Below, piece by piece: positions 1-39,233 of a DNA stretch of 39,233 nt. Every line of letters begins with the position of its first letter. Positions within the stretch are counted from its first letter, which is position 1. The DNA lies in contig QHUJ01000124.1 of the NCBI GenBank assembly GCA_003221895.1, positions 1 through 39,233 on the forward strand. Reading direction: 5' to 3'. Position numbers and translations under genes: made by a program. A model generated the notes under the pieces. The model did no database searches. It was given only the letters and a program-made list of their open reading frames with translations, and had not been told where the DNA came from. The stretch is from Gemmatimonadota bacterium (GTDB lineage Bacteria; Gemmatimonadota; Gemmatimonadetes; Gemmatimonadales; GWC2-71-9).

Positions 1-145
1 AGGGTGCTCCTCCACCTCCACCGGCGCCCGAGATGCCGGACGCAATACGCCCACGCACGTCGGCAAATGGCGCGACCAGGCACACAGGAATGCCCGGCCC
101 CGTCCACATGGAACGCAGGGGCGTATCGGTGGAGTAACGAATCAT
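1..145 (-). CDS. Hypothetical protein, N-terminal fragment cut by window edge
   Basis: Read on the minus strand from an ATG at 145-143, the frame stays open to the window edge and gives 48 residues, beginning MIRYSTDTPLRSMWTG and ending in a Gly-rich stretch (GAGGGGGAP). Third codon positions are mostly G or C. A weak purine-rich stretch lies upstream of the ATG. I do not recognise the family. The gene would be divergent from the lipoprotein at 291. It could also be a chance open frame, since only the first 48 codons are visible. Confidence 0.35.
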   Translation of the reverse strand, partial: MIRYSTDTPLRSMWTGPGIPVCLVAPFADVRGRIASGISGAGGGGGAP

Positions 146-278
146 GTCAGTCGCAATTCCCTTTTTCGTGCGTGATTCGGTGCGGCGCGAGGTGCTTTGA
201 GCAAACTAAGGAATGGTACGAAACCGGGCAAGCCCGGGATTCACGGGGCCCGAAGTTCTCCGTCTTCCGCAACCGCAG

Positions 279-284
279 TTAATT
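279..284 (+). promoter_or_regulatory. Candidate -10 hexamer of a leaderless promoter (lipoprotein gene)
   Basis: TTAATT ends 6 bases before the ATG at 291, in an otherwise GC-rich stretch with no Shine-Dalgarno sequence. The distance suits a -10 box whose transcript starts at or beside the start codon. No convincing -35 is visible. The same hexamer placement recurs at several first genes in this window. Confidence 0.4.
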
Positions 285-290
285 ATCCGT

Positions 291-1055
291 ATGCGCATCA
301 CCCGTCTAACGGTACTCGGCGCGATGCTTTTGGTGGTTGGCTGCGGCGGGCCGTTGCCCACGACTGGGGCGGCCACCGGCACCCCGGCGGCAATCGCACA
401 GGTCCGGCTTTTTGCGACTTCTGGCACCGATCTGACCGTACACACCGGTCTTCCGGACGATCAGTCGGTGCGTCTCGAAGCACGACTCTACGCTCCCGAC
501 GGCCATCGCCTGACCGAGATCGTTGGCGGTGTGACGATGGACCTCCGATTCGATCCCGAATCGCTTGCGACTTCCGTCCCCGTTCCGAGGGAACCGCTCG
601 AGCGCATCGTGACGGCGCTCGCGCCTGCCGGCACCGCGGGAACGCAAATGGTCGACCTGTTCTTCCCGAGCGCGCCGTCCAAGACGTTTGGTCCCTTTCA
701 CGTGCAAGTGGAGCGTGGCGGCCCGTCGAACCCTGAGTTTCGATTATTCGACGCGTTCAACACTGACCTGACAGCGCACGTCCCGCTCGTAACTGGTGAC
801 ACCACTCGGCTTGAGGTGCGACTGTACGACGCCGAGGGCCGGCGTCGCACTTCGTTCCCAAGCGGCGCGGAGGTGACGTTCCGCTTCGAGCCGACCACGA
901 TCGCAACATCGGCTCCGGTGGCCGGCATGCCCTTCGTGAAGGACGTGACGCCCACTGCCCCACTTGGCACCGAGGGATCGCTGTTCGTCTCGATCCTTTT
1001 CCTCGCCGACAGCACGACCAAGACTTACGGCCCGATCCAAGTTCTGGTGCATTGA
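291..1055 (+). CDS. Lipoprotein with two copies of a ~100-residue domain
   Basis: A 254-residue exported lipoprotein. Residues 1-17 form a signal peptide with basic residues (R2, R5) and a hydrophobic core, followed by a lipobox VVGC with C18 as the lipidation site. The mature part consists of two homologous units, about residues 38-140 and 150-253. Both show the order RLF-x5-TDLT-x-H, then RLE-x-RLY-x-x-(D/E)-G, F(D/E)P-x3-ATS-P, and a closing K-T-(F/Y)-GP. The start was chosen at 291 because it gives the signal peptide directly; an earlier in-frame ATG at 213 would add an uncharged leader that spoils it. The stop overlaps the beginning of the next gene. The family is not recognised. By composition it looks like a beta-sandwich binding or scaffold lipoprotein partnered with the downstream barrel. 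Confidence 0.75.
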   Translation: MRITRLTVLGAMLLVVGCGGPLPTTGAATGTPAAIAQVRLFATSGTDLTVHTGLPDDQSVRLEARLYAPDGHRLTEIVGGVTMDLRFDPESLATSVPVPREPLERIVTALAPAGTAGTQMVDLFFPSAPSKTFGPFHVQVERGGPSNPEFRLFDAFNTDLTAHVPLVTGDTTRLEVRLYDAEGRRRTSFPSGAEVTFRFEPTTIATSAPVAGMPFVKDVTPTAPLGTEGSLFVSILFLADSTTKTYGPIQVLVH

Positions 1056-2277
1056 GCTCGCGCTCATCCTGGTGGCCAAACCGGGACACGCGCAGCACGA
1101 GCAGCACATGGCCGGCACGGCGTTCCCCTCCTTCGGATCCGGCACGTCCTGGCTGCCCGCGGCGACTCCGGTCCGCGGCTTTCATTTCGGGGCGTCCGGC
1201 TGGCAATTCATGATGCACGGCAGCGTGTTCTTGCAGTTCGTGTACGAATCAGGACCGCGCGGCAACTACCAGCTCGGCAGCGTGAACTGGCTGATGGCAG
1301 ATGCATCCCACGCTTTGGGAAGCGGGCTGTTTCGCGCACGCGCCATGGTGAGCGCCGAATTCCTGACCCTTACCGGGGCAGGATATCCCGAGCTCTTGCA
1401 AGTAGCCCAGCCCTACAAGGGGACGACACTCACCGATCGCATGCATCCGCACGAATTGGTGAGCGAGGCTTCGCTGACTTACGAGCATCCCTTCTCGTCG
1501 GGGGTCCGAGGGCAACTCTACGTCGCTGCGGTGGGCGAACCAGCGCTCGGTCCGGTCGCCTACCTGCACCGCCCTTCCGCAACCAGCGATCCCATCGCGC
1601 CTCTGGGCCACCACGCACAGGATGTCTCGCACGAGAGTTTCGGTGTGATCACCGCCGGACTTTTCAGCCGTCAGGTGCACGTGGAGGCCTCCATGTTCAA
1701 TGGCGCGCACCCGGACGAGGTGCGCACGAATTTCGACTACGAGAATGCAGCCCTGAACTCCTTCTCGGCGCGGATCACGGTGAATCCATCACCGCTGTGG
1801 AGCGTGGCCGCCTCTGGGGCTTATCTCCCGGCGACTGGCGGAGCGCATGCCCACGACGCCCTAGATCGCTGGGTTTTTTCGCTCATGCATGTGGTGCCGC
1901 GGAAGGAGGGCGTCTGGGCAACGACGCTCGTTTGGGGAGCGAACGTCCCGATCGCGACCGGGCGCTTTTTACATACCGCGCTGCTCGAAACCAACTTCGA
2001 TCTCGATGCACGCAGTGCGCTCTTCGGACGACTCGAGTACGTGACGCGTACGGCAGAAGAGCTCGGGCTCGTCGGCTCGGTGAGTGACGAGCAGAAGTTA
2101 GGCGCGTTTGCGGTCGGGTACGCGCGCCGCGCTCTGGCGCTACGCGGCATCGAAGCGTGGATTGGGGCACGCGGCAACGTGGAGTTGATCGGTGAGGAGC
2201 TGCAGCCCTTTTACGATACTCGGACGCCGGCGGGGATTCTCGTGTATGCCCAGCTCCGCGCTCCGGTGTTGAACTGA
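1051..2277 (+). CDS. His-rich outer-membrane-type beta-barrel protein, unknown function
   Basis: About 408 residues if started at the ATT at 1051. The start is uncertain: no ATG, GTG or TTG gives a normal N-terminus, and the open frame runs back to an ATG at 964 inside the lipoprotein gene. Residues 1-14 (ELALILVAKPGHA) look like the core and cleavage site of a signal peptide. The mature protein alternates polar and aromatic residues as barrels do. It carries His-rich conserved-looking blocks: DRMHPHEL (129-136), GEPALGPVAYLHRPSA (162-177) and APLGHH (183-188). From memory these blocks recur in uncharacterised proteins often found near metal or cupredoxin genes. The clustered His suggest metal contact, which is inference. 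It is co-transcribed with the lipoprotein. Confidence 0.65.
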   Translation: MELALILVAKPGHAQHEQHMAGTAFPSFGSGTSWLPAATPVRGFHFGASGWQFMMHGSVFLQFVYESGPRGNYQLGSVNWLMADASHALGSGLFRARAMVSAEFLTLTGAGYPELLQVAQPYKGTTLTDRMHPHELVSEASLTYEHPFSSGVRGQLYVAAVGEPALGPVAYLHRPSATSDPIAPLGHHAQDVSHESFGVITAGLFSRQVHVEASMFNGAHPDEVRTNFDYENAALNSFSARITVNPSPLWSVAASGAYLPATGGAHAHDALDRWVFSLMHVVPRKEGVWATTLVWGANVPIATGRFLHTALLETNFDLDARSALFGRLEYVTRTAEELGLVGSVSDEQKLGAFAVGYARRALALRGIEAWIGARGNVELIGEELQPFYDTRTPAGILVYAQLRAPVLN

Positions 2278-2289
2278 TCGTCTCAACCG

Positions 2290-2766
2290 CTAACGCAAAC
2301 TCACTATCCGCCCCCGCGGCGGAATCCCCGGCTCGAGCTCCAGAATCCCCACGCTGGGCGGTATCCCAAATCGCGGCCCGCCTGCTCCACCGGGGTTCAT
2401 CACGGTCACCGTCTTGTCCACCAGCTCGAGCAGCGGCCGGTGGCTATGCCCAAAGATGATGATCTCGGCGTCGGGAAACGCCTCATGCAGTTTGGCGGGA
2501 TAAGGGCTGCCGAACTGATCTCCATGCGTCACCACGATCTGAAAGCCTTCCACCTCGAGCTGGGCGACTTGCGGGAGCTTGCCCCGAAGATCGACGTCGT
2601 CGCTGTTCCCGTAGACCGCCGTCACCGGCGCAAGCGCCTGCAGCTCGATGAGCACATCATCGCGTCCAACGTCGCCGCCGTGCAGGATGTGATCGACTGC
2701 GCGGAAGATCTCGAACACCTGCGGCCGGAGTACGCCATGCGTATCCGAGATGACGCCGAGTCTCAC
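2290..2766 (-). CDS. YfcE/MJ0936-type metallophosphoesterase
   Basis: A 158-residue calcineurin-like phosphodiesterase. It carries the full set of metal ligands in order: D8 and H10 (SDTHG), D32 (GGDVG), N54 (GNSDD), H81 (THGDQ), and H107 with H109 (GHSHR). Length and spacing match the YfcE/MJ0936 family, small cytoplasmic phosphodiesterases with broad in vitro activity on phosphodiesters; the natural substrate cannot be told from sequence. The GTG start at 2766 was chosen because it overlaps the upstream stop as GTGA and places the first beta strand (RLGVISDTHG) at the N-terminus. It is the last gene of a four-gene overlapping operon that begins with ubiX. Confidence 0.88.
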   Translation of the reverse strand: MRLGVISDTHGVLRPQVFEIFRAVDHILHGGDVGRDDVLIELQALAPVTAVYGNSDDVDLRGKLPQVAQLEVEGFQIVVTHGDQFGSPYPAKLHEAFPDAEIIIFGHSHRPLLELVDKTVTVMNPGGAGGPRFGIPPSVGILELEPGIPPRGRIVSLR

Positions 2767-5327
2767 GGTTGCCGGCTTGCGCTCACGTAGAAATTGTCGT
2801 CGACCGTAAGGTCCCCGGCCTTCGGGGACGTGACAGGAAGAGTCTGCCATGCTTCGGTGGGATGCAGCAGCTGAGTCCCCAGCCCGGGAATGTTCACGCG
2901 CACCGGCATGTCAAATCCGCGGATGACATCGACCCAATGATACGACAGCGTTCCTCCTGCGACTCGATACTCAAAGACGGGGATCTTCGTCGTGGTGAGG
3001 TACTGCGCGAATACCTCGCTCAGGTCGATCCCCGCCTGCGCCGTGATGAAATCCTCGACCTGTTTACCGGTCACTGTCTGATGGCGGAAGTGCTGGTTCA
3101 GGCCGCGCAGGATGTCGCGCCACTTCGCGTCGTCATCGATGATCGCGCGGATCGTGTGCAACATGTTTCCGCCCTTGGGATACATGTCGCCCGAGCCCTG
3201 CGCGTTCACGCCGAACGCCGGAATGATCGGCTTGTCGTTCCGCACGCCGGCGCGCGCGCCGATCATGTATGCGGCACCAGCGGTTTTGCCGAGCTGGCAT
3301 TCGGTGTAAATGCCCTCGGCGTAATTGGCGAAGCTCTCGTGCAGCCACATGTCGGCGTGGTCCTGCGCCGAGATGTTGTTGCCCCACCACTCGTGCGCGC
3401 TCTCGTGCACGATGATGAAATCCCACTGCAACCCGAGCCCGGTGCGGGAGAGGTCGCGCCCCAGATAGCCGTTCAGGTAATGGTTACCGTAGGCGATGGC
3501 GCTCTGGTGCTCCATACCGAGGTGTGGCGTCTCGACCAGCTTGTAGCCGTCGGCGTACCAGGGATACGGCCCGAACCAATACTCGAAGCACCGCAGCATC
3601 GGGACGACCTGCTTGAACTGGCTCCGAGCCGTGTCGACGTGGTAGGCCAGGGGCCAGAAATCGAGCGACAGCTTGCCCGCTTCGCCGGCCAGCGTGTCGC
3701 TGAAGTGCGTGTATAGCCCGGCGTTGATCGTGACGTCGTAATTGTTGAGCGGGCTGGCCACGAACCACTCGTACGTTTTCGTGCCGTCTTTGTTCTGCTT
3801 CGTGCTGCGGAGCCGGCCGTTCGACACGTCGATCATCGAATCGGGCACCGTGATCGAGATCCGTTGGCTGTCGGGCTCGTCGGCGAGATAGTCCTTATTG
3901 GGCCACCAGATACTCGCGCCCACGCCTTCGTTCGCGGTCGCGATCCAGCGGTGACCGAGGCTGTCCTGCGTGAATGTGAAGCCACCGTCCCAGGGCAATC
4001 GCCGGCCGATGTGCGGCTTGCCATGATACCACACCGTGATCGCGCGCTGCTCCCCGGGCCGCTGCCGGGCCGCCAGCGCGATAAAGAACGCATTGCCATC
4101 CCGGCGATATCGCAGCGTGCGACGATCCTGGACAATGCTGTCCACCTCGAGGGGCACCTGCAGGTCGATCTGCATTCCGGCGGCGGGTGAGGCCTGTAGC
4201 ACCCGGTACGTGATGCCATTCCACCCGGTGATGCTCGAGTCAGCCGGGTTCACGCGTGCATGGAGGTCGTAGAACTGCACGTCCCACCAGGCGCGCCCGG
4301 GGCCGTTCGAGCCCCGCAGTGTGTCGGCGTGGGTGTAGCCCGTCGTGTCCTGGACGGCGGTCCCGAGCAGTTCCTCGAATGGCGTGTTGAGGATTGGATA
4401 GCGCGCCCAATCGCGGAAGTCAAAGTGCCACCACTCGCTCGGGTTTACGGTGAAGCCCTGGCTCTCGAGCGCGCGACGGAGCAGCGCGCGGTGCCAGCGC
4501 TGCAGCGACGTGCCACCGGGGAAGTCGGCCTGCGCGCGCGGCGTCGCCTCGTCGTACGTGGACGGCATCTCGACGGGCCGGCGGGTCGCCAGATCGTACA
4601 GCGTGATGTCGACTGCGGCCCCGCGATTGTGCTTCGAGCCACGCGCCGGGTCGGCCACGAGCCAGCGCGACGCGGGGGGCGTGGCATCCCAGAACACTTT
4701 CGTCACGTACCACGGACGGTAGGCATCGTGTATCAGCAACCCGTAGCCACGCGCCCGCAGCGCTCGCGCTGCCCGCACCAGCGCGAGCGCGGCGGGGCGC
4801 TGCAGGAACGCGTGGGCCGACGAGTAGAAGACGCTCCCCAGGAAGTTGTTGGTCGAGGCGTAGCGGATGTCGAGATGGATGCTCGCGTCGAGCGCCGCGG
4901 GCTCGACGAGGTCGGGCATGAGGAAGGCGCCGCTCTCGGCAGGCGGTGTGAGCGCGCGATCCACGCGCAGCAACTCCGCGACGGGTTGAACCGGTGTGAG
5001 TCGAAGCTGTCCGCCGTCGGCGGGGCCAAGCTGCAGGTGGCGCCAGGCACGGCTCCCCGCCTGAATCTCGTTCCGGCGGAACACGAGCGAGCTGCCGCCC
5101 AGCGGACCCTCCGCCGGCGAGGTGAAGACCGATTCGGACGCTTGCGCGAGTCGTGCGGGGGCGCCCGAGTCCACCAGCATGACCAGGGCGCCGCGATCCT
5201 CATAGATGTAGAGCGTTTCTGGACCACTCGCATAGGCGCCGATCAGGGCGCGCCACACTGCGGGAGGCGGCGCGGGCTTCGCTGGCAGCGAATCCGGCAG
5301 CTGCAGGAGGAGAACGAGCAGGATCAC
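2763..5327 (-). CDS. Fused D-Ala-D-Ala dipeptidase (M15D) and M1 aminopeptidase, secreted
   Basis: An 854-residue protein that appears to hold two zinc peptidases in one uninterrupted frame. Residues 1-17 are a hydrophobic export signal. Residues 20-135 are an unassigned beta-rich region. Residues about 140-320 match VanX/DdpX D-Ala-D-Ala dipeptidases, with the zinc motif SKHNRGAAVD (231-240) and EWWH (298-301). The remainder is an M1 metallopeptidase: GMEHQ (604-608) replaces the GAMEN exopeptidase loop, HESAH (641-645) is followed by E664 at the exact HEXXH-x18-E distance, and Y716 (MYPKGG) fits the catalytic tyrosine. Both active sites look intact. The GTG start at 5327 overlaps the upstream stop as GTGA and yields the signal peptide at once. 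Likely role: cleaving peptidoglycan-type dipeptides and other peptides in the periplasm. The fusion is unusual. Confidence 0.85.
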   Translation of the reverse strand: MILLVLLLQLPDSLPAKPAPPPAVWRALIGAYASGPETLYIYEDRGALVMLVDSGAPARLAQASESVFTSPAEGPLGGSSLVFRRNEIQAGSRAWRHLQLGPADGGQLRLTPVQPVAELLRVDRALTPPAESGAFLMPDLVEPAALDASIHLDIRYASTNNFLGSVFYSSAHAFLQRPAALALVRAARALRARGYGLLIHDAYRPWYVTKVFWDATPPASRWLVADPARGSKHNRGAAVDITLYDLATRRPVEMPSTYDEATPRAQADFPGGTSLQRWHRALLRRALESQGFTVNPSEWWHFDFRDWARYPILNTPFEELLGTAVQDTTGYTHADTLRGSNGPGRAWWDVQFYDLHARVNPADSSITGWNGITYRVLQASPAAGMQIDLQVPLEVDSIVQDRRTLRYRRDGNAFFIALAARQRPGEQRAITVWYHGKPHIGRRLPWDGGFTFTQDSLGHRWIATANEGVGASIWWPNKDYLADEPDSQRISITVPDSMIDVSNGRLRSTKQNKDGTKTYEWFVASPLNNYDVTINAGLYTHFSDTLAGEAGKLSLDFWPLAYHVDTARSQFKQVVPMLRCFEYWFGPYPWYADGYKLVETPHLGMEHQSAIAYGNHYLNGYLGRDLSRTGLGLQWDFIIVHESAHEWWGNNISAQDHADMWLHESFANYAEGIYTECQLGKTAGAAYMIGARAGVRNDKPIIPAFGVNAQGSGDMYPKGGNMLHTIRAIIDDDAKWRDILRGLNQHFRHQTVTGKQVEDFITAQAGIDLSEVFAQYLTTTKIPVFEYRVAGGTLSYHWVDVIRGFDMPVRVNIPGLGTQLLHPTEAWQTLPVTSPKAGDLTVDDNFYVSASRQP

Positions 5328-5758
5328 AGGAAGGCGAAGACGCGCTCGCCGCTGAATCGCTTCGCGCGTAAATCCCACGGAAAGAAGATCACGACGCGAA
5401 ACTCGACTTTGGTCCCCGACGGAGCGTACGACAGCCACTTGTTCTGGTGCGTCCCCGTCACCGTCGCTTCCTCGCAGACCCCCTGAGGCCCGATCACAAT
5501 CTGCTGCAGATCGAAATGAATGTCGGGAAAGGCGCCCAGCAGCCCCACGTAGAACTGAGTCGCTCCGGCATGGCCTTCCCACCGGGCACCCGTGTGTCCG
5601 ACCACCTCATAGACGCAATCGGGTGTGAGCGTCGCGATCAGTCCAGCGATATCGTGCCGGTCTTCGGCGATCGAATGCGCCTTCCACAGCTCGCGGACCT
5701 CGCGGTACAGCTCCGGCGTGACGTCACGAGACAGCAACTCACGAACATTCATGCTCAT
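5324..5758 (-). CDS. SnoaL-like / NTF2-fold protein
   Basis: A 144-residue cone-fold protein of the SnoaL-like polyketide cyclase group. Typical features are the N-terminal helix with LWKAHSIAEDRHDIAGLIATL, the strand TPDCVYEVVG, WEGHAGATQFY, FPDIHFDL, and the end strands carrying VTGTHQNKWL and VEFRVVIFFPW. Many relatives have no assigned reaction, so the substrate is unknown. The ATG at 5758 forms an ATGA overlap with the ubiX stop, and its own stop forms GTGA with the next gene, so it is the second gene of a tightly coupled operon. A second ATG lies two codons later. Confidence 0.8.
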   Translation of the reverse strand: MSMNVRELLSRDVTPELYREVRELWKAHSIAEDRHDIAGLIATLTPDCVYEVVGHTGARWEGHAGATQFYVGLLGAFPDIHFDLQQIVIGPQGVCEEATVTGTHQNKWLSYAPSGTKVEFRVVIFFPWDLRAKRFSGERVFAFL

Positions 5759-6366
5759 CCCTGCCACGGTTTGATCAGTGGAATCACCAGCCCAAAGTGA
5801 TCGATGACGCGCTGCACGATGAAATCGACGAGCTGCCCGATCTCCTTCGGCCGCTGATAGAATCCTGGCGCGGCCGGGAGGATGACGGCGCCGGCCTCGG
5901 CCGCGAGCGTCATGTTGCGCAGATGCACCAGCGACAGCGGCGTCTCCCGCGGCACCAGCACCAGCTTGCGCCGTTCCTTGAGCGTCACGTCGGCGGCGCG
6001 CTCGATCAGCGACCGGCTGGTGCCGTGCGCGATCGCCGCCATCGTCCCCATCGAGCAGGGGCAGACCACCATGCCGAGCGTCTGCACCGAGCCGGACGCG
6101 GGCTCCCCGCCGCGATCCCCGTCGTTGAAGACCCGCACGCTCGACCATTCGCCACCCGTAGCCTTCCTCAGACCGGCCTCGTCCTTGAGCCCGCACTCTT
6201 CGGCGAGCAAGCGCCAGCCATGGGTCGAGATCAGCAGCCAGGTCGGCACGCGGTTGTTCGCCAGCACCTCGAGCATGCGTACGGCGTAAGGCGCGCCGGA
6301 GGCGCCGGTAATGGCGAGGACGATGGGTTTTGGGGGCGTGCCGGGGGTGGTCACGGCCGGAAACAT
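5755..6366 (-). CDS. ubiX: Flavin prenyltransferase UbiX
   Basis: A 203-residue UbiX family protein. It joins dimethylallyl phosphate to FMN to make prenylated FMN, the cofactor of UbiD decarboxylases. The N-terminal strand and FMN loop read VLAITGASGAPYAVRMLE. The central block CPCSMGTMAAIAHGTSRSLI and the following DVTLKERRKLVLVPRETP are hallmarks of the family, as is HLRNMTLAAEAGAVILPAAP. It is probably the partner of the ubiD gene at 9607-11082. It is the first gene of a minus-strand operon and starts only 17 bases from the divergent ptrB gene. Confidence 0.95.
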   Translation of the reverse strand: MFPAVTTPGTPPKPIVLAITGASGAPYAVRMLEVLANNRVPTWLLISTHGWRLLAEECGLKDEAGLRKATGGEWSSVRVFNDGDRGGEPASGSVQTLGMVVCPCSMGTMAAIAHGTSRSLIERAADVTLKERRKLVLVPRETPLSLVHLRNMTLAAEAGAVILPAAPGFYQRPKEIGQLVDFIVQRVIDHFGLVIPLIKPWQG

Positions 6367-6376
6367 AGCGTTAATT
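6348..6376 (+). promoter_or_regulatory. Candidate promoter of the oligopeptidase B gene
   Basis: TGGTCA (6348-6353) and TTAATT (6371-6376) are separated by 17 bases. TTAATT ends 7 bases before the ATG at 6384, so transcription would start at or next to the start codon. There is no Shine-Dalgarno sequence. The AT-rich core 6371-6376 also lies 4 bases upstream of the divergent ubiX start and may serve both directions. Confidence 0.4.
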
Positions 6377-6383
6377 CGACCTG

Positions 6384-8534
6384 ATGATCACGCATCCGCG
6401 ATTCCTGGCCCTCGCGGCCTTCGTCCCCGCTGTCATCGTCGCGCAGCAGTCACCCGCACCGTCTCCCACTGCACCAGCGCTCACACCACCGGTGGCGGCT
6501 GTTCGCCCGCATCGCTTCGACGAGCACGGCACCGTGCGAACGGACTCCTACTACTGGCTGCGCGAGCGAAGCAATCCCGAGGTGATCAAGTACCTCGAGG
6601 ACGAGAACGCCTACACCAAAGGAGTCATGGCGCATACTGAGGCGTTGCAGAACCGGCTCTACGACGAGCTCAAGGGCCGCGTTCTCCAGAGTGACCAGTC
6701 GGTCCCATTTCGCGAGGGCAACTACTTCTACTACACCCGCCTCGTGGAGGGAAAGAACTACCCCATCTACGCGCGCAAGCGCGGCTCGCTGAACGCGCCC
6801 GAAGAGATTCTCATCGATGCCAACGCGCTGGCCGAAGGGAAGCCGACGTTCCTGATCAGGGCCTGGGAAGTCAGCTCTGGGGAAGATCTGCTCGCGTTTG
6901 CCGCGGACACGACAGGCGGGCGCGTGAGCTCGATTCGCTTCAAGAATCTGCGCAGCGGCGAATTGCTGCCCGACATCGTGCCGCGCGCGATCGGCGGTAT
7001 CGCGTGGGCCGAGGACAACCGCACCCTGTTTTACACGAAGCCCGACTCCGTCACGGTGCGACCCTATCAGATCTACCGCCACAAGCTCGGCACGCCCGCA
7101 TCGGCCGATCACCTGGTCTATGAGGACAAGGACGAGACGTATTACACGTCAGTTTTCAAGACCAAATCCCGGGCGTACATCATGGTTCAGTCCGAGCAAA
7201 CGATGGCGACTGAGTACCATTACGTTCGCGCGGACCAACCCGATGCGGCCGTTCGCGTCCTCATTCCGCGAGAGCGCGGTCACGAATACTACGCCGACCA
7301 CTTCGGCGATTATTTCTACATCCTGTCGAACGACCACGCCAAGAATTTCCGCCTCATGCGCACGCCGGTGGCGCGGCCCGGTCGGGACAACTGGGAAGAG
7401 GTCATTGCGCATCGCCCGGATGTGCTGCTCGAGGGCTTCGAGTCCTTCAAGGACTACCTGGTATTGAGCGAGCGCAAGGATGGTCTGGTGCAGCTGCGCG
7501 TGCGGCCCTGGAGCGGCGGCGGGCGTACGGAGTATTACCTCGATTTCGGCGAGCCTGCCTACCTCGCGTACGTCAGCGTCAATCGCGAGTTCGACACGCC
7601 CCTGCTGCGCTTTGTCTACACGTCGTTGACGACGCCGTCGTCCACCTACGACTACGACATGCGCACGCGGCAGAAGACGCTGCTCAAGCGCGATTCGATT
7701 TTGGGCGGCTTCGATCCGGCGAACTACGTGACGGAGCGTTTTTACACGACCGCGCGCGACGGGGCTCGAGTGCCGGTCTCGGTCGTTTATCGCAAAGGCA
7801 TTGCCCGGCCGGCCCCCCTGCTGCTGACTGGCTATGGATCGTACGGGGCGAGCACCGATCCGACATTCTCGTCGGATCGGCTGTCCCTGCTCGACAGGGG
7901 CTTCGTATTTGCCATCGCGCACATTCGCGGCGGGTCCGAAATGGGCCGCGCGTGGTACGAAAACGGCAGGCAACTGCAGAAGAAAAACACCTTCACCGAT
8001 TTCATCGATGTTGCCGACGACCTCGTGCGTCGCGGCTACACGACGCCCGACCGGATGTTTGCGCGCGGCGCCAGTGCCGGCGGTTTGCTCATGGGCGCGG
8101 TCGTCAACATGCGGCCCGAGCTGTTCGAAGGCGTGATCGCCGGTGTGCCCTACGTCGATGTCATTACGACGATGATGGACTCGACCATTCCGTTGACGAC
8201 CGGTGAGTACGACGAATGGGGCAATCCCCACGACTCCACGTTCTACCGGTACATGTTGTCGTATTCACCCTACGACAACGTCGAACGGAAGGAATACCCG
8301 AATCTGCTCCTCACGGCCGGCCTGTACGATACGCAGGTGCTGTATGTCGAGCCGGCGAAATGGACGGCCAAGCTACGCGCCATGAAGACGGACACGAACC
8401 GCCTGATCCTGCGCACGAACATGGAGGCGGGGCACAGCGGTGCGTCGGGTCGCTACAAACGCTGGCGCGATGTCGCGTTCGAGTACGCCTTTTTACTCGA
8501 TCTGGCGGGGCTGGGAGACAAGCCTACACCCTAG
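6384..8534 (+). CDS. ptrB: Oligopeptidase B (S9A serine peptidase), predicted secreted
   Basis: A 716-residue prolyl-oligopeptidase-family enzyme that cleaves small peptides after Arg or Lys. The N-terminal half is the seven-bladed propeller. The hydrolase domain carries S564 in RGASAGGLL, D649 in AGLYDTQVLY and H684 in EAGHSGASGRY. The spacings of 85 and 35 residues are those known for the E. coli OpB triad. Other family blocks are HIRGGSEMGRAWYENG and PLTTGEYDEWGNP. Residues 1-20 form a signal peptide ending near VAQQ, whereas classical OpB is cytoplasmic, so this copy probably acts in the periplasm or outside. A Pro-rich linker follows the signal. It is monocistronic and faces the ubiA gene convergently across a palindromic hairpin. 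Confidence 0.93.
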   Translation: MITHPRFLALAAFVPAVIVAQQSPAPSPTAPALTPPVAAVRPHRFDEHGTVRTDSYYWLRERSNPEVIKYLEDENAYTKGVMAHTEALQNRLYDELKGRVLQSDQSVPFREGNYFYYTRLVEGKNYPIYARKRGSLNAPEEILIDANALAEGKPTFLIRAWEVSSGEDLLAFAADTTGGRVSSIRFKNLRSGELLPDIVPRAIGGIAWAEDNRTLFYTKPDSVTVRPYQIYRHKLGTPASADHLVYEDKDETYYTSVFKTKSRAYIMVQSEQTMATEYHYVRADQPDAAVRVLIPRERGHEYYADHFGDYFYILSNDHAKNFRLMRTPVARPGRDNWEEVIAHRPDVLLEGFESFKDYLVLSERKDGLVQLRVRPWSGGGRTEYYLDFGEPAYLAYVSVNREFDTPLLRFVYTSLTTPSSTYDYDMRTRQKTLLKRDSILGGFDPANYVTERFYTTARDGARVPVSVVYRKGIARPAPLLLTGYGSYGASTDPTFSSDRLSLLDRGFVFAIAHIRGGSEMGRAWYENGRQLQKKNTFTDFIDVADDLVRRGYTTPDRMFARGASAGGLLMGAVVNMRPELFEGVIAGVPYVDVITTMMDSTIPLTTGEYDEWGNPHDSTFYRYMLSYSPYDNVERKEYPNLLLTAGLYDTQVLYVEPAKWTAKLRAMKTDTNRLILRTNMEAGHSGASGRYKRWRDVAFEYAFLLDLAGLGDKPTP

Positions 8535-8601
8535 CGTCCGCGGCGATTCGGGGTGGGTGACCGCTTCGGGTGCCGGGGTGGTTGTGGTGGACTCGGGACA
8601 T

Positions 8602-8662
8602 GGGAAACGGGAAACGGGATGTGTGAAGCGTTCCGCTTCCCGTTTCTCGTTACCCGTTTCCC
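8602..8662. repeat. 61-base palindrome built from GGGAAAC units between convergent genes
   Basis: The left arm at 8602-8630 and right arm at 8634-8662 are each 29 bases and pair at 23 of 29 positions around a 3-base loop TTC; the inner six pairs (GAAGCG/CGCTTC) are perfect. The outer arm is a run of GGGAAAC repeats. It lies between the ptrB stop at 8534 and the ubiA stop at 8668. It lacks a T-run, so it is either a bidirectional structured terminator or a dispersed REP-like element. Confidence 0.75.
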
Positions 8663-8667
8663 GCGTT

Positions 8668-9570
8668 TCATATGATCCGATCCACCAAGGCTCCGAGAAA
8701 CACGACAATGCTCACAACCCCGTTGGCCGTAAAAAAGGCGGCATTGAGTTTCGATAAATCGCCCGGTTTCACCTGGCGGTGCTCCCACCCGATCACCGCG
8801 ATCGCGATGACCACGCCGGCCATGTACGGGAGTCCCAGACCGGCTGCCTTTCCGAACAGGATCAACGCGGCAATCGCGGCACCGTGCAGCAGCTTAGCCG
8901 TAATGATCGCCCACCCCGGCCCCAGGCCGACGACGAGTGACCGCAAGCCCTCGGCGCGGTCGAACGCCTCGTCCTGCAGTGCATAGAAGATGTCGAAGCC
9001 GGCCACCCAACACGCCACCGCGAGCGCGATCAGGAGCAGCAGCCACCACGGATCGCTCCATGCCCCCGTGACCGCGACATATCCGCCCACCGGCGCGATC
9101 GCGAGCGCGGCTCCCAACCACAGGTGCGACCAGTCGGTGAAGCGCTTCGTGTAGCTGTACGTCGCGATCCAGATCAGTGCGACCGGCGCGAGCGCAGCAC
9201 ACAGCGGATTCAGCGCCCACGCGGCCCACAGGAACAGCACCGTGGCGGCGATCACCGCGGCCCACGCCTGGCTGACGGTCAGGCGGCCGGCCGGGAGCTC
9301 GCGCTGCTCGGTGCGCGGGTTCCGCGCGTCGAACCGCCGGTCGGCGATGCGATTGAATCCCATCGCGACAAACCGCGCGGCCGTGAAGGCCACAACGACC
9401 AGGATCGCCACGCGCCACGTGACCGGCTCTCGGTACGAAGCGACGATCACCCCCAGCAGGGCGAACGGCAGCGCGAAAACGGTGTGCGGGAGTCTGACGA
9501 AATTGATATAGCGCACCAGCAAACTCTGTCCCGCGAACGTTTGCCCTTCCGGCCTCTGCGGGTCACTCAT
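8668..9570 (-). CDS. ubiA: UbiA-family prenyltransferase, probably menaquinone pathway (MqnP-like)
   Basis: A 300-residue polytopic membrane protein with about eight to nine hydrophobic helices. It carries both Asp-rich prenyl-diphosphate sites of the UbiA family: N73-x3-D77-x3-D81 (NRIADRRFDARNPRT) and the later DIFYALQDEAFD. The enzyme attaches a polyprenyl chain to an aromatic acid. Because it follows ubiD and menG, and no ubiquinone gene is seen, the likely acceptor is 1,4-dihydroxy-6-naphthoate of the futalosine pathway, as in MqnP. 4-hydroxybenzoate remains possible. It is the last gene of a three-gene minus-strand operon, 36 bases after ubiD. Confidence 0.9.
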   Translation of the reverse strand: MSDPQRPEGQTFAGQSLLVRYINFVRLPHTVFALPFALLGVIVASYREPVTWRVAILVVVAFTAARFVAMGFNRIADRRFDARNPRTEQRELPAGRLTVSQAWAAVIAATVLFLWAAWALNPLCAALAPVALIWIATYSYTKRFTDWSHLWLGAALAIAPVGGYVAVTGAWSDPWWLLLLIALAVACWVAGFDIFYALQDEAFDRAEGLRSLVVGLGPGWAIITAKLLHGAAIAALILFGKAAGLGLPYMAGVVIAIAVIGWEHRQVKPGDLSKLNAAFFTANGVVSIVVFLGALVDRII

Positions 9571-9606
9571 TGCGCGGGGTTGCTGAGCGTCATAGTTCCC
9601 TCGGCC

Positions 9607-11082
9607 CTAGAGATCAATCCCCAGGTCCTTCCACATCGCATCAACTCGCTGTTTTGTCTGCTCATCCATCAGGATCCTATTCGGCCACTCGCGCGTGAAG
9701 CCCTCCTCTTTCCATTTCCGGGTGGCATCGATCCCCATCTTGGAGCCATATGTGAAGCCGCGGCTCGAGTGGTCGAGGACGTCGATCGGGCCCATCGTGA
9801 AGCGGACGTCCCGCTCGGGATCGATGTGATTCAGCGCGATCCACCACGCCTCCTTGGGGTCGCGCACGTTGACGTCCTTGTCGACGACCACGATGACTTT
9901 GGCGAGGGACATCAGTCCCTGCCCCCACAGTCCATTCATGACTTTGTACGCCTGCCCCGGGTACTGCTTGTCGATGCTCACGAACACCAGGTTGTGAAAG
10001 ATTCCCTCCGCCGGCATGTGCAGATCGACAACCTCCGGGATGGTCAGGCGCAGCAGCGGCAGGAAAATCCGTTCGGTGGCGTGGCCCAAATAGTAGTCTT
10101 CCATCGGCGGCCGGCCGACAATGGTATGCGGCCAGATTGGATCGTTCCGATACGTGATCGCCGTGACGTGAACCTTCGGGTAGTAATCCGCGAGGGAATA
10201 GAATCCCGTGTGATCGCCGAAGGGCCCTTCGAGGACGAGATCTTCGCGCGGATCGATGTGACCCTCGATCACGATCTCAGCTTCGGCGGGGACCTCGAGA
10301 TCCAACGTGACGGCTTTCGCGAGACGCACCCCCTCGCCGCGCAGGAATCCCGCGAAGAGAAACTCATCGATCGTCGGCGGCAGTGGCGCCGAGGCGGCAT
10401 AGATGCTCGCCGGATCGCCGCCGAGCGCGATCGCGACGGGCATGGTCTCGCCACGCTCCGCCATCACGCGCCAGTGTGCCGCGCCGACCTTATGGCGTTG
10501 CCAATGCATCGCCAGCGTGTCATTGCTCAGCACCTGCACGCGGTACATGCCGACATTGCGGACGCCGGACGCTGGGTCGCGGGTGATGACACCGCCGAGG
10601 GTGATGTAGGGACCGCCGTCCTCGGGCCAGCAGACCGGCACCGGGAACTGCGAGAGATCGACGTCCGAGTTCCTCAGAACCGTGTTCTGGCAGGGCGGCC
10701 GGCCGACGCTCTTGGGCGGGAACTTGGCGATCTCGGCGAGACGGGGCAGCATCGCGAGCTTGCCGAGCAATCCCTCCGGTACCTTCATCGCGAGGAGCTC
10801 GGCGATCCGCGCCCCGACGTGATCGAGGCACTCGACGCCAAGCGCGAGCGACATGCGCCGCTCCGACCCGAAGAGATTCACCGCGACCGGGAACCGCGAC
10901 TTGCCGCCGCTGCGCAGGGTGGGCTGAGTGAACAGCAGCGCCGGTCCGCCGCCAGCCGACTTCATGCAGCGGTCGGCGATCTCGGTGATTTCCTTGTCGA
11001 CCGCCACGGGATGCGTCACCCGCGTCAGATCGTCCGATTTTTCGATGGCGTCGACGAAATCGCGGAGATTATCGAGTGCCAT
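9607..11082 (-). CDS. ubiD: UbiD-family prenyl-FMN decarboxylase (menaquinone type)
   Basis: A 491-residue UbiD decarboxylase of normal length. Characteristic blocks are the N-terminal MALDNLRDFVDAIEKSDDL, CWPEDGGPYITLG, RNVGMYRVQ, the acidic active-site region VIEGHIDPREDLVLEGPFG followed by DHTGFYS, and PIWPHTIVGRPPMEDYY. The enzyme removes the aromatic carboxylate after prenylation and needs prenyl-FMN, which the UbiX at 5755-6366 should supply. Its start overlaps the menG stop by 14 bases. In the futalosine route this position corresponds to MqnL. Confidence 0.93.
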   Translation of the reverse strand: MALDNLRDFVDAIEKSDDLTRVTHPVAVDKEITEIADRCMKSAGGGPALLFTQPTLRSGGKSRFPVAVNLFGSERRMSLALGVECLDHVGARIAELLAMKVPEGLLGKLAMLPRLAEIAKFPPKSVGRPPCQNTVLRNSDVDLSQFPVPVCWPEDGGPYITLGGVITRDPASGVRNVGMYRVQVLSNDTLAMHWQRHKVGAAHWRVMAERGETMPVAIALGGDPASIYAASAPLPPTIDEFLFAGFLRGEGVRLAKAVTLDLEVPAEAEIVIEGHIDPREDLVLEGPFGDHTGFYSLADYYPKVHVTAITYRNDPIWPHTIVGRPPMEDYYLGHATERIFLPLLRLTIPEVVDLHMPAEGIFHNLVFVSIDKQYPGQAYKVMNGLWGQGLMSLAKVIVVVDKDVNVRDPKEAWWIALNHIDPERDVRFTMGPIDVLDHSSRGFTYGSKMGIDATRKWKEEGFTREWPNRILMDEQTKQRVDAMWKDLGIDL

Positions 11083-11758
11083 AGTGCACGGCGCAGATGC
11101 CGCCCGTCAGCCGCTCGAAGCCGACGCGCGAGAACCCCGCGGCGACGAGACGCTGCGACAGCGCCTCGGGTTCGGGGAACGCGAGCACCGACTCTGGCAG
11201 GTAGGTATAGGCGTCTCTATGTTTCGACACGAGCCGGCCGATGGCGGGGAGAATCCGGCGAAAGTAGAAGAGATAGATGGCGCGCAGCGGCGCGCGTCGG
11301 GGCGTGGCGAATTCCAGGATGACGAACCGCGCACCCGGCTTCAGGACGCGTGCGGCTTCGCGCAAACCGCTGTCGAGGTCGGCCAGATTGCGAACGCCAA
11401 ATCCCACCAGGGCGCCGTCGAACCGCGCCGCGGGAAACGGCAGCGCGAGCGCGTCGGCAGCGATCGGTACCGTCCGGGGCGCCTTATCCCTGCCACGTGC
11501 GAGCATCGGCACCACGAAATCGGCGCCGATCACGCGGCCGCAGAAGCCGTCGCGGCGCGCCAGCTCGGCGGCAAGGTCGAGAGTGCCGGCACAGAGATCC
11601 AGATACGTGCCGTCCGGTTTCGCTTCCCAGCCGAGCCGCGCGACGGCGGCGCGGCGCCAGGACCGGTCCACGTTGAGGCTCAGCAGATGGTTCAGGAAGT
11701 CGTAGCGCGGAGCGATCGCCGTGAACATGCCACGGACGTAGGCTGGAGAACGACCCAT
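11069..11758 (-). CDS. menG: Demethylmenaquinone methyltransferase (UbiE/MenG)
   Basis: A 229-residue class I SAM methyltransferase. The N-terminus, VRGMFTAIAPRYDFLNHLLS followed by LNVDRSWRR, is the family signature. Motif I is LDLCAGTLDLA, and FVILEFATPRR precedes the C-terminal SVLAFPEPEALSQRLVAAGF. It makes menaquinone from demethylmenaquinone, the final step. It heads the menG-ubiD-ubiA operon. A TATCTT hexamer lies 8 bases before the ATG, and no Shine-Dalgarno sequence is present. The divergent sigma factor gene begins within about 25 bases. Confidence 0.93.
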   Translation of the reverse strand: MGRSPAYVRGMFTAIAPRYDFLNHLLSLNVDRSWRRAAVARLGWEAKPDGTYLDLCAGTLDLAAELARRDGFCGRVIGADFVVPMLARGRDKAPRTVPIAADALALPFPAARFDGALVGFGVRNLADLDSGLREAARVLKPGARFVILEFATPRRAPLRAIYLFYFRRILPAIGRLVSKHRDAYTYLPESVLAFPEPEALSQRLVAAGFSRVGFERLTGGICAVHYGTR

Positions 11759-11766
11759 AGGCGCGA

Positions 11767-11772
11767 AAGATA
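11767..11772 (-). promoter_or_regulatory. Candidate -10 hexamer of a leaderless promoter (menG)
   Basis: On the minus strand TATCTT ends 8 bases before the menG ATG at 11758. No ribosome-binding site is visible. It is identical to the hexamer upstream of nrnA. The whole divergent gap to the sigma factor is only about 25 bases. Confidence 0.4.
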
Positions 11773-11783
11773 GGCCGGACCAC

Positions 11784-12368
11784 CTGAGCGACGCCAGCGA
11801 TCAGCAGGTCGTCGCCTGGGCAAAGCAGGGACACGACGCCGCGTTCCGCGAGCTGGTCCGTCGCTACGAACGGCCGGTGTTCTCGCTGCTCTACCGGATG
11901 GTGCGCGATCGCGCGCTCGCCGAAGATCTCGCGCAGGAAACGTTCATCAAAGTCCTGAACGGCATCAAATCGTACCGGCCGGAATTCAAATTCTCGTCGT
12001 GGATTTTCAAGATCGCCAACAACGCCGCGATCGATCACCTCCGCCGCAAGAGCATCGACACGCTGTCGCTCGACGGCTCGCCGACCGCCGAGACGCCCGA
12101 GCAAATGCGGGCGACGTCACTGCAGCTCGGTGACCGGACCGAGAGCCCCCTCGACGAGGCCCTCAGCCGGGAACTCGGCACCGCCATCGAGCGGGCGATC
12201 TCCCGGCTGCGCCCGGAGTACCGGTCGTGCATTTTGCTACGCCATGTGGAGGGGTACTCGTATGAAGAAATCGCGGATACGCTGGAGCTGCCCCTGGGGA
12301 CGGTCAAAACTTATATCCACCGCGCTCGTAATGAATTACGAGGATACCTGGAAGATCGCCGAGACTGA
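11784..12368 (+). CDS. ECF-like RNA polymerase sigma-70 family factor
   Basis: About 194 residues. Region 2 includes the -10-recognition helix, with DLAQETFIKVLN and FSSWIFKIANNAAIDHLRR. Region 4 contains AISRLRPEYRSCILLRHVEG followed by YSYEEIADTLELPLGTVKTY, a clear helix-turn-helix. The start is uncertain: region 2.1 (QQVVAWAKQGHDAAFRELVRR) is plainly coding, but the open frame from 11742 has no ATG, GTG or TTG before it. Candidates are CTG at 11784 and ATA at 11757, the latter preceded by GGAG at 8 bases. The first ordinary start, GTG at 11877, would cut away region 2.1. It is followed after 33 bases by a zinc-type anti-sigma gene, so its activity is probably held in check by that protein. 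Confidence 0.88.
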   Translation: MSDASDQQVVAWAKQGHDAAFRELVRRYERPVFSLLYRMVRDRALAEDLAQETFIKVLNGIKSYRPEFKFSSWIFKIANNAAIDHLRRKSIDTLSLDGSPTAETPEQMRATSLQLGDRTESPLDEALSRELGTAIERAISRLRPEYRSCILLRHVEGYSYEEIADTLELPLGTVKTYIHRARNELRGYLEDRRD

Positions 12369-12401
12369 AACCAGGCCAATTACGAGGCCGTAGGACACCC
12401 A

Positions 12402-12644
12402 ATGACTGACATCTCCATGCATCTCGCCACCGATGAAATCGAGCTCTGGGCGCAGGGGCTGCTTCCCGCCGCCCGGGCCATGCACCTCGCTGATTGCTCG
12501 CTGTGCCGCGTCGAAGCGGAGCGCGAGCGCAAGATCATACTCGAGTTGGTCCAGCTTCCGAAGTTTGCGCCGAGCGCCGGATTTGCGGATCGCGTAATGG
12601 CGAAGGTAAGGGTTGCGACACCGTCGGGAGACTGGATGGCGTAA
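12402..12644 (+). CDS. Short zinc-finger anti-sigma factor (ZAS-like), soluble
   Basis: An 80-residue protein with the anti-sigma zinc motif H28-x3-C32-x2-C35 (MHLADCSLCR), directly downstream of the sigma factor. Such ZAS proteins bind the sigma factor and release it on signal, sometimes a thiol oxidation. Most relatives continue into a membrane helix and an extracytoplasmic domain. This one ends at GDWMA with no hydrophobic segment, so it should be cytoplasmic, or may be a shortened version. A strong hairpin terminator follows 15 bases after the stop. Confidence 0.7.
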   Translation: MTDISMHLATDEIELWAQGLLPAARAMHLADCSLCRVEAERERKIILELVQLPKFAPSAGFADRVMAKVRVATPSGDWMA

Positions 12645-12659
12645 CATCTCAGGACAATG

Positions 12660-12698
12660 AAACAGTAGGGGCGTAGCATGCTGCGCACCTACTGTTTT
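12660..12698. terminator. Bidirectional rho-independent terminator between convergent genes
   Basis: A perfect 10-base outer stem pairs 12660-12669 (AAACAGTAGG) with 12688-12697 (CCTACTGTTT). One mismatch follows, then an inner stem GCGTAGC/GCTGCGC at 12671-12677 and 12680-12686. It is followed by a short T-run on the plus strand and TTTC on the minus strand. The stop codon of the minus-strand gene (12689-12691) lies inside the right arm. Confidence 0.85.
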
Positions 12699-13576
12699 CT
12701 ATCTTCCCAACATGTCGGTTCCGCCGGTCGCGTGCCTTCGATCCGAAGTCCCCCTGCTGCTCCGTCCCAAACACCACAACTCACACGACCGCGCGGATCG
12801 CGCGCGAGGGCGCGATAGCCTGAGCCCTCGACGGTGATCGACACAAGGGAATCGATAGCGGTGAAGCCAAGCCGTCTCAGCTCGGCGACGTCGCTCGAAT
12901 AGCTGCGGTGCGCGACGTAATAGCGGCGCTCAGCCTGGACCAGGGCGAACAGACGAATCTTGAGCTCGTTCGGGTCTGCGATGCGCGGCTCGAACGCGCT
13001 CGGCATGACGCTGCGAACGACGATCGCCCCAACCAGCCAGGCGCCCGTCAACAACGCGTCCAGCTCCGGCCCCCACGTTCCGCGCAGACCTCCCAGGACA
13101 TTAGTCCCCCACGCGAGTATCCCTGCGCCCTCAGTCGATGTCCATCCCGCGCCGAGGTCGGCAATCGATATGGGACCGGCGCGACGAAACAGTTTCACGC
13201 TCCACCAGATCGCCACACCAGCGCCAATACGAGCGACGATATCGGGGACGGCGACGATCACATACAGCGCGAGGAGCGCAATGAAGACACTCGCAATGCG
13301 CGTCCAACGCCGGATCCAGGGCGCGATCTCGTCGTTCGTCTTGCGTGACGACATCACGAGGAACGCAACGACTACACCGGCCAGCTTGACTGTAGCAGAG
13401 ACCGTAATGAGGCTCACTCCCAACCCAAGAATCGTTGCGTTGGGCCACGCATACCCACCCGTCACGGTTGAGCCCAATCCGAGCCAGATCAACACGTCAC
13501 ACAGGCGGAGGAAACCTTCCAAACGCTTTTCGCCCTCGCTTGTCTTCAGCGGGTCCCACGTTTTCACGCTCGTCAT
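12689..13576 (-). CDS. Membrane protein with pilin-like C-terminal domain, unknown function
   Basis: A 295-residue protein. The N-terminal two thirds has about four to five hydrophobic helices (for example VLIWLGLGSTVTGGYAW, LAGVVVAFLVM, SVFIALLALYVIVAV and LLTGAWLVGAIVV). The last third resembles the periplasmic part of type IV pilin-like proteins: LFALVQAERRYYVAHRSYSS, then L-x-x-LGF, a strand VSITVEGSGYRALA, and two Cys in VSCGVWDG and PTCWED that could form a disulfide. There is no N-terminal prepilin cleavage site. The whole-protein family is not recognised. The ATG at 13576 overlaps the SAM hydrolase stop as ATGA. The stop lies within the terminator hairpin. Confidence 0.7.
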   Translation of the reverse strand: MTSVKTWDPLKTSEGEKRLEGFLRLCDVLIWLGLGSTVTGGYAWPNATILGLGVSLITVSATVKLAGVVVAFLVMSSRKTNDEIAPWIRRWTRIASVFIALLALYVIVAVPDIVARIGAGVAIWWSVKLFRRAGPISIADLGAGWTSTEGAGILAWGTNVLGGLRGTWGPELDALLTGAWLVGAIVVRSVMPSAFEPRIADPNELKIRLFALVQAERRYYVAHRSYSSDVAELRRLGFTAIDSLVSITVEGSGYRALARDPRGRVSCGVWDGAAGGLRIEGTRPAEPTCWEDRKQ

Positions 13577-14313
13577 GCTCGCACCTCCGCTCCGACGCCG
13601 ACTCCCAGCAGCCGCGCCGCGCTCCCGTCCCGCACGGCGATCTCGACCGTCTCGCCTGAACCCGGGAACGCGACGAGCGCGCCGCGCGGCGCATCGGCAA
13701 ACGTGCGGAGAAGCGGGCCCACATCGACGTCACCGAGGCGAATCCGCACCCCCGGCTCAACGGCCGATGGCAGGATGTTCGAGATCAGCGTGCCGAAACG
13801 GTCGACGTAGATCACTTCTCCGACCACGCCAGTTCCATCGTGCCGCGGGACGGGCAATGGCAGGCGGACCGGATGCGCGATGCGCGTTCCCAGTGCATCG
13901 ATCGGATCGCCGGCCGCGAGGGTGGCAGCGGCCGGGGCAAGTACGTCGCGGCCGTGAAACGTCGCGGAGGCGTCCACGGGCACGGGTAGCGACACGAGGT
14001 GCACGTCCGGTGGCAGGAACGACAGCAGGCCGTTATCGGGAGCCAGGAATCGATGTCCTTCACTCGCGCCGGCAACGACACGGCGCTCCGTTCCCACACC
14101 CGGATCGACGATGGCGAGGTGGATCGTCCCTCTGGGAAAATGCCTCCACGCCCGGCTCAGCAGGTACTGGCCTGCACGAACATCGCCGGGCGGAACCTCG
14201 TGGCTGATGTCTACGAGCGTGAGATCCGCCCGGCGAGACAGCAGCACGCCCTTCATCTCCGCAACGTAGCTATCGGCGGTGCCGAAGTCGGTGAGCAGGG
14301 TGACGATCGTCAT
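13573..14313 (-). CDS. S-adenosyl-L-methionine hydrolase (adenosine-forming), DUF62 family
   Basis: A 246-residue protein with all DUF62 signatures: LLTDFGTADSYVAEMKG (6-22), VDISHEVPPGD, DPGVGTERR (70-78), APDNGLLS (91-98), FHGRDVLAPAA (119-129) and YVDRFGTLISNI (169-180). The D70-R77-H120 set matches the Asp-Arg-His triad described for archaeal members and keeps the same D-to-R distance. These enzymes split SAM into adenosine and methionine using water. The cellular purpose in most bacteria is not settled. It sits 3 bases after the MATE gene and overlaps the next gene by 4 bases. Confidence 0.92.
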   Translation of the reverse strand: MTIVTLLTDFGTADSYVAEMKGVLLSRRADLTLVDISHEVPPGDVRAGQYLLSRAWRHFPRGTIHLAIVDPGVGTERRVVAGASEGHRFLAPDNGLLSFLPPDVHLVSLPVPVDASATFHGRDVLAPAAATLAAGDPIDALGTRIAHPVRLPLPVPRHDGTGVVGEVIYVDRFGTLISNILPSAVEPGVRIRLGDVDVGPLLRTFADAPRGALVAFPGSGETVEIAVRDGSAARLLGVGVGAEVRA

Positions 14314-14316
14314 CGG

Positions 14317-15600
14317 TCAGACCTTCACGGTACGCCACCGTCCGCTTTTCCAGAAGAGGATCATGGCGATACCGCGGGAAATCGCCGTCACACTCAGCGC
14401 GAGCCAGATGCCGAGCAGCCCGAACATGCGCGACCACCACGCGGCGAGCGGGATCCGCATCGCAGTGAGGCTCGTGCTCACGATCTGCGGCCAGAACGTA
14501 TAGCCCGCCCCGGCCAGCGCGCCTTCCAATATCAGCTCGAAGCTCTGGCCGATCTGCGCAAACGCGATCACGCGCAGGTACAGCACCCCGTCTGCAATTA
14601 CGCGCGGATCACTGGTGAACAGCGCAACCAACAGAGATGGGATGAGGAGAAACGCGACTGCGGTCGTCATGGTGACGACCAGGCAATAGGTCACGGTCAG
14701 CCGAACGGCTTCCTGTGCCCTGGCCTCCTGGTGGGCCCCGAGGTTCTGGCCGACGAGCGCGCTTGCAGCCAGCGCGAAGCCGCTGATCGCGATGAAACCG
14801 AGCCCTTCCATCTTATGACCCACGCCCAGGGCGGCGAGCGCCGCGGTGCCAAAGCGCGACGTAAAGCGCGTCAGCCACATGTAAATGACAGAGAGCAGCA
14901 CGCCGGCGAGCGACAGCGGCATGCCAATCCGGATCATCGTGGGCACCGCGCGCCAGTCCGGCGCGCGGATCCGCACCAGCCCGCGCCGCACCGCGATGGT
15001 GCCGCCGATCAGGAAGCCACCGCCGCGCACCATGACCGACGCGAGCGCCGCGCCCTCGACGCCCAGTCGTGGGAACGGTCCGATTCCGGCGATCAGCAGC
15101 GGATCGAGCGCGATCGAGACGCACACCGAGCCCGCGAGCATCAAGAACGGCGTCCGGGTGTCCCCCGCGGCGCGGAACGTGGCTTCCATCGCGAAAAAGC
15201 CGAACACCAGCGGCCCGCCGAGCAGCCAGGTGGACAGGTACACGTGGCCGAGGGACGCCACTTCCGCCGGCACTCGCATCAACCGAAACATCGTGTCCGC
15301 CAGGAGCATCCCGACCACACTCACGACCAGCCCGGCGACCAAAGCATACGCGACGGCCGCCGCCGCTGCGCGCGCGGCGCGCTCCGGCTGGCCCTCGCCA
15401 TGGCGGCGGGCCGCGACCGCGATCAACCCGATCTCCACCATCTCGCCCAGGGAGAGTGCCACCCAGACGTAGAAGCCCGCGGTCGAGACCGCGGCAAGCG
15501 CCGCGGGTCCGATCAGCCGGCCCACCCAGATGCTGTCGATCAGATTGAACGTGAAATGGCACGCCATCATCGCCACGGCGGGCACGGCGAGACGCAACAC
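14317..15600 (-). CDS. MATE-family multidrug/cation efflux transporter
   Basis: At least 427 residues with about twelve hydrophobic helices in two homologous halves. Each half shows family motifs: NLIDSIWVGRLIGPAALAAV early, ATFRAAGDTRTPF, then LGVGHKMEGLGFIAISGFAL, SALVGQNLGA and EGALAGAGYT in the second half. It exports cationic compounds in exchange for Na+ or H+; the substrate is not predictable. The GTG at 15600 is the first ordinary start but leaves almost nothing before helix 1. The frame upstream to an ATA at 15657 reads TATTPVAGSLTVGPLRPV, a natural N-terminus, and a GATCTT hexamer lies 6 bases before that ATA. It lies in the same strand run as the stressosome genes. Confidence 0.92.
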   Translation of the reverse strand: MLRLAVPAVAMMACHFTFNLIDSIWVGRLIGPAALAAVSTAGFYVWVALSLGEMVEIGLIAVAARRHGEGQPERAARAAAAAVAYALVAGLVVSVVGMLLADTMFRLMRVPAEVASLGHVYLSTWLLGGPLVFGFFAMEATFRAAGDTRTPFLMLAGSVCVSIALDPLLIAGIGPFPRLGVEGAALASVMVRGGGFLIGGTIAVRRGLVRIRAPDWRAVPTMIRIGMPLSLAGVLLSVIYMWLTRFTSRFGTAALAALGVGHKMEGLGFIAISGFALAASALVGQNLGAHQEARAQEAVRLTVTYCLVVTMTTAVAFLLIPSLLVALFTSDPRVIADGVLYLRVIAFAQIGQSFELILEGALAGAGYTFWPQIVSTSLTAMRIPLAAWWSRMFGLLGIWLALSVTAISRGIAMILFWKSGRWRTVKV

Positions 15601-15667
15601 GACCGGCCGCAGCGGTCCGACGGTCAGCGAGCCTGCGACAGGGGTTGTGGCCGTTATTTCGGGAAGA

Positions 15668-16273
15668 TCAGCCGCCGTAACGTGCTACCAGCGCAAGCGC
15701 ATCATCGGTGCCTTTCGTATGGCGGGCGATGATGAAATCGGCGATCTCTTGCGGCGAGTTGGCGAGCACGAGCGACTCTGCGAATCCGTCTTTGATACCG
15801 TCTGAATACAGAATTATGGTGTCGTGCGCAACCAGCGGCACGACGCGCGCTGTGGCGTGCGGCTGTTCCGCACCGATGAATCCCGCGTTGGGCACGAGCG
15901 AGACCCGCGGTGGCCGCGCTGTGCTATCGGCGCGGAGCACCACGCCGCCGACGTTGCCCACCCCGAGCCATTGCATCGACGCCGCTTGGGGATCGACATA
16001 GGCGAGCCCCAGCACGACGCCGCGCATGCCCACCAGCGCGTCATGACACCGCCGCACGAGATCCACGAGCGGCTCGTGCGCATAGCGGTCGATGGCGGCG
16101 ACGGCGGCGTGCGCGGCAGATGCGGCCTCCTGTCCGTGCCCGAGCCCGTCGACCACGGCGAGCAGCGTTCCCTTGCCCACGCGCTTGATGAGACAGAGAT
16201 CACCCGACTCCGCCTCGCCCGGCAGCGGCAGCTCGGCGAACGCGGTGTCGATCTTCAGATTGATCGCCGCCAT
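15668..16273 (-). CDS. rsbX: RsbX-like PP2C-type serine phosphatase (stressosome reset)
   Basis: A 201-residue compact SpoIIE/PP2C-fold phosphatase without sensor domains. Metal-binding motifs are VVDGLGHGQEA (40-50), GVGNVGG and LYSDGIKDGF near the C-terminus. In known stressosomes RsbX removes phosphate from RsbS and RsbR to reset signalling. Its position after rsbR, rsbS and rsbT supports that role over RsbU. The ATG at 16273 lies 19 bases inside the rsbT gene, so the two are translationally linked. Confidence 0.88.
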   Translation of the reverse strand: MAAINLKIDTAFAELPLPGEAESGDLCLIKRVGKGTLLAVVDGLGHGQEAASAAHAAVAAIDRYAHEPLVDLVRRCHDALVGMRGVVLGLAYVDPQAASMQWLGVGNVGGVVLRADSTARPPRVSLVPNAGFIGAEQPHATARVVPLVAHDTIILYSDGIKDGFAESLVLANSPQEIADFIIARHTKGTDDALALVARYGG

Positions 16274-16662
16274 TTCCTCATCGTGACGGTCGTTCCCTGC
16301 CCGACGACCGATTTGAGGTCGAACTCGTCCATCAGGCGCTTGGCACCGGGGAGCCCGGCACCAACGCCGTGCGACGTCGAATACCCGTACTGCATGGCCC
16401 GCTCGATATCGGGGATGCCGGGGCCCTGATCGCTCGCGATGATCGACACGCCCTGGCGATCGCCGTTCTGAACGAGACTGAGCGTGATCTCGCCCTTCTT
16501 CGCGTACATCAGGATATTGCGGGCAATTTCCGAGATCGCGGCGGCAATGACCGTCTGCTCACCGCTGGAGAATCCTGCGACCGCCGCTAGCGCGCGTCCT
16601 TGCTGTCTTGCTTCAACGACATCGACGTCGGCGGCAATCGTGAGGCGCAGCTCGTCACCCAC
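16255..16662 (-). CDS. rsbT: RsbT-like serine kinase / switch protein (GHKL ATPase fold)
   Basis: A 135-residue kinase-fold protein. The N-box is ISEIARNILMYAKKGEI, the ATP-lid D-x-G-x-G motif is ASDQGPGIPD, and the C-terminal GVGAGLPGAKRLMDEFDL is typical of RsbT. In B. subtilis RsbT phosphorylates RsbS and RsbR under stress and then leaves the stressosome to activate a partner. No RsbU or sigma-B is encoded in this window, so its target is unknown. The GTG at 16662 overlaps the rsbS end by 8 bases. Confidence 0.92.
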   Translation of the reverse strand: MGDELRLTIAADVDVVEARQQGRALAAVAGFSSGEQTVIAAAISEIARNILMYAKKGEITLSLVQNGDRQGVSIIASDQGPGIPDIERAMQYGYSTSHGVGAGLPGAKRLMDEFDLKSVVGQGTTVTMRKWRRSI

Positions 16663-17053
16663 GGCCGCTCGGGCGCTTGGGCTTCACTTCGAGCGTGCGC
16701 TCCTTGGTGCGGCCGTCCAGGAACGCGAGGCCTTCCTCCAGGTCCAGCACGGTGGCCACGCCCTTCAGGGTGAGCCCGAGCTGCACCATCGCGAAGGCGA
16801 CATCGGGCTGGATGCCCACGATCACCGTCTCGGCCCCGCGCAAGCGCGCCATGTGAGCGATGTCGCGCAAGGTCCGGACCGCGAAGGAATCCATGACGTC
16901 GAGGGCCGTCACGTCGACGATGACACCGCGGCAGCGCGACCGCCCGACCTGGGCGATCAGCGCTTCGCGAAGGTGCGAGAGATCGGCGTCAGTGAGAGCG
17001 GACTGAATCGACGCAATGAGGTACTGCCCCTGCCGCAGAATAGGTACTTCCAC
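16655..17053 (-). CDS. rsbS: RsbS-like STAS scaffold protein
   Basis: A 132-residue single STAS domain. It opens with VPILRQGQYLIASIQSALTD, typical of RsbS, and the phospho-acceptor region is DVTALDVMDSFAVRTL, with S56 in the place of Ser59 of B. subtilis RsbS. RsbS forms the stressosome core with RsbR and holds RsbT. The start is a GTG at 17053 with a good GGAGG 5 bases upstream. A Lys/Arg-rich tail after about residue 115 extends past the usual STAS end. Confidence 0.92.
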   Translation of the reverse strand: MEVPILRQGQYLIASIQSALTDADLSHLREALIAQVGRSRCRGVIVDVTALDVMDSFAVRTLRDIAHMARLRGAETVIVGIQPDVAFAMVQLGLTLKGVATVLDLEEGLAFLDGRTKERTLEVKPKRPSGRG

Positions 17054-17080
17054 TGCGTCCTCCGGAGCGGGGGGGGAGAG

Positions 17081-18016
17081 TTAGCGACTTGTTTCCGGCG
17101 GGAGCTCGCCGCGCATCGGCGGCGACGGCGGCGCACGATCCGCCAGCAGTCGCTCGGCCTCTTCGATACCTCCCTGCAAGTCACCGACGGTAGCCATTTC
17201 GCTGAGATCGACTCCGATCGTGACGAGCGTCTGCGCGATTTCCGGCGACAGGCCCGTTACGATGACGGTGGCACCGAGCAGGCGCGACGCTTCGACCGTC
17301 TGTACCAAGTGGTTCGCTACCCCTGAGTCCATGGCGGCCACACCGGTCACGTCGATGACGACGACCTTGGCGCGGTTGGCCCGAATCGCACGCAATAGCT
17401 GTTCGGTGAGCTGGCGCGCGCGCTGGGGATCGATGACGCCGATGATGGGCAGAATGAGCAGCCGCTCGCGCACCTGCAGCACCGGCGTGGACAGCTCCCG
17501 GATCGCTTCCTGTTGCTGCCGGATGATGCGCTCGCGCTCCTCCACGAATCCGACGGCCACCGTGTTGGCGATGCGGTTCGCCGCGGGCTCGTAGCTGTCG
17601 AGAATCCGGTTCAGTTTTTCGACGTTGTCCTGGTACTTGGTGAACAGCGAGCGGGCGAGCACGTCACGCAGCAGCAGCACGATGCCGACGACTTCGTCGG
17701 TTTCGACGCCTCGCGGGATGATGCGCTCCGACAGTCGCCGCGAGTAAGCTTGCAGGGCTTCGAAGGTTCCCGTCTCGAGCGCTTCCACGTAGTTGTCGTA
17801 CACGGCCGTGGCTTCGGCGAAGATTTCCTCTTCCGTCATCGCCGTCAGCAGCTCAGCTCGCGTGATGCGTCGCGCCCATTCCTCGCGCAGCTGCGTGCGG
17901 TTCTGGCGCAGGTGCGCGACCAGCTCGCGCAGCAAACCGGCCGACGACTCGGTCAGCCCACTGCCGGGCCCTTCGGAGGGACGGGTCATGACGGTCGTGC
18001 CTTTCTTGGTGTTCAT
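17081..18016 (-). CDS. rsbR: RsbR-like stressosome sensor (RsbRD-type N-terminus plus STAS)
   Basis: A 311-residue protein. Residues about 25-170 form a helical sensor region of the RsbR/RsbRD kind (REEWARRITRAELL, VYDNYVEAL, RLSERIIPRGV). The linker RELSTPVLQVRERLLILPIIG leads into a STAS domain to about residue 292. DVTGVAAMDSGVANHL carries S231 at the usual phosphorylated Thr position. A Pro-rich tail follows. RsbR proteins form the turrets of the stressosome and tune RsbT release. It starts 24 bases after the GGDEF gene; ATG codons at 18016 and 17989 are both possible starts. Confidence 0.9.
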   Translation of the reverse strand: MNTKKGTTVMTRPSEGPGSGLTESSAGLLRELVAHLRQNRTQLREEWARRITRAELLTAMTEEEIFAEATAVYDNYVEALETGTFEALQAYSRRLSERIIPRGVETDEVVGIVLLLRDVLARSLFTKYQDNVEKLNRILDSYEPAANRIANTVAVGFVEERERIIRQQQEAIRELSTPVLQVRERLLILPIIGVIDPQRARQLTEQLLRAIRANRAKVVVIDVTGVAAMDSGVANHLVQTVEASRLLGATVIVTGLSPEIAQTLVTIGVDLSEMATVGDLQGGIEEAERLLADRAPPSPPMRGELPPETSR

Positions 18017-18040
18017 GGCTCGAAACCTAGTTGCGGCAGG

Positions 18041-19417
18041 TTAGGGAGCAAGACCCGCGGTTCGTGTCTTGCGGCGTTCCTTCGTTTCGTACAGCGCGAC
18101 ATCGGCTGCGTTGAGCAATGCCTCGACCGTCTCCCCGTGCCCGGGGTACACTGCCACCCCGACACTGATAGACAAGTTAGGCTTTTCGGCGTCCGTGGCC
18201 AGCCGATCCGCGACTCCTCGGGCGACATGCCAGGCCGCCGCCTCGCCGGTCTCCGGCAGGACCAGCGCGAACTCATCCCCGCCGAAGCGCGCCGCCGTAT
18301 CGGTCGCCCGGCACGAGCCCAGCAAGGCCTCAGCCACGCGGCGAATCGCCAGGCTGCCGGCGAGGTGGCCGTGCCGGTCGTTGATCTGCTTCAGGCCGTC
18401 GAGGTCGAGCAGCACGACGGCCAGCGGCTGGGCGGTCCGACGCGAGCGCTTGATCTCCCCCTCCAGCGCGTTCACGAGCTGGCGATGGTTCGCGAGTCCC
18501 GTCAGCGGATCGGTGACCGCCAGCTCGCGCCACGTGCCCTCGATGTTCCGCTGGGCCGCGACGACGGCCGCGAGGACGAGACTCGTGACCGCGGTGGTAC
18601 CGGTCCACACCTGCAGCAGCGTCAGCGATTCGCCGACCGGATAGTGACCGAACGGGCCGAAGCCGTGCACGGTCCGCCCGACGGCGATGAGCGAGATGAT
18701 GAGGATCGCGGTGGCCGCCTCGCGCGGCCCGAAGCGGAACGCGATCCAGATCATCACCGGCCACAGCAACACGGTGAGCGAGTAATTGCGCGACGGGAAC
18801 AGCCCGCCGAAAATCGCGAACGTCACCAACGCGGTGACGACCGCGGCCGCAATCGCTTCGATCACGCGGCTGCGACTCATGGTCGACGCCGGCTTGACGC
18901 CGACCCACAGGATCAGCGCGGGCGCGATGACGATGTCTCCCACCGCATCGCCCAGCCACCACGTGAGCCACACGCGCGACGCGGCCGACCACGCGAGCAG
19001 GCCGCCGCCGAGGAGCGAGAAGACGCCGAGCGTCGCACTGACCATCGTGCTGAGCAGCGCGGCGAGCACGGTGAATCGGAGAATGTCGCCCACGCGGTCG
19101 AACACACGGCCGCCCCGCGCGAAGCGGTTGACGAGGTAGGAACCAAGCAAGCCTTCCACGGTATTGCCTAGGGCGATACCGATCGACGGCAGCACGGCAC
19201 CTGTGGTCGTCACGTTGGCAAGGAAGGCAGCGCCCAACATCGCGGGCCACACGCGGTAGCCGAACAGCACGAACGCCGCGAGCGCGATGCCCGCGGGCGG
19301 CCACACCGTCGTCACCGAACTGTTGATGAATGCGAATCGGAGTCCCAGTTTGGCGGTGAAATAGTAGATTGCGGACAGACCGATCAGCAGCGCGACGCGG
19401 CGTAGCGGCTGACTCAT
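18041..19417 (-). CDS. MASE1-GGDEF membrane diguanylate cyclase
   Basis: A 458-residue protein. Residues 1 to about 290 form a MASE1-type membrane sensor with about eight helices, recognisable from KLGLRFAFINSSVTTVWPPA and GDAVGDIVIAPALILW. The GGDEF domain has LAVVLLDLDGLKQINDRHGH and an intact active site at residues 379-383. An RxxD inhibitory site (RATD, 370-373) sits the standard five residues before it. It should therefore make c-di-GMP and be product-inhibited. The ATG at 19417 is preferred because a TAGCTT hexamer lies 7 bases upstream and the membrane domain begins at once; ATGs at 19447 and 19459 are alternatives. It heads the stressosome gene run and is the most obvious local output for it. 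Confidence 0.88.
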   Translation of the reverse strand: MSQPLRRVALLIGLSAIYYFTAKLGLRFAFINSSVTTVWPPAGIALAAFVLFGYRVWPAMLGAAFLANVTTTGAVLPSIGIALGNTVEGLLGSYLVNRFARGGRVFDRVGDILRFTVLAALLSTMVSATLGVFSLLGGGLLAWSAASRVWLTWWLGDAVGDIVIAPALILWVGVKPASTMSRSRVIEAIAAAVVTALVTFAIFGGLFPSRNYSLTVLLWPVMIWIAFRFGPREAATAILIISLIAVGRTVHGFGPFGHYPVGESLTLLQVWTGTTAVTSLVLAAVVAAQRNIEGTWRELAVTDPLTGLANHRQLVNALEGEIKRSRRTAQPLAVVLLDLDGLKQINDRHGHLAGSLAIRRVAEALLGSCRATDTAARFGGDEFALVLPETGEAAAWHVARGVADRLATDAEKPNLSISVGVAVYPGHGETVEALLNAADVALYETKERRKTRTAGLAP

Positions 19418-19424
19418 CTGGCCT

Positions 19425-19430
19425 AAGCTA
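19425..19430 (-). promoter_or_regulatory. Candidate -10 hexamer upstream of the MASE1-GGDEF gene
   Basis: On the minus strand TAGCTT ends 7 bases before the ATG at 19417, the placement seen at other first genes here. No Shine-Dalgarno sequence is present at that ATG. If translation starts at 19447 or 19459 instead, this site would lie inside the coding region and would be meaningless. Confidence 0.3.
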
Positions 19431-19619
19431 AAGGAGCGATTTTCCATGAGCCCACTCATCCCCGCGATTGAATGCCCCTAGTCCTGCGCGCCCACCACAT
19501 TACGCTCAGGAAGAGCGGTGGTGTGTGCCTTGGATCACTACGCCCGAGAAGGGGGGTGGACTACGGCTTGGTCCATTCGCCGCGTCGAGCGTCGGGTCAG
19601 TCCCGAGCGCCGGCACGGA

Positions 19620-20654
19620 TCAGATAGACGAGGTTTGGAGCACGAAGGAGCCACGCCTGTGGCCGGCAACGTTCGCCTCACGAAGCGGGAGCGAGAGATC
19701 AGAGCGCTCATCGCCGCGGGGCTCGGCAACAAGGAAATCGCGCGGCGGCTCAACATCGCGACCAATACCGTCAAGAGTCACGTGCACAACATGCTGGGCA
19801 AGCTCGCCGCCTTGACGCCACCCGATCGGCGCCAGAGCAGCCGCGGCCGCCGCGGGACGAGCCGCCGGTCGTATCGCTTCTCCCGCTGACGGCGTACCGG
19901 CCGTCTCCCTCAAAAACCGCTGAAACACCGGATTTCGCGGGTAGCGCGCGGCGAGCGACTCCACGTAGCTGCGCGCCTCGCGCTCGAGTACCGCCCGCCC
20001 CGCAGGATCGTGCGCGGCTTCCCGCATCAGCGCCGCGGCGAGCACCCACGTGCTCTCGACGCGTGCGAGATCGCCATCGTGCGCCGCGCGGCGCAGATAG
20101 CGAATCCCCCGCTCCGCATTGCCGCTTCCCAGACCGATGAGGCGCGCGAAGAACCGCGATAGCGCACCCGCGCGAGCCAGGCCGTATTCGTACACGCCCA
20201 GGCCCAGATAGCAATCGAAGCACGTGGAGTCGGACGCCAGCAGACGCTGGTAAATGTCGCGCATCGCCTTGGCGTCTTTGGCGGCGCTGAAACCGTGGCC
20301 GTGTTCGTCGCGCTGCCGAGCGCGGTACCCGAGCGCCGTGGCCAACCAGAAATCGGCCGTGCCGGCGGGTTTATTGCGCGCGCGCACGAGCGCCAAGCCG
20401 AGCAGCGAGTCGATGCGCGCCAGCTCGTAGTTGGAGGAATCGAGCGCGGAGGCCCACCAGATATAGGCGCCGGCCTGAAAGACGAGCGGCGCTGGATCCG
20501 TCGTATCGCGCCGCGCCAGCGCCTCGAAGTACGCTGCCGCGCCCGCGAAATCTCCGCCGTACAGCGTATCCAGTCCGGCGCGCAGAACGTCGCCAGGGGG
20601 AGTGGTCTGCTGGAGCATCAGCACGATCGCGGCCAACATCCCGATGCTCCCCAT
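19620..20654 (-). CDS. TPR-like repeat protein, exported or membrane-anchored
   Basis: The frame encodes 344 residues. Residues 1-16 ([16 protein letters not shown]) form a signal or anchor. Residues 20-250 are helical repeats in TPR style: [78 protein letters not shown] and [21 protein letters not shown]145 and C148 form a CxxC. Residues after about 252 turn into Ala/Pro/Arg-rich sequence exactly where the antisense GerE-like gene begins, so the natural end was probably near residue 252 and the tail is likely read-through. The role is unknown. It follows mrp after 13 bases. Confidence 0.72.
19645..19650 (+). promoter_or_regulatory. Strong ribosome-binding site that fixes the GerE-like start
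   Basis: AAGGAG at 19645-19650 lies exactly 8 bases before the GTG at 19659-19661. It is one of the best Shine-Dalgarno matches in the window. It picks that GTG over the much earlier in-frame start at 19518, whose leader looks non-coding. Confidence 0.65.
19659..19889 (+). CDS. Small stand-alone LuxR/GerE-type HTH regulator
   Basis: A 76-residue DNA-binding protein consisting of a LuxR-type helix-turn-helix and a basic tail. [20 protein letters not shown] and [20 protein letters not shown] match the GerE/LuxR fold with its recognition helix. Length is close to GerE (74 residues), which also lacks a receiver domain. The last 20 residues are Arg/Ser-rich and atypical. The gene is divergent from the MASE1-GGDEF/stressosome run and may regulate it. 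The whole gene lies antisense within the 3' end of the TPR reading frame at 19620-20654, so one of the two ends may be abnormal. Confidence 0.7.
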
Positions 20655-20667
20655 CCCGACCTCCAGC

Positions 20668-21777
20668 TCAGCGCGGTGCAGTGATGGGCAGCGCGGGCGA
20701 CAAACCCGCGACCCGCGCCGTCACGGCGCGGGCGAGATCGCGCAACGCGACACCGGCGGGTGACTGGGGTTCGCTCACGACAATCGGCTTCCCGCTATCG
20801 GCCAGCTCGGCCATGCCGGCCTGCAGCGGGACCTGGCCGAGCAGCGGCACGTGCAGCTCGGCGGCGAGACGCGCACCGCCGCCCGCCAAAAACACCTCGG
20901 AGCGCGTGTGGCAATGCGGGCACACGAAGTAGCTCATGTTCTCGACGATCCCCACGACGTGGACGCCGACGCGCTCGAACATCTTGGCGCCGCGCAGCGA
21001 GTCGCCGACCGCCATCTCCTGCGGCGTCGTCACGATGATCGCGCCGTGCAATCGCACGATCTGCGTGAGCGACAGCTGCGCATCACCCGTGCCGGGGGGC
21101 AGGTCGACCAGGAAATAGTCCAGCTCGCCCCACGCCACGTCGCGCAGGAACTGGGTGATGATTTTCATGATGATGGGACCGCGCCAGATCGCCGGGGCGT
21201 CGCGCTCCACGATGAAGCCGAGCGACATCAACTTCACGCCGTGAGCGTCGAGCGGGTGAATCTTGCCACCCTGCACCTCCGGCTTTGTGTCCACGCCGAA
21301 CATCCGCGGAATGTTCGGACCATAGATGTCGGCGTCCATCAGTCCGACCCGATGGCCCTCGAGGGCCAGCGCCGCCGCGAGATTCGCCGAGACGGTGGAC
21401 TTCCCGACGCCGCCCTTGCCGCTCGAGATCGCGAGGACCTTGCCCAGATGCGGCAGCTCGTCCGGCGTGGGAGGTGCCGGCGGGGCCGGTGGGCGGCCAG
21501 CCGGCCGGGCGGGCGGTCCGTCTCCGCCAGCCGCCGAGTCAACGAGATTCACCTTGACACCCGTGACACCGGACACGCCTTCGACGGCTTTTCGCGCTTG
21601 ACGCGCCAGTGCGCCGGGATCGTCGCGCGTCAGCACGAACGTGAAGCTCACACTGCCTTGCTCGTCGACGGCCAGATCGCGCACCATACCGGCGGCGACG
21701 ATGTCGCGGCCGTGACGAGGATTGGTAACGCCGCCGAGCGCCTGTGCGACGCGGGATTTGAGGTCCGCAGCGCTCAT
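20668..21777 (-). CDS. mrp: Mrp/ApbC iron-sulfur cluster carrier ATPase
   Basis: A 369-residue P-loop protein. Residues 1-80 form a MIP18/DUF59 domain. A Pro/Ala-rich linker (82-107) follows, then the Mrp ATPase with the deviant Walker A SGKGGVGKST (119-128), DADIYGPNIPRMFG, VDLPPGTGDAQL and the cluster-binding CPHC motif. Mrp carries Fe-S clusters to target proteins in the cytoplasm. The start forms an ATGA overlap with the nrnA stop. Confidence 0.94.
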   Translation of the reverse strand: MSAADLKSRVAQALGGVTNPRHGRDIVAAGMVRDLAVDEQGSVSFTFVLTRDDPGALARQARKAVEGVSGVTGVKVNLVDSAAGGDGPPARPAGRPPAPPAPPTPDELPHLGKVLAISSGKGGVGKSTVSANLAAALALEGHRVGLMDADIYGPNIPRMFGVDTKPEVQGGKIHPLDAHGVKLMSLGFIVERDAPAIWRGPIIMKIITQFLRDVAWGELDYFLVDLPPGTGDAQLSLTQIVRLHGAIIVTTPQEMAVGDSLRGAKMFERVGVHVVGIVENMSYFVCPHCHTRSEVFLAGGGARLAAELHVPLLGQVPLQAGMAELADSGKPIVVSEPQSPAGVALRDLARAVTARVAGLSPALPITAPR

Positions 21778-22799
21778 GGGGACTGGCCGTTGCGCAGAAA
21801 GCGGCGAGCGGCGGTCAGCACCTTCTCTTCGACGTCCGCCATCGAGCCGGCGAGTGAGGCGCCCGCCGCGCGATGATGGCCGCCGCCGCCGAACTGATGC
21901 GCCAGCTCCGCGACGTCGACTTCCCCCATCGAGCGGAACGACACCTTGATGCGACCGTTGCCGATGTGCCGGAACAGCAGCGCGAGCCGCACACCGGCGA
22001 TGGAGCGGGGGAACTCCACGATGCCGTCAAGATCGTCGGGAGTCACCTCGTGGCGGCGCAGCGCATCGGGGGGAACGCTGACCCAGGCGAGGCCGACATC
22101 CGGCTCGACGACGAGCGTTTGGAGCACTTCCGCCAGCAGCCGCACGCGCCCTTCCGGCGCGCTGGCGTACACCGAGGCGTAGACCTCTTCCGGATCGACG
22201 CCATGCTCGAGCAACGCGGCGGCGACGCGCAGCGCGCGGGCGGTCGTGTTGGAGAAGCGAAAGCCGCCGGTGTCGGTGAGCAATCCGACATACAGCGCCT
22301 GCGCGCTCTCGGGTGTGAGCGGCCAGCCCGCGACGCCCGCGAGATCGAAGATCAGCTCCGCCGTCGCGGTCGCATCCGGCGCGATCAGACACGGACCGAC
22401 CGGCAGGTTCACCGGCCCGACGTGGTGGTCGATGCACACGAACGCGGGCTCCCGCCTCTTGATCACCGGCGCGAGCTCGCCGAGCCGCGTGAGGTCGCCG
22501 ATGTCGAGCGACGCGACGATGTCCGCGCGCTCGATCTCGCGTACCGCATGCTGGCTCGCGTCTGCGCCTGCGGGAAGGAGGAAGGTGAACCGGTCCGGAA
22601 TGCGGGTGGGATTGGCGATCTTCACCGAGACGCCCTGCGCCCGCAGCATGTGCCAGAGTCCGATTTCGCTGCCGACGCCGTCGCCGTCCGCATTGACGTG
22701 TGTCGTGAGAACGACGTGACGCGCGCCCGTCAAGGCGGCCGCAACGTCACGTGCCGCCCGAGCGCGGTCGGGTGGAATCGGTACTCCATTCGAACTCAT
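21774..22799 (-). CDS. nrnA: DHH-family phosphoesterase, NrnA-like (nanoRNase / pAp phosphatase)
   Basis: A 341-residue DHH-DHHA1 protein of normal NrnA length. Metal-binding motifs are HVNADGDGVGSEIGL near residue 34, DIGDLTRLG, and CIDHHVGP. The DHHA1 end has HQFGGGGHHRAAGASL. NrnA enzymes degrade short oligoribonucleotides and dephosphorylate 3'-phosphoadenosine 5'-phosphate, and some also take part in pGpG removal. The ATG at 22799 fits the family N-terminus; longer frames upstream are unlike coding sequence. TATCTT lies 7 bases before this ATG. Confidence 0.9.
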   Translation of the reverse strand: MSSNGVPIPPDRARAARDVAAALTGARHVVLTTHVNADGDGVGSEIGLWHMLRAQGVSVKIANPTRIPDRFTFLLPAGADASQHAVREIERADIVASLDIGDLTRLGELAPVIKRREPAFVCIDHHVGPVNLPVGPCLIAPDATATAELIFDLAGVAGWPLTPESAQALYVGLLTDTGGFRFSNTTARALRVAAALLEHGVDPEEVYASVYASAPEGRVRLLAEVLQTLVVEPDVGLAWVSVPPDALRRHEVTPDDLDGIVEFPRSIAGVRLALLFRHIGNGRIKVSFRSMGEVDVAELAHQFGGGGHHRAAGASLAGSMADVEEKVLTAARRFLRNGQSP

Positions 22800-22806
22800 C
22801 TCGGAG

Positions 22807-22812
22807 AAGATA
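22807..22812 (-). promoter_or_regulatory. Candidate -10 hexamer of a leaderless promoter (nrnA)
   Basis: On the minus strand TATCTT ends 7 bases before the nrnA ATG. CAGACA, a 4-of-6 match to a -35 box, precedes it with a 16-base spacer. There is no clear ribosome-binding site, so the mRNA may start at or next to the ATG. Confidence 0.4.
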
Positions 22813-22889
22813 ATCGCGTCCTGAACGTTGTCTGCTGCTAGGGACTTTTGATCTAGCTCTTTTGGCTGGGATCGCAGGCTAACGCCCGC

Positions 22890-22930
22890 GCTCGGCAAGC
22901 GCTGTCCAAAAGGGACAGAGCGTGCCGAGC
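22890..22930. terminator. Long hairpin downstream of the amino-acid permease gene
   Basis: Arms at 22890-22907 and 22913-22930 pair over 18 positions with two mismatches, around the loop AAAAG. It lies 26 bases beyond the permease stop and about 80 bases upstream of the nrnA candidate promoter. No T-run follows on the minus strand, so it may be a non-classical terminator or an RNA-stabilising structure. Confidence 0.55.
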
Positions 22931-22955
22931 GCATCCAGCCGTCGGCCTCTTGTGC

Positions 22956-24524
22956 TTACCGCGCCGGTGGCGCTTGTCGCATGCCGGCGCTGCCACCGCC
23001 ACGTGATCCAGACGCAATCTCACGCTGCAACCGGCTGTGGTGCCGGCTGTACCCGAAGTAGATCACGAAGCCGATCAGCAACCACACGAACAGCCGGATC
23101 CAGGTGTCCAGGGGCAGCGTGGCCATCAAACCGAGACAGCAGATCACTCCCATGATCGGCACGAACGGAACCCACGGCGTCTTAAACGGCCGGTCGAGGT
23201 CGGGCCGCTTCTTTCTTAGAATCATGACGCCGGCGCACACCAGGACGAACGCGAGCAATGTGCCGATATTCACGAGCTGCCCAAGCAATTGGAGCGGTAA
23301 GAGCCCCGTCGCGAGCCCCACCGCGATGCCGGTATAGATCGTCGACAGGTACGGCGTGCGGAACCTGGGATGCACTTTCCCCGCCCAGCCGCCGAGCAGG
23401 CCGTCCCGCGACATCGAGTAGAACACGCGCGACTGCCCGAGCAACATCACGAGGATGACCGAGCCGAGACCGAGGACAGCACCGATATCGACCGAGATCC
23501 GCACCCACTCGGGCGCGCCGACGTGCTTCATCGCGTAGGCCATCGGGGCGGCATAGTCGGGGGGCGACGAAGTCTGGAGGGCGAGCAGTTCCTTGTAGTT
23601 GACCATGCCGGTCAGCAGCGCCGAGACAAGGACGTACAGCAGCGTGCAGACCAGCAGCGAGCCGAGAATGCCGATGGGCATGTCCTTCTGCGGATTGCGG
23701 GCCTCCTGTGCCGCCGTCGAAACGGCGTCGAATCCGATGTAGGCGAAGAACACGAGTCCCGCGCCGCGCAGGACGCCGGACACGCCGTAGGTTCCCCACT
23801 CTCCCGCGTTCGGGGGAATCAGCGGGTGCCAGTTCGACGAGGTGACGTGCCCGAGGCCGACGCCGACGATGAGGAAGATGATGGCGAGTTTGAGCAGCAC
23901 GATGAAATTGTTGACCCGCGCCGACTCCTTGATGCCGATCACCAGGATCGTGGACATCACGGCCACGATGAACACCGCCGGCAGGTTGACCAGGGCACCA
24001 GTCAGGTTGAGACCGGTGTGCGCGCAGCCCGCGATGGCAGCCTGCACGTTGGCGGTGGTGCACCACGTGGTCGGCGCGGCCGTGAGCGTAGCCGGGAGGT
24101 GAAGGCCGAAATTGCCGAGTAGGCTCACGAAGTGACCCGACCACCCCACCCCTACGGTCGCGGCGCCGGCGGCGTACTCGAGGACGAGATCCCACCCGAT
24201 GATCCACGCAACCAGCTCGCCCATGGTCGCATACGAGTACGTATAGGCGCTGCCCGCGACGGGCACCGCGCTCGCCATTTCGGCGTAGCAGAGGCCGGCG
24301 AAGGCGCAGGCGATTCCGACCAGGATCATCGATATCCACACTGCGGGCCCCGCATACTGCGCGGCAGCCTGACCGGTGAGCACGAAGATACCGGCGCCGA
24401 TGATCGCCCCGATGCCCAGGGTTATCAGGTTAAGCGGGGTGAGCGCCCGTTTCAGCTGATGCTCGCCCGCCGCGTCGGCTTCCGCGCGCAGGTTGGAGAT
24501 CGATTTCGTAGCCCACAAATTCAT
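22956..24524 (-). CDS. APC-family amino acid permease (cationic amino acid transporter-like)
   Basis: A 522-residue integral membrane protein with about twelve helices. The substrate-binding helix 1 motif is LGIGAIIGAGIFVLTG. Further family blocks are CAFAGLCYAEMASAVPVAGS, SYATMGELVAWIIGWDL, FFAYIGFDAVSTAAQEARNP and RVFYSMSRDGLL. It resembles YfnA/CAT-type proton-coupled permeases for basic or branched amino acids; the exact substrate is not predictable. A GGAG ribosome site lies 6 bases before the ATG. A His/Arg and Gly-rich cytoplasmic tail ends the protein. Confidence 0.93.
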   Translation of the reverse strand: MNLWATKSISNLRAEADAAGEHQLKRALTPLNLITLGIGAIIGAGIFVLTGQAAAQYAGPAVWISMILVGIACAFAGLCYAEMASAVPVAGSAYTYSYATMGELVAWIIGWDLVLEYAAGAATVGVGWSGHFVSLLGNFGLHLPATLTAAPTTWCTTANVQAAIAGCAHTGLNLTGALVNLPAVFIVAVMSTILVIGIKESARVNNFIVLLKLAIIFLIVGVGLGHVTSSNWHPLIPPNAGEWGTYGVSGVLRGAGLVFFAYIGFDAVSTAAQEARNPQKDMPIGILGSLLVCTLLYVLVSALLTGMVNYKELLALQTSSPPDYAAPMAYAMKHVGAPEWVRISVDIGAVLGLGSVILVMLLGQSRVFYSMSRDGLLGGWAGKVHPRFRTPYLSTIYTGIAVGLATGLLPLQLLGQLVNIGTLLAFVLVCAGVMILRKKRPDLDRPFKTPWVPFVPIMGVICCLGLMATLPLDTWIRLFVWLLIGFVIYFGYSRHHSRLQREIASGSRGGGSAGMRQAPPAR

Positions 24525-24592
24525 GCGGGACTCCGTTCAGGAAGGGTGCCCCAAGTTGGCTCGGAGCGGAAATCTGTCAATAGAGGCGGAGG

Positions 24593-26050
24593 TTAGAGAC
24601 TGTAGTTCGGCGCTTCCCGCGTAATGACAACGTCATGCGGATGCGATTCCCGCAGGCCCGCCGTGGTGATGCGGATGAATTCGGTCTCGGTGCGCAGCGC
24701 GGCCATGTCGCACACCCCGCAGTATCCCATCCCGCTCCTCAGCCCGCCGACCATCTGGAACACCACGTCCGCCACCGGACCGCGATAGGGCACGCGCCCC
24801 TCGATCCCCTCGGGCACGAGCTTTTGCAGCGAGACCTCGCCCTCCTGGAAGTAGCGATCGGCCGATCCCTCTTCCATGGCGGAGAGGCTGCCCATGCCGC
24901 GGATCACCTTGAAGCGCCGCCCCTCGAGCAGGAACGACTCGCCGGGGCTTTCTTCGGTACCCGCGAGCATCGAGCCCATCATCACACTCTCCGCCCCGGC
25001 GGCGAGCGCTTTCACGGCGTCGCCGGAATACTTGATGCCGCCATCGGCGATGACGGGAATGTCGCCCGCGCCGCGCACGGCATCCACGATCGCGGTGATC
25101 TGGGGCACGCCGATTCCCGTGACGACCCGGGTCGTGCAAATCGATCCTGGCCCAACGCCCACCTTTACCGCGTCCACCCCGCGCTCGACCAGCGCGCGCG
25201 CGCCGGCTTCGGTCGCCACGTTGCCCGCCACGATCTGCGCATCCGGGAACACGTCCCGCAGGCAGGCCACAGTGTCGAGCACGCTCTGACTGTGCCCGTG
25301 GGCCGAGTCCACGACGACGACATCGCAGCCCGCGTCGAGCAGCGCCTGCGCGCGCGCGCGGGCGTCCGGCGCCCCGCCCACCGCCGCCGCCACACGCAGC
25401 CGGCCGTGCTGATCCTTGTTCGCTTCGGGAAATTGCCGCCGCTTGAAGATGTCTTTGATGGTGATGAGGCCCTTCAATAGTCCCTGCTTATCGACGACGG
25501 GCAGTTTTTCGATACGGTGTTTTGCGAGGAGCCGCTCCGCCTCATCGAGCGTCGTGCCGATGGGCGCGGTGACCAGCTTGTCCTTCGTCATCACGTCGCG
25601 AATCGGCCGCTCCAGCTGGCGCTCGAACTGCAGATCGCGATTCGTGATGATGCCCACCAGTTTACCGGCGCCGTCCACGATGGGGACGCCCGAGATCTTG
25701 AAACGCATCATGAGCTGCTGGGCTTCGCCTAGCGGCCGGTCGGGACCGAGCGTGATCGGATTCATGATCATGCCGGATTCGCTGCGCTTCACGCGGTCCA
25801 CTTCGGCGGCCTGGCGGTCGATCGACATGTTCTTGTGGACGACGCCGATGCCACCCTGGCGCGCCATGGCGATTGCCATCTCCGCTTCCGTCACGGTGTC
25901 CATGGCGGCGGAGACGATCGGAATGTTGAGCGGAATGGCGCGAGTGAAGCGACTGGCGACGGCAACGTTGCGGGGATGGACCGTCGAATGACGGGGCGCA
26001 AGCAGGACGTCGTCGAAGGTCAGGGCGACGTCGGGTCTGAAGGTTCCCAT
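24593..26050 (-). CDS. guaB: Inosine-5'-monophosphate dehydrogenase
   Basis: A 485-residue IMPDH that oxidises IMP to XMP, the committed step to [19 protein letters not shown] opens the barrel. Two CBS modules occupy about residues 95-205. The catalytic loop is [15 protein letters not shown] with C305, the same number as in E. coli. [24 protein letters not shown] and [10 protein letters not shown] are family blocks. It starts 8 bases after the small gene upstream. A TAACTT hexamer that includes that gene's stop codon lies 5 bases before the ATG and might act as an internal promoter. Confidence 0.97.
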
Positions 26051-26058
26051 GGCGGAAG

Positions 26059-26391
26059 TTACTGGGCGGGCTTGTTTTCCTCAACCGGTTTTTCGGAGCT
26101 CCTCTTCTTGGCCTCATCAACGGCCGCCTTTCCGGCGGCGGCCAGCCCTTCCAGGAAGCGTCCGGCCTTGCCGACCGCGTCCATCGTCCCCTTGATGATC
26201 GTCACCGGGACACGACCGGCGCGCAACGTGTCCTCCAGCGTCTCGGCGACCTTCTGGAATGCCGGAGCGCCCGCAGCGCGCTGCGCGTACTTCGATTCGA
26301 GGAACTCGATATAGTCGAGCATCTGATAAGCCTGCTCGTCCGGCATCACCTCGAGCTTGCGCCGAATGCGCTCGGCTAGCACGTCGTTCAC
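26059..26391 (-). CDS. Small hypothetical protein with helical N-terminus
   Basis: A 110-residue protein. Residues 1-36 ([20 protein letters not shown] then [11 protein letters not shown]) resemble the short helical regulatory domains of DUF2281-type proteins. The rest is Ala/Gly/Lys-rich with a charged tail [11 protein letters not shown]-like in character. There is no signal peptide or membrane segment. It sits between the SH3-domain gene, which it overlaps by 4 bases (ATGA), and guaB. Function is unknown. Confidence 0.7.
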
Positions 26392-27446
26392 GGCGTTGTT
26401 CCTCCCTCCAGCGAAATGAGGTCGACCACGGGGTTGCCGAGATATCGGCTGCGGCCGCTGCGGACGCGCGCCGTAATCTGCATTTCGACGAGCGGCGTCA
26501 GGGCGCGGAACGCGGGCAGCCTACTGTCCGGGACGACGACGTAGACGAAGCCGCGCTCGGGCAGCGGGCCGCGCGCGAGCACATAACTCGCGCCGGCGGG
26601 AATATCGGGGCGCAGCTCGTCCGCCTTTTGGATCGCGATGAACTCGAGCCGCCAGCGCAGCGCCTGGCCGACGTACCGTTGCGGCTCCGCGCGCAGCTCG
26701 GCGGCGGTGACACCGAGCATGACGCCTGCGGGCGCCACCTGCAGATCGCCGCCTTTGACCCATCCTTCATATTGCACGCGCGTCCACTCACCATTGCGAC
26801 TCAACACACGCACCGGGACGTCGGCCGCAATCGTGCCCGCTTCGGGGCCGTCGGGGGCGCGATAGAGCGTCGTCATGCGCACGGGCTGCGCTCGGCTGCT
26901 GTCCACGCGCGAGGTGTCGCCGGCCCGTGCCGCCGGCGTGGGCGCTGCCGGGGTGGAGGCGGTGTCACGGGTTGTATCGGCGGTACGCGTCGAAACCACG
27001 TCGGCAATGGGCACCAGCGAGCTGCGTTGCACCCAGCCGTCGCGTCTCACGTGAACCCACCGGCTCCCAGAGCTGTCCGTGCCTACGCGCTTCAAGCCGA
27101 ACCCCTGGGCCAGCTCGGCAATCAGCGGGCCCGCCGGGGCGGCGCGGAGATTCTCGTTGGGGGCGTGTGTGACTAGCAGATCGAAGTCGGGGCGGTCGCT
27201 GGGCCCGACGGAAGTCGCGAAGATCCAGCCGTCGAGCGTTACCTGCATCCAGTCGTTGCGCGTGGTGCCGGCGGAGACGACAGAGCCGCGCGCCAGCCGC
27301 GCGACCCGCCGGCCCGCGACATCCTGATAGAACCATGTGTTATCGGTGTTGACGCGATAACGCATGGCTCCCTGCGCGGCCGCACGCTGCGGAGCCGCAA
27401 GGCTCAACGCCGCTAGTAGCGCGGGAATGATCTGGCTAACTTGCAT
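26388..27446 (-). CDS. Exported protein with bacterial SH3-like domains
   Basis: A 352-residue protein. Residues 1-24 are a signal peptide ending in AAAQGA. At least two, probably three, SH3b-like units follow: NTWFYQDVAGRRVARLARGS with WMQVTLDGWIFATSVG; ENLRAAPAGPLIAELAQG with RWVHVRRDGWVQRSSL; and YRAPDGPEAGTIAADVPVRV with WTRVQYEGWVKGGDL. Such domains often bind cell-wall peptides. The C-terminal third (LRWRLEFIAIQKADELRP onward) is a separate beta-rich domain that I do not recognise. A CATATT hexamer lies 7 bases before the ATG. The start codon is only 10 bases from that of the divergent gpmI. Confidence 0.78.
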   Translation of the reverse strand: MQVSQIIPALLAALSLAAPQRAAAQGAMRYRVNTDNTWFYQDVAGRRVARLARGSVVSAGTTRNDWMQVTLDGWIFATSVGPSDRPDFDLLVTHAPNENLRAAPAGPLIAELAQGFGLKRVGTDSSGSRWVHVRRDGWVQRSSLVPIADVVSTRTADTTRDTASTPAAPTPAARAGDTSRVDSSRAQPVRMTTLYRAPDGPEAGTIAADVPVRVLSRNGEWTRVQYEGWVKGGDLQVAPAGVMLGVTAAELRAEPQRYVGQALRWRLEFIAIQKADELRPDIPAGASYVLARGPLPERGFVYVVVPDSRLPAFRALTPLVEMQITARVRSGRSRYLGNPVVDLISLEGGTTP

Positions 27447-27453
27447 CCCCTTC

Positions 27454-27459
27454 AATATG
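27454..27459 (-). promoter_or_regulatory. Candidate -10 hexamer of a leaderless promoter (SH3-domain gene)
   Basis: CATATT on the minus strand ends 7 bases before the ATG at 27446 and overlaps the ATG of the divergent gpmI gene at 27457. AAGGGG directly abuts the ATG and is too close for a normal ribosome site. On the plus strand TAACTT at 27437-27442, inside this gene, could serve gpmI with a leader of only a few bases. Confidence 0.35.
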
Positions 27460-29004
27460 ACAATGCGCGGCGGCACACGCACCCCAGTGGTCCTTATTGT
27501 GCTCGACGGCTGGGGCTTCCGGCCCGGCCGCCAGGGCAACGCGATCGAGCTGGGCAGGACGCCGACGTGGCATCAGCTGTGGGATCGCGCGCCCCGAACC
27601 CTGCTCGAGGCGTCGGGACTCGCGGTGGGCCTGCCCGCAGAACAAATCGGGAACAGCGAAGTCGGCCATCTGAACCTGGGAGCGGGACGGGTTGTCCCTC
27701 AAGACATTGTTCGCATCTCACAGGCTATCGATGCTGGGGAGTTCTTTCGCATCCCCGCGCTACTGCAGCTGATCGAGGATACACGTCGGCACGACGGCAC
27801 GCTGCACGTGATGGGGTTGATCGGGACGGGCGGCGTCCACGCGCTCGACAAGCATCTGCTCGCCGCGGTCGAGCTGGGTCGCCGCGCGGGACTGCAAGTG
27901 GCGATTCACGCCTGGCTCGACGGGCGCGACACGCCACCGAAGTCGGGTCTGGGCTTCATGCAGCATCTGACGGCGGCGGTCAACGGAAACGGCGGCGGTC
28001 GGGCGCTCATCTCGACCGTGATCGGTCGCTACTACGCGATGGATCGCGACAAGCGCTGGGAGCGGACCAAGCTCGCGTACGATGCCATGGTAAAAGGAAT
28101 CGGCGTCCCGGTTCCCGATCCCCTGACGGCGATCAAGCAGGCCTACGATGCGGGCGAGACCGACGAGTTCGTCAAACCGCGCGTCATCAGCGGCGCGCCG
28201 CTCCTCAGAGACGGCGACGGGATCTTCTGCTTCAATTATCGCGCCGATCGCATGCGCCAGATCGTGCGCGCGCTCGCCGCTCCGGAGTTCGACGGGTTCG
28301 ATGTGCGCGGCCGCCCCAGAGTCACACTCGTCTCGATGACGCGCTACGACGCGACGCTGCCCTTCCCCGCCGCATTCGAGCCGATGGTGTTGTCGCGCAT
28401 CGTGGCCGAGGTGCTCGCGGAGAACGGCAGGACGATGTTCCGCACCGCAGAGACGGAGAAATACGCGCACGTCACCTACTTCTTTAATGGCGGGTACGAG
28501 CCGCCCTACAAGGGTGAAGAGCGGCTGCTCGTGCCGTCACAGAAGGTGGCCACGTACGACCTCATGCCGGAGATGAGCGCGCCCGGCGTCACGGATGTGC
28601 TGTGTAACGCGATCGCCGGCAAGCAGCACGACTTCATTCTGTGCAACTATGCCAATGGAGACATGGTAGGGCACTCCGGGGTATTGGCAGCCGCGGTGAA
28701 GGCGGTCGAAACGGTCGACGAGTGTCTCATCCGCGTCCTGAAGACGGCTGAGACCGCCGGCGCGACGGTGATCATCACCGCGGACCACGGCAACTGCGAG
28801 CTGATGATCGATCCGGCGACGGGTGGGCCGCACACCGCGCACACGACCAACCCGGTGCCCCTCGTGATCATCGGCGAAGGGGCTGGCCGGGGTCACCTAC
28901 GTAGGGGCGGCTCCCTGCGCGACGTGGGACCGACGATCTTACAGCTCATGCGAATTGACCCGCCAGCGGAAATGACGGGGAAGGACCTTCGAGAGGAGCT
29001 ATGA
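27457..29004 (+). CDS. gpmI: 2,3-bisphosphoglycerate-independent phosphoglycerate mutase
   Basis: A 515-residue two-manganese enzyme that interconverts 3- and 2-phosphoglycerate in glycolysis. D17 in VLDGWGFR and the catalytic S67 in GNSEVGHLNLGAGRVV are in place. Further blocks are HAWLDGRDTPPKSG, GRYYAMDRDKRWER, FNYRADRMRQI, EKYAHVTYFFNGG, NYANGDMVGHSG and ADHGNCELM. The ATG at 27457 was chosen over the earlier frame start at 27364, which lies in the divergent SH3 gene; an ATG at 27463 is also possible. It is the first gene of a run that continues to the window end. Confidence 0.96.
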   Translation: MTMRGGTRTPVVLIVLDGWGFRPGRQGNAIELGRTPTWHQLWDRAPRTLLEASGLAVGLPAEQIGNSEVGHLNLGAGRVVPQDIVRISQAIDAGEFFRIPALLQLIEDTRRHDGTLHVMGLIGTGGVHALDKHLLAAVELGRRAGLQVAIHAWLDGRDTPPKSGLGFMQHLTAAVNGNGGGRALISTVIGRYYAMDRDKRWERTKLAYDAMVKGIGVPVPDPLTAIKQAYDAGETDEFVKPRVISGAPLLRDGDGIFCFNYRADRMRQIVRALAAPEFDGFDVRGRPRVTLVSMTRYDATLPFPAAFEPMVLSRIVAEVLAENGRTMFRTAETEKYAHVTYFFNGGYEPPYKGEERLLVPSQKVATYDLMPEMSAPGVTDVLCNAIAGKQHDFILCNYANGDMVGHSGVLAAAVKAVETVDECLIRVLKTAETAGATVIITADHGNCELMIDPATGGPHTAHTTNPVPLVIIGEGAGRGHLRRGGSLRDVGPTILQLMRIDPPAEMTGKDLREEL

Positions 29005-29714
29005 CGGTACGACGGTACGTTGTCGGCGGGCTGCTCGGGCTGAGCGTCGTAGCGTCGTATGACGTGGCGTCGGCTCAAGTGGGCCACAACCCCGCCAGCT
29101 CTCCCTATCGCGACGTTTTGTTGCGCTCGGGTCCCGCGTTCTTCGGCGGCCATCTTTCGGGAAGTCGCGGCAGCGCCGACGCCGGATTCAGTAACGGCGA
29201 CGTGGTCGGCGTGCGCTACGAGCTGGCCGCGGGGAAAACGCTGCTCGCCCAGTTCAACGGGACGTACGTCAAAGGCGACCGCTTCATTCTCAACCCGGCT
29301 GCCGATTCCTCCTCACCGCAACGCAAGACCGGTCCCTATGCGGCGGACATCTTCATCATCGATCTGATGCTTCAGCTGAGGCTCACCGGGGCAAAATCGT
29401 GGCGCGGATTCGCGCCCTACGCCGGCGCCGGGATCGGGGTCGGATTCGAGACGACGGCACCGCCCGACACCACCCAGAGCGGCTACAGATTCGGCACCAA
29501 GTTCACGGTGTCCGGCGCCACGGGCATTCGGTGGTATCCTTTGCGTCGAGTGTCGCTTACCGGCGATGCCCGCTTCGTGCTCTGGAAGGAGAGCTATCCC
29601 ATGTCGTTCCACCAGACGGCGCCGGACGGCTCTCGCATCCTTCCCCTCATTCACGACCTGAGCGAATGGACATTTCATCCCGTGCTCAGCGTCGGACTGG
29701 GATGGATTTTCTAG
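29001..29714 (+). CDS. Outer-membrane beta-barrel protein (OmpA-like or OmpW-like fold)
   Basis: A 237-residue protein. Residues 1-25 are a signal peptide ending SAQ. Amphipathic strands with a Gly-rich turn pattern follow: YELAAGKTLLAQFNGTYV, DIFIIDLMLQLRLTG, FAPYAGAGIGVGFE, FTVSGATGIRWYPLRRVSLT. The C-terminal residue is Phe (GLGWIF), the usual signal for BAM-dependent insertion. Probably eight strands. The start overlaps the gpmI stop as ATGA. It may be a small pore or a structural protein; function is unknown. Confidence 0.78.
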   Translation: MTVRRYVVGGLLGLSVVASYDVASAQVGHNPASSPYRDVLLRSGPAFFGGHLSGSRGSADAGFSNGDVVGVRYELAAGKTLLAQFNGTYVKGDRFILNPAADSSSPQRKTGPYAADIFIIDLMLQLRLTGAKSWRGFAPYAGAGIGVGFETTAPPDTTQSGYRFGTKFTVSGATGIRWYPLRRVSLTGDARFVLWKESYPMSFHQTAPDGSRILPLIHDLSEWTFHPVLSVGLGWIF

Positions 29715-30397
29715 CGGAAGGGTTCCGGCGAGCGTGGGACCTGCTCGTCGGGGGTGATGCCGAGGTCTATGGGATCGCGCTCCTCACGCTGAGAGTTGCC
29801 GTCGTCGCGACAACCATCTCCTGCGTTCTCGGCCTGCCGCTCGGATACTTCCTCGCCACACGCCGCTTCTGGGGACGGCGCGCCGCTCTCACCATGGTGA
29901 ATACGGCGCTCGCCTTTCCCACCGTCGTCGTCGGACTGCTGCTCTACGGCCTGCTCTCGCGGCGCGGCCTGTTAGGCGACCTCGGCTGGCTCTACACCTG
30001 GCAGGCGATCGTCGTCGGTGATGTGTTGCTCGCGCTGCCAATCGCAGCGGCACTGTCGGCGGCGGCGATCCAAGGCGTCGACCCGCGGATCCGCCGCACC
30101 GCGGAAACCCTCGGCGCCGGGTCGTGGCTGACCGCGTGGACGGTCACGCGCGAAGCGCGGTTCGCCCTCGCCGCGGTGATCACGGCGGCGTTCGGCCAGG
30201 TCGTCGCCGAGATCGGCACCGCGATGATCGTCGGCGGCAACATCCGCGGCTCGACCCGCACGTTGACGACCGCGGTCGCGCTCTACACCTCGCAGGGAGA
30301 CTTCGGCCTGGCGCTCGCGCTGGGCCTCATTTTGCTAGTGCTGGCGCTCCTCGTGAACGTCGCACTACAGGTCTTGCAAGGTCGCGGCAGTGATTGA
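29702..30397 (+). CDS. tupB: ABC transporter permease, TupB-like (tungstate/molybdate)
   Basis: A 231-residue permease with about five to six membrane helices. The cytoplasmic coupling loop is AETLGAGSWLTAWTVTREAR, and the end region AEIGTAMIVGGNIRGSTRTL is typical of TupB/WtpB. The ATG at 29702 overlaps the upstream barrel gene by 13 bases. Together with the ATPase behind it and the molybdenum-cofactor genes further on, it is best read as a tungstate or molybdate importer. No periplasmic binding protein is encoded beside it. Confidence 0.85.
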   Translation: MDFLAEGFRRAWDLLVGGDAEVYGIALLTLRVAVVATTISCVLGLPLGYFLATRRFWGRRAALTMVNTALAFPTVVVGLLLYGLLSRRGLLGDLGWLYTWQAIVVGDVLLALPIAAALSAAAIQGVDPRIRRTAETLGAGSWLTAWTVTREARFALAAVITAAFGQVVAEIGTAMIVGGNIRGSTRTLTTAVALYTSQGDFGLALALGLILLVLALLVNVALQVLQGRGSD

Positions 30398-31388
30398 GCT
30401 GCGGGGGGTGCGGCACCGGTACCAGGCACGCGTCGTTCTCGATCTCGAACATTTCAGCGTGCCGCGTGGCGCGTTGATCTCGGTCGTCGGCCACAACGGC
30501 GCCGGGAAGAGCACGCTGCTGCGCTTGCTCGCGCTGCTCGAGCCTCCCACCGAGGGCCAGGTCCTGCTGGACGGGAAGGTCGTGCCGAAGCGGCCAGCGG
30601 CGGCGCTGCGCCGCCGCGTGACACTCGTCGAGCAGCGGCCGATTCTGTTTCGCGGTACGGTCCATGACAACCTGTGCTTCGGTCTGGAGGCGCGCGGCAT
30701 GGGCAGCGCCGCCAAAGGAATCGTGGCTGACGTCGCCGAACAGCTCGGTCTCACCACGCTGCTGGGCCGCCGCCGTCATGAACTGTCGGACGGCGAGGTC
30801 CAACGCGTGGCGGTGGCGCGCGCGCTCGCGGTGCGACCCGATGTGCTCCTGCTGGACGAGCCTGCCAGCTCCGCCGATCGAGCGGCCGCGGGGGCGTTGT
30901 ACCGCGCGCTCGTCCGCGAGCGCGCCGAGCGCCCGATCGCGGTCTGCGTGGCCTCGCACCAGCTCGAAGACGCGTACCGCTGGGCCGATGACATCCGCGC
31001 GCTCGCGGAAGGCCGGCTGTCTCCCGTGACACCCGAGAACCTCTTCCGTGTCGAGCTGGCACCCGGCGAGGGCGTCAAGCAGGCGCGCGTCGGTGACATC
31101 GACATCGCCGTGATGACCGATCGCTCCGGTCCCGTGGTGGTCGCCGTTCCGCCGACCGACATCTTCGTCAGCCGCGAGCCGCTCGCGTCGTCGGCGCGCA
31201 ACGTCTTCAAAGGACGCGTGACCGCAATGGCGATCGAGCGGCGCGGGGCCGGTGTTCACGTGCGGGCCGATGTCGGTGGAGTCGAGCTGGTCGCGGCGAT
31301 CACCGCCGAGGCGGCGCGCGATCTCGCGCTCGCCCCCGGCAGTCCGGTCGTGTTCTCTTTCAAGGCCACGGCGGTCCAGGTATTCTAG
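30390..31388 (+). CDS. tupC: ABC transporter ATPase with C-terminal TOBE/Mop-like domain (TupC/ModC-like)
   Basis: A 332-residue ATPase. Walker A is GHNGAGKST (34-42), the signature is LSDGEVQR (a variant of LSGGQ), and Walker B is VLLLDEPAS, with the switch His in ASHQLEDAYRWAD. After about residue 225 comes FRVELAPGEGVKQARV then VAVPPTDIFVSREPLASSAR and NVFKGRVTAM, matching the oxyanion-binding TOBE/Mop region of ModC-type ATPases, where tungstate or molybdate can bind and regulate. The GTG start at 30390 overlaps the permease end by 8 bases. Confidence 0.88.
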   Translation: MIELRGVRHRYQARVVLDLEHFSVPRGALISVVGHNGAGKSTLLRLLALLEPPTEGQVLLDGKVVPKRPAAALRRRVTLVEQRPILFRGTVHDNLCFGLEARGMGSAAKGIVADVAEQLGLTTLLGRRRHELSDGEVQRVAVARALAVRPDVLLLDEPASSADRAAAGALYRALVRERAERPIAVCVASHQLEDAYRWADDIRALAEGRLSPVTPENLFRVELAPGEGVKQARVGDIDIAVMTDRSGPVVVAVPPTDIFVSREPLASSARNVFKGRVTAMAIERRGAGVHVRADVGGVELVAAITAEAARDLALAPGSPVVFSFKATAVQVF

Positions 31389-31391
31389 GAC

Positions 31392-31790
31392 ATGCCAACG
31401 GCCTATCTCACGCGGGTTGTGGAGTTTACGGCGACTCACCGCTTTCCCGACACTCCCGACTTCGCGGGCGCGACGGCAGACCACAGCCATCTTTATAGGT
31501 GCGCAGTCACGGTCAAGGGCCGATTCGATCCCGCTCGCGCCGGCGTGATGAGCCTCAAAGCTCTCGACGCGCTGCTCACACGTGAAGTCGTGGCGCGGTT
31601 CGATGGCCGCCACATGAATGAGGACATCGCGACGTTTGCTGCCGGCGCGTGGCTCGCGACTGGTGAAGGACTCGCGGTCTACCTGTGGGAGCGCATCAGC
31701 GAGGCCGGTCTGCCGAGCGGCGTGACGCTTCATCGGGTGCGCGTGCAGGAGGGAGAGACACTCTATTCCGAATACTGCGGCGAACCGTAG
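31392..31790 (+). CDS. Divergent QueD/6-pyruvoyltetrahydropterin synthase homologue
   Basis: A 132-residue T-fold protein. The three zinc His are kept: FTATHRF (one His) and DHSHLY (two His). The C-terminal Glu region (VQEGETLYSEY) and GEGLAVYLWERI also fit. However, the catalytic Cys four residues before the first His of H-x-H in QueD is Ala here. The DHxxLN motif reads DGRHMN, so the usual catalytic His is lost. It is therefore unlikely to carry out the normal CPH4 synthase reaction. It lies 3 bases after the oxyanion transporter and 7 bases before fdhD, so a pterin or molybdopterin-related role is possible but unproven. Confidence 0.8.
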   Translation: MPTAYLTRVVEFTATHRFPDTPDFAGATADHSHLYRCAVTVKGRFDPARAGVMSLKALDALLTREVVARFDGRHMNEDIATFAAGAWLATGEGLAVYLWERISEAGLPSGVTLHRVRVQEGETLYSEYCGEP

Positions 31791-31797
31791 AGGCCGG

Positions 31798-32517
31798 ATG
31801 CAGGCCGACTCGGCCATGGTCGAAGAATGGCCGGTCTGGCTCGAGGTGAACGGCGAACCGGCGGTGACGTGGATGTGCACACCGGATCAGCTGGAGGAGC
31901 TGGCGGTCGGGTGGCTGCACGGCGAAGGATACATCGCGTCGCTCGACGATTTGATCCAGCTGCGTCCCTGCGCGCCGGATCTCGGCTTCTGGGCGGACGT
32001 GAAGCCGGAGGGCGTTGCTCAGGTGAAGGGGGAAAACCGTAAGCGCGTGCTCGCGTCGGGCTGCGGCGCCGTCGCAACGATGCTCGCTGACCCCAACGCG
32101 ATGACGCACACGCCGGCACGAGGCGAGCCGCCCCCAGCCGACACGTTTCGCACGCTATTCAAACAACTGTTCTCGAGCGGCGTGCGCTACAATGAAACGG
32201 GCGGCATTCATGCCGCGGCGCTCACGGACGGCGCGGTCCTGCTGTTTCACTCCGAAGACATCGGGCGCCACAATGCCGTGGATAAGGTGATTGGTGCCGC
32301 GGTGATCGCGCGGACGCCGATCGTCGGGCGTGGCTTGCTCGTAACGGGCCGCATCTCCGCGGAGCTCGCGTTCAAGGCGGCGCGAGCCGGGCTCGCATGG
32401 GTGGCGACGCCGAGCGTTCCGTCAACGCTGGCGGGGACAATCGCGCAGCGCTCGGGAATGGTGCTCGTCGGGCGAGCGGTGAGCGGTGCGCCGCATGTGC
32501 ACCGGCCAGAGGGATAG
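31798..32517 (+). CDS. fdhD: FdhD-type formate dehydrogenase sulfur-transfer accessory protein
   Basis: A 239-residue FdhD protein. Known FdhD takes sulfur from IscS and sulfurates the bis-MGD cofactor, which activates formate dehydrogenase. Family blocks are EELAVGWLHGEGYI, NETGGIHAAAL, HSEDIGRHNAVDKVIG and TGRISAELAFKAARAG. The redox motif that is CxxC in E. coli reads C89-G-A-V here, so only one Cys remains. The ATG at 31798 is the first start after the QueD-like stop. No formate dehydrogenase gene lies in the window, so the client enzyme is elsewhere. Confidence 0.93.
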   Translation: MQADSAMVEEWPVWLEVNGEPAVTWMCTPDQLEELAVGWLHGEGYIASLDDLIQLRPCAPDLGFWADVKPEGVAQVKGENRKRVLASGCGAVATMLADPNAMTHTPARGEPPPADTFRTLFKQLFSSGVRYNETGGIHAAALTDGAVLLFHSEDIGRHNAVDKVIGAAVIARTPIVGRGLLVTGRISAELAFKAARAGLAWVATPSVPSTLAGTIAQRSGMVLVGRAVSGAPHVHRPEG

Positions 32518-32937
32518 GTGATCGCTCAGGACGAGCTGCGCTCGCTGCTCACGCGGGCCCGTACCATCGCGGTCGTGGGCTTGTCTCCCAAACCCATTCG
32601 ACCCAGCCACTCCGTGGCCGATTATCTCCAGCGCTCGGGATACACGATCGTGCCCATCAATCCGGGACATGACACCATCCTTGGAGAGCGGAGCTATCCC
32701 AACCTCGCCGCCGCGGCCAAGGATCATTCGATCGACATCGTGAACATTTTTCGACGCAGCGAGCATGCGGCCGCCGTGGTCGACGAAGCGCTCGCGCTCC
32801 GCCCCCGCCCCCAGCTGATCTGGCTGCAGGAAGGCGTGGTCGATGCCGGGGCGGAAGCGCGCGCGGCAGCAGCCGGCGTTCCGTTCGTGATGGATCAGTG
32901 CCTGGCTGTCGAACACAGTAACCTCGAGGCTCGATGA
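32518..32937 (+). CDS. CoA-binding domain protein (YccU family)
   Basis: A 139-residue Rossmann-fold protein: IAVVGLSPKPIRPSHSVADY, then GYTIVPINPGHDTILGERSY, DIVNIFRRSEHAAAVVDEAL, and IWLQEGVVDAGAEARAAAAG with C-terminal FVMDQCLAVEH. This matches stand-alone CoA-binding proteins like YccU; the fold is the nucleotide-binding part of succinyl-CoA synthetase. Physiological role is unclear. The GTG at 32518 directly abuts the fdhD stop, and the end overlaps the next ATG by 4 bases. Confidence 0.9.
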   Translation: MIAQDELRSLLTRARTIAVVGLSPKPIRPSHSVADYLQRSGYTIVPINPGHDTILGERSYPNLAAAAKDHSIDIVNIFRRSEHAAAVVDEALALRPRPQLIWLQEGVVDAGAEARAAAAGVPFVMDQCLAVEHSNLEAR

Positions 32938-33737
32938 GACTTGCTCCGTGCGCATTGTTCGTCCTCGTCTCCATATCCACCGCGAGCGCGCAAACGCCCT
33001 CCCGCTCTCAGCTGGCCCTGACGATTCTCGCCGGCGCGGTTACCGGACACTCGCTGTCGGAGGTCGCCAGACAGCCGGTCGCGGTCGCCGGCGTCCCCGG
33101 CGACTACGACACGCTCCAACTCGTCCGTGAGATATCCTCGAGCATCGTCGTGGGTGCGTCCGCGACGTACTTCTTTTCGCCGCACCTCGGCATGCACGCA
33201 GAGATCTCGTACCTGGGGCTGCCGTACGACGACAGCTGTACCGACCTCCATGTATCGCCCACCGACAGCGGCAGGATTCAGGAGGCCTGCAACGACATTG
33301 CCGCGCGTTCCGGCGCCGGAGGAGCCATCAGTCTTTTTCTGGGCGCGACGCTGCGCGGATCCCCGGCCGGGACACTCAGCCCCTACCTGCGCGGCAACAT
33401 CGGCGTCGTCTCCACACCGCACAGCTATGTCGAAGTGCTCGGCAACTATCAGACGAACCTCGGGCCGGAGCCGGTGCTCGTCATCCAGGACCCAGGCCCG
33501 CGCAGCGGCGCACCGTTGTTTGGTCTCGCGGCCGGCATCACGCAACCGCTCGGCAAGGATGGCGGCTACCAGTTCCGGCTCGAGCTGCGCGACGCGATCA
33601 CCTCGTTCGAACAGGTGACCGGGGCCGCGGATCCCGCAACGCTGCTTGCGCCGACCGAGATCAGGACCTACCACCACTTCTCCCTGGTCATCGGGCTCGA
33701 CGTGGTCCTCGAGAAGGCGCGCGGAAGGCGCTACTAG
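32934..33737 (+). CDS. Outer-membrane beta-barrel protein, hypothetical
   Basis: A 267-residue protein. Residues 1-20 are a signal peptide (LFVLVSISTASAQ). Alternating strands with Gly/aromatic turns follow: SIVVGASATYFFSPHLGMHA, AISLFLGATLRGS, LSPYLRGNIGVVSTP and GGYQFRLELRDAIT. Two Cys at CTDLHVSP and QEACND could form a disulfide in an external loop. The C-terminus GRRY does not end in the usual Phe. The start forms ATGA with the previous stop. Its presence between a CoA-binding gene and mobA is unexplained. Confidence 0.72.
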   Translation: MRLAPCALFVLVSISTASAQTPSRSQLALTILAGAVTGHSLSEVARQPVAVAGVPGDYDTLQLVREISSSIVVGASATYFFSPHLGMHAEISYLGLPYDDSCTDLHVSPTDSGRIQEACNDIAARSGAGGAISLFLGATLRGSPAGTLSPYLRGNIGVVSTPHSYVEVLGNYQTNLGPEPVLVIQDPGPRSGAPLFGLAAGITQPLGKDGGYQFRLELRDAITSFEQVTGAADPATLLAPTEIRTYHHFSLVIGLDVVLEKARGRRY

Positions 33738-34343
33738 TTGCGCGGAGCGGTGCTGGCCGGCGGTGCGGCGAGCCGGTACGGCGGTCTGCCCAAAGGGTTG
33801 CTCGATGTTGGCGGCCGGCGCATTCTCGATCGCGTCGTCGACACGGTGCACGCCGTGACCGGCACCTCGCCCCTGCTCGTGGCCAATGCGCCCGACGCGG
33901 CTGCGTGGCGTCCGGACTTGGAAACCATTCCGGACACACGTCCCGGCTATGGGAGCCTCGGCGGGATTTACACCGCAGTGGCGGCCGGTCCCGACCCGGT
34001 GCTGTGCGTCGCCTGGGACATGCCGTTCGTGCCGGAGGGGCTGCTGCAATCCTTGAAGGCCGGCGCCGAATCCGGCCGCTACGATGCCTATCTTCCTGAG
34101 AGCTCCGGCCGGCGCGGGCTCGAGCCACTGTGCGCGGTGTATGGTCCGCGCTGCCGTGCGGCGATCGAGCGGCGGCTCGACAGTGGCGACTTGAAGGCCA
34201 TATCCTTCCACCCCGACGTGCGCGTCGGTATCCTCTCCCTCGCTCGAGTCAAGACGTTCGGAGACCCTGAGACGCTCTTCTTCAACGTGAACACGCCCGC
34301 CGACCTCGAGCGGGCGGAGGCCCTGTGGCGGCAACACGTATGA
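33738..34343 (+). CDS. mobA: Molybdenum cofactor guanylyltransferase MobA
   Basis: A 201-residue GT-A fold nucleotidyltransferase that attaches GMP to molybdopterin. The nucleotide loop reads LAGGAASRYGGLPKGLL, followed by IPDTRPGYGSLGGIYTA, the metal-binding AWDMPFV, and EPLCAVYGPRC. FFNVNTPADLE closes the domain. The start is a TTG at 33738 immediately after the stop of the barrel gene, since no ATG precedes the conserved N-terminus. The end overlaps mobB as ATGA. Confidence 0.92.
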   Translation: MRGAVLAGGAASRYGGLPKGLLDVGGRRILDRVVDTVHAVTGTSPLLVANAPDAAAWRPDLETIPDTRPGYGSLGGIYTAVAAGPDPVLCVAWDMPFVPEGLLQSLKAGAESGRYDAYLPESSGRRGLEPLCAVYGPRCRAAIERRLDSGDLKAISFHPDVRVGILSLARVKTFGDPETLFFNVNTPADLERAEALWRQHV

Positions 34344-34858
34344 TCTCGGTGATCGGGCTCAAGAACGCGGGCAAGACGACGTTCCTGGTCGCGCTCGCGG
34401 CGGAGCTCGTGCGCCGGAAGTTCCGCGTGATGACGATCAAGCACGGCTCGCATCCCGCGGAGATGGATCAGAAGGGCAAGGACACCTGGCGCCACTGGCA
34501 CGAAGGCAGGGCGGAGCGCGTGTTGATGGAAGCGCCCGGGCAGCGGGTCCTGTTCGAGCGCACGCCGGCGGAATCCGATCCGATCGCCCTGACGCGACGG
34601 TACCTGAGCGATGCCGACATCGTGCTGGTGGAGGGGTTCAAGCGGGCCCCCCTGCCCAAGATCGAGGTGTATCGCACGGTCGCTGGCCCCAAGCCGATTT
34701 TTGATCCGGCGGTGCACGATCCCGCCGACTGGGTCGCGATGGTCACTGACGATCGCGACGTCCGCGCCCCATTTCCGGTATTTCGCTTCAGCGATACCGC
34801 GTGGCTCGTGAGCGTGGCGAATCTCGCCTGGGACAGCGCGAAGATTTTGCCACCATGA
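34340..34858 (+). CDS. mobB: MobB, GTP-binding molybdopterin-guanine dinucleotide adapter
   Basis: A 172-residue P-loop GTPase with Walker A GLKNAGKTT, followed by VMTIKHGSHPAEMDQKGKDT and VEGFKRAPLPKIEVYR, all typical of MobB. It helps MobA in MGD synthesis or delivery. The ATG at 34340 overlaps the mobA stop as ATGA and is preferred over a GTG at 34325. Its own stop overlaps the moeA ATG in the same way. Confidence 0.92.
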   Translation: MISVIGLKNAGKTTFLVALAAELVRRKFRVMTIKHGSHPAEMDQKGKDTWRHWHEGRAERVLMEAPGQRVLFERTPAESDPIALTRRYLSDADIVLVEGFKRAPLPKIEVYRTVAGPKPIFDPAVHDPADWVAMVTDDRDVRAPFPVFRFSDTAWLVSVANLAWDSAKILPP

Positions 34859-36105
34859 CCCCCACCCCCCGCCCCCCCCCCCCCCCCACCCCCGCCGAGG
34901 CGGCCGGTCTCATCATCGGTCACTTTCGGCCGCTCGATACCGTGCATCGGCCACTGCGCGAGGCGCTCGATGCGGTGCTTGCCGAAGACGTCACGAGTCC
35001 AATCGATTTGCCGCCGTGGGACAACTCCGCGATGGACGGCTACGCGGTGCGCAGCACCGATCTCACGGGCAGCACTACGGATCTCGACGTCATCGAAACG
35101 GTGCCCGCCGGCCAATTCCCCACGCGGAAAGTCGGACCCAGGCAGGCGATCCGCATCTTCACCGGCGCGCCGCTCCCCGAAGGCGCCGACACGGTGATCC
35201 GCCAGGAGGACACCGCCCGGTCCTCCAACGGCACCGTGACCATCACGAACGCGCGCGACGCTCGCAAAAACATTCGCCGCCGCGGCGAGGATATCCACAA
35301 GGGGACGGTCGTCCTGGAAGCGGGCACGCCGCTCGGGCCTGCGCAGCTCGGTGTGCTCGCCTCGATTGCGCGCGATCAGGCGCTGGTCCATCGCGCGCCG
35401 CGCGTCGCGTACCTGGGATCGGGCGACGAGATCGTCGATCTCGATCGCAAGGACGAGATCCTTGCCGGCAGGAAGATCGCGAGCTCCAACTCTTACACCC
35501 TCGACGCGTTGATCCGGCGGTCCGGCGCCGAGCCGGTCAATCTCGGAATTGCGCGTGATACCAAGGAGAGCTTGCGCGAGCACCTCCAGGGAGCCGCGCG
35601 CGCAGATCTGGTGGTCACAACCGCCGGCGTCAGCGTGGGCGAGCATGATTTTGTGCGCGACGTGCTGCAGGAAATGGGCGGTGAGCTGAAGCTCTGGCGC
35701 ATCGCCATGCGGCCCGGCGCGCCGGTCGGCTTCGGCATGATCGGCGGTGTCCCGTGGATCGGCCTGCCGGGAAACCCGGTGAGCACGATGGTGACGTTCG
35801 AGTTGTTCGTGCGCCCCGCCATCCGCCGGCTGCAGGGTCATCGGTTGCCGTTCCGCAGGACAGTCAGGGTCGTGGTGCGCGAGCCTGTGACACTCGGACC
35901 CAAGCTGCGACACTTCCTGCGCGTTATAGTAGAGGATGGTGAGGCGCGTTTGACAGGACCGCAGGGGTCTGGCATTCTCACGAGCATGGCGCGCGCCAAC
36001 GCACTGCTCATCGTCCCCGCCGACATGCCGGTGGTCGCCGCCGGCACGGCGCTGCAGGCACTGATCCTGGACGATCCCCGGCATGTGGCGGAAGCGCCGT
36101 ATTGA
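34855..36105 (+). CDS. moeA: Molybdopterin molybdenumtransferase MoeA
   Basis: A 416-residue MoeA that inserts molybdenum (or tungsten) into adenylylated molybdopterin. Family blocks are PPWDNSAMDGYAVR, IFTGAPLPEGADTVIRQED, YLGSGDEIVD, TTAGVSVGEHDFVRDVL, RPGAPVGFGMIGGVPWIGLP and GNPVSTMVTFE. The C-terminal domain IV is complete. Codons 6-11 run through a 16-base poly(C) tract coding for Pro, so small slippage would shift the frame almost at the start. The ATG at 34855 overlaps the mobB stop as ATGA. Confidence 0.95.
   Translation: MTPTPRPPPPPTPAEAAGLIIGHFRPLDTVHRPLREALDAVLAEDVTSPIDLPPWDNSAMDGYAVRSTDLTGSTTDLDVIETVPAGQFPTRKVGPRQAIRIFTGAPLPEGADTVIRQEDTARSSNGTVTITNARDARKNIRRRGEDIHKGTVVLEAGTPLGPAQLGVLASIARDQALVHRAPRVAYLGSGDEIVDLDRKDEILAGRKIASSNSYTLDALIRRSGAEPVNLGIARDTKESLREHLQGAARADLVVTTAGVSVGEHDFVRDVLQEMGGELKLWRIAMRPGAPVGFGMIGGVPWIGLPGNPVSTMVTFELFVRPAIRRLQGHRLPFRRTVRVVVREPVTLGPKLRHFLRVIVEDGEARLTGPQGSGILTSMARANALLIVPADMPVVAAGTALQALILDDPRHVAEAPY
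34872..34887 (+). repeat. 16-base poly(C) tract at the 5' end of moeA
   Basis: An uninterrupted run of 16 C lies 17 bases after the moeA ATG and encodes consecutive Pro. It is flanked by further C-rich bases. The assembled length keeps moeA in frame. Tracts of this length are prone to slippage in replication and also to sequencing error. Confidence 0.9.
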
Positions 36106-36932
36106 TGACGGCGTCGCCAACCGTGCGCCGTGCACTCCGGCTCGTGGGCTATGTGCTGCTCACGCTGCTCGTGTACTGGGCCAACGCCCTAACCCCGCCG
36201 GCCGCGCGGCTGGGGATCCTGTACATCATCCCGGTGTTGCTCGTCACGTGGACCGATGGGCTCCGCTGGGGCATCGTCATCGGGATCGCGTCGATCGCGC
36301 TGCGTGAAACGGTGGCCTGGGATCAGATGCCCGCCGACACGCCGCTGGGCTGGCGCATTGCCAACGGCGCCTCATATGTCGCGGTGGTCGCGGTGGCGAT
36401 GGCGGGCCTGCAGACGTTGCGCCGCAGCCAGGCGCAGCTCGCTCAACTCGTCATTCAGGATCAGCTCACCAATGTCCTGAACGCGCGCGCCTTTTCCGAG
36501 CGCCTCGGTCAGGAGCTGGACCGCAACCGGCGCTATCCGCGCCCGCTGGCGCTGCTCTACATGGACCTCGACAATTTCAAGGTCATCAACGACACGCACG
36601 GCCACCAGACTGGAGACGCCGTGCTGCGGCTCGTCGCTGACGCCATGCGCTCGTCCGTGCGGCACGCGGACGTCGTCGGGAGACTGGGCGGCGACGAGTT
36701 TGCGGTGCTCATGCCCGAGACCGACGCGCCGCTGGCGGACGCCGCCGCGAAGCGGCTCGTCGCGGGACTCCGCAACGTGTTCAAGGGAACGCCCAACGTG
36801 ACGGCGAGCATCGGGGTGGTGTCGTGTGCGGCCACCGATGCCAGCACCGACGATCTGCTGCGCCGCGCCGATCAGGCGATGTACGACGCCAAGAAGATGG
36901 GTAAAGATCGCGTGGTTCAGGTCGCGCTTTGA
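36105..36932 (+). CDS. Membrane-anchored GGDEF diguanylate cyclase
   Basis: A 275-residue protein. Residues 10-105 contain about three to four membrane helices (LVGYVLLTLLVYWANAL, LGILYIIPVLLVTW, GIVIGIASIAL and VAVVAVAMAGL), then a short coiled linker RRSQAQLAQLVIQDQLTNVL into a GGDEF domain. LLYMDLDNFKVINDTHGHQT, an intact GGDEF (195-199) and an RxxD inhibitory site (RHAD, 186-189) indicate an active, product-inhibited c-di-GMP synthase. The ATG at 36105 shares one base with the moeA stop; a TTG at 36102 is possible. The link to a cofactor operon is unexplained. Confidence 0.9.
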   Translation: MTASPTVRRALRLVGYVLLTLLVYWANALTPPAARLGILYIIPVLLVTWTDGLRWGIVIGIASIALRETVAWDQMPADTPLGWRIANGASYVAVVAVAMAGLQTLRRSQAQLAQLVIQDQLTNVLNARAFSERLGQELDRNRRYPRPLALLYMDLDNFKVINDTHGHQTGDAVLRLVADAMRSSVRHADVVGRLGGDEFAVLMPETDAPLADAAAKRLVAGLRNVFKGTPNVTASIGVVSCAATDASTDDLLRRADQAMYDAKKMGKDRVVQVAL

Positions 36933-38686
36933 TCCTGCTGCTCCTCGCGCTCCTCCAGGCGAGCGCGTCAGACTCCACCCCTCAGCTTGCCTACACGCTC
37001 TCGGTCCCGCCCGACCGTCGGGCGTACGCGGTCGAGCTGGCGATCACGCATCCGCCCAATCCCAGCCGCCTCGTCATCCCTAACTGGGCGCCGGGCGCTT
37101 ACCGGCTGATGGACTCGTGGCAGAACATCAGCGGTTTCGTGGCCGTCGATAGCGGCGGTGCACACCTGCCGGTGCGTCAGGACTCGCCGATCTCCTGGGT
37201 GGTGGACACCAGGGGGGCGCGACGGATCATCATCAGCTACCGGGCCGGCTTGCCCGACACCGTTCAGTGGCGCCGCCCCAACAATCGCTGGTACCTGCGC
37301 GCGACTTCGGGGGTCGTCGATGGGCCGCGCACCTTCATGTATCTGGATGGTGCGAAGCTGTTGCCGGCCGTGCTGACATTCCGGTTACCTCCCCGGTGGC
37401 GGGTGGCAACCGGCCTGCCCACGAGCGACAGCGCGACCTACTGGGCGGAGAGCTACGACGTGCTGATCGACTCCCCGGCGATGGTGGGGTCCTTCCTGTC
37501 GTATCCCTTCACCGCCGACTCAACGCCGCATCGCGCCGTCGTCGATCTCGGCGGCGCGCAGGCCCATGCGGGGGGGGTGTTCGTCGACATGCTGCGCCGC
37601 ATCGCGCAGACCGGTATCCGCATTTTCGGCAGCGCGCCGTACAAGGACTACACGTTCATCTTCGTGGGCGGACGGGGGGGCGGGCTGGAGCACCTCAACT
37701 CCACGACGATCGGTGTGACGACCGGGACGCTGGCGCGCAATCCGCGCGGCGCCCGCACTGTGAGCGCACACGAGTTCTTCCACGCCTGGAACGTGAAGCG
37801 CGTCCGCCCGATCGAGCTCGGGCCCTTCGACTACGAACACGAAGTGCGAACGGTGAACTTGTGGTGGAGCGAGGGCGTCACCGACTATTACGCCGATCTG
37901 ATCCTGGCGCGTTCGGAACTCGAGACCCCCGCCGACTTTGCGCAGGGCATCGCGACCTCGATCGGCAACCACCGCGACAACCCGGCTCGACTGCGCGTTT
38001 CGCCCGAGCGTTCATCGTGGACGGTGTGGGACTCTCCCGCCGTCAACGATAGCTACGTCATCTCCTACTATCTGCAGGGGGAGCTGCTCGGCTTTCTGCT
38101 CGATCTTGCGATTCGTGACTCGACCGACAACACGAAATCGCTCGACGATGTCATGCGCCATCTCGCCAGTCATTACTCCGGCGCGCACGGTTTTACGAAG
38201 GACGATCTCGTCGAGTCGGTCAGGCGTACGACAGGACACGACTTCGCCGAGTTCTGGCGGCGCTACGTGAGCGGCGTCGACGAGATCCCGTGGAACGACT
38301 ATCTCCGCGCGGCAGGATGGGAGGTCGCGTTCAGCGAAGAGCAGGCGGCGGATGCACGCATCGGCTCGATCCCTCCCGCCGTCCAGGGCGGGCGTTGGCG
38401 CGCCGTCGCAACCCCGGGCAGCGCCGCCGCCGCCGCCGGCCTGCGCACGGGTGACGAGCTGGTGCGCATCAATGGCCGCCAGATCATCGACGGGACGGAC
38501 GTAACCGCCGTCGTGCGCGCCGCCCGTCGCGACATGGCGGTCGCGGTAGACGTGGTGCGCGACGGCCAGCCGCTCGCGATCCGATTCCACGCCGGCTCCT
38601 ACCAGCGCGTTCGCGCGCGGCTCCGCGACCTGCCCGCGCCGACCGAGAAGATGCGCCGCATTCGCGCGGGACTGCTGCACCCATGA
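36929..38686 (+). CDS. M61-family metallopeptidase with PDZ domain (glycyl aminopeptidase-like)
   Basis: A 585-residue secreted peptidase. Residues 1-13 are a hydrophobic signal. A beta-rich M61 N-domain follows (VIPNWAPGAYRLMDSWQNIS). The zinc site is H281-E-F-F-H285 within SAHEFFHAWNVKRVRP, and E315 in WWSEGVTDYYADL is the likely third ligand. GGGLEHLNSTT precedes it. A C-terminal PDZ domain spans about residues 485-560 (AAAAAGLRTGDELVRINGRQ). M61 enzymes release N-terminal Gly or Ala. The TTG start at 36929 overlaps the upstream stop as TTGA. Confidence 0.9.
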   Translation: MILLLLALLQASASDSTPQLAYTLSVPPDRRAYAVELAITHPPNPSRLVIPNWAPGAYRLMDSWQNISGFVAVDSGGAHLPVRQDSPISWVVDTRGARRIIISYRAGLPDTVQWRRPNNRWYLRATSGVVDGPRTFMYLDGAKLLPAVLTFRLPPRWRVATGLPTSDSATYWAESYDVLIDSPAMVGSFLSYPFTADSTPHRAVVDLGGAQAHAGGVFVDMLRRIAQTGIRIFGSAPYKDYTFIFVGGRGGGLEHLNSTTIGVTTGTLARNPRGARTVSAHEFFHAWNVKRVRPIELGPFDYEHEVRTVNLWWSEGVTDYYADLILARSELETPADFAQGIATSIGNHRDNPARLRVSPERSSWTVWDSPAVNDSYVISYYLQGELLGFLLDLAIRDSTDNTKSLDDVMRHLASHYSGAHGFTKDDLVESVRRTTGHDFAEFWRRYVSGVDEIPWNDYLRAAGWEVAFSEEQAADARIGSIPPAVQGGRWRAVATPGSAAAAAGLRTGDELVRINGRQIIDGTDVTAVVRAARRDMAVAVDVVRDGQPLAIRFHAGSYQRVRARLRDLPAPTEKMRRIRAGLLHP

Positions 38687-39233
38687 GTCAGCGGATCATG
38701 CAGCTCGTCCTGATCTTCACGTCGATCTTCTTCATCGTCGATCCGTTCGCTGTCATTCCGTCCTTCCTCGCCATGACGGTGCGCGACTCGCCGGCGCAGC
38801 GCCGCGTGCTGGCGCGGCGCGGGGCATGGACGTGTGCGATCACCCTCACGCTGTTCGCGCTGGGCGGCAGCATGATCTTCACGATCTTCGGGATCACGAT
38901 CGGCGCGTTCAAGATCGCGGGCGGCGTGCTGATGGGACTGAACGCGCTCGACATGGTGCAGGCGCGCCGCAGCCAGCAGCGTGAGACGGCGGTCGAAACC
39001 GCGGAGGGAATTCAGAAGGAGGACATCGGTATTCTGCCGCTCGGCGTGCCCATGCTCGCCGGGCCCGGCGCGATCTCGACCGTCATGGTGTTGGCGCTCG
39101 GCGCGAAGACGCTCGCGGCTACCGTCGCGGTCTACGTGTCGATTGTCGTCACATCGCTGCTCACCTATGTCGTCCTGTCGGCCGCCTCGCTGGTCGAGCG
39201 CCGGCTCGGACAGACCGGCATGCGCATCCTGAC
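38683..39233 (+). CDS. MarC-family integral membrane protein, cut by window edge
   Basis: The first 183 residues are visible and no stop is reached. About five to six membrane helices can be seen. Conserved blocks are IFFIVDPFAVIPSFLAMT, FGITIGAFKIAGGVLMGLNA, then a charged loop, and DIGILPLGVPMLAGPGAIST. This is the MarC/UPF0056 family, once linked to multiple antibiotic resistance but now of unknown function, probably a transporter. The ATG at 38683 overlaps the peptidase stop as ATGA, so it belongs to the long plus-strand operon. Confidence 0.9.
   Translation, partial: MSQRIMQLVLIFTSIFFIVDPFAVIPSFLAMTVRDSPAQRRVLARRGAWTCAITLTLFALGGSMIFTIFGITIGAFKIAGGVLMGLNALDMVQARRSQQRETAVETAEGIQKEDIGILPLGVPMLAGPGAISTVMVLALGAKTLAATVAVYVSIVVTSLLTYVVLSAASLVERRLGQTGMRIL

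Follow-up and report, generated by a model that had tools for sequence, protein, structure and literature searches.

Results

Gene order at the locus

The window, that is, the whole stretch of DNA analysed here (39,233 nucleotides), belongs to a metagenome-assembled genome (MAG) of a soil bacterium of the phylum Gemmatimonadota, about 97% complete, and carries on its forward strand a cluster of genes running from gpmI to moeA. The ancient left neighbour (27364–29004), which we take to be the phosphoglycerate mutase GpmI from familiar features of that family and its conserved position, probably has its real start at about 27460. Farther to the right are encoded a TupB-type tungstate/molybdate ABC permease (29699–30397, start inferred; NF041773, 194.9 bits, below the equivalog cut-off) and, as identified by profiles, an ABC ATPase of the WtpC/TupC/ModC type with a TOBE domain (30390–31388; hereafter TupC). 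Three base pairs after the tupC stop codon begins the open reading frame under study (31392–31790), which starts with ATG, contains no frameshift, encodes 132 amino acids, and ends 7 bp before the start of a gene for an FdhD sulfurtransferase homologue (31798–32517; profile and motif), whose single Cys lies in an SGCGAV motif. The tight placement between an oxyanion importer and fdhD, pointed out in an earlier note on this DNA, is thus confirmed. Downstream, profiles identified a CoA-binding domain protein (32518–32937), a MobA-like molybdenum cofactor nucleotidyltransferase (33738–34343), MobB (34325–34858), and the molybdotransferase MoeA (34801–36105). Two putative outer-membrane-type proteins, encoded at 29001–29714 and at 32934–33737 (the latter identified from its sequence only), keep constant positions within the GpmI-to-MoeA cluster throughout the order. 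The Tup cluster has no gene for a binding protein, and a TupA-like PBP_like_2 protein is encoded on another contig (L168, G000:C40, 1414–2109).

A PTPS fold lacking the catalytic Cys and His

The protein encoded at 31392–31790 was assigned by profile, alignment, tree, and fold model to the superfamily of 6-pyruvoyl-tetrahydropterin synthase (PTPS; PF01242, T-fold), its Pfam score of 62.4 bits lying above the gathering cut-off of 22.4. Its scores with the narrower NCBIfam models were well below the cut-offs, namely 36.8 versus 125.5 for 6PTHBS and 32.4 versus 89.25 bits for the QueD equivalog (TIGR03367). The closest characterised or solved proteins by sequence were rat and human PTPS (E, 3e-11), and E. 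coli QueD was matched at an E of 2e-4. The AlphaFold model, a monomer without metal, had a pLDDT of 96.3 and fitted best to rat PTPS (Z, 19.4; rmsd, 1.3 Å over 127 residues), with QueD at a Z of ~17.

Residue equivalences were determined by alignment and are given in rat PTPS numbering. The first zinc ligand, His23, corresponds to the invariant His16 (31437–31439), and the second and third ligands, His48 and His50, to His31 and His33 in a His31-Ser-His33 segment (31482–31490). The pterin-ring acceptor segment Thr105-Thr106-Glu107 appears as Thr90-Gly91-Glu92 (31659–31667; PMC7546909), in which Thr105 and Glu107 are kept, and the pterin anchor Glu133 as the invariant Glu120 (31749–31751). The invariance of His16, His31, His33, and Glu120 is what would be expected of a PTPS superfamily member. 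The catalytic Cys42 is replaced by Ala27 (gcg, 31470–31472), the catalytic pair Asp88-His89 by Asp71-Gly72 (31602–31607), and immediately 5' of the codon for the second zinc His stands that of an acidic residue, Asp30 (31479–31481).

Within the clade to which the protein belongs (hereafter f1-B), each of the 23 aligned members has Ala or Thr in place of Cys42 and Gly in place of His89, a recurrence that rules out chance, sequencing error, and a frameshift as the origin of the substitutions. Asp88 is also gone in some close relatives, which read LAGRSIN, LSGGHIN, or LEGRSIN. Moreover, the f1-B alignment has no other conserved Cys or His replacing the lost pair, further conserved ones occurring only at rat positions 54 and 127. 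The earlier note had read the catalytic Cys as Ala and the His as Gly, with the three zinc His and the substrate Glu region retained; the alignment bears this out, and within f1-B no conserved Cys or His stands in at the catalytic positions.

Pterin and molybdenum genes elsewhere in the genome

The genome also encodes FolE, MoaA, FdhD, and several molybdopterin oxidoreductases, one of which, carrying a Tat signal and one early in-frame TGA (L166, G000:C141, 1027–4293), is probably a selenocysteine formate dehydrogenase and as such a natural client of FdhD. The best match to QueC in this MAG of about 97% completeness was a 20-bit one to a 607-aa frame taken as asparagine-synthetase-like, and we conclude that the genome has no QueC, which makes a role in queuosine synthesis unlikely; with QueD itself being another paralogue, such a role was rejected for this genome.

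A second PTPS of the genome (L001, G000:C167, 1465–2313) is a long form that keeps Cys and His and is directly followed by a gene that we take to encode a protein like PCD (pterin-4a-carbinolamine dehydratase). PTPS is a hexamer with active sites between monomers (PMC7546909), and because of this position of the sites, the window protein might be imagined as a dead subunit that joins and tunes an active PTPS paralogue or FolE in a mixed oligomer. Candidate partners are indeed available in FolE and in the second PTPS. The gene is co-located with neither of them, however, and the remaining paralogue is of a distant, longer type; we regard this possibility as very improbable.

Intact, partial, and lost members in the phylum

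In a scan of 395 Gemmatimonadota genomes, homologues, other paralogues included, were found in 352 at an E of 1e-5. Loci were read from about 90 genomes, and four types of PTPS were told apart by sequence and neighbours, the neighbouring genes being named from their own sequence unless a profile is cited. The type of the window protein (type i) forms a single branch against the others (SH-aLRT, 97). Type ii is PTPS-II beside FolE and an SDR gene (L101, L115, and L116) and is taken as the tetrahydrobiopterin type; type iii is the long form beside the PCD-like gene, as in L001; and type iv is QueD, found with QueC and QueE. Thus, the known reactions are covered in the phylum by other paralogues, the FolE-linked PTPS and QueD. 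The term QueD-like, used in the earlier note, is inaccurate in detail: the window protein is nearer to PTPS-II, and QueD is a separate paralogue. A profile scan of genome contigs for relatives outside Gemmatimonadota, which reaches close relatives only, returned Gemmatimonadetes only; as far as searched, the lineage is Gemmatimonadota-specific.

The catalytic Cys, Asp, and His are all present in 37 of the 89 type i proteins surveyed; 49 are without both Cys and His (hereafter the lost type), and 3 are partial, with Ser for Cys in two and Arg for His in one. The intact members show CxxxxxHGH spacing. His23, His48, His50, Glu107, and Glu133 are conserved to 100% in the 89 proteins and in all other PTPS proteins aligned, and all 89 carry Thr or Ser at position 105. 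The lost type comprises three groups, f1-B with 23 rows including the window protein (SH-aLRT, 100), f1-A with 21 rows (98; L038, L043, L045, L046, L051, L054, L056, L057, L059, L064–L067, L076, L082, L090, L092, L094–L096, and L098), and f9 with 5 rows (99), which are nested in a lineage holding intact members. Parsimony on the tree, with three changes, favours what may be three separate losses of the catalytic residues, the strongly supported branches alone forcing no more than one.

Median dN/dS values by the counting method, with synonymous sites partly saturated, were 0.16–0.21 in the lost groups versus 0.22–0.26 in the intact groups, which rules out a pseudogene. Taken with the complete conservation of the zinc and pterin residues, these values, like those of the intact members, indicate a maintained lineage of PTPS pseudoenzymes and not decay. 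The retained zinc/pterin pocket proposed in the earlier note is supported by these invariant residues and purifying selection. Two MAG copies of the gene are broken, one by an internal loss running into fdhD (L010, 3895–4070) and one by an altered C-terminus (L019, 1501–1926), through either assembly error or real decay. These copies, and the absence of the gene from eight relatives (see below), would suit an evolutionary remnant heading for loss; considering the low dN/dS, the invariant pocket, and the retention across many genera, such a fate is extremely improbable.

Each lost group has acquired a residue of its own. In f1-B, Asp or Glu stands one residue before the second zinc His (His-1) in 23/23 members, as against 0/40 in the intact clades; in f1-A, rat position 106 of the pterin acceptor segment is Cys in 21/21 members (PTCE); and in f9, position 88 is His in 4/5 rows. 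The Cys of f1-A is a candidate for a relocated nucleophile. In f1-B, the new acid raises the foremost alternative, an enzyme of changed chemistry in which Asp/Glu30, carried by a loop two residues shorter, would take over the general-base role of Cys42 and act on the side chain of a dihydropterin, comparable with the Glu that takes the place of Cys in PTPS-III. The distribution of the f1-B acid, the invariant zinc and pterin residues, the separate invariant Cys of the sister clade f1-A, and the converted reaction of Plasmodium PTPS when Glu replaces Cys at this site (PMC2229834) agree with it. The Asp88-His89 pair is broken as well, however, with Gly at position 89 in 23/23 members; the acid lies at His-1 but the Glu of PTPS-III at His-3 (FRETLH); and no single replacement is common to the three lost lineages. 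On these grounds, we consider changed chemistry of this kind rather unlikely.

Association with molybdenum and tungsten genes

At every locus of the window's clade, the PTPS gene lies between those of TupC and FdhD, followed by the genes for the CoA-binding protein, MobA, MobB, and MoeA. The same TupC–FdhD slot holds an intact PTPS in family f3 and several f1 genera (L034, L039, L040, L042, L052, and L061). In family f2, an intact PTPS is found between GpmI plus the outer-membrane-type protein on one side and a DacB-like gene on the other (presumably DacB, as we recognise it), followed by MoeA, and Tup and FdhD are mostly absent; in family f4, an intact PTPS adjoins a response-regulator-like gene and TrpS. 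No molybdenum genes adjoin PTPS at the lost-type f9 loci.

Eight genomes (G013, G146, G216, G310, G214, G238, G239, and G330) lack PTPS in the cluster slot and keep FdhD with MobA and MobB, together with MoeA (in G216 on another contig) and in some cases TupB/TupC; G013 is 99% complete. In nine genomes that have the type i gene (G012, G030, G044, and six f9 genomes), in turn, FdhD gave no match, and the eight of these that were read at the residue level, all except G314, are of the lost type. Since there are clusters without PTPS and PTPS genomes without FdhD, neither Tup nor FdhD is an obligate partner, and a partnership with either was rejected as a general rule; PTPS is neither needed by the FdhD, Tup, and Mob genes nor always found with them.

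The FdhD proteins of the cluster all have a single Cys (SGCGAV or SGCGSV), whether PTPS is intact, lost, or absent, and the FdhD type was dismissed as a correlate of the PTPS state. E. coli FdhD has a CxxC pair at the position of the SGCG motif.

The earlier note had suggested a pterin-binding or pterin-modifying role linked to molybdopterin or tungstopterin, taken here as a part in their assembly together with Tup, FdhD, MobA/B, or MoeA, and had proposed to see whether homologues with the Ala/Gly substitutions stay next to fdhD, mobA, or tup genes. They do so at all loci of the window's clade, and MoaA, FdhD, and the likely selenocysteine formate dehydrogenase are present in the genome; other lost-type genomes, however, are without FdhD, and the f9 loci without adjoining molybdenum genes. 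Moreover, the slot is shared with an intact, presumably catalytic PTPS in sister genera, and the cluster does without PTPS in the eight genomes above. The suggested role thus finds no support in the wider comparison, and we judge it improbable. The molybdenum/tungsten genes are long-standing neighbours of the pseudo-PTPS, the link with the molybdenum cofactor is one of position only, and the context of the PTPS locus is older and looser than the proposed function.

Discussion

Among PTPS proteins, variants whose active sites differ have been described, namely PTPS-I, II, and III (PMC5041015; PMC2229834). The window protein is most like PTPS-II (rat, 1gtq/1b66; human, 3i2b) in fold, zinc His, pterin residues Thr105, Glu107, and Glu133, and length, and differs from it, at 31% identity, in lacking Cys42 and His89, in the loop shortened by two residues, and in gene context. 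Instead of the Cys of CxxxxxHGH and the Asp-His pair typical of PTPS-II, it has Ala27 and Asp71-Gly72, and the genomic link with FolE and a sepiapterin-reductase-like SDR belongs to another paralogue, type ii. With QueD, the CPH4 synthase of PTPS-I (E. coli, 4ntk), it shares the fold and the zinc site but not the catalytic Cys and the DH pair, and the true QueD of its relatives is a separate protein. PTPS-III, known from Plasmodium and from the bacterial folate bypass, is likewise a PTPS without the Cys that still binds zinc and pterin, and it has gained a new reaction; it has Glu at the catalytic site (ExxHGH), whereas the window protein has Ala27 in the Cys column, Thr28 at His-3, and an acid only at His-1. 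A PTPS-III folate bypass was therefore rejected. The same fold is also found in the PTPS homologue SCO6650 of Streptomyces coelicolor (3d7j; Z, 16.7), a distant relative with 18% identity to the window protein and 24.8 bits with the lineage profile. SCO6650 reportedly lacks the catalytic triad and zinc, does not carry out the PTPS reaction, and keeps pterin-binding residues; in the window's lineage, by contrast, the three zinc His are invariant. Relative to the known altered PTPS proteins, the group stands apart in its full zinc site, its size, the apparently repeated loss, and a naturally occurring range of states (intact, lost, and absent).

On balance, the window protein is probably a pterin-binding PTPS pseudoenzyme that does not turn over dihydroneopterin triphosphate, as suggested by the residue losses, the invariance of the pocket residues, the high-confidence PTPS fold, purifying selection, and descent from intact paralogues of the same slot. 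Work on Plasmodium PTPS has shown that a suitable polar side chain is required at the Cys position: Leu there gives a folded protein without detectable product, and the natural Glu gives a different product (PMC2229834). Thr105-Thr106-Glu107, for its part, receives the substrate ring (PMC7546909). From these results, we would expect the window protein to bind zinc and a reduced pterin without PTPS or CPH4 catalysis. The protein retains the residues of the Zn(His)3 site and, as pterin acceptor residues, Thr105, Glu107, and Glu133, but the Cys42-Asp88-His89 machinery for proton abstraction from dihydroneopterin triphosphate has been lost. The usual hexamer and the binding of zinc and reduced pterin would persist, the PTPS and CPH4 reactions would be absent, and the protein would act through binding rather than through the ancestral chemistry, as a carrier, a sensor, or a partner subunit of another pterin enzyme. 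Two points count against this explanation: the new invariant Asp/Glu before the second zinc His could be a catalytic base, and the loss of the gene in several relatives indicates that it is dispensable.

More speculatively, up to three lost lineages may have arisen in one phylum, each marked by a new conserved polar residue in or close to the pocket (the His-1 acid of f1-B, Cys106 of f1-A, and, in most f9 rows, His88). By losing PTPS catalysis, they might have yielded a pterin-binding protein, either a sensor or carrier or else a novel lyase for pterin side chains, that might supply or protect a pterin pool shared with molybdopterin synthesis; we offer this idea as a tentative and somewhat doubtful one.

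Automatic annotation would label such proteins 6-pyruvoyl-tetrahydropterin synthase or QueD. They form a large conserved group that, judged by its residues, would be unable to use the known PTPS chemistry and would nevertheless have kept the whole ligand pocket. The molybdenum neighbourhood is, as a caution, a poor guide to their function. With intact, partial, and lost members and with absence of the gene, one locus offers a natural series in which to test the role of a PTPS fold once the catalytic residues are gone.
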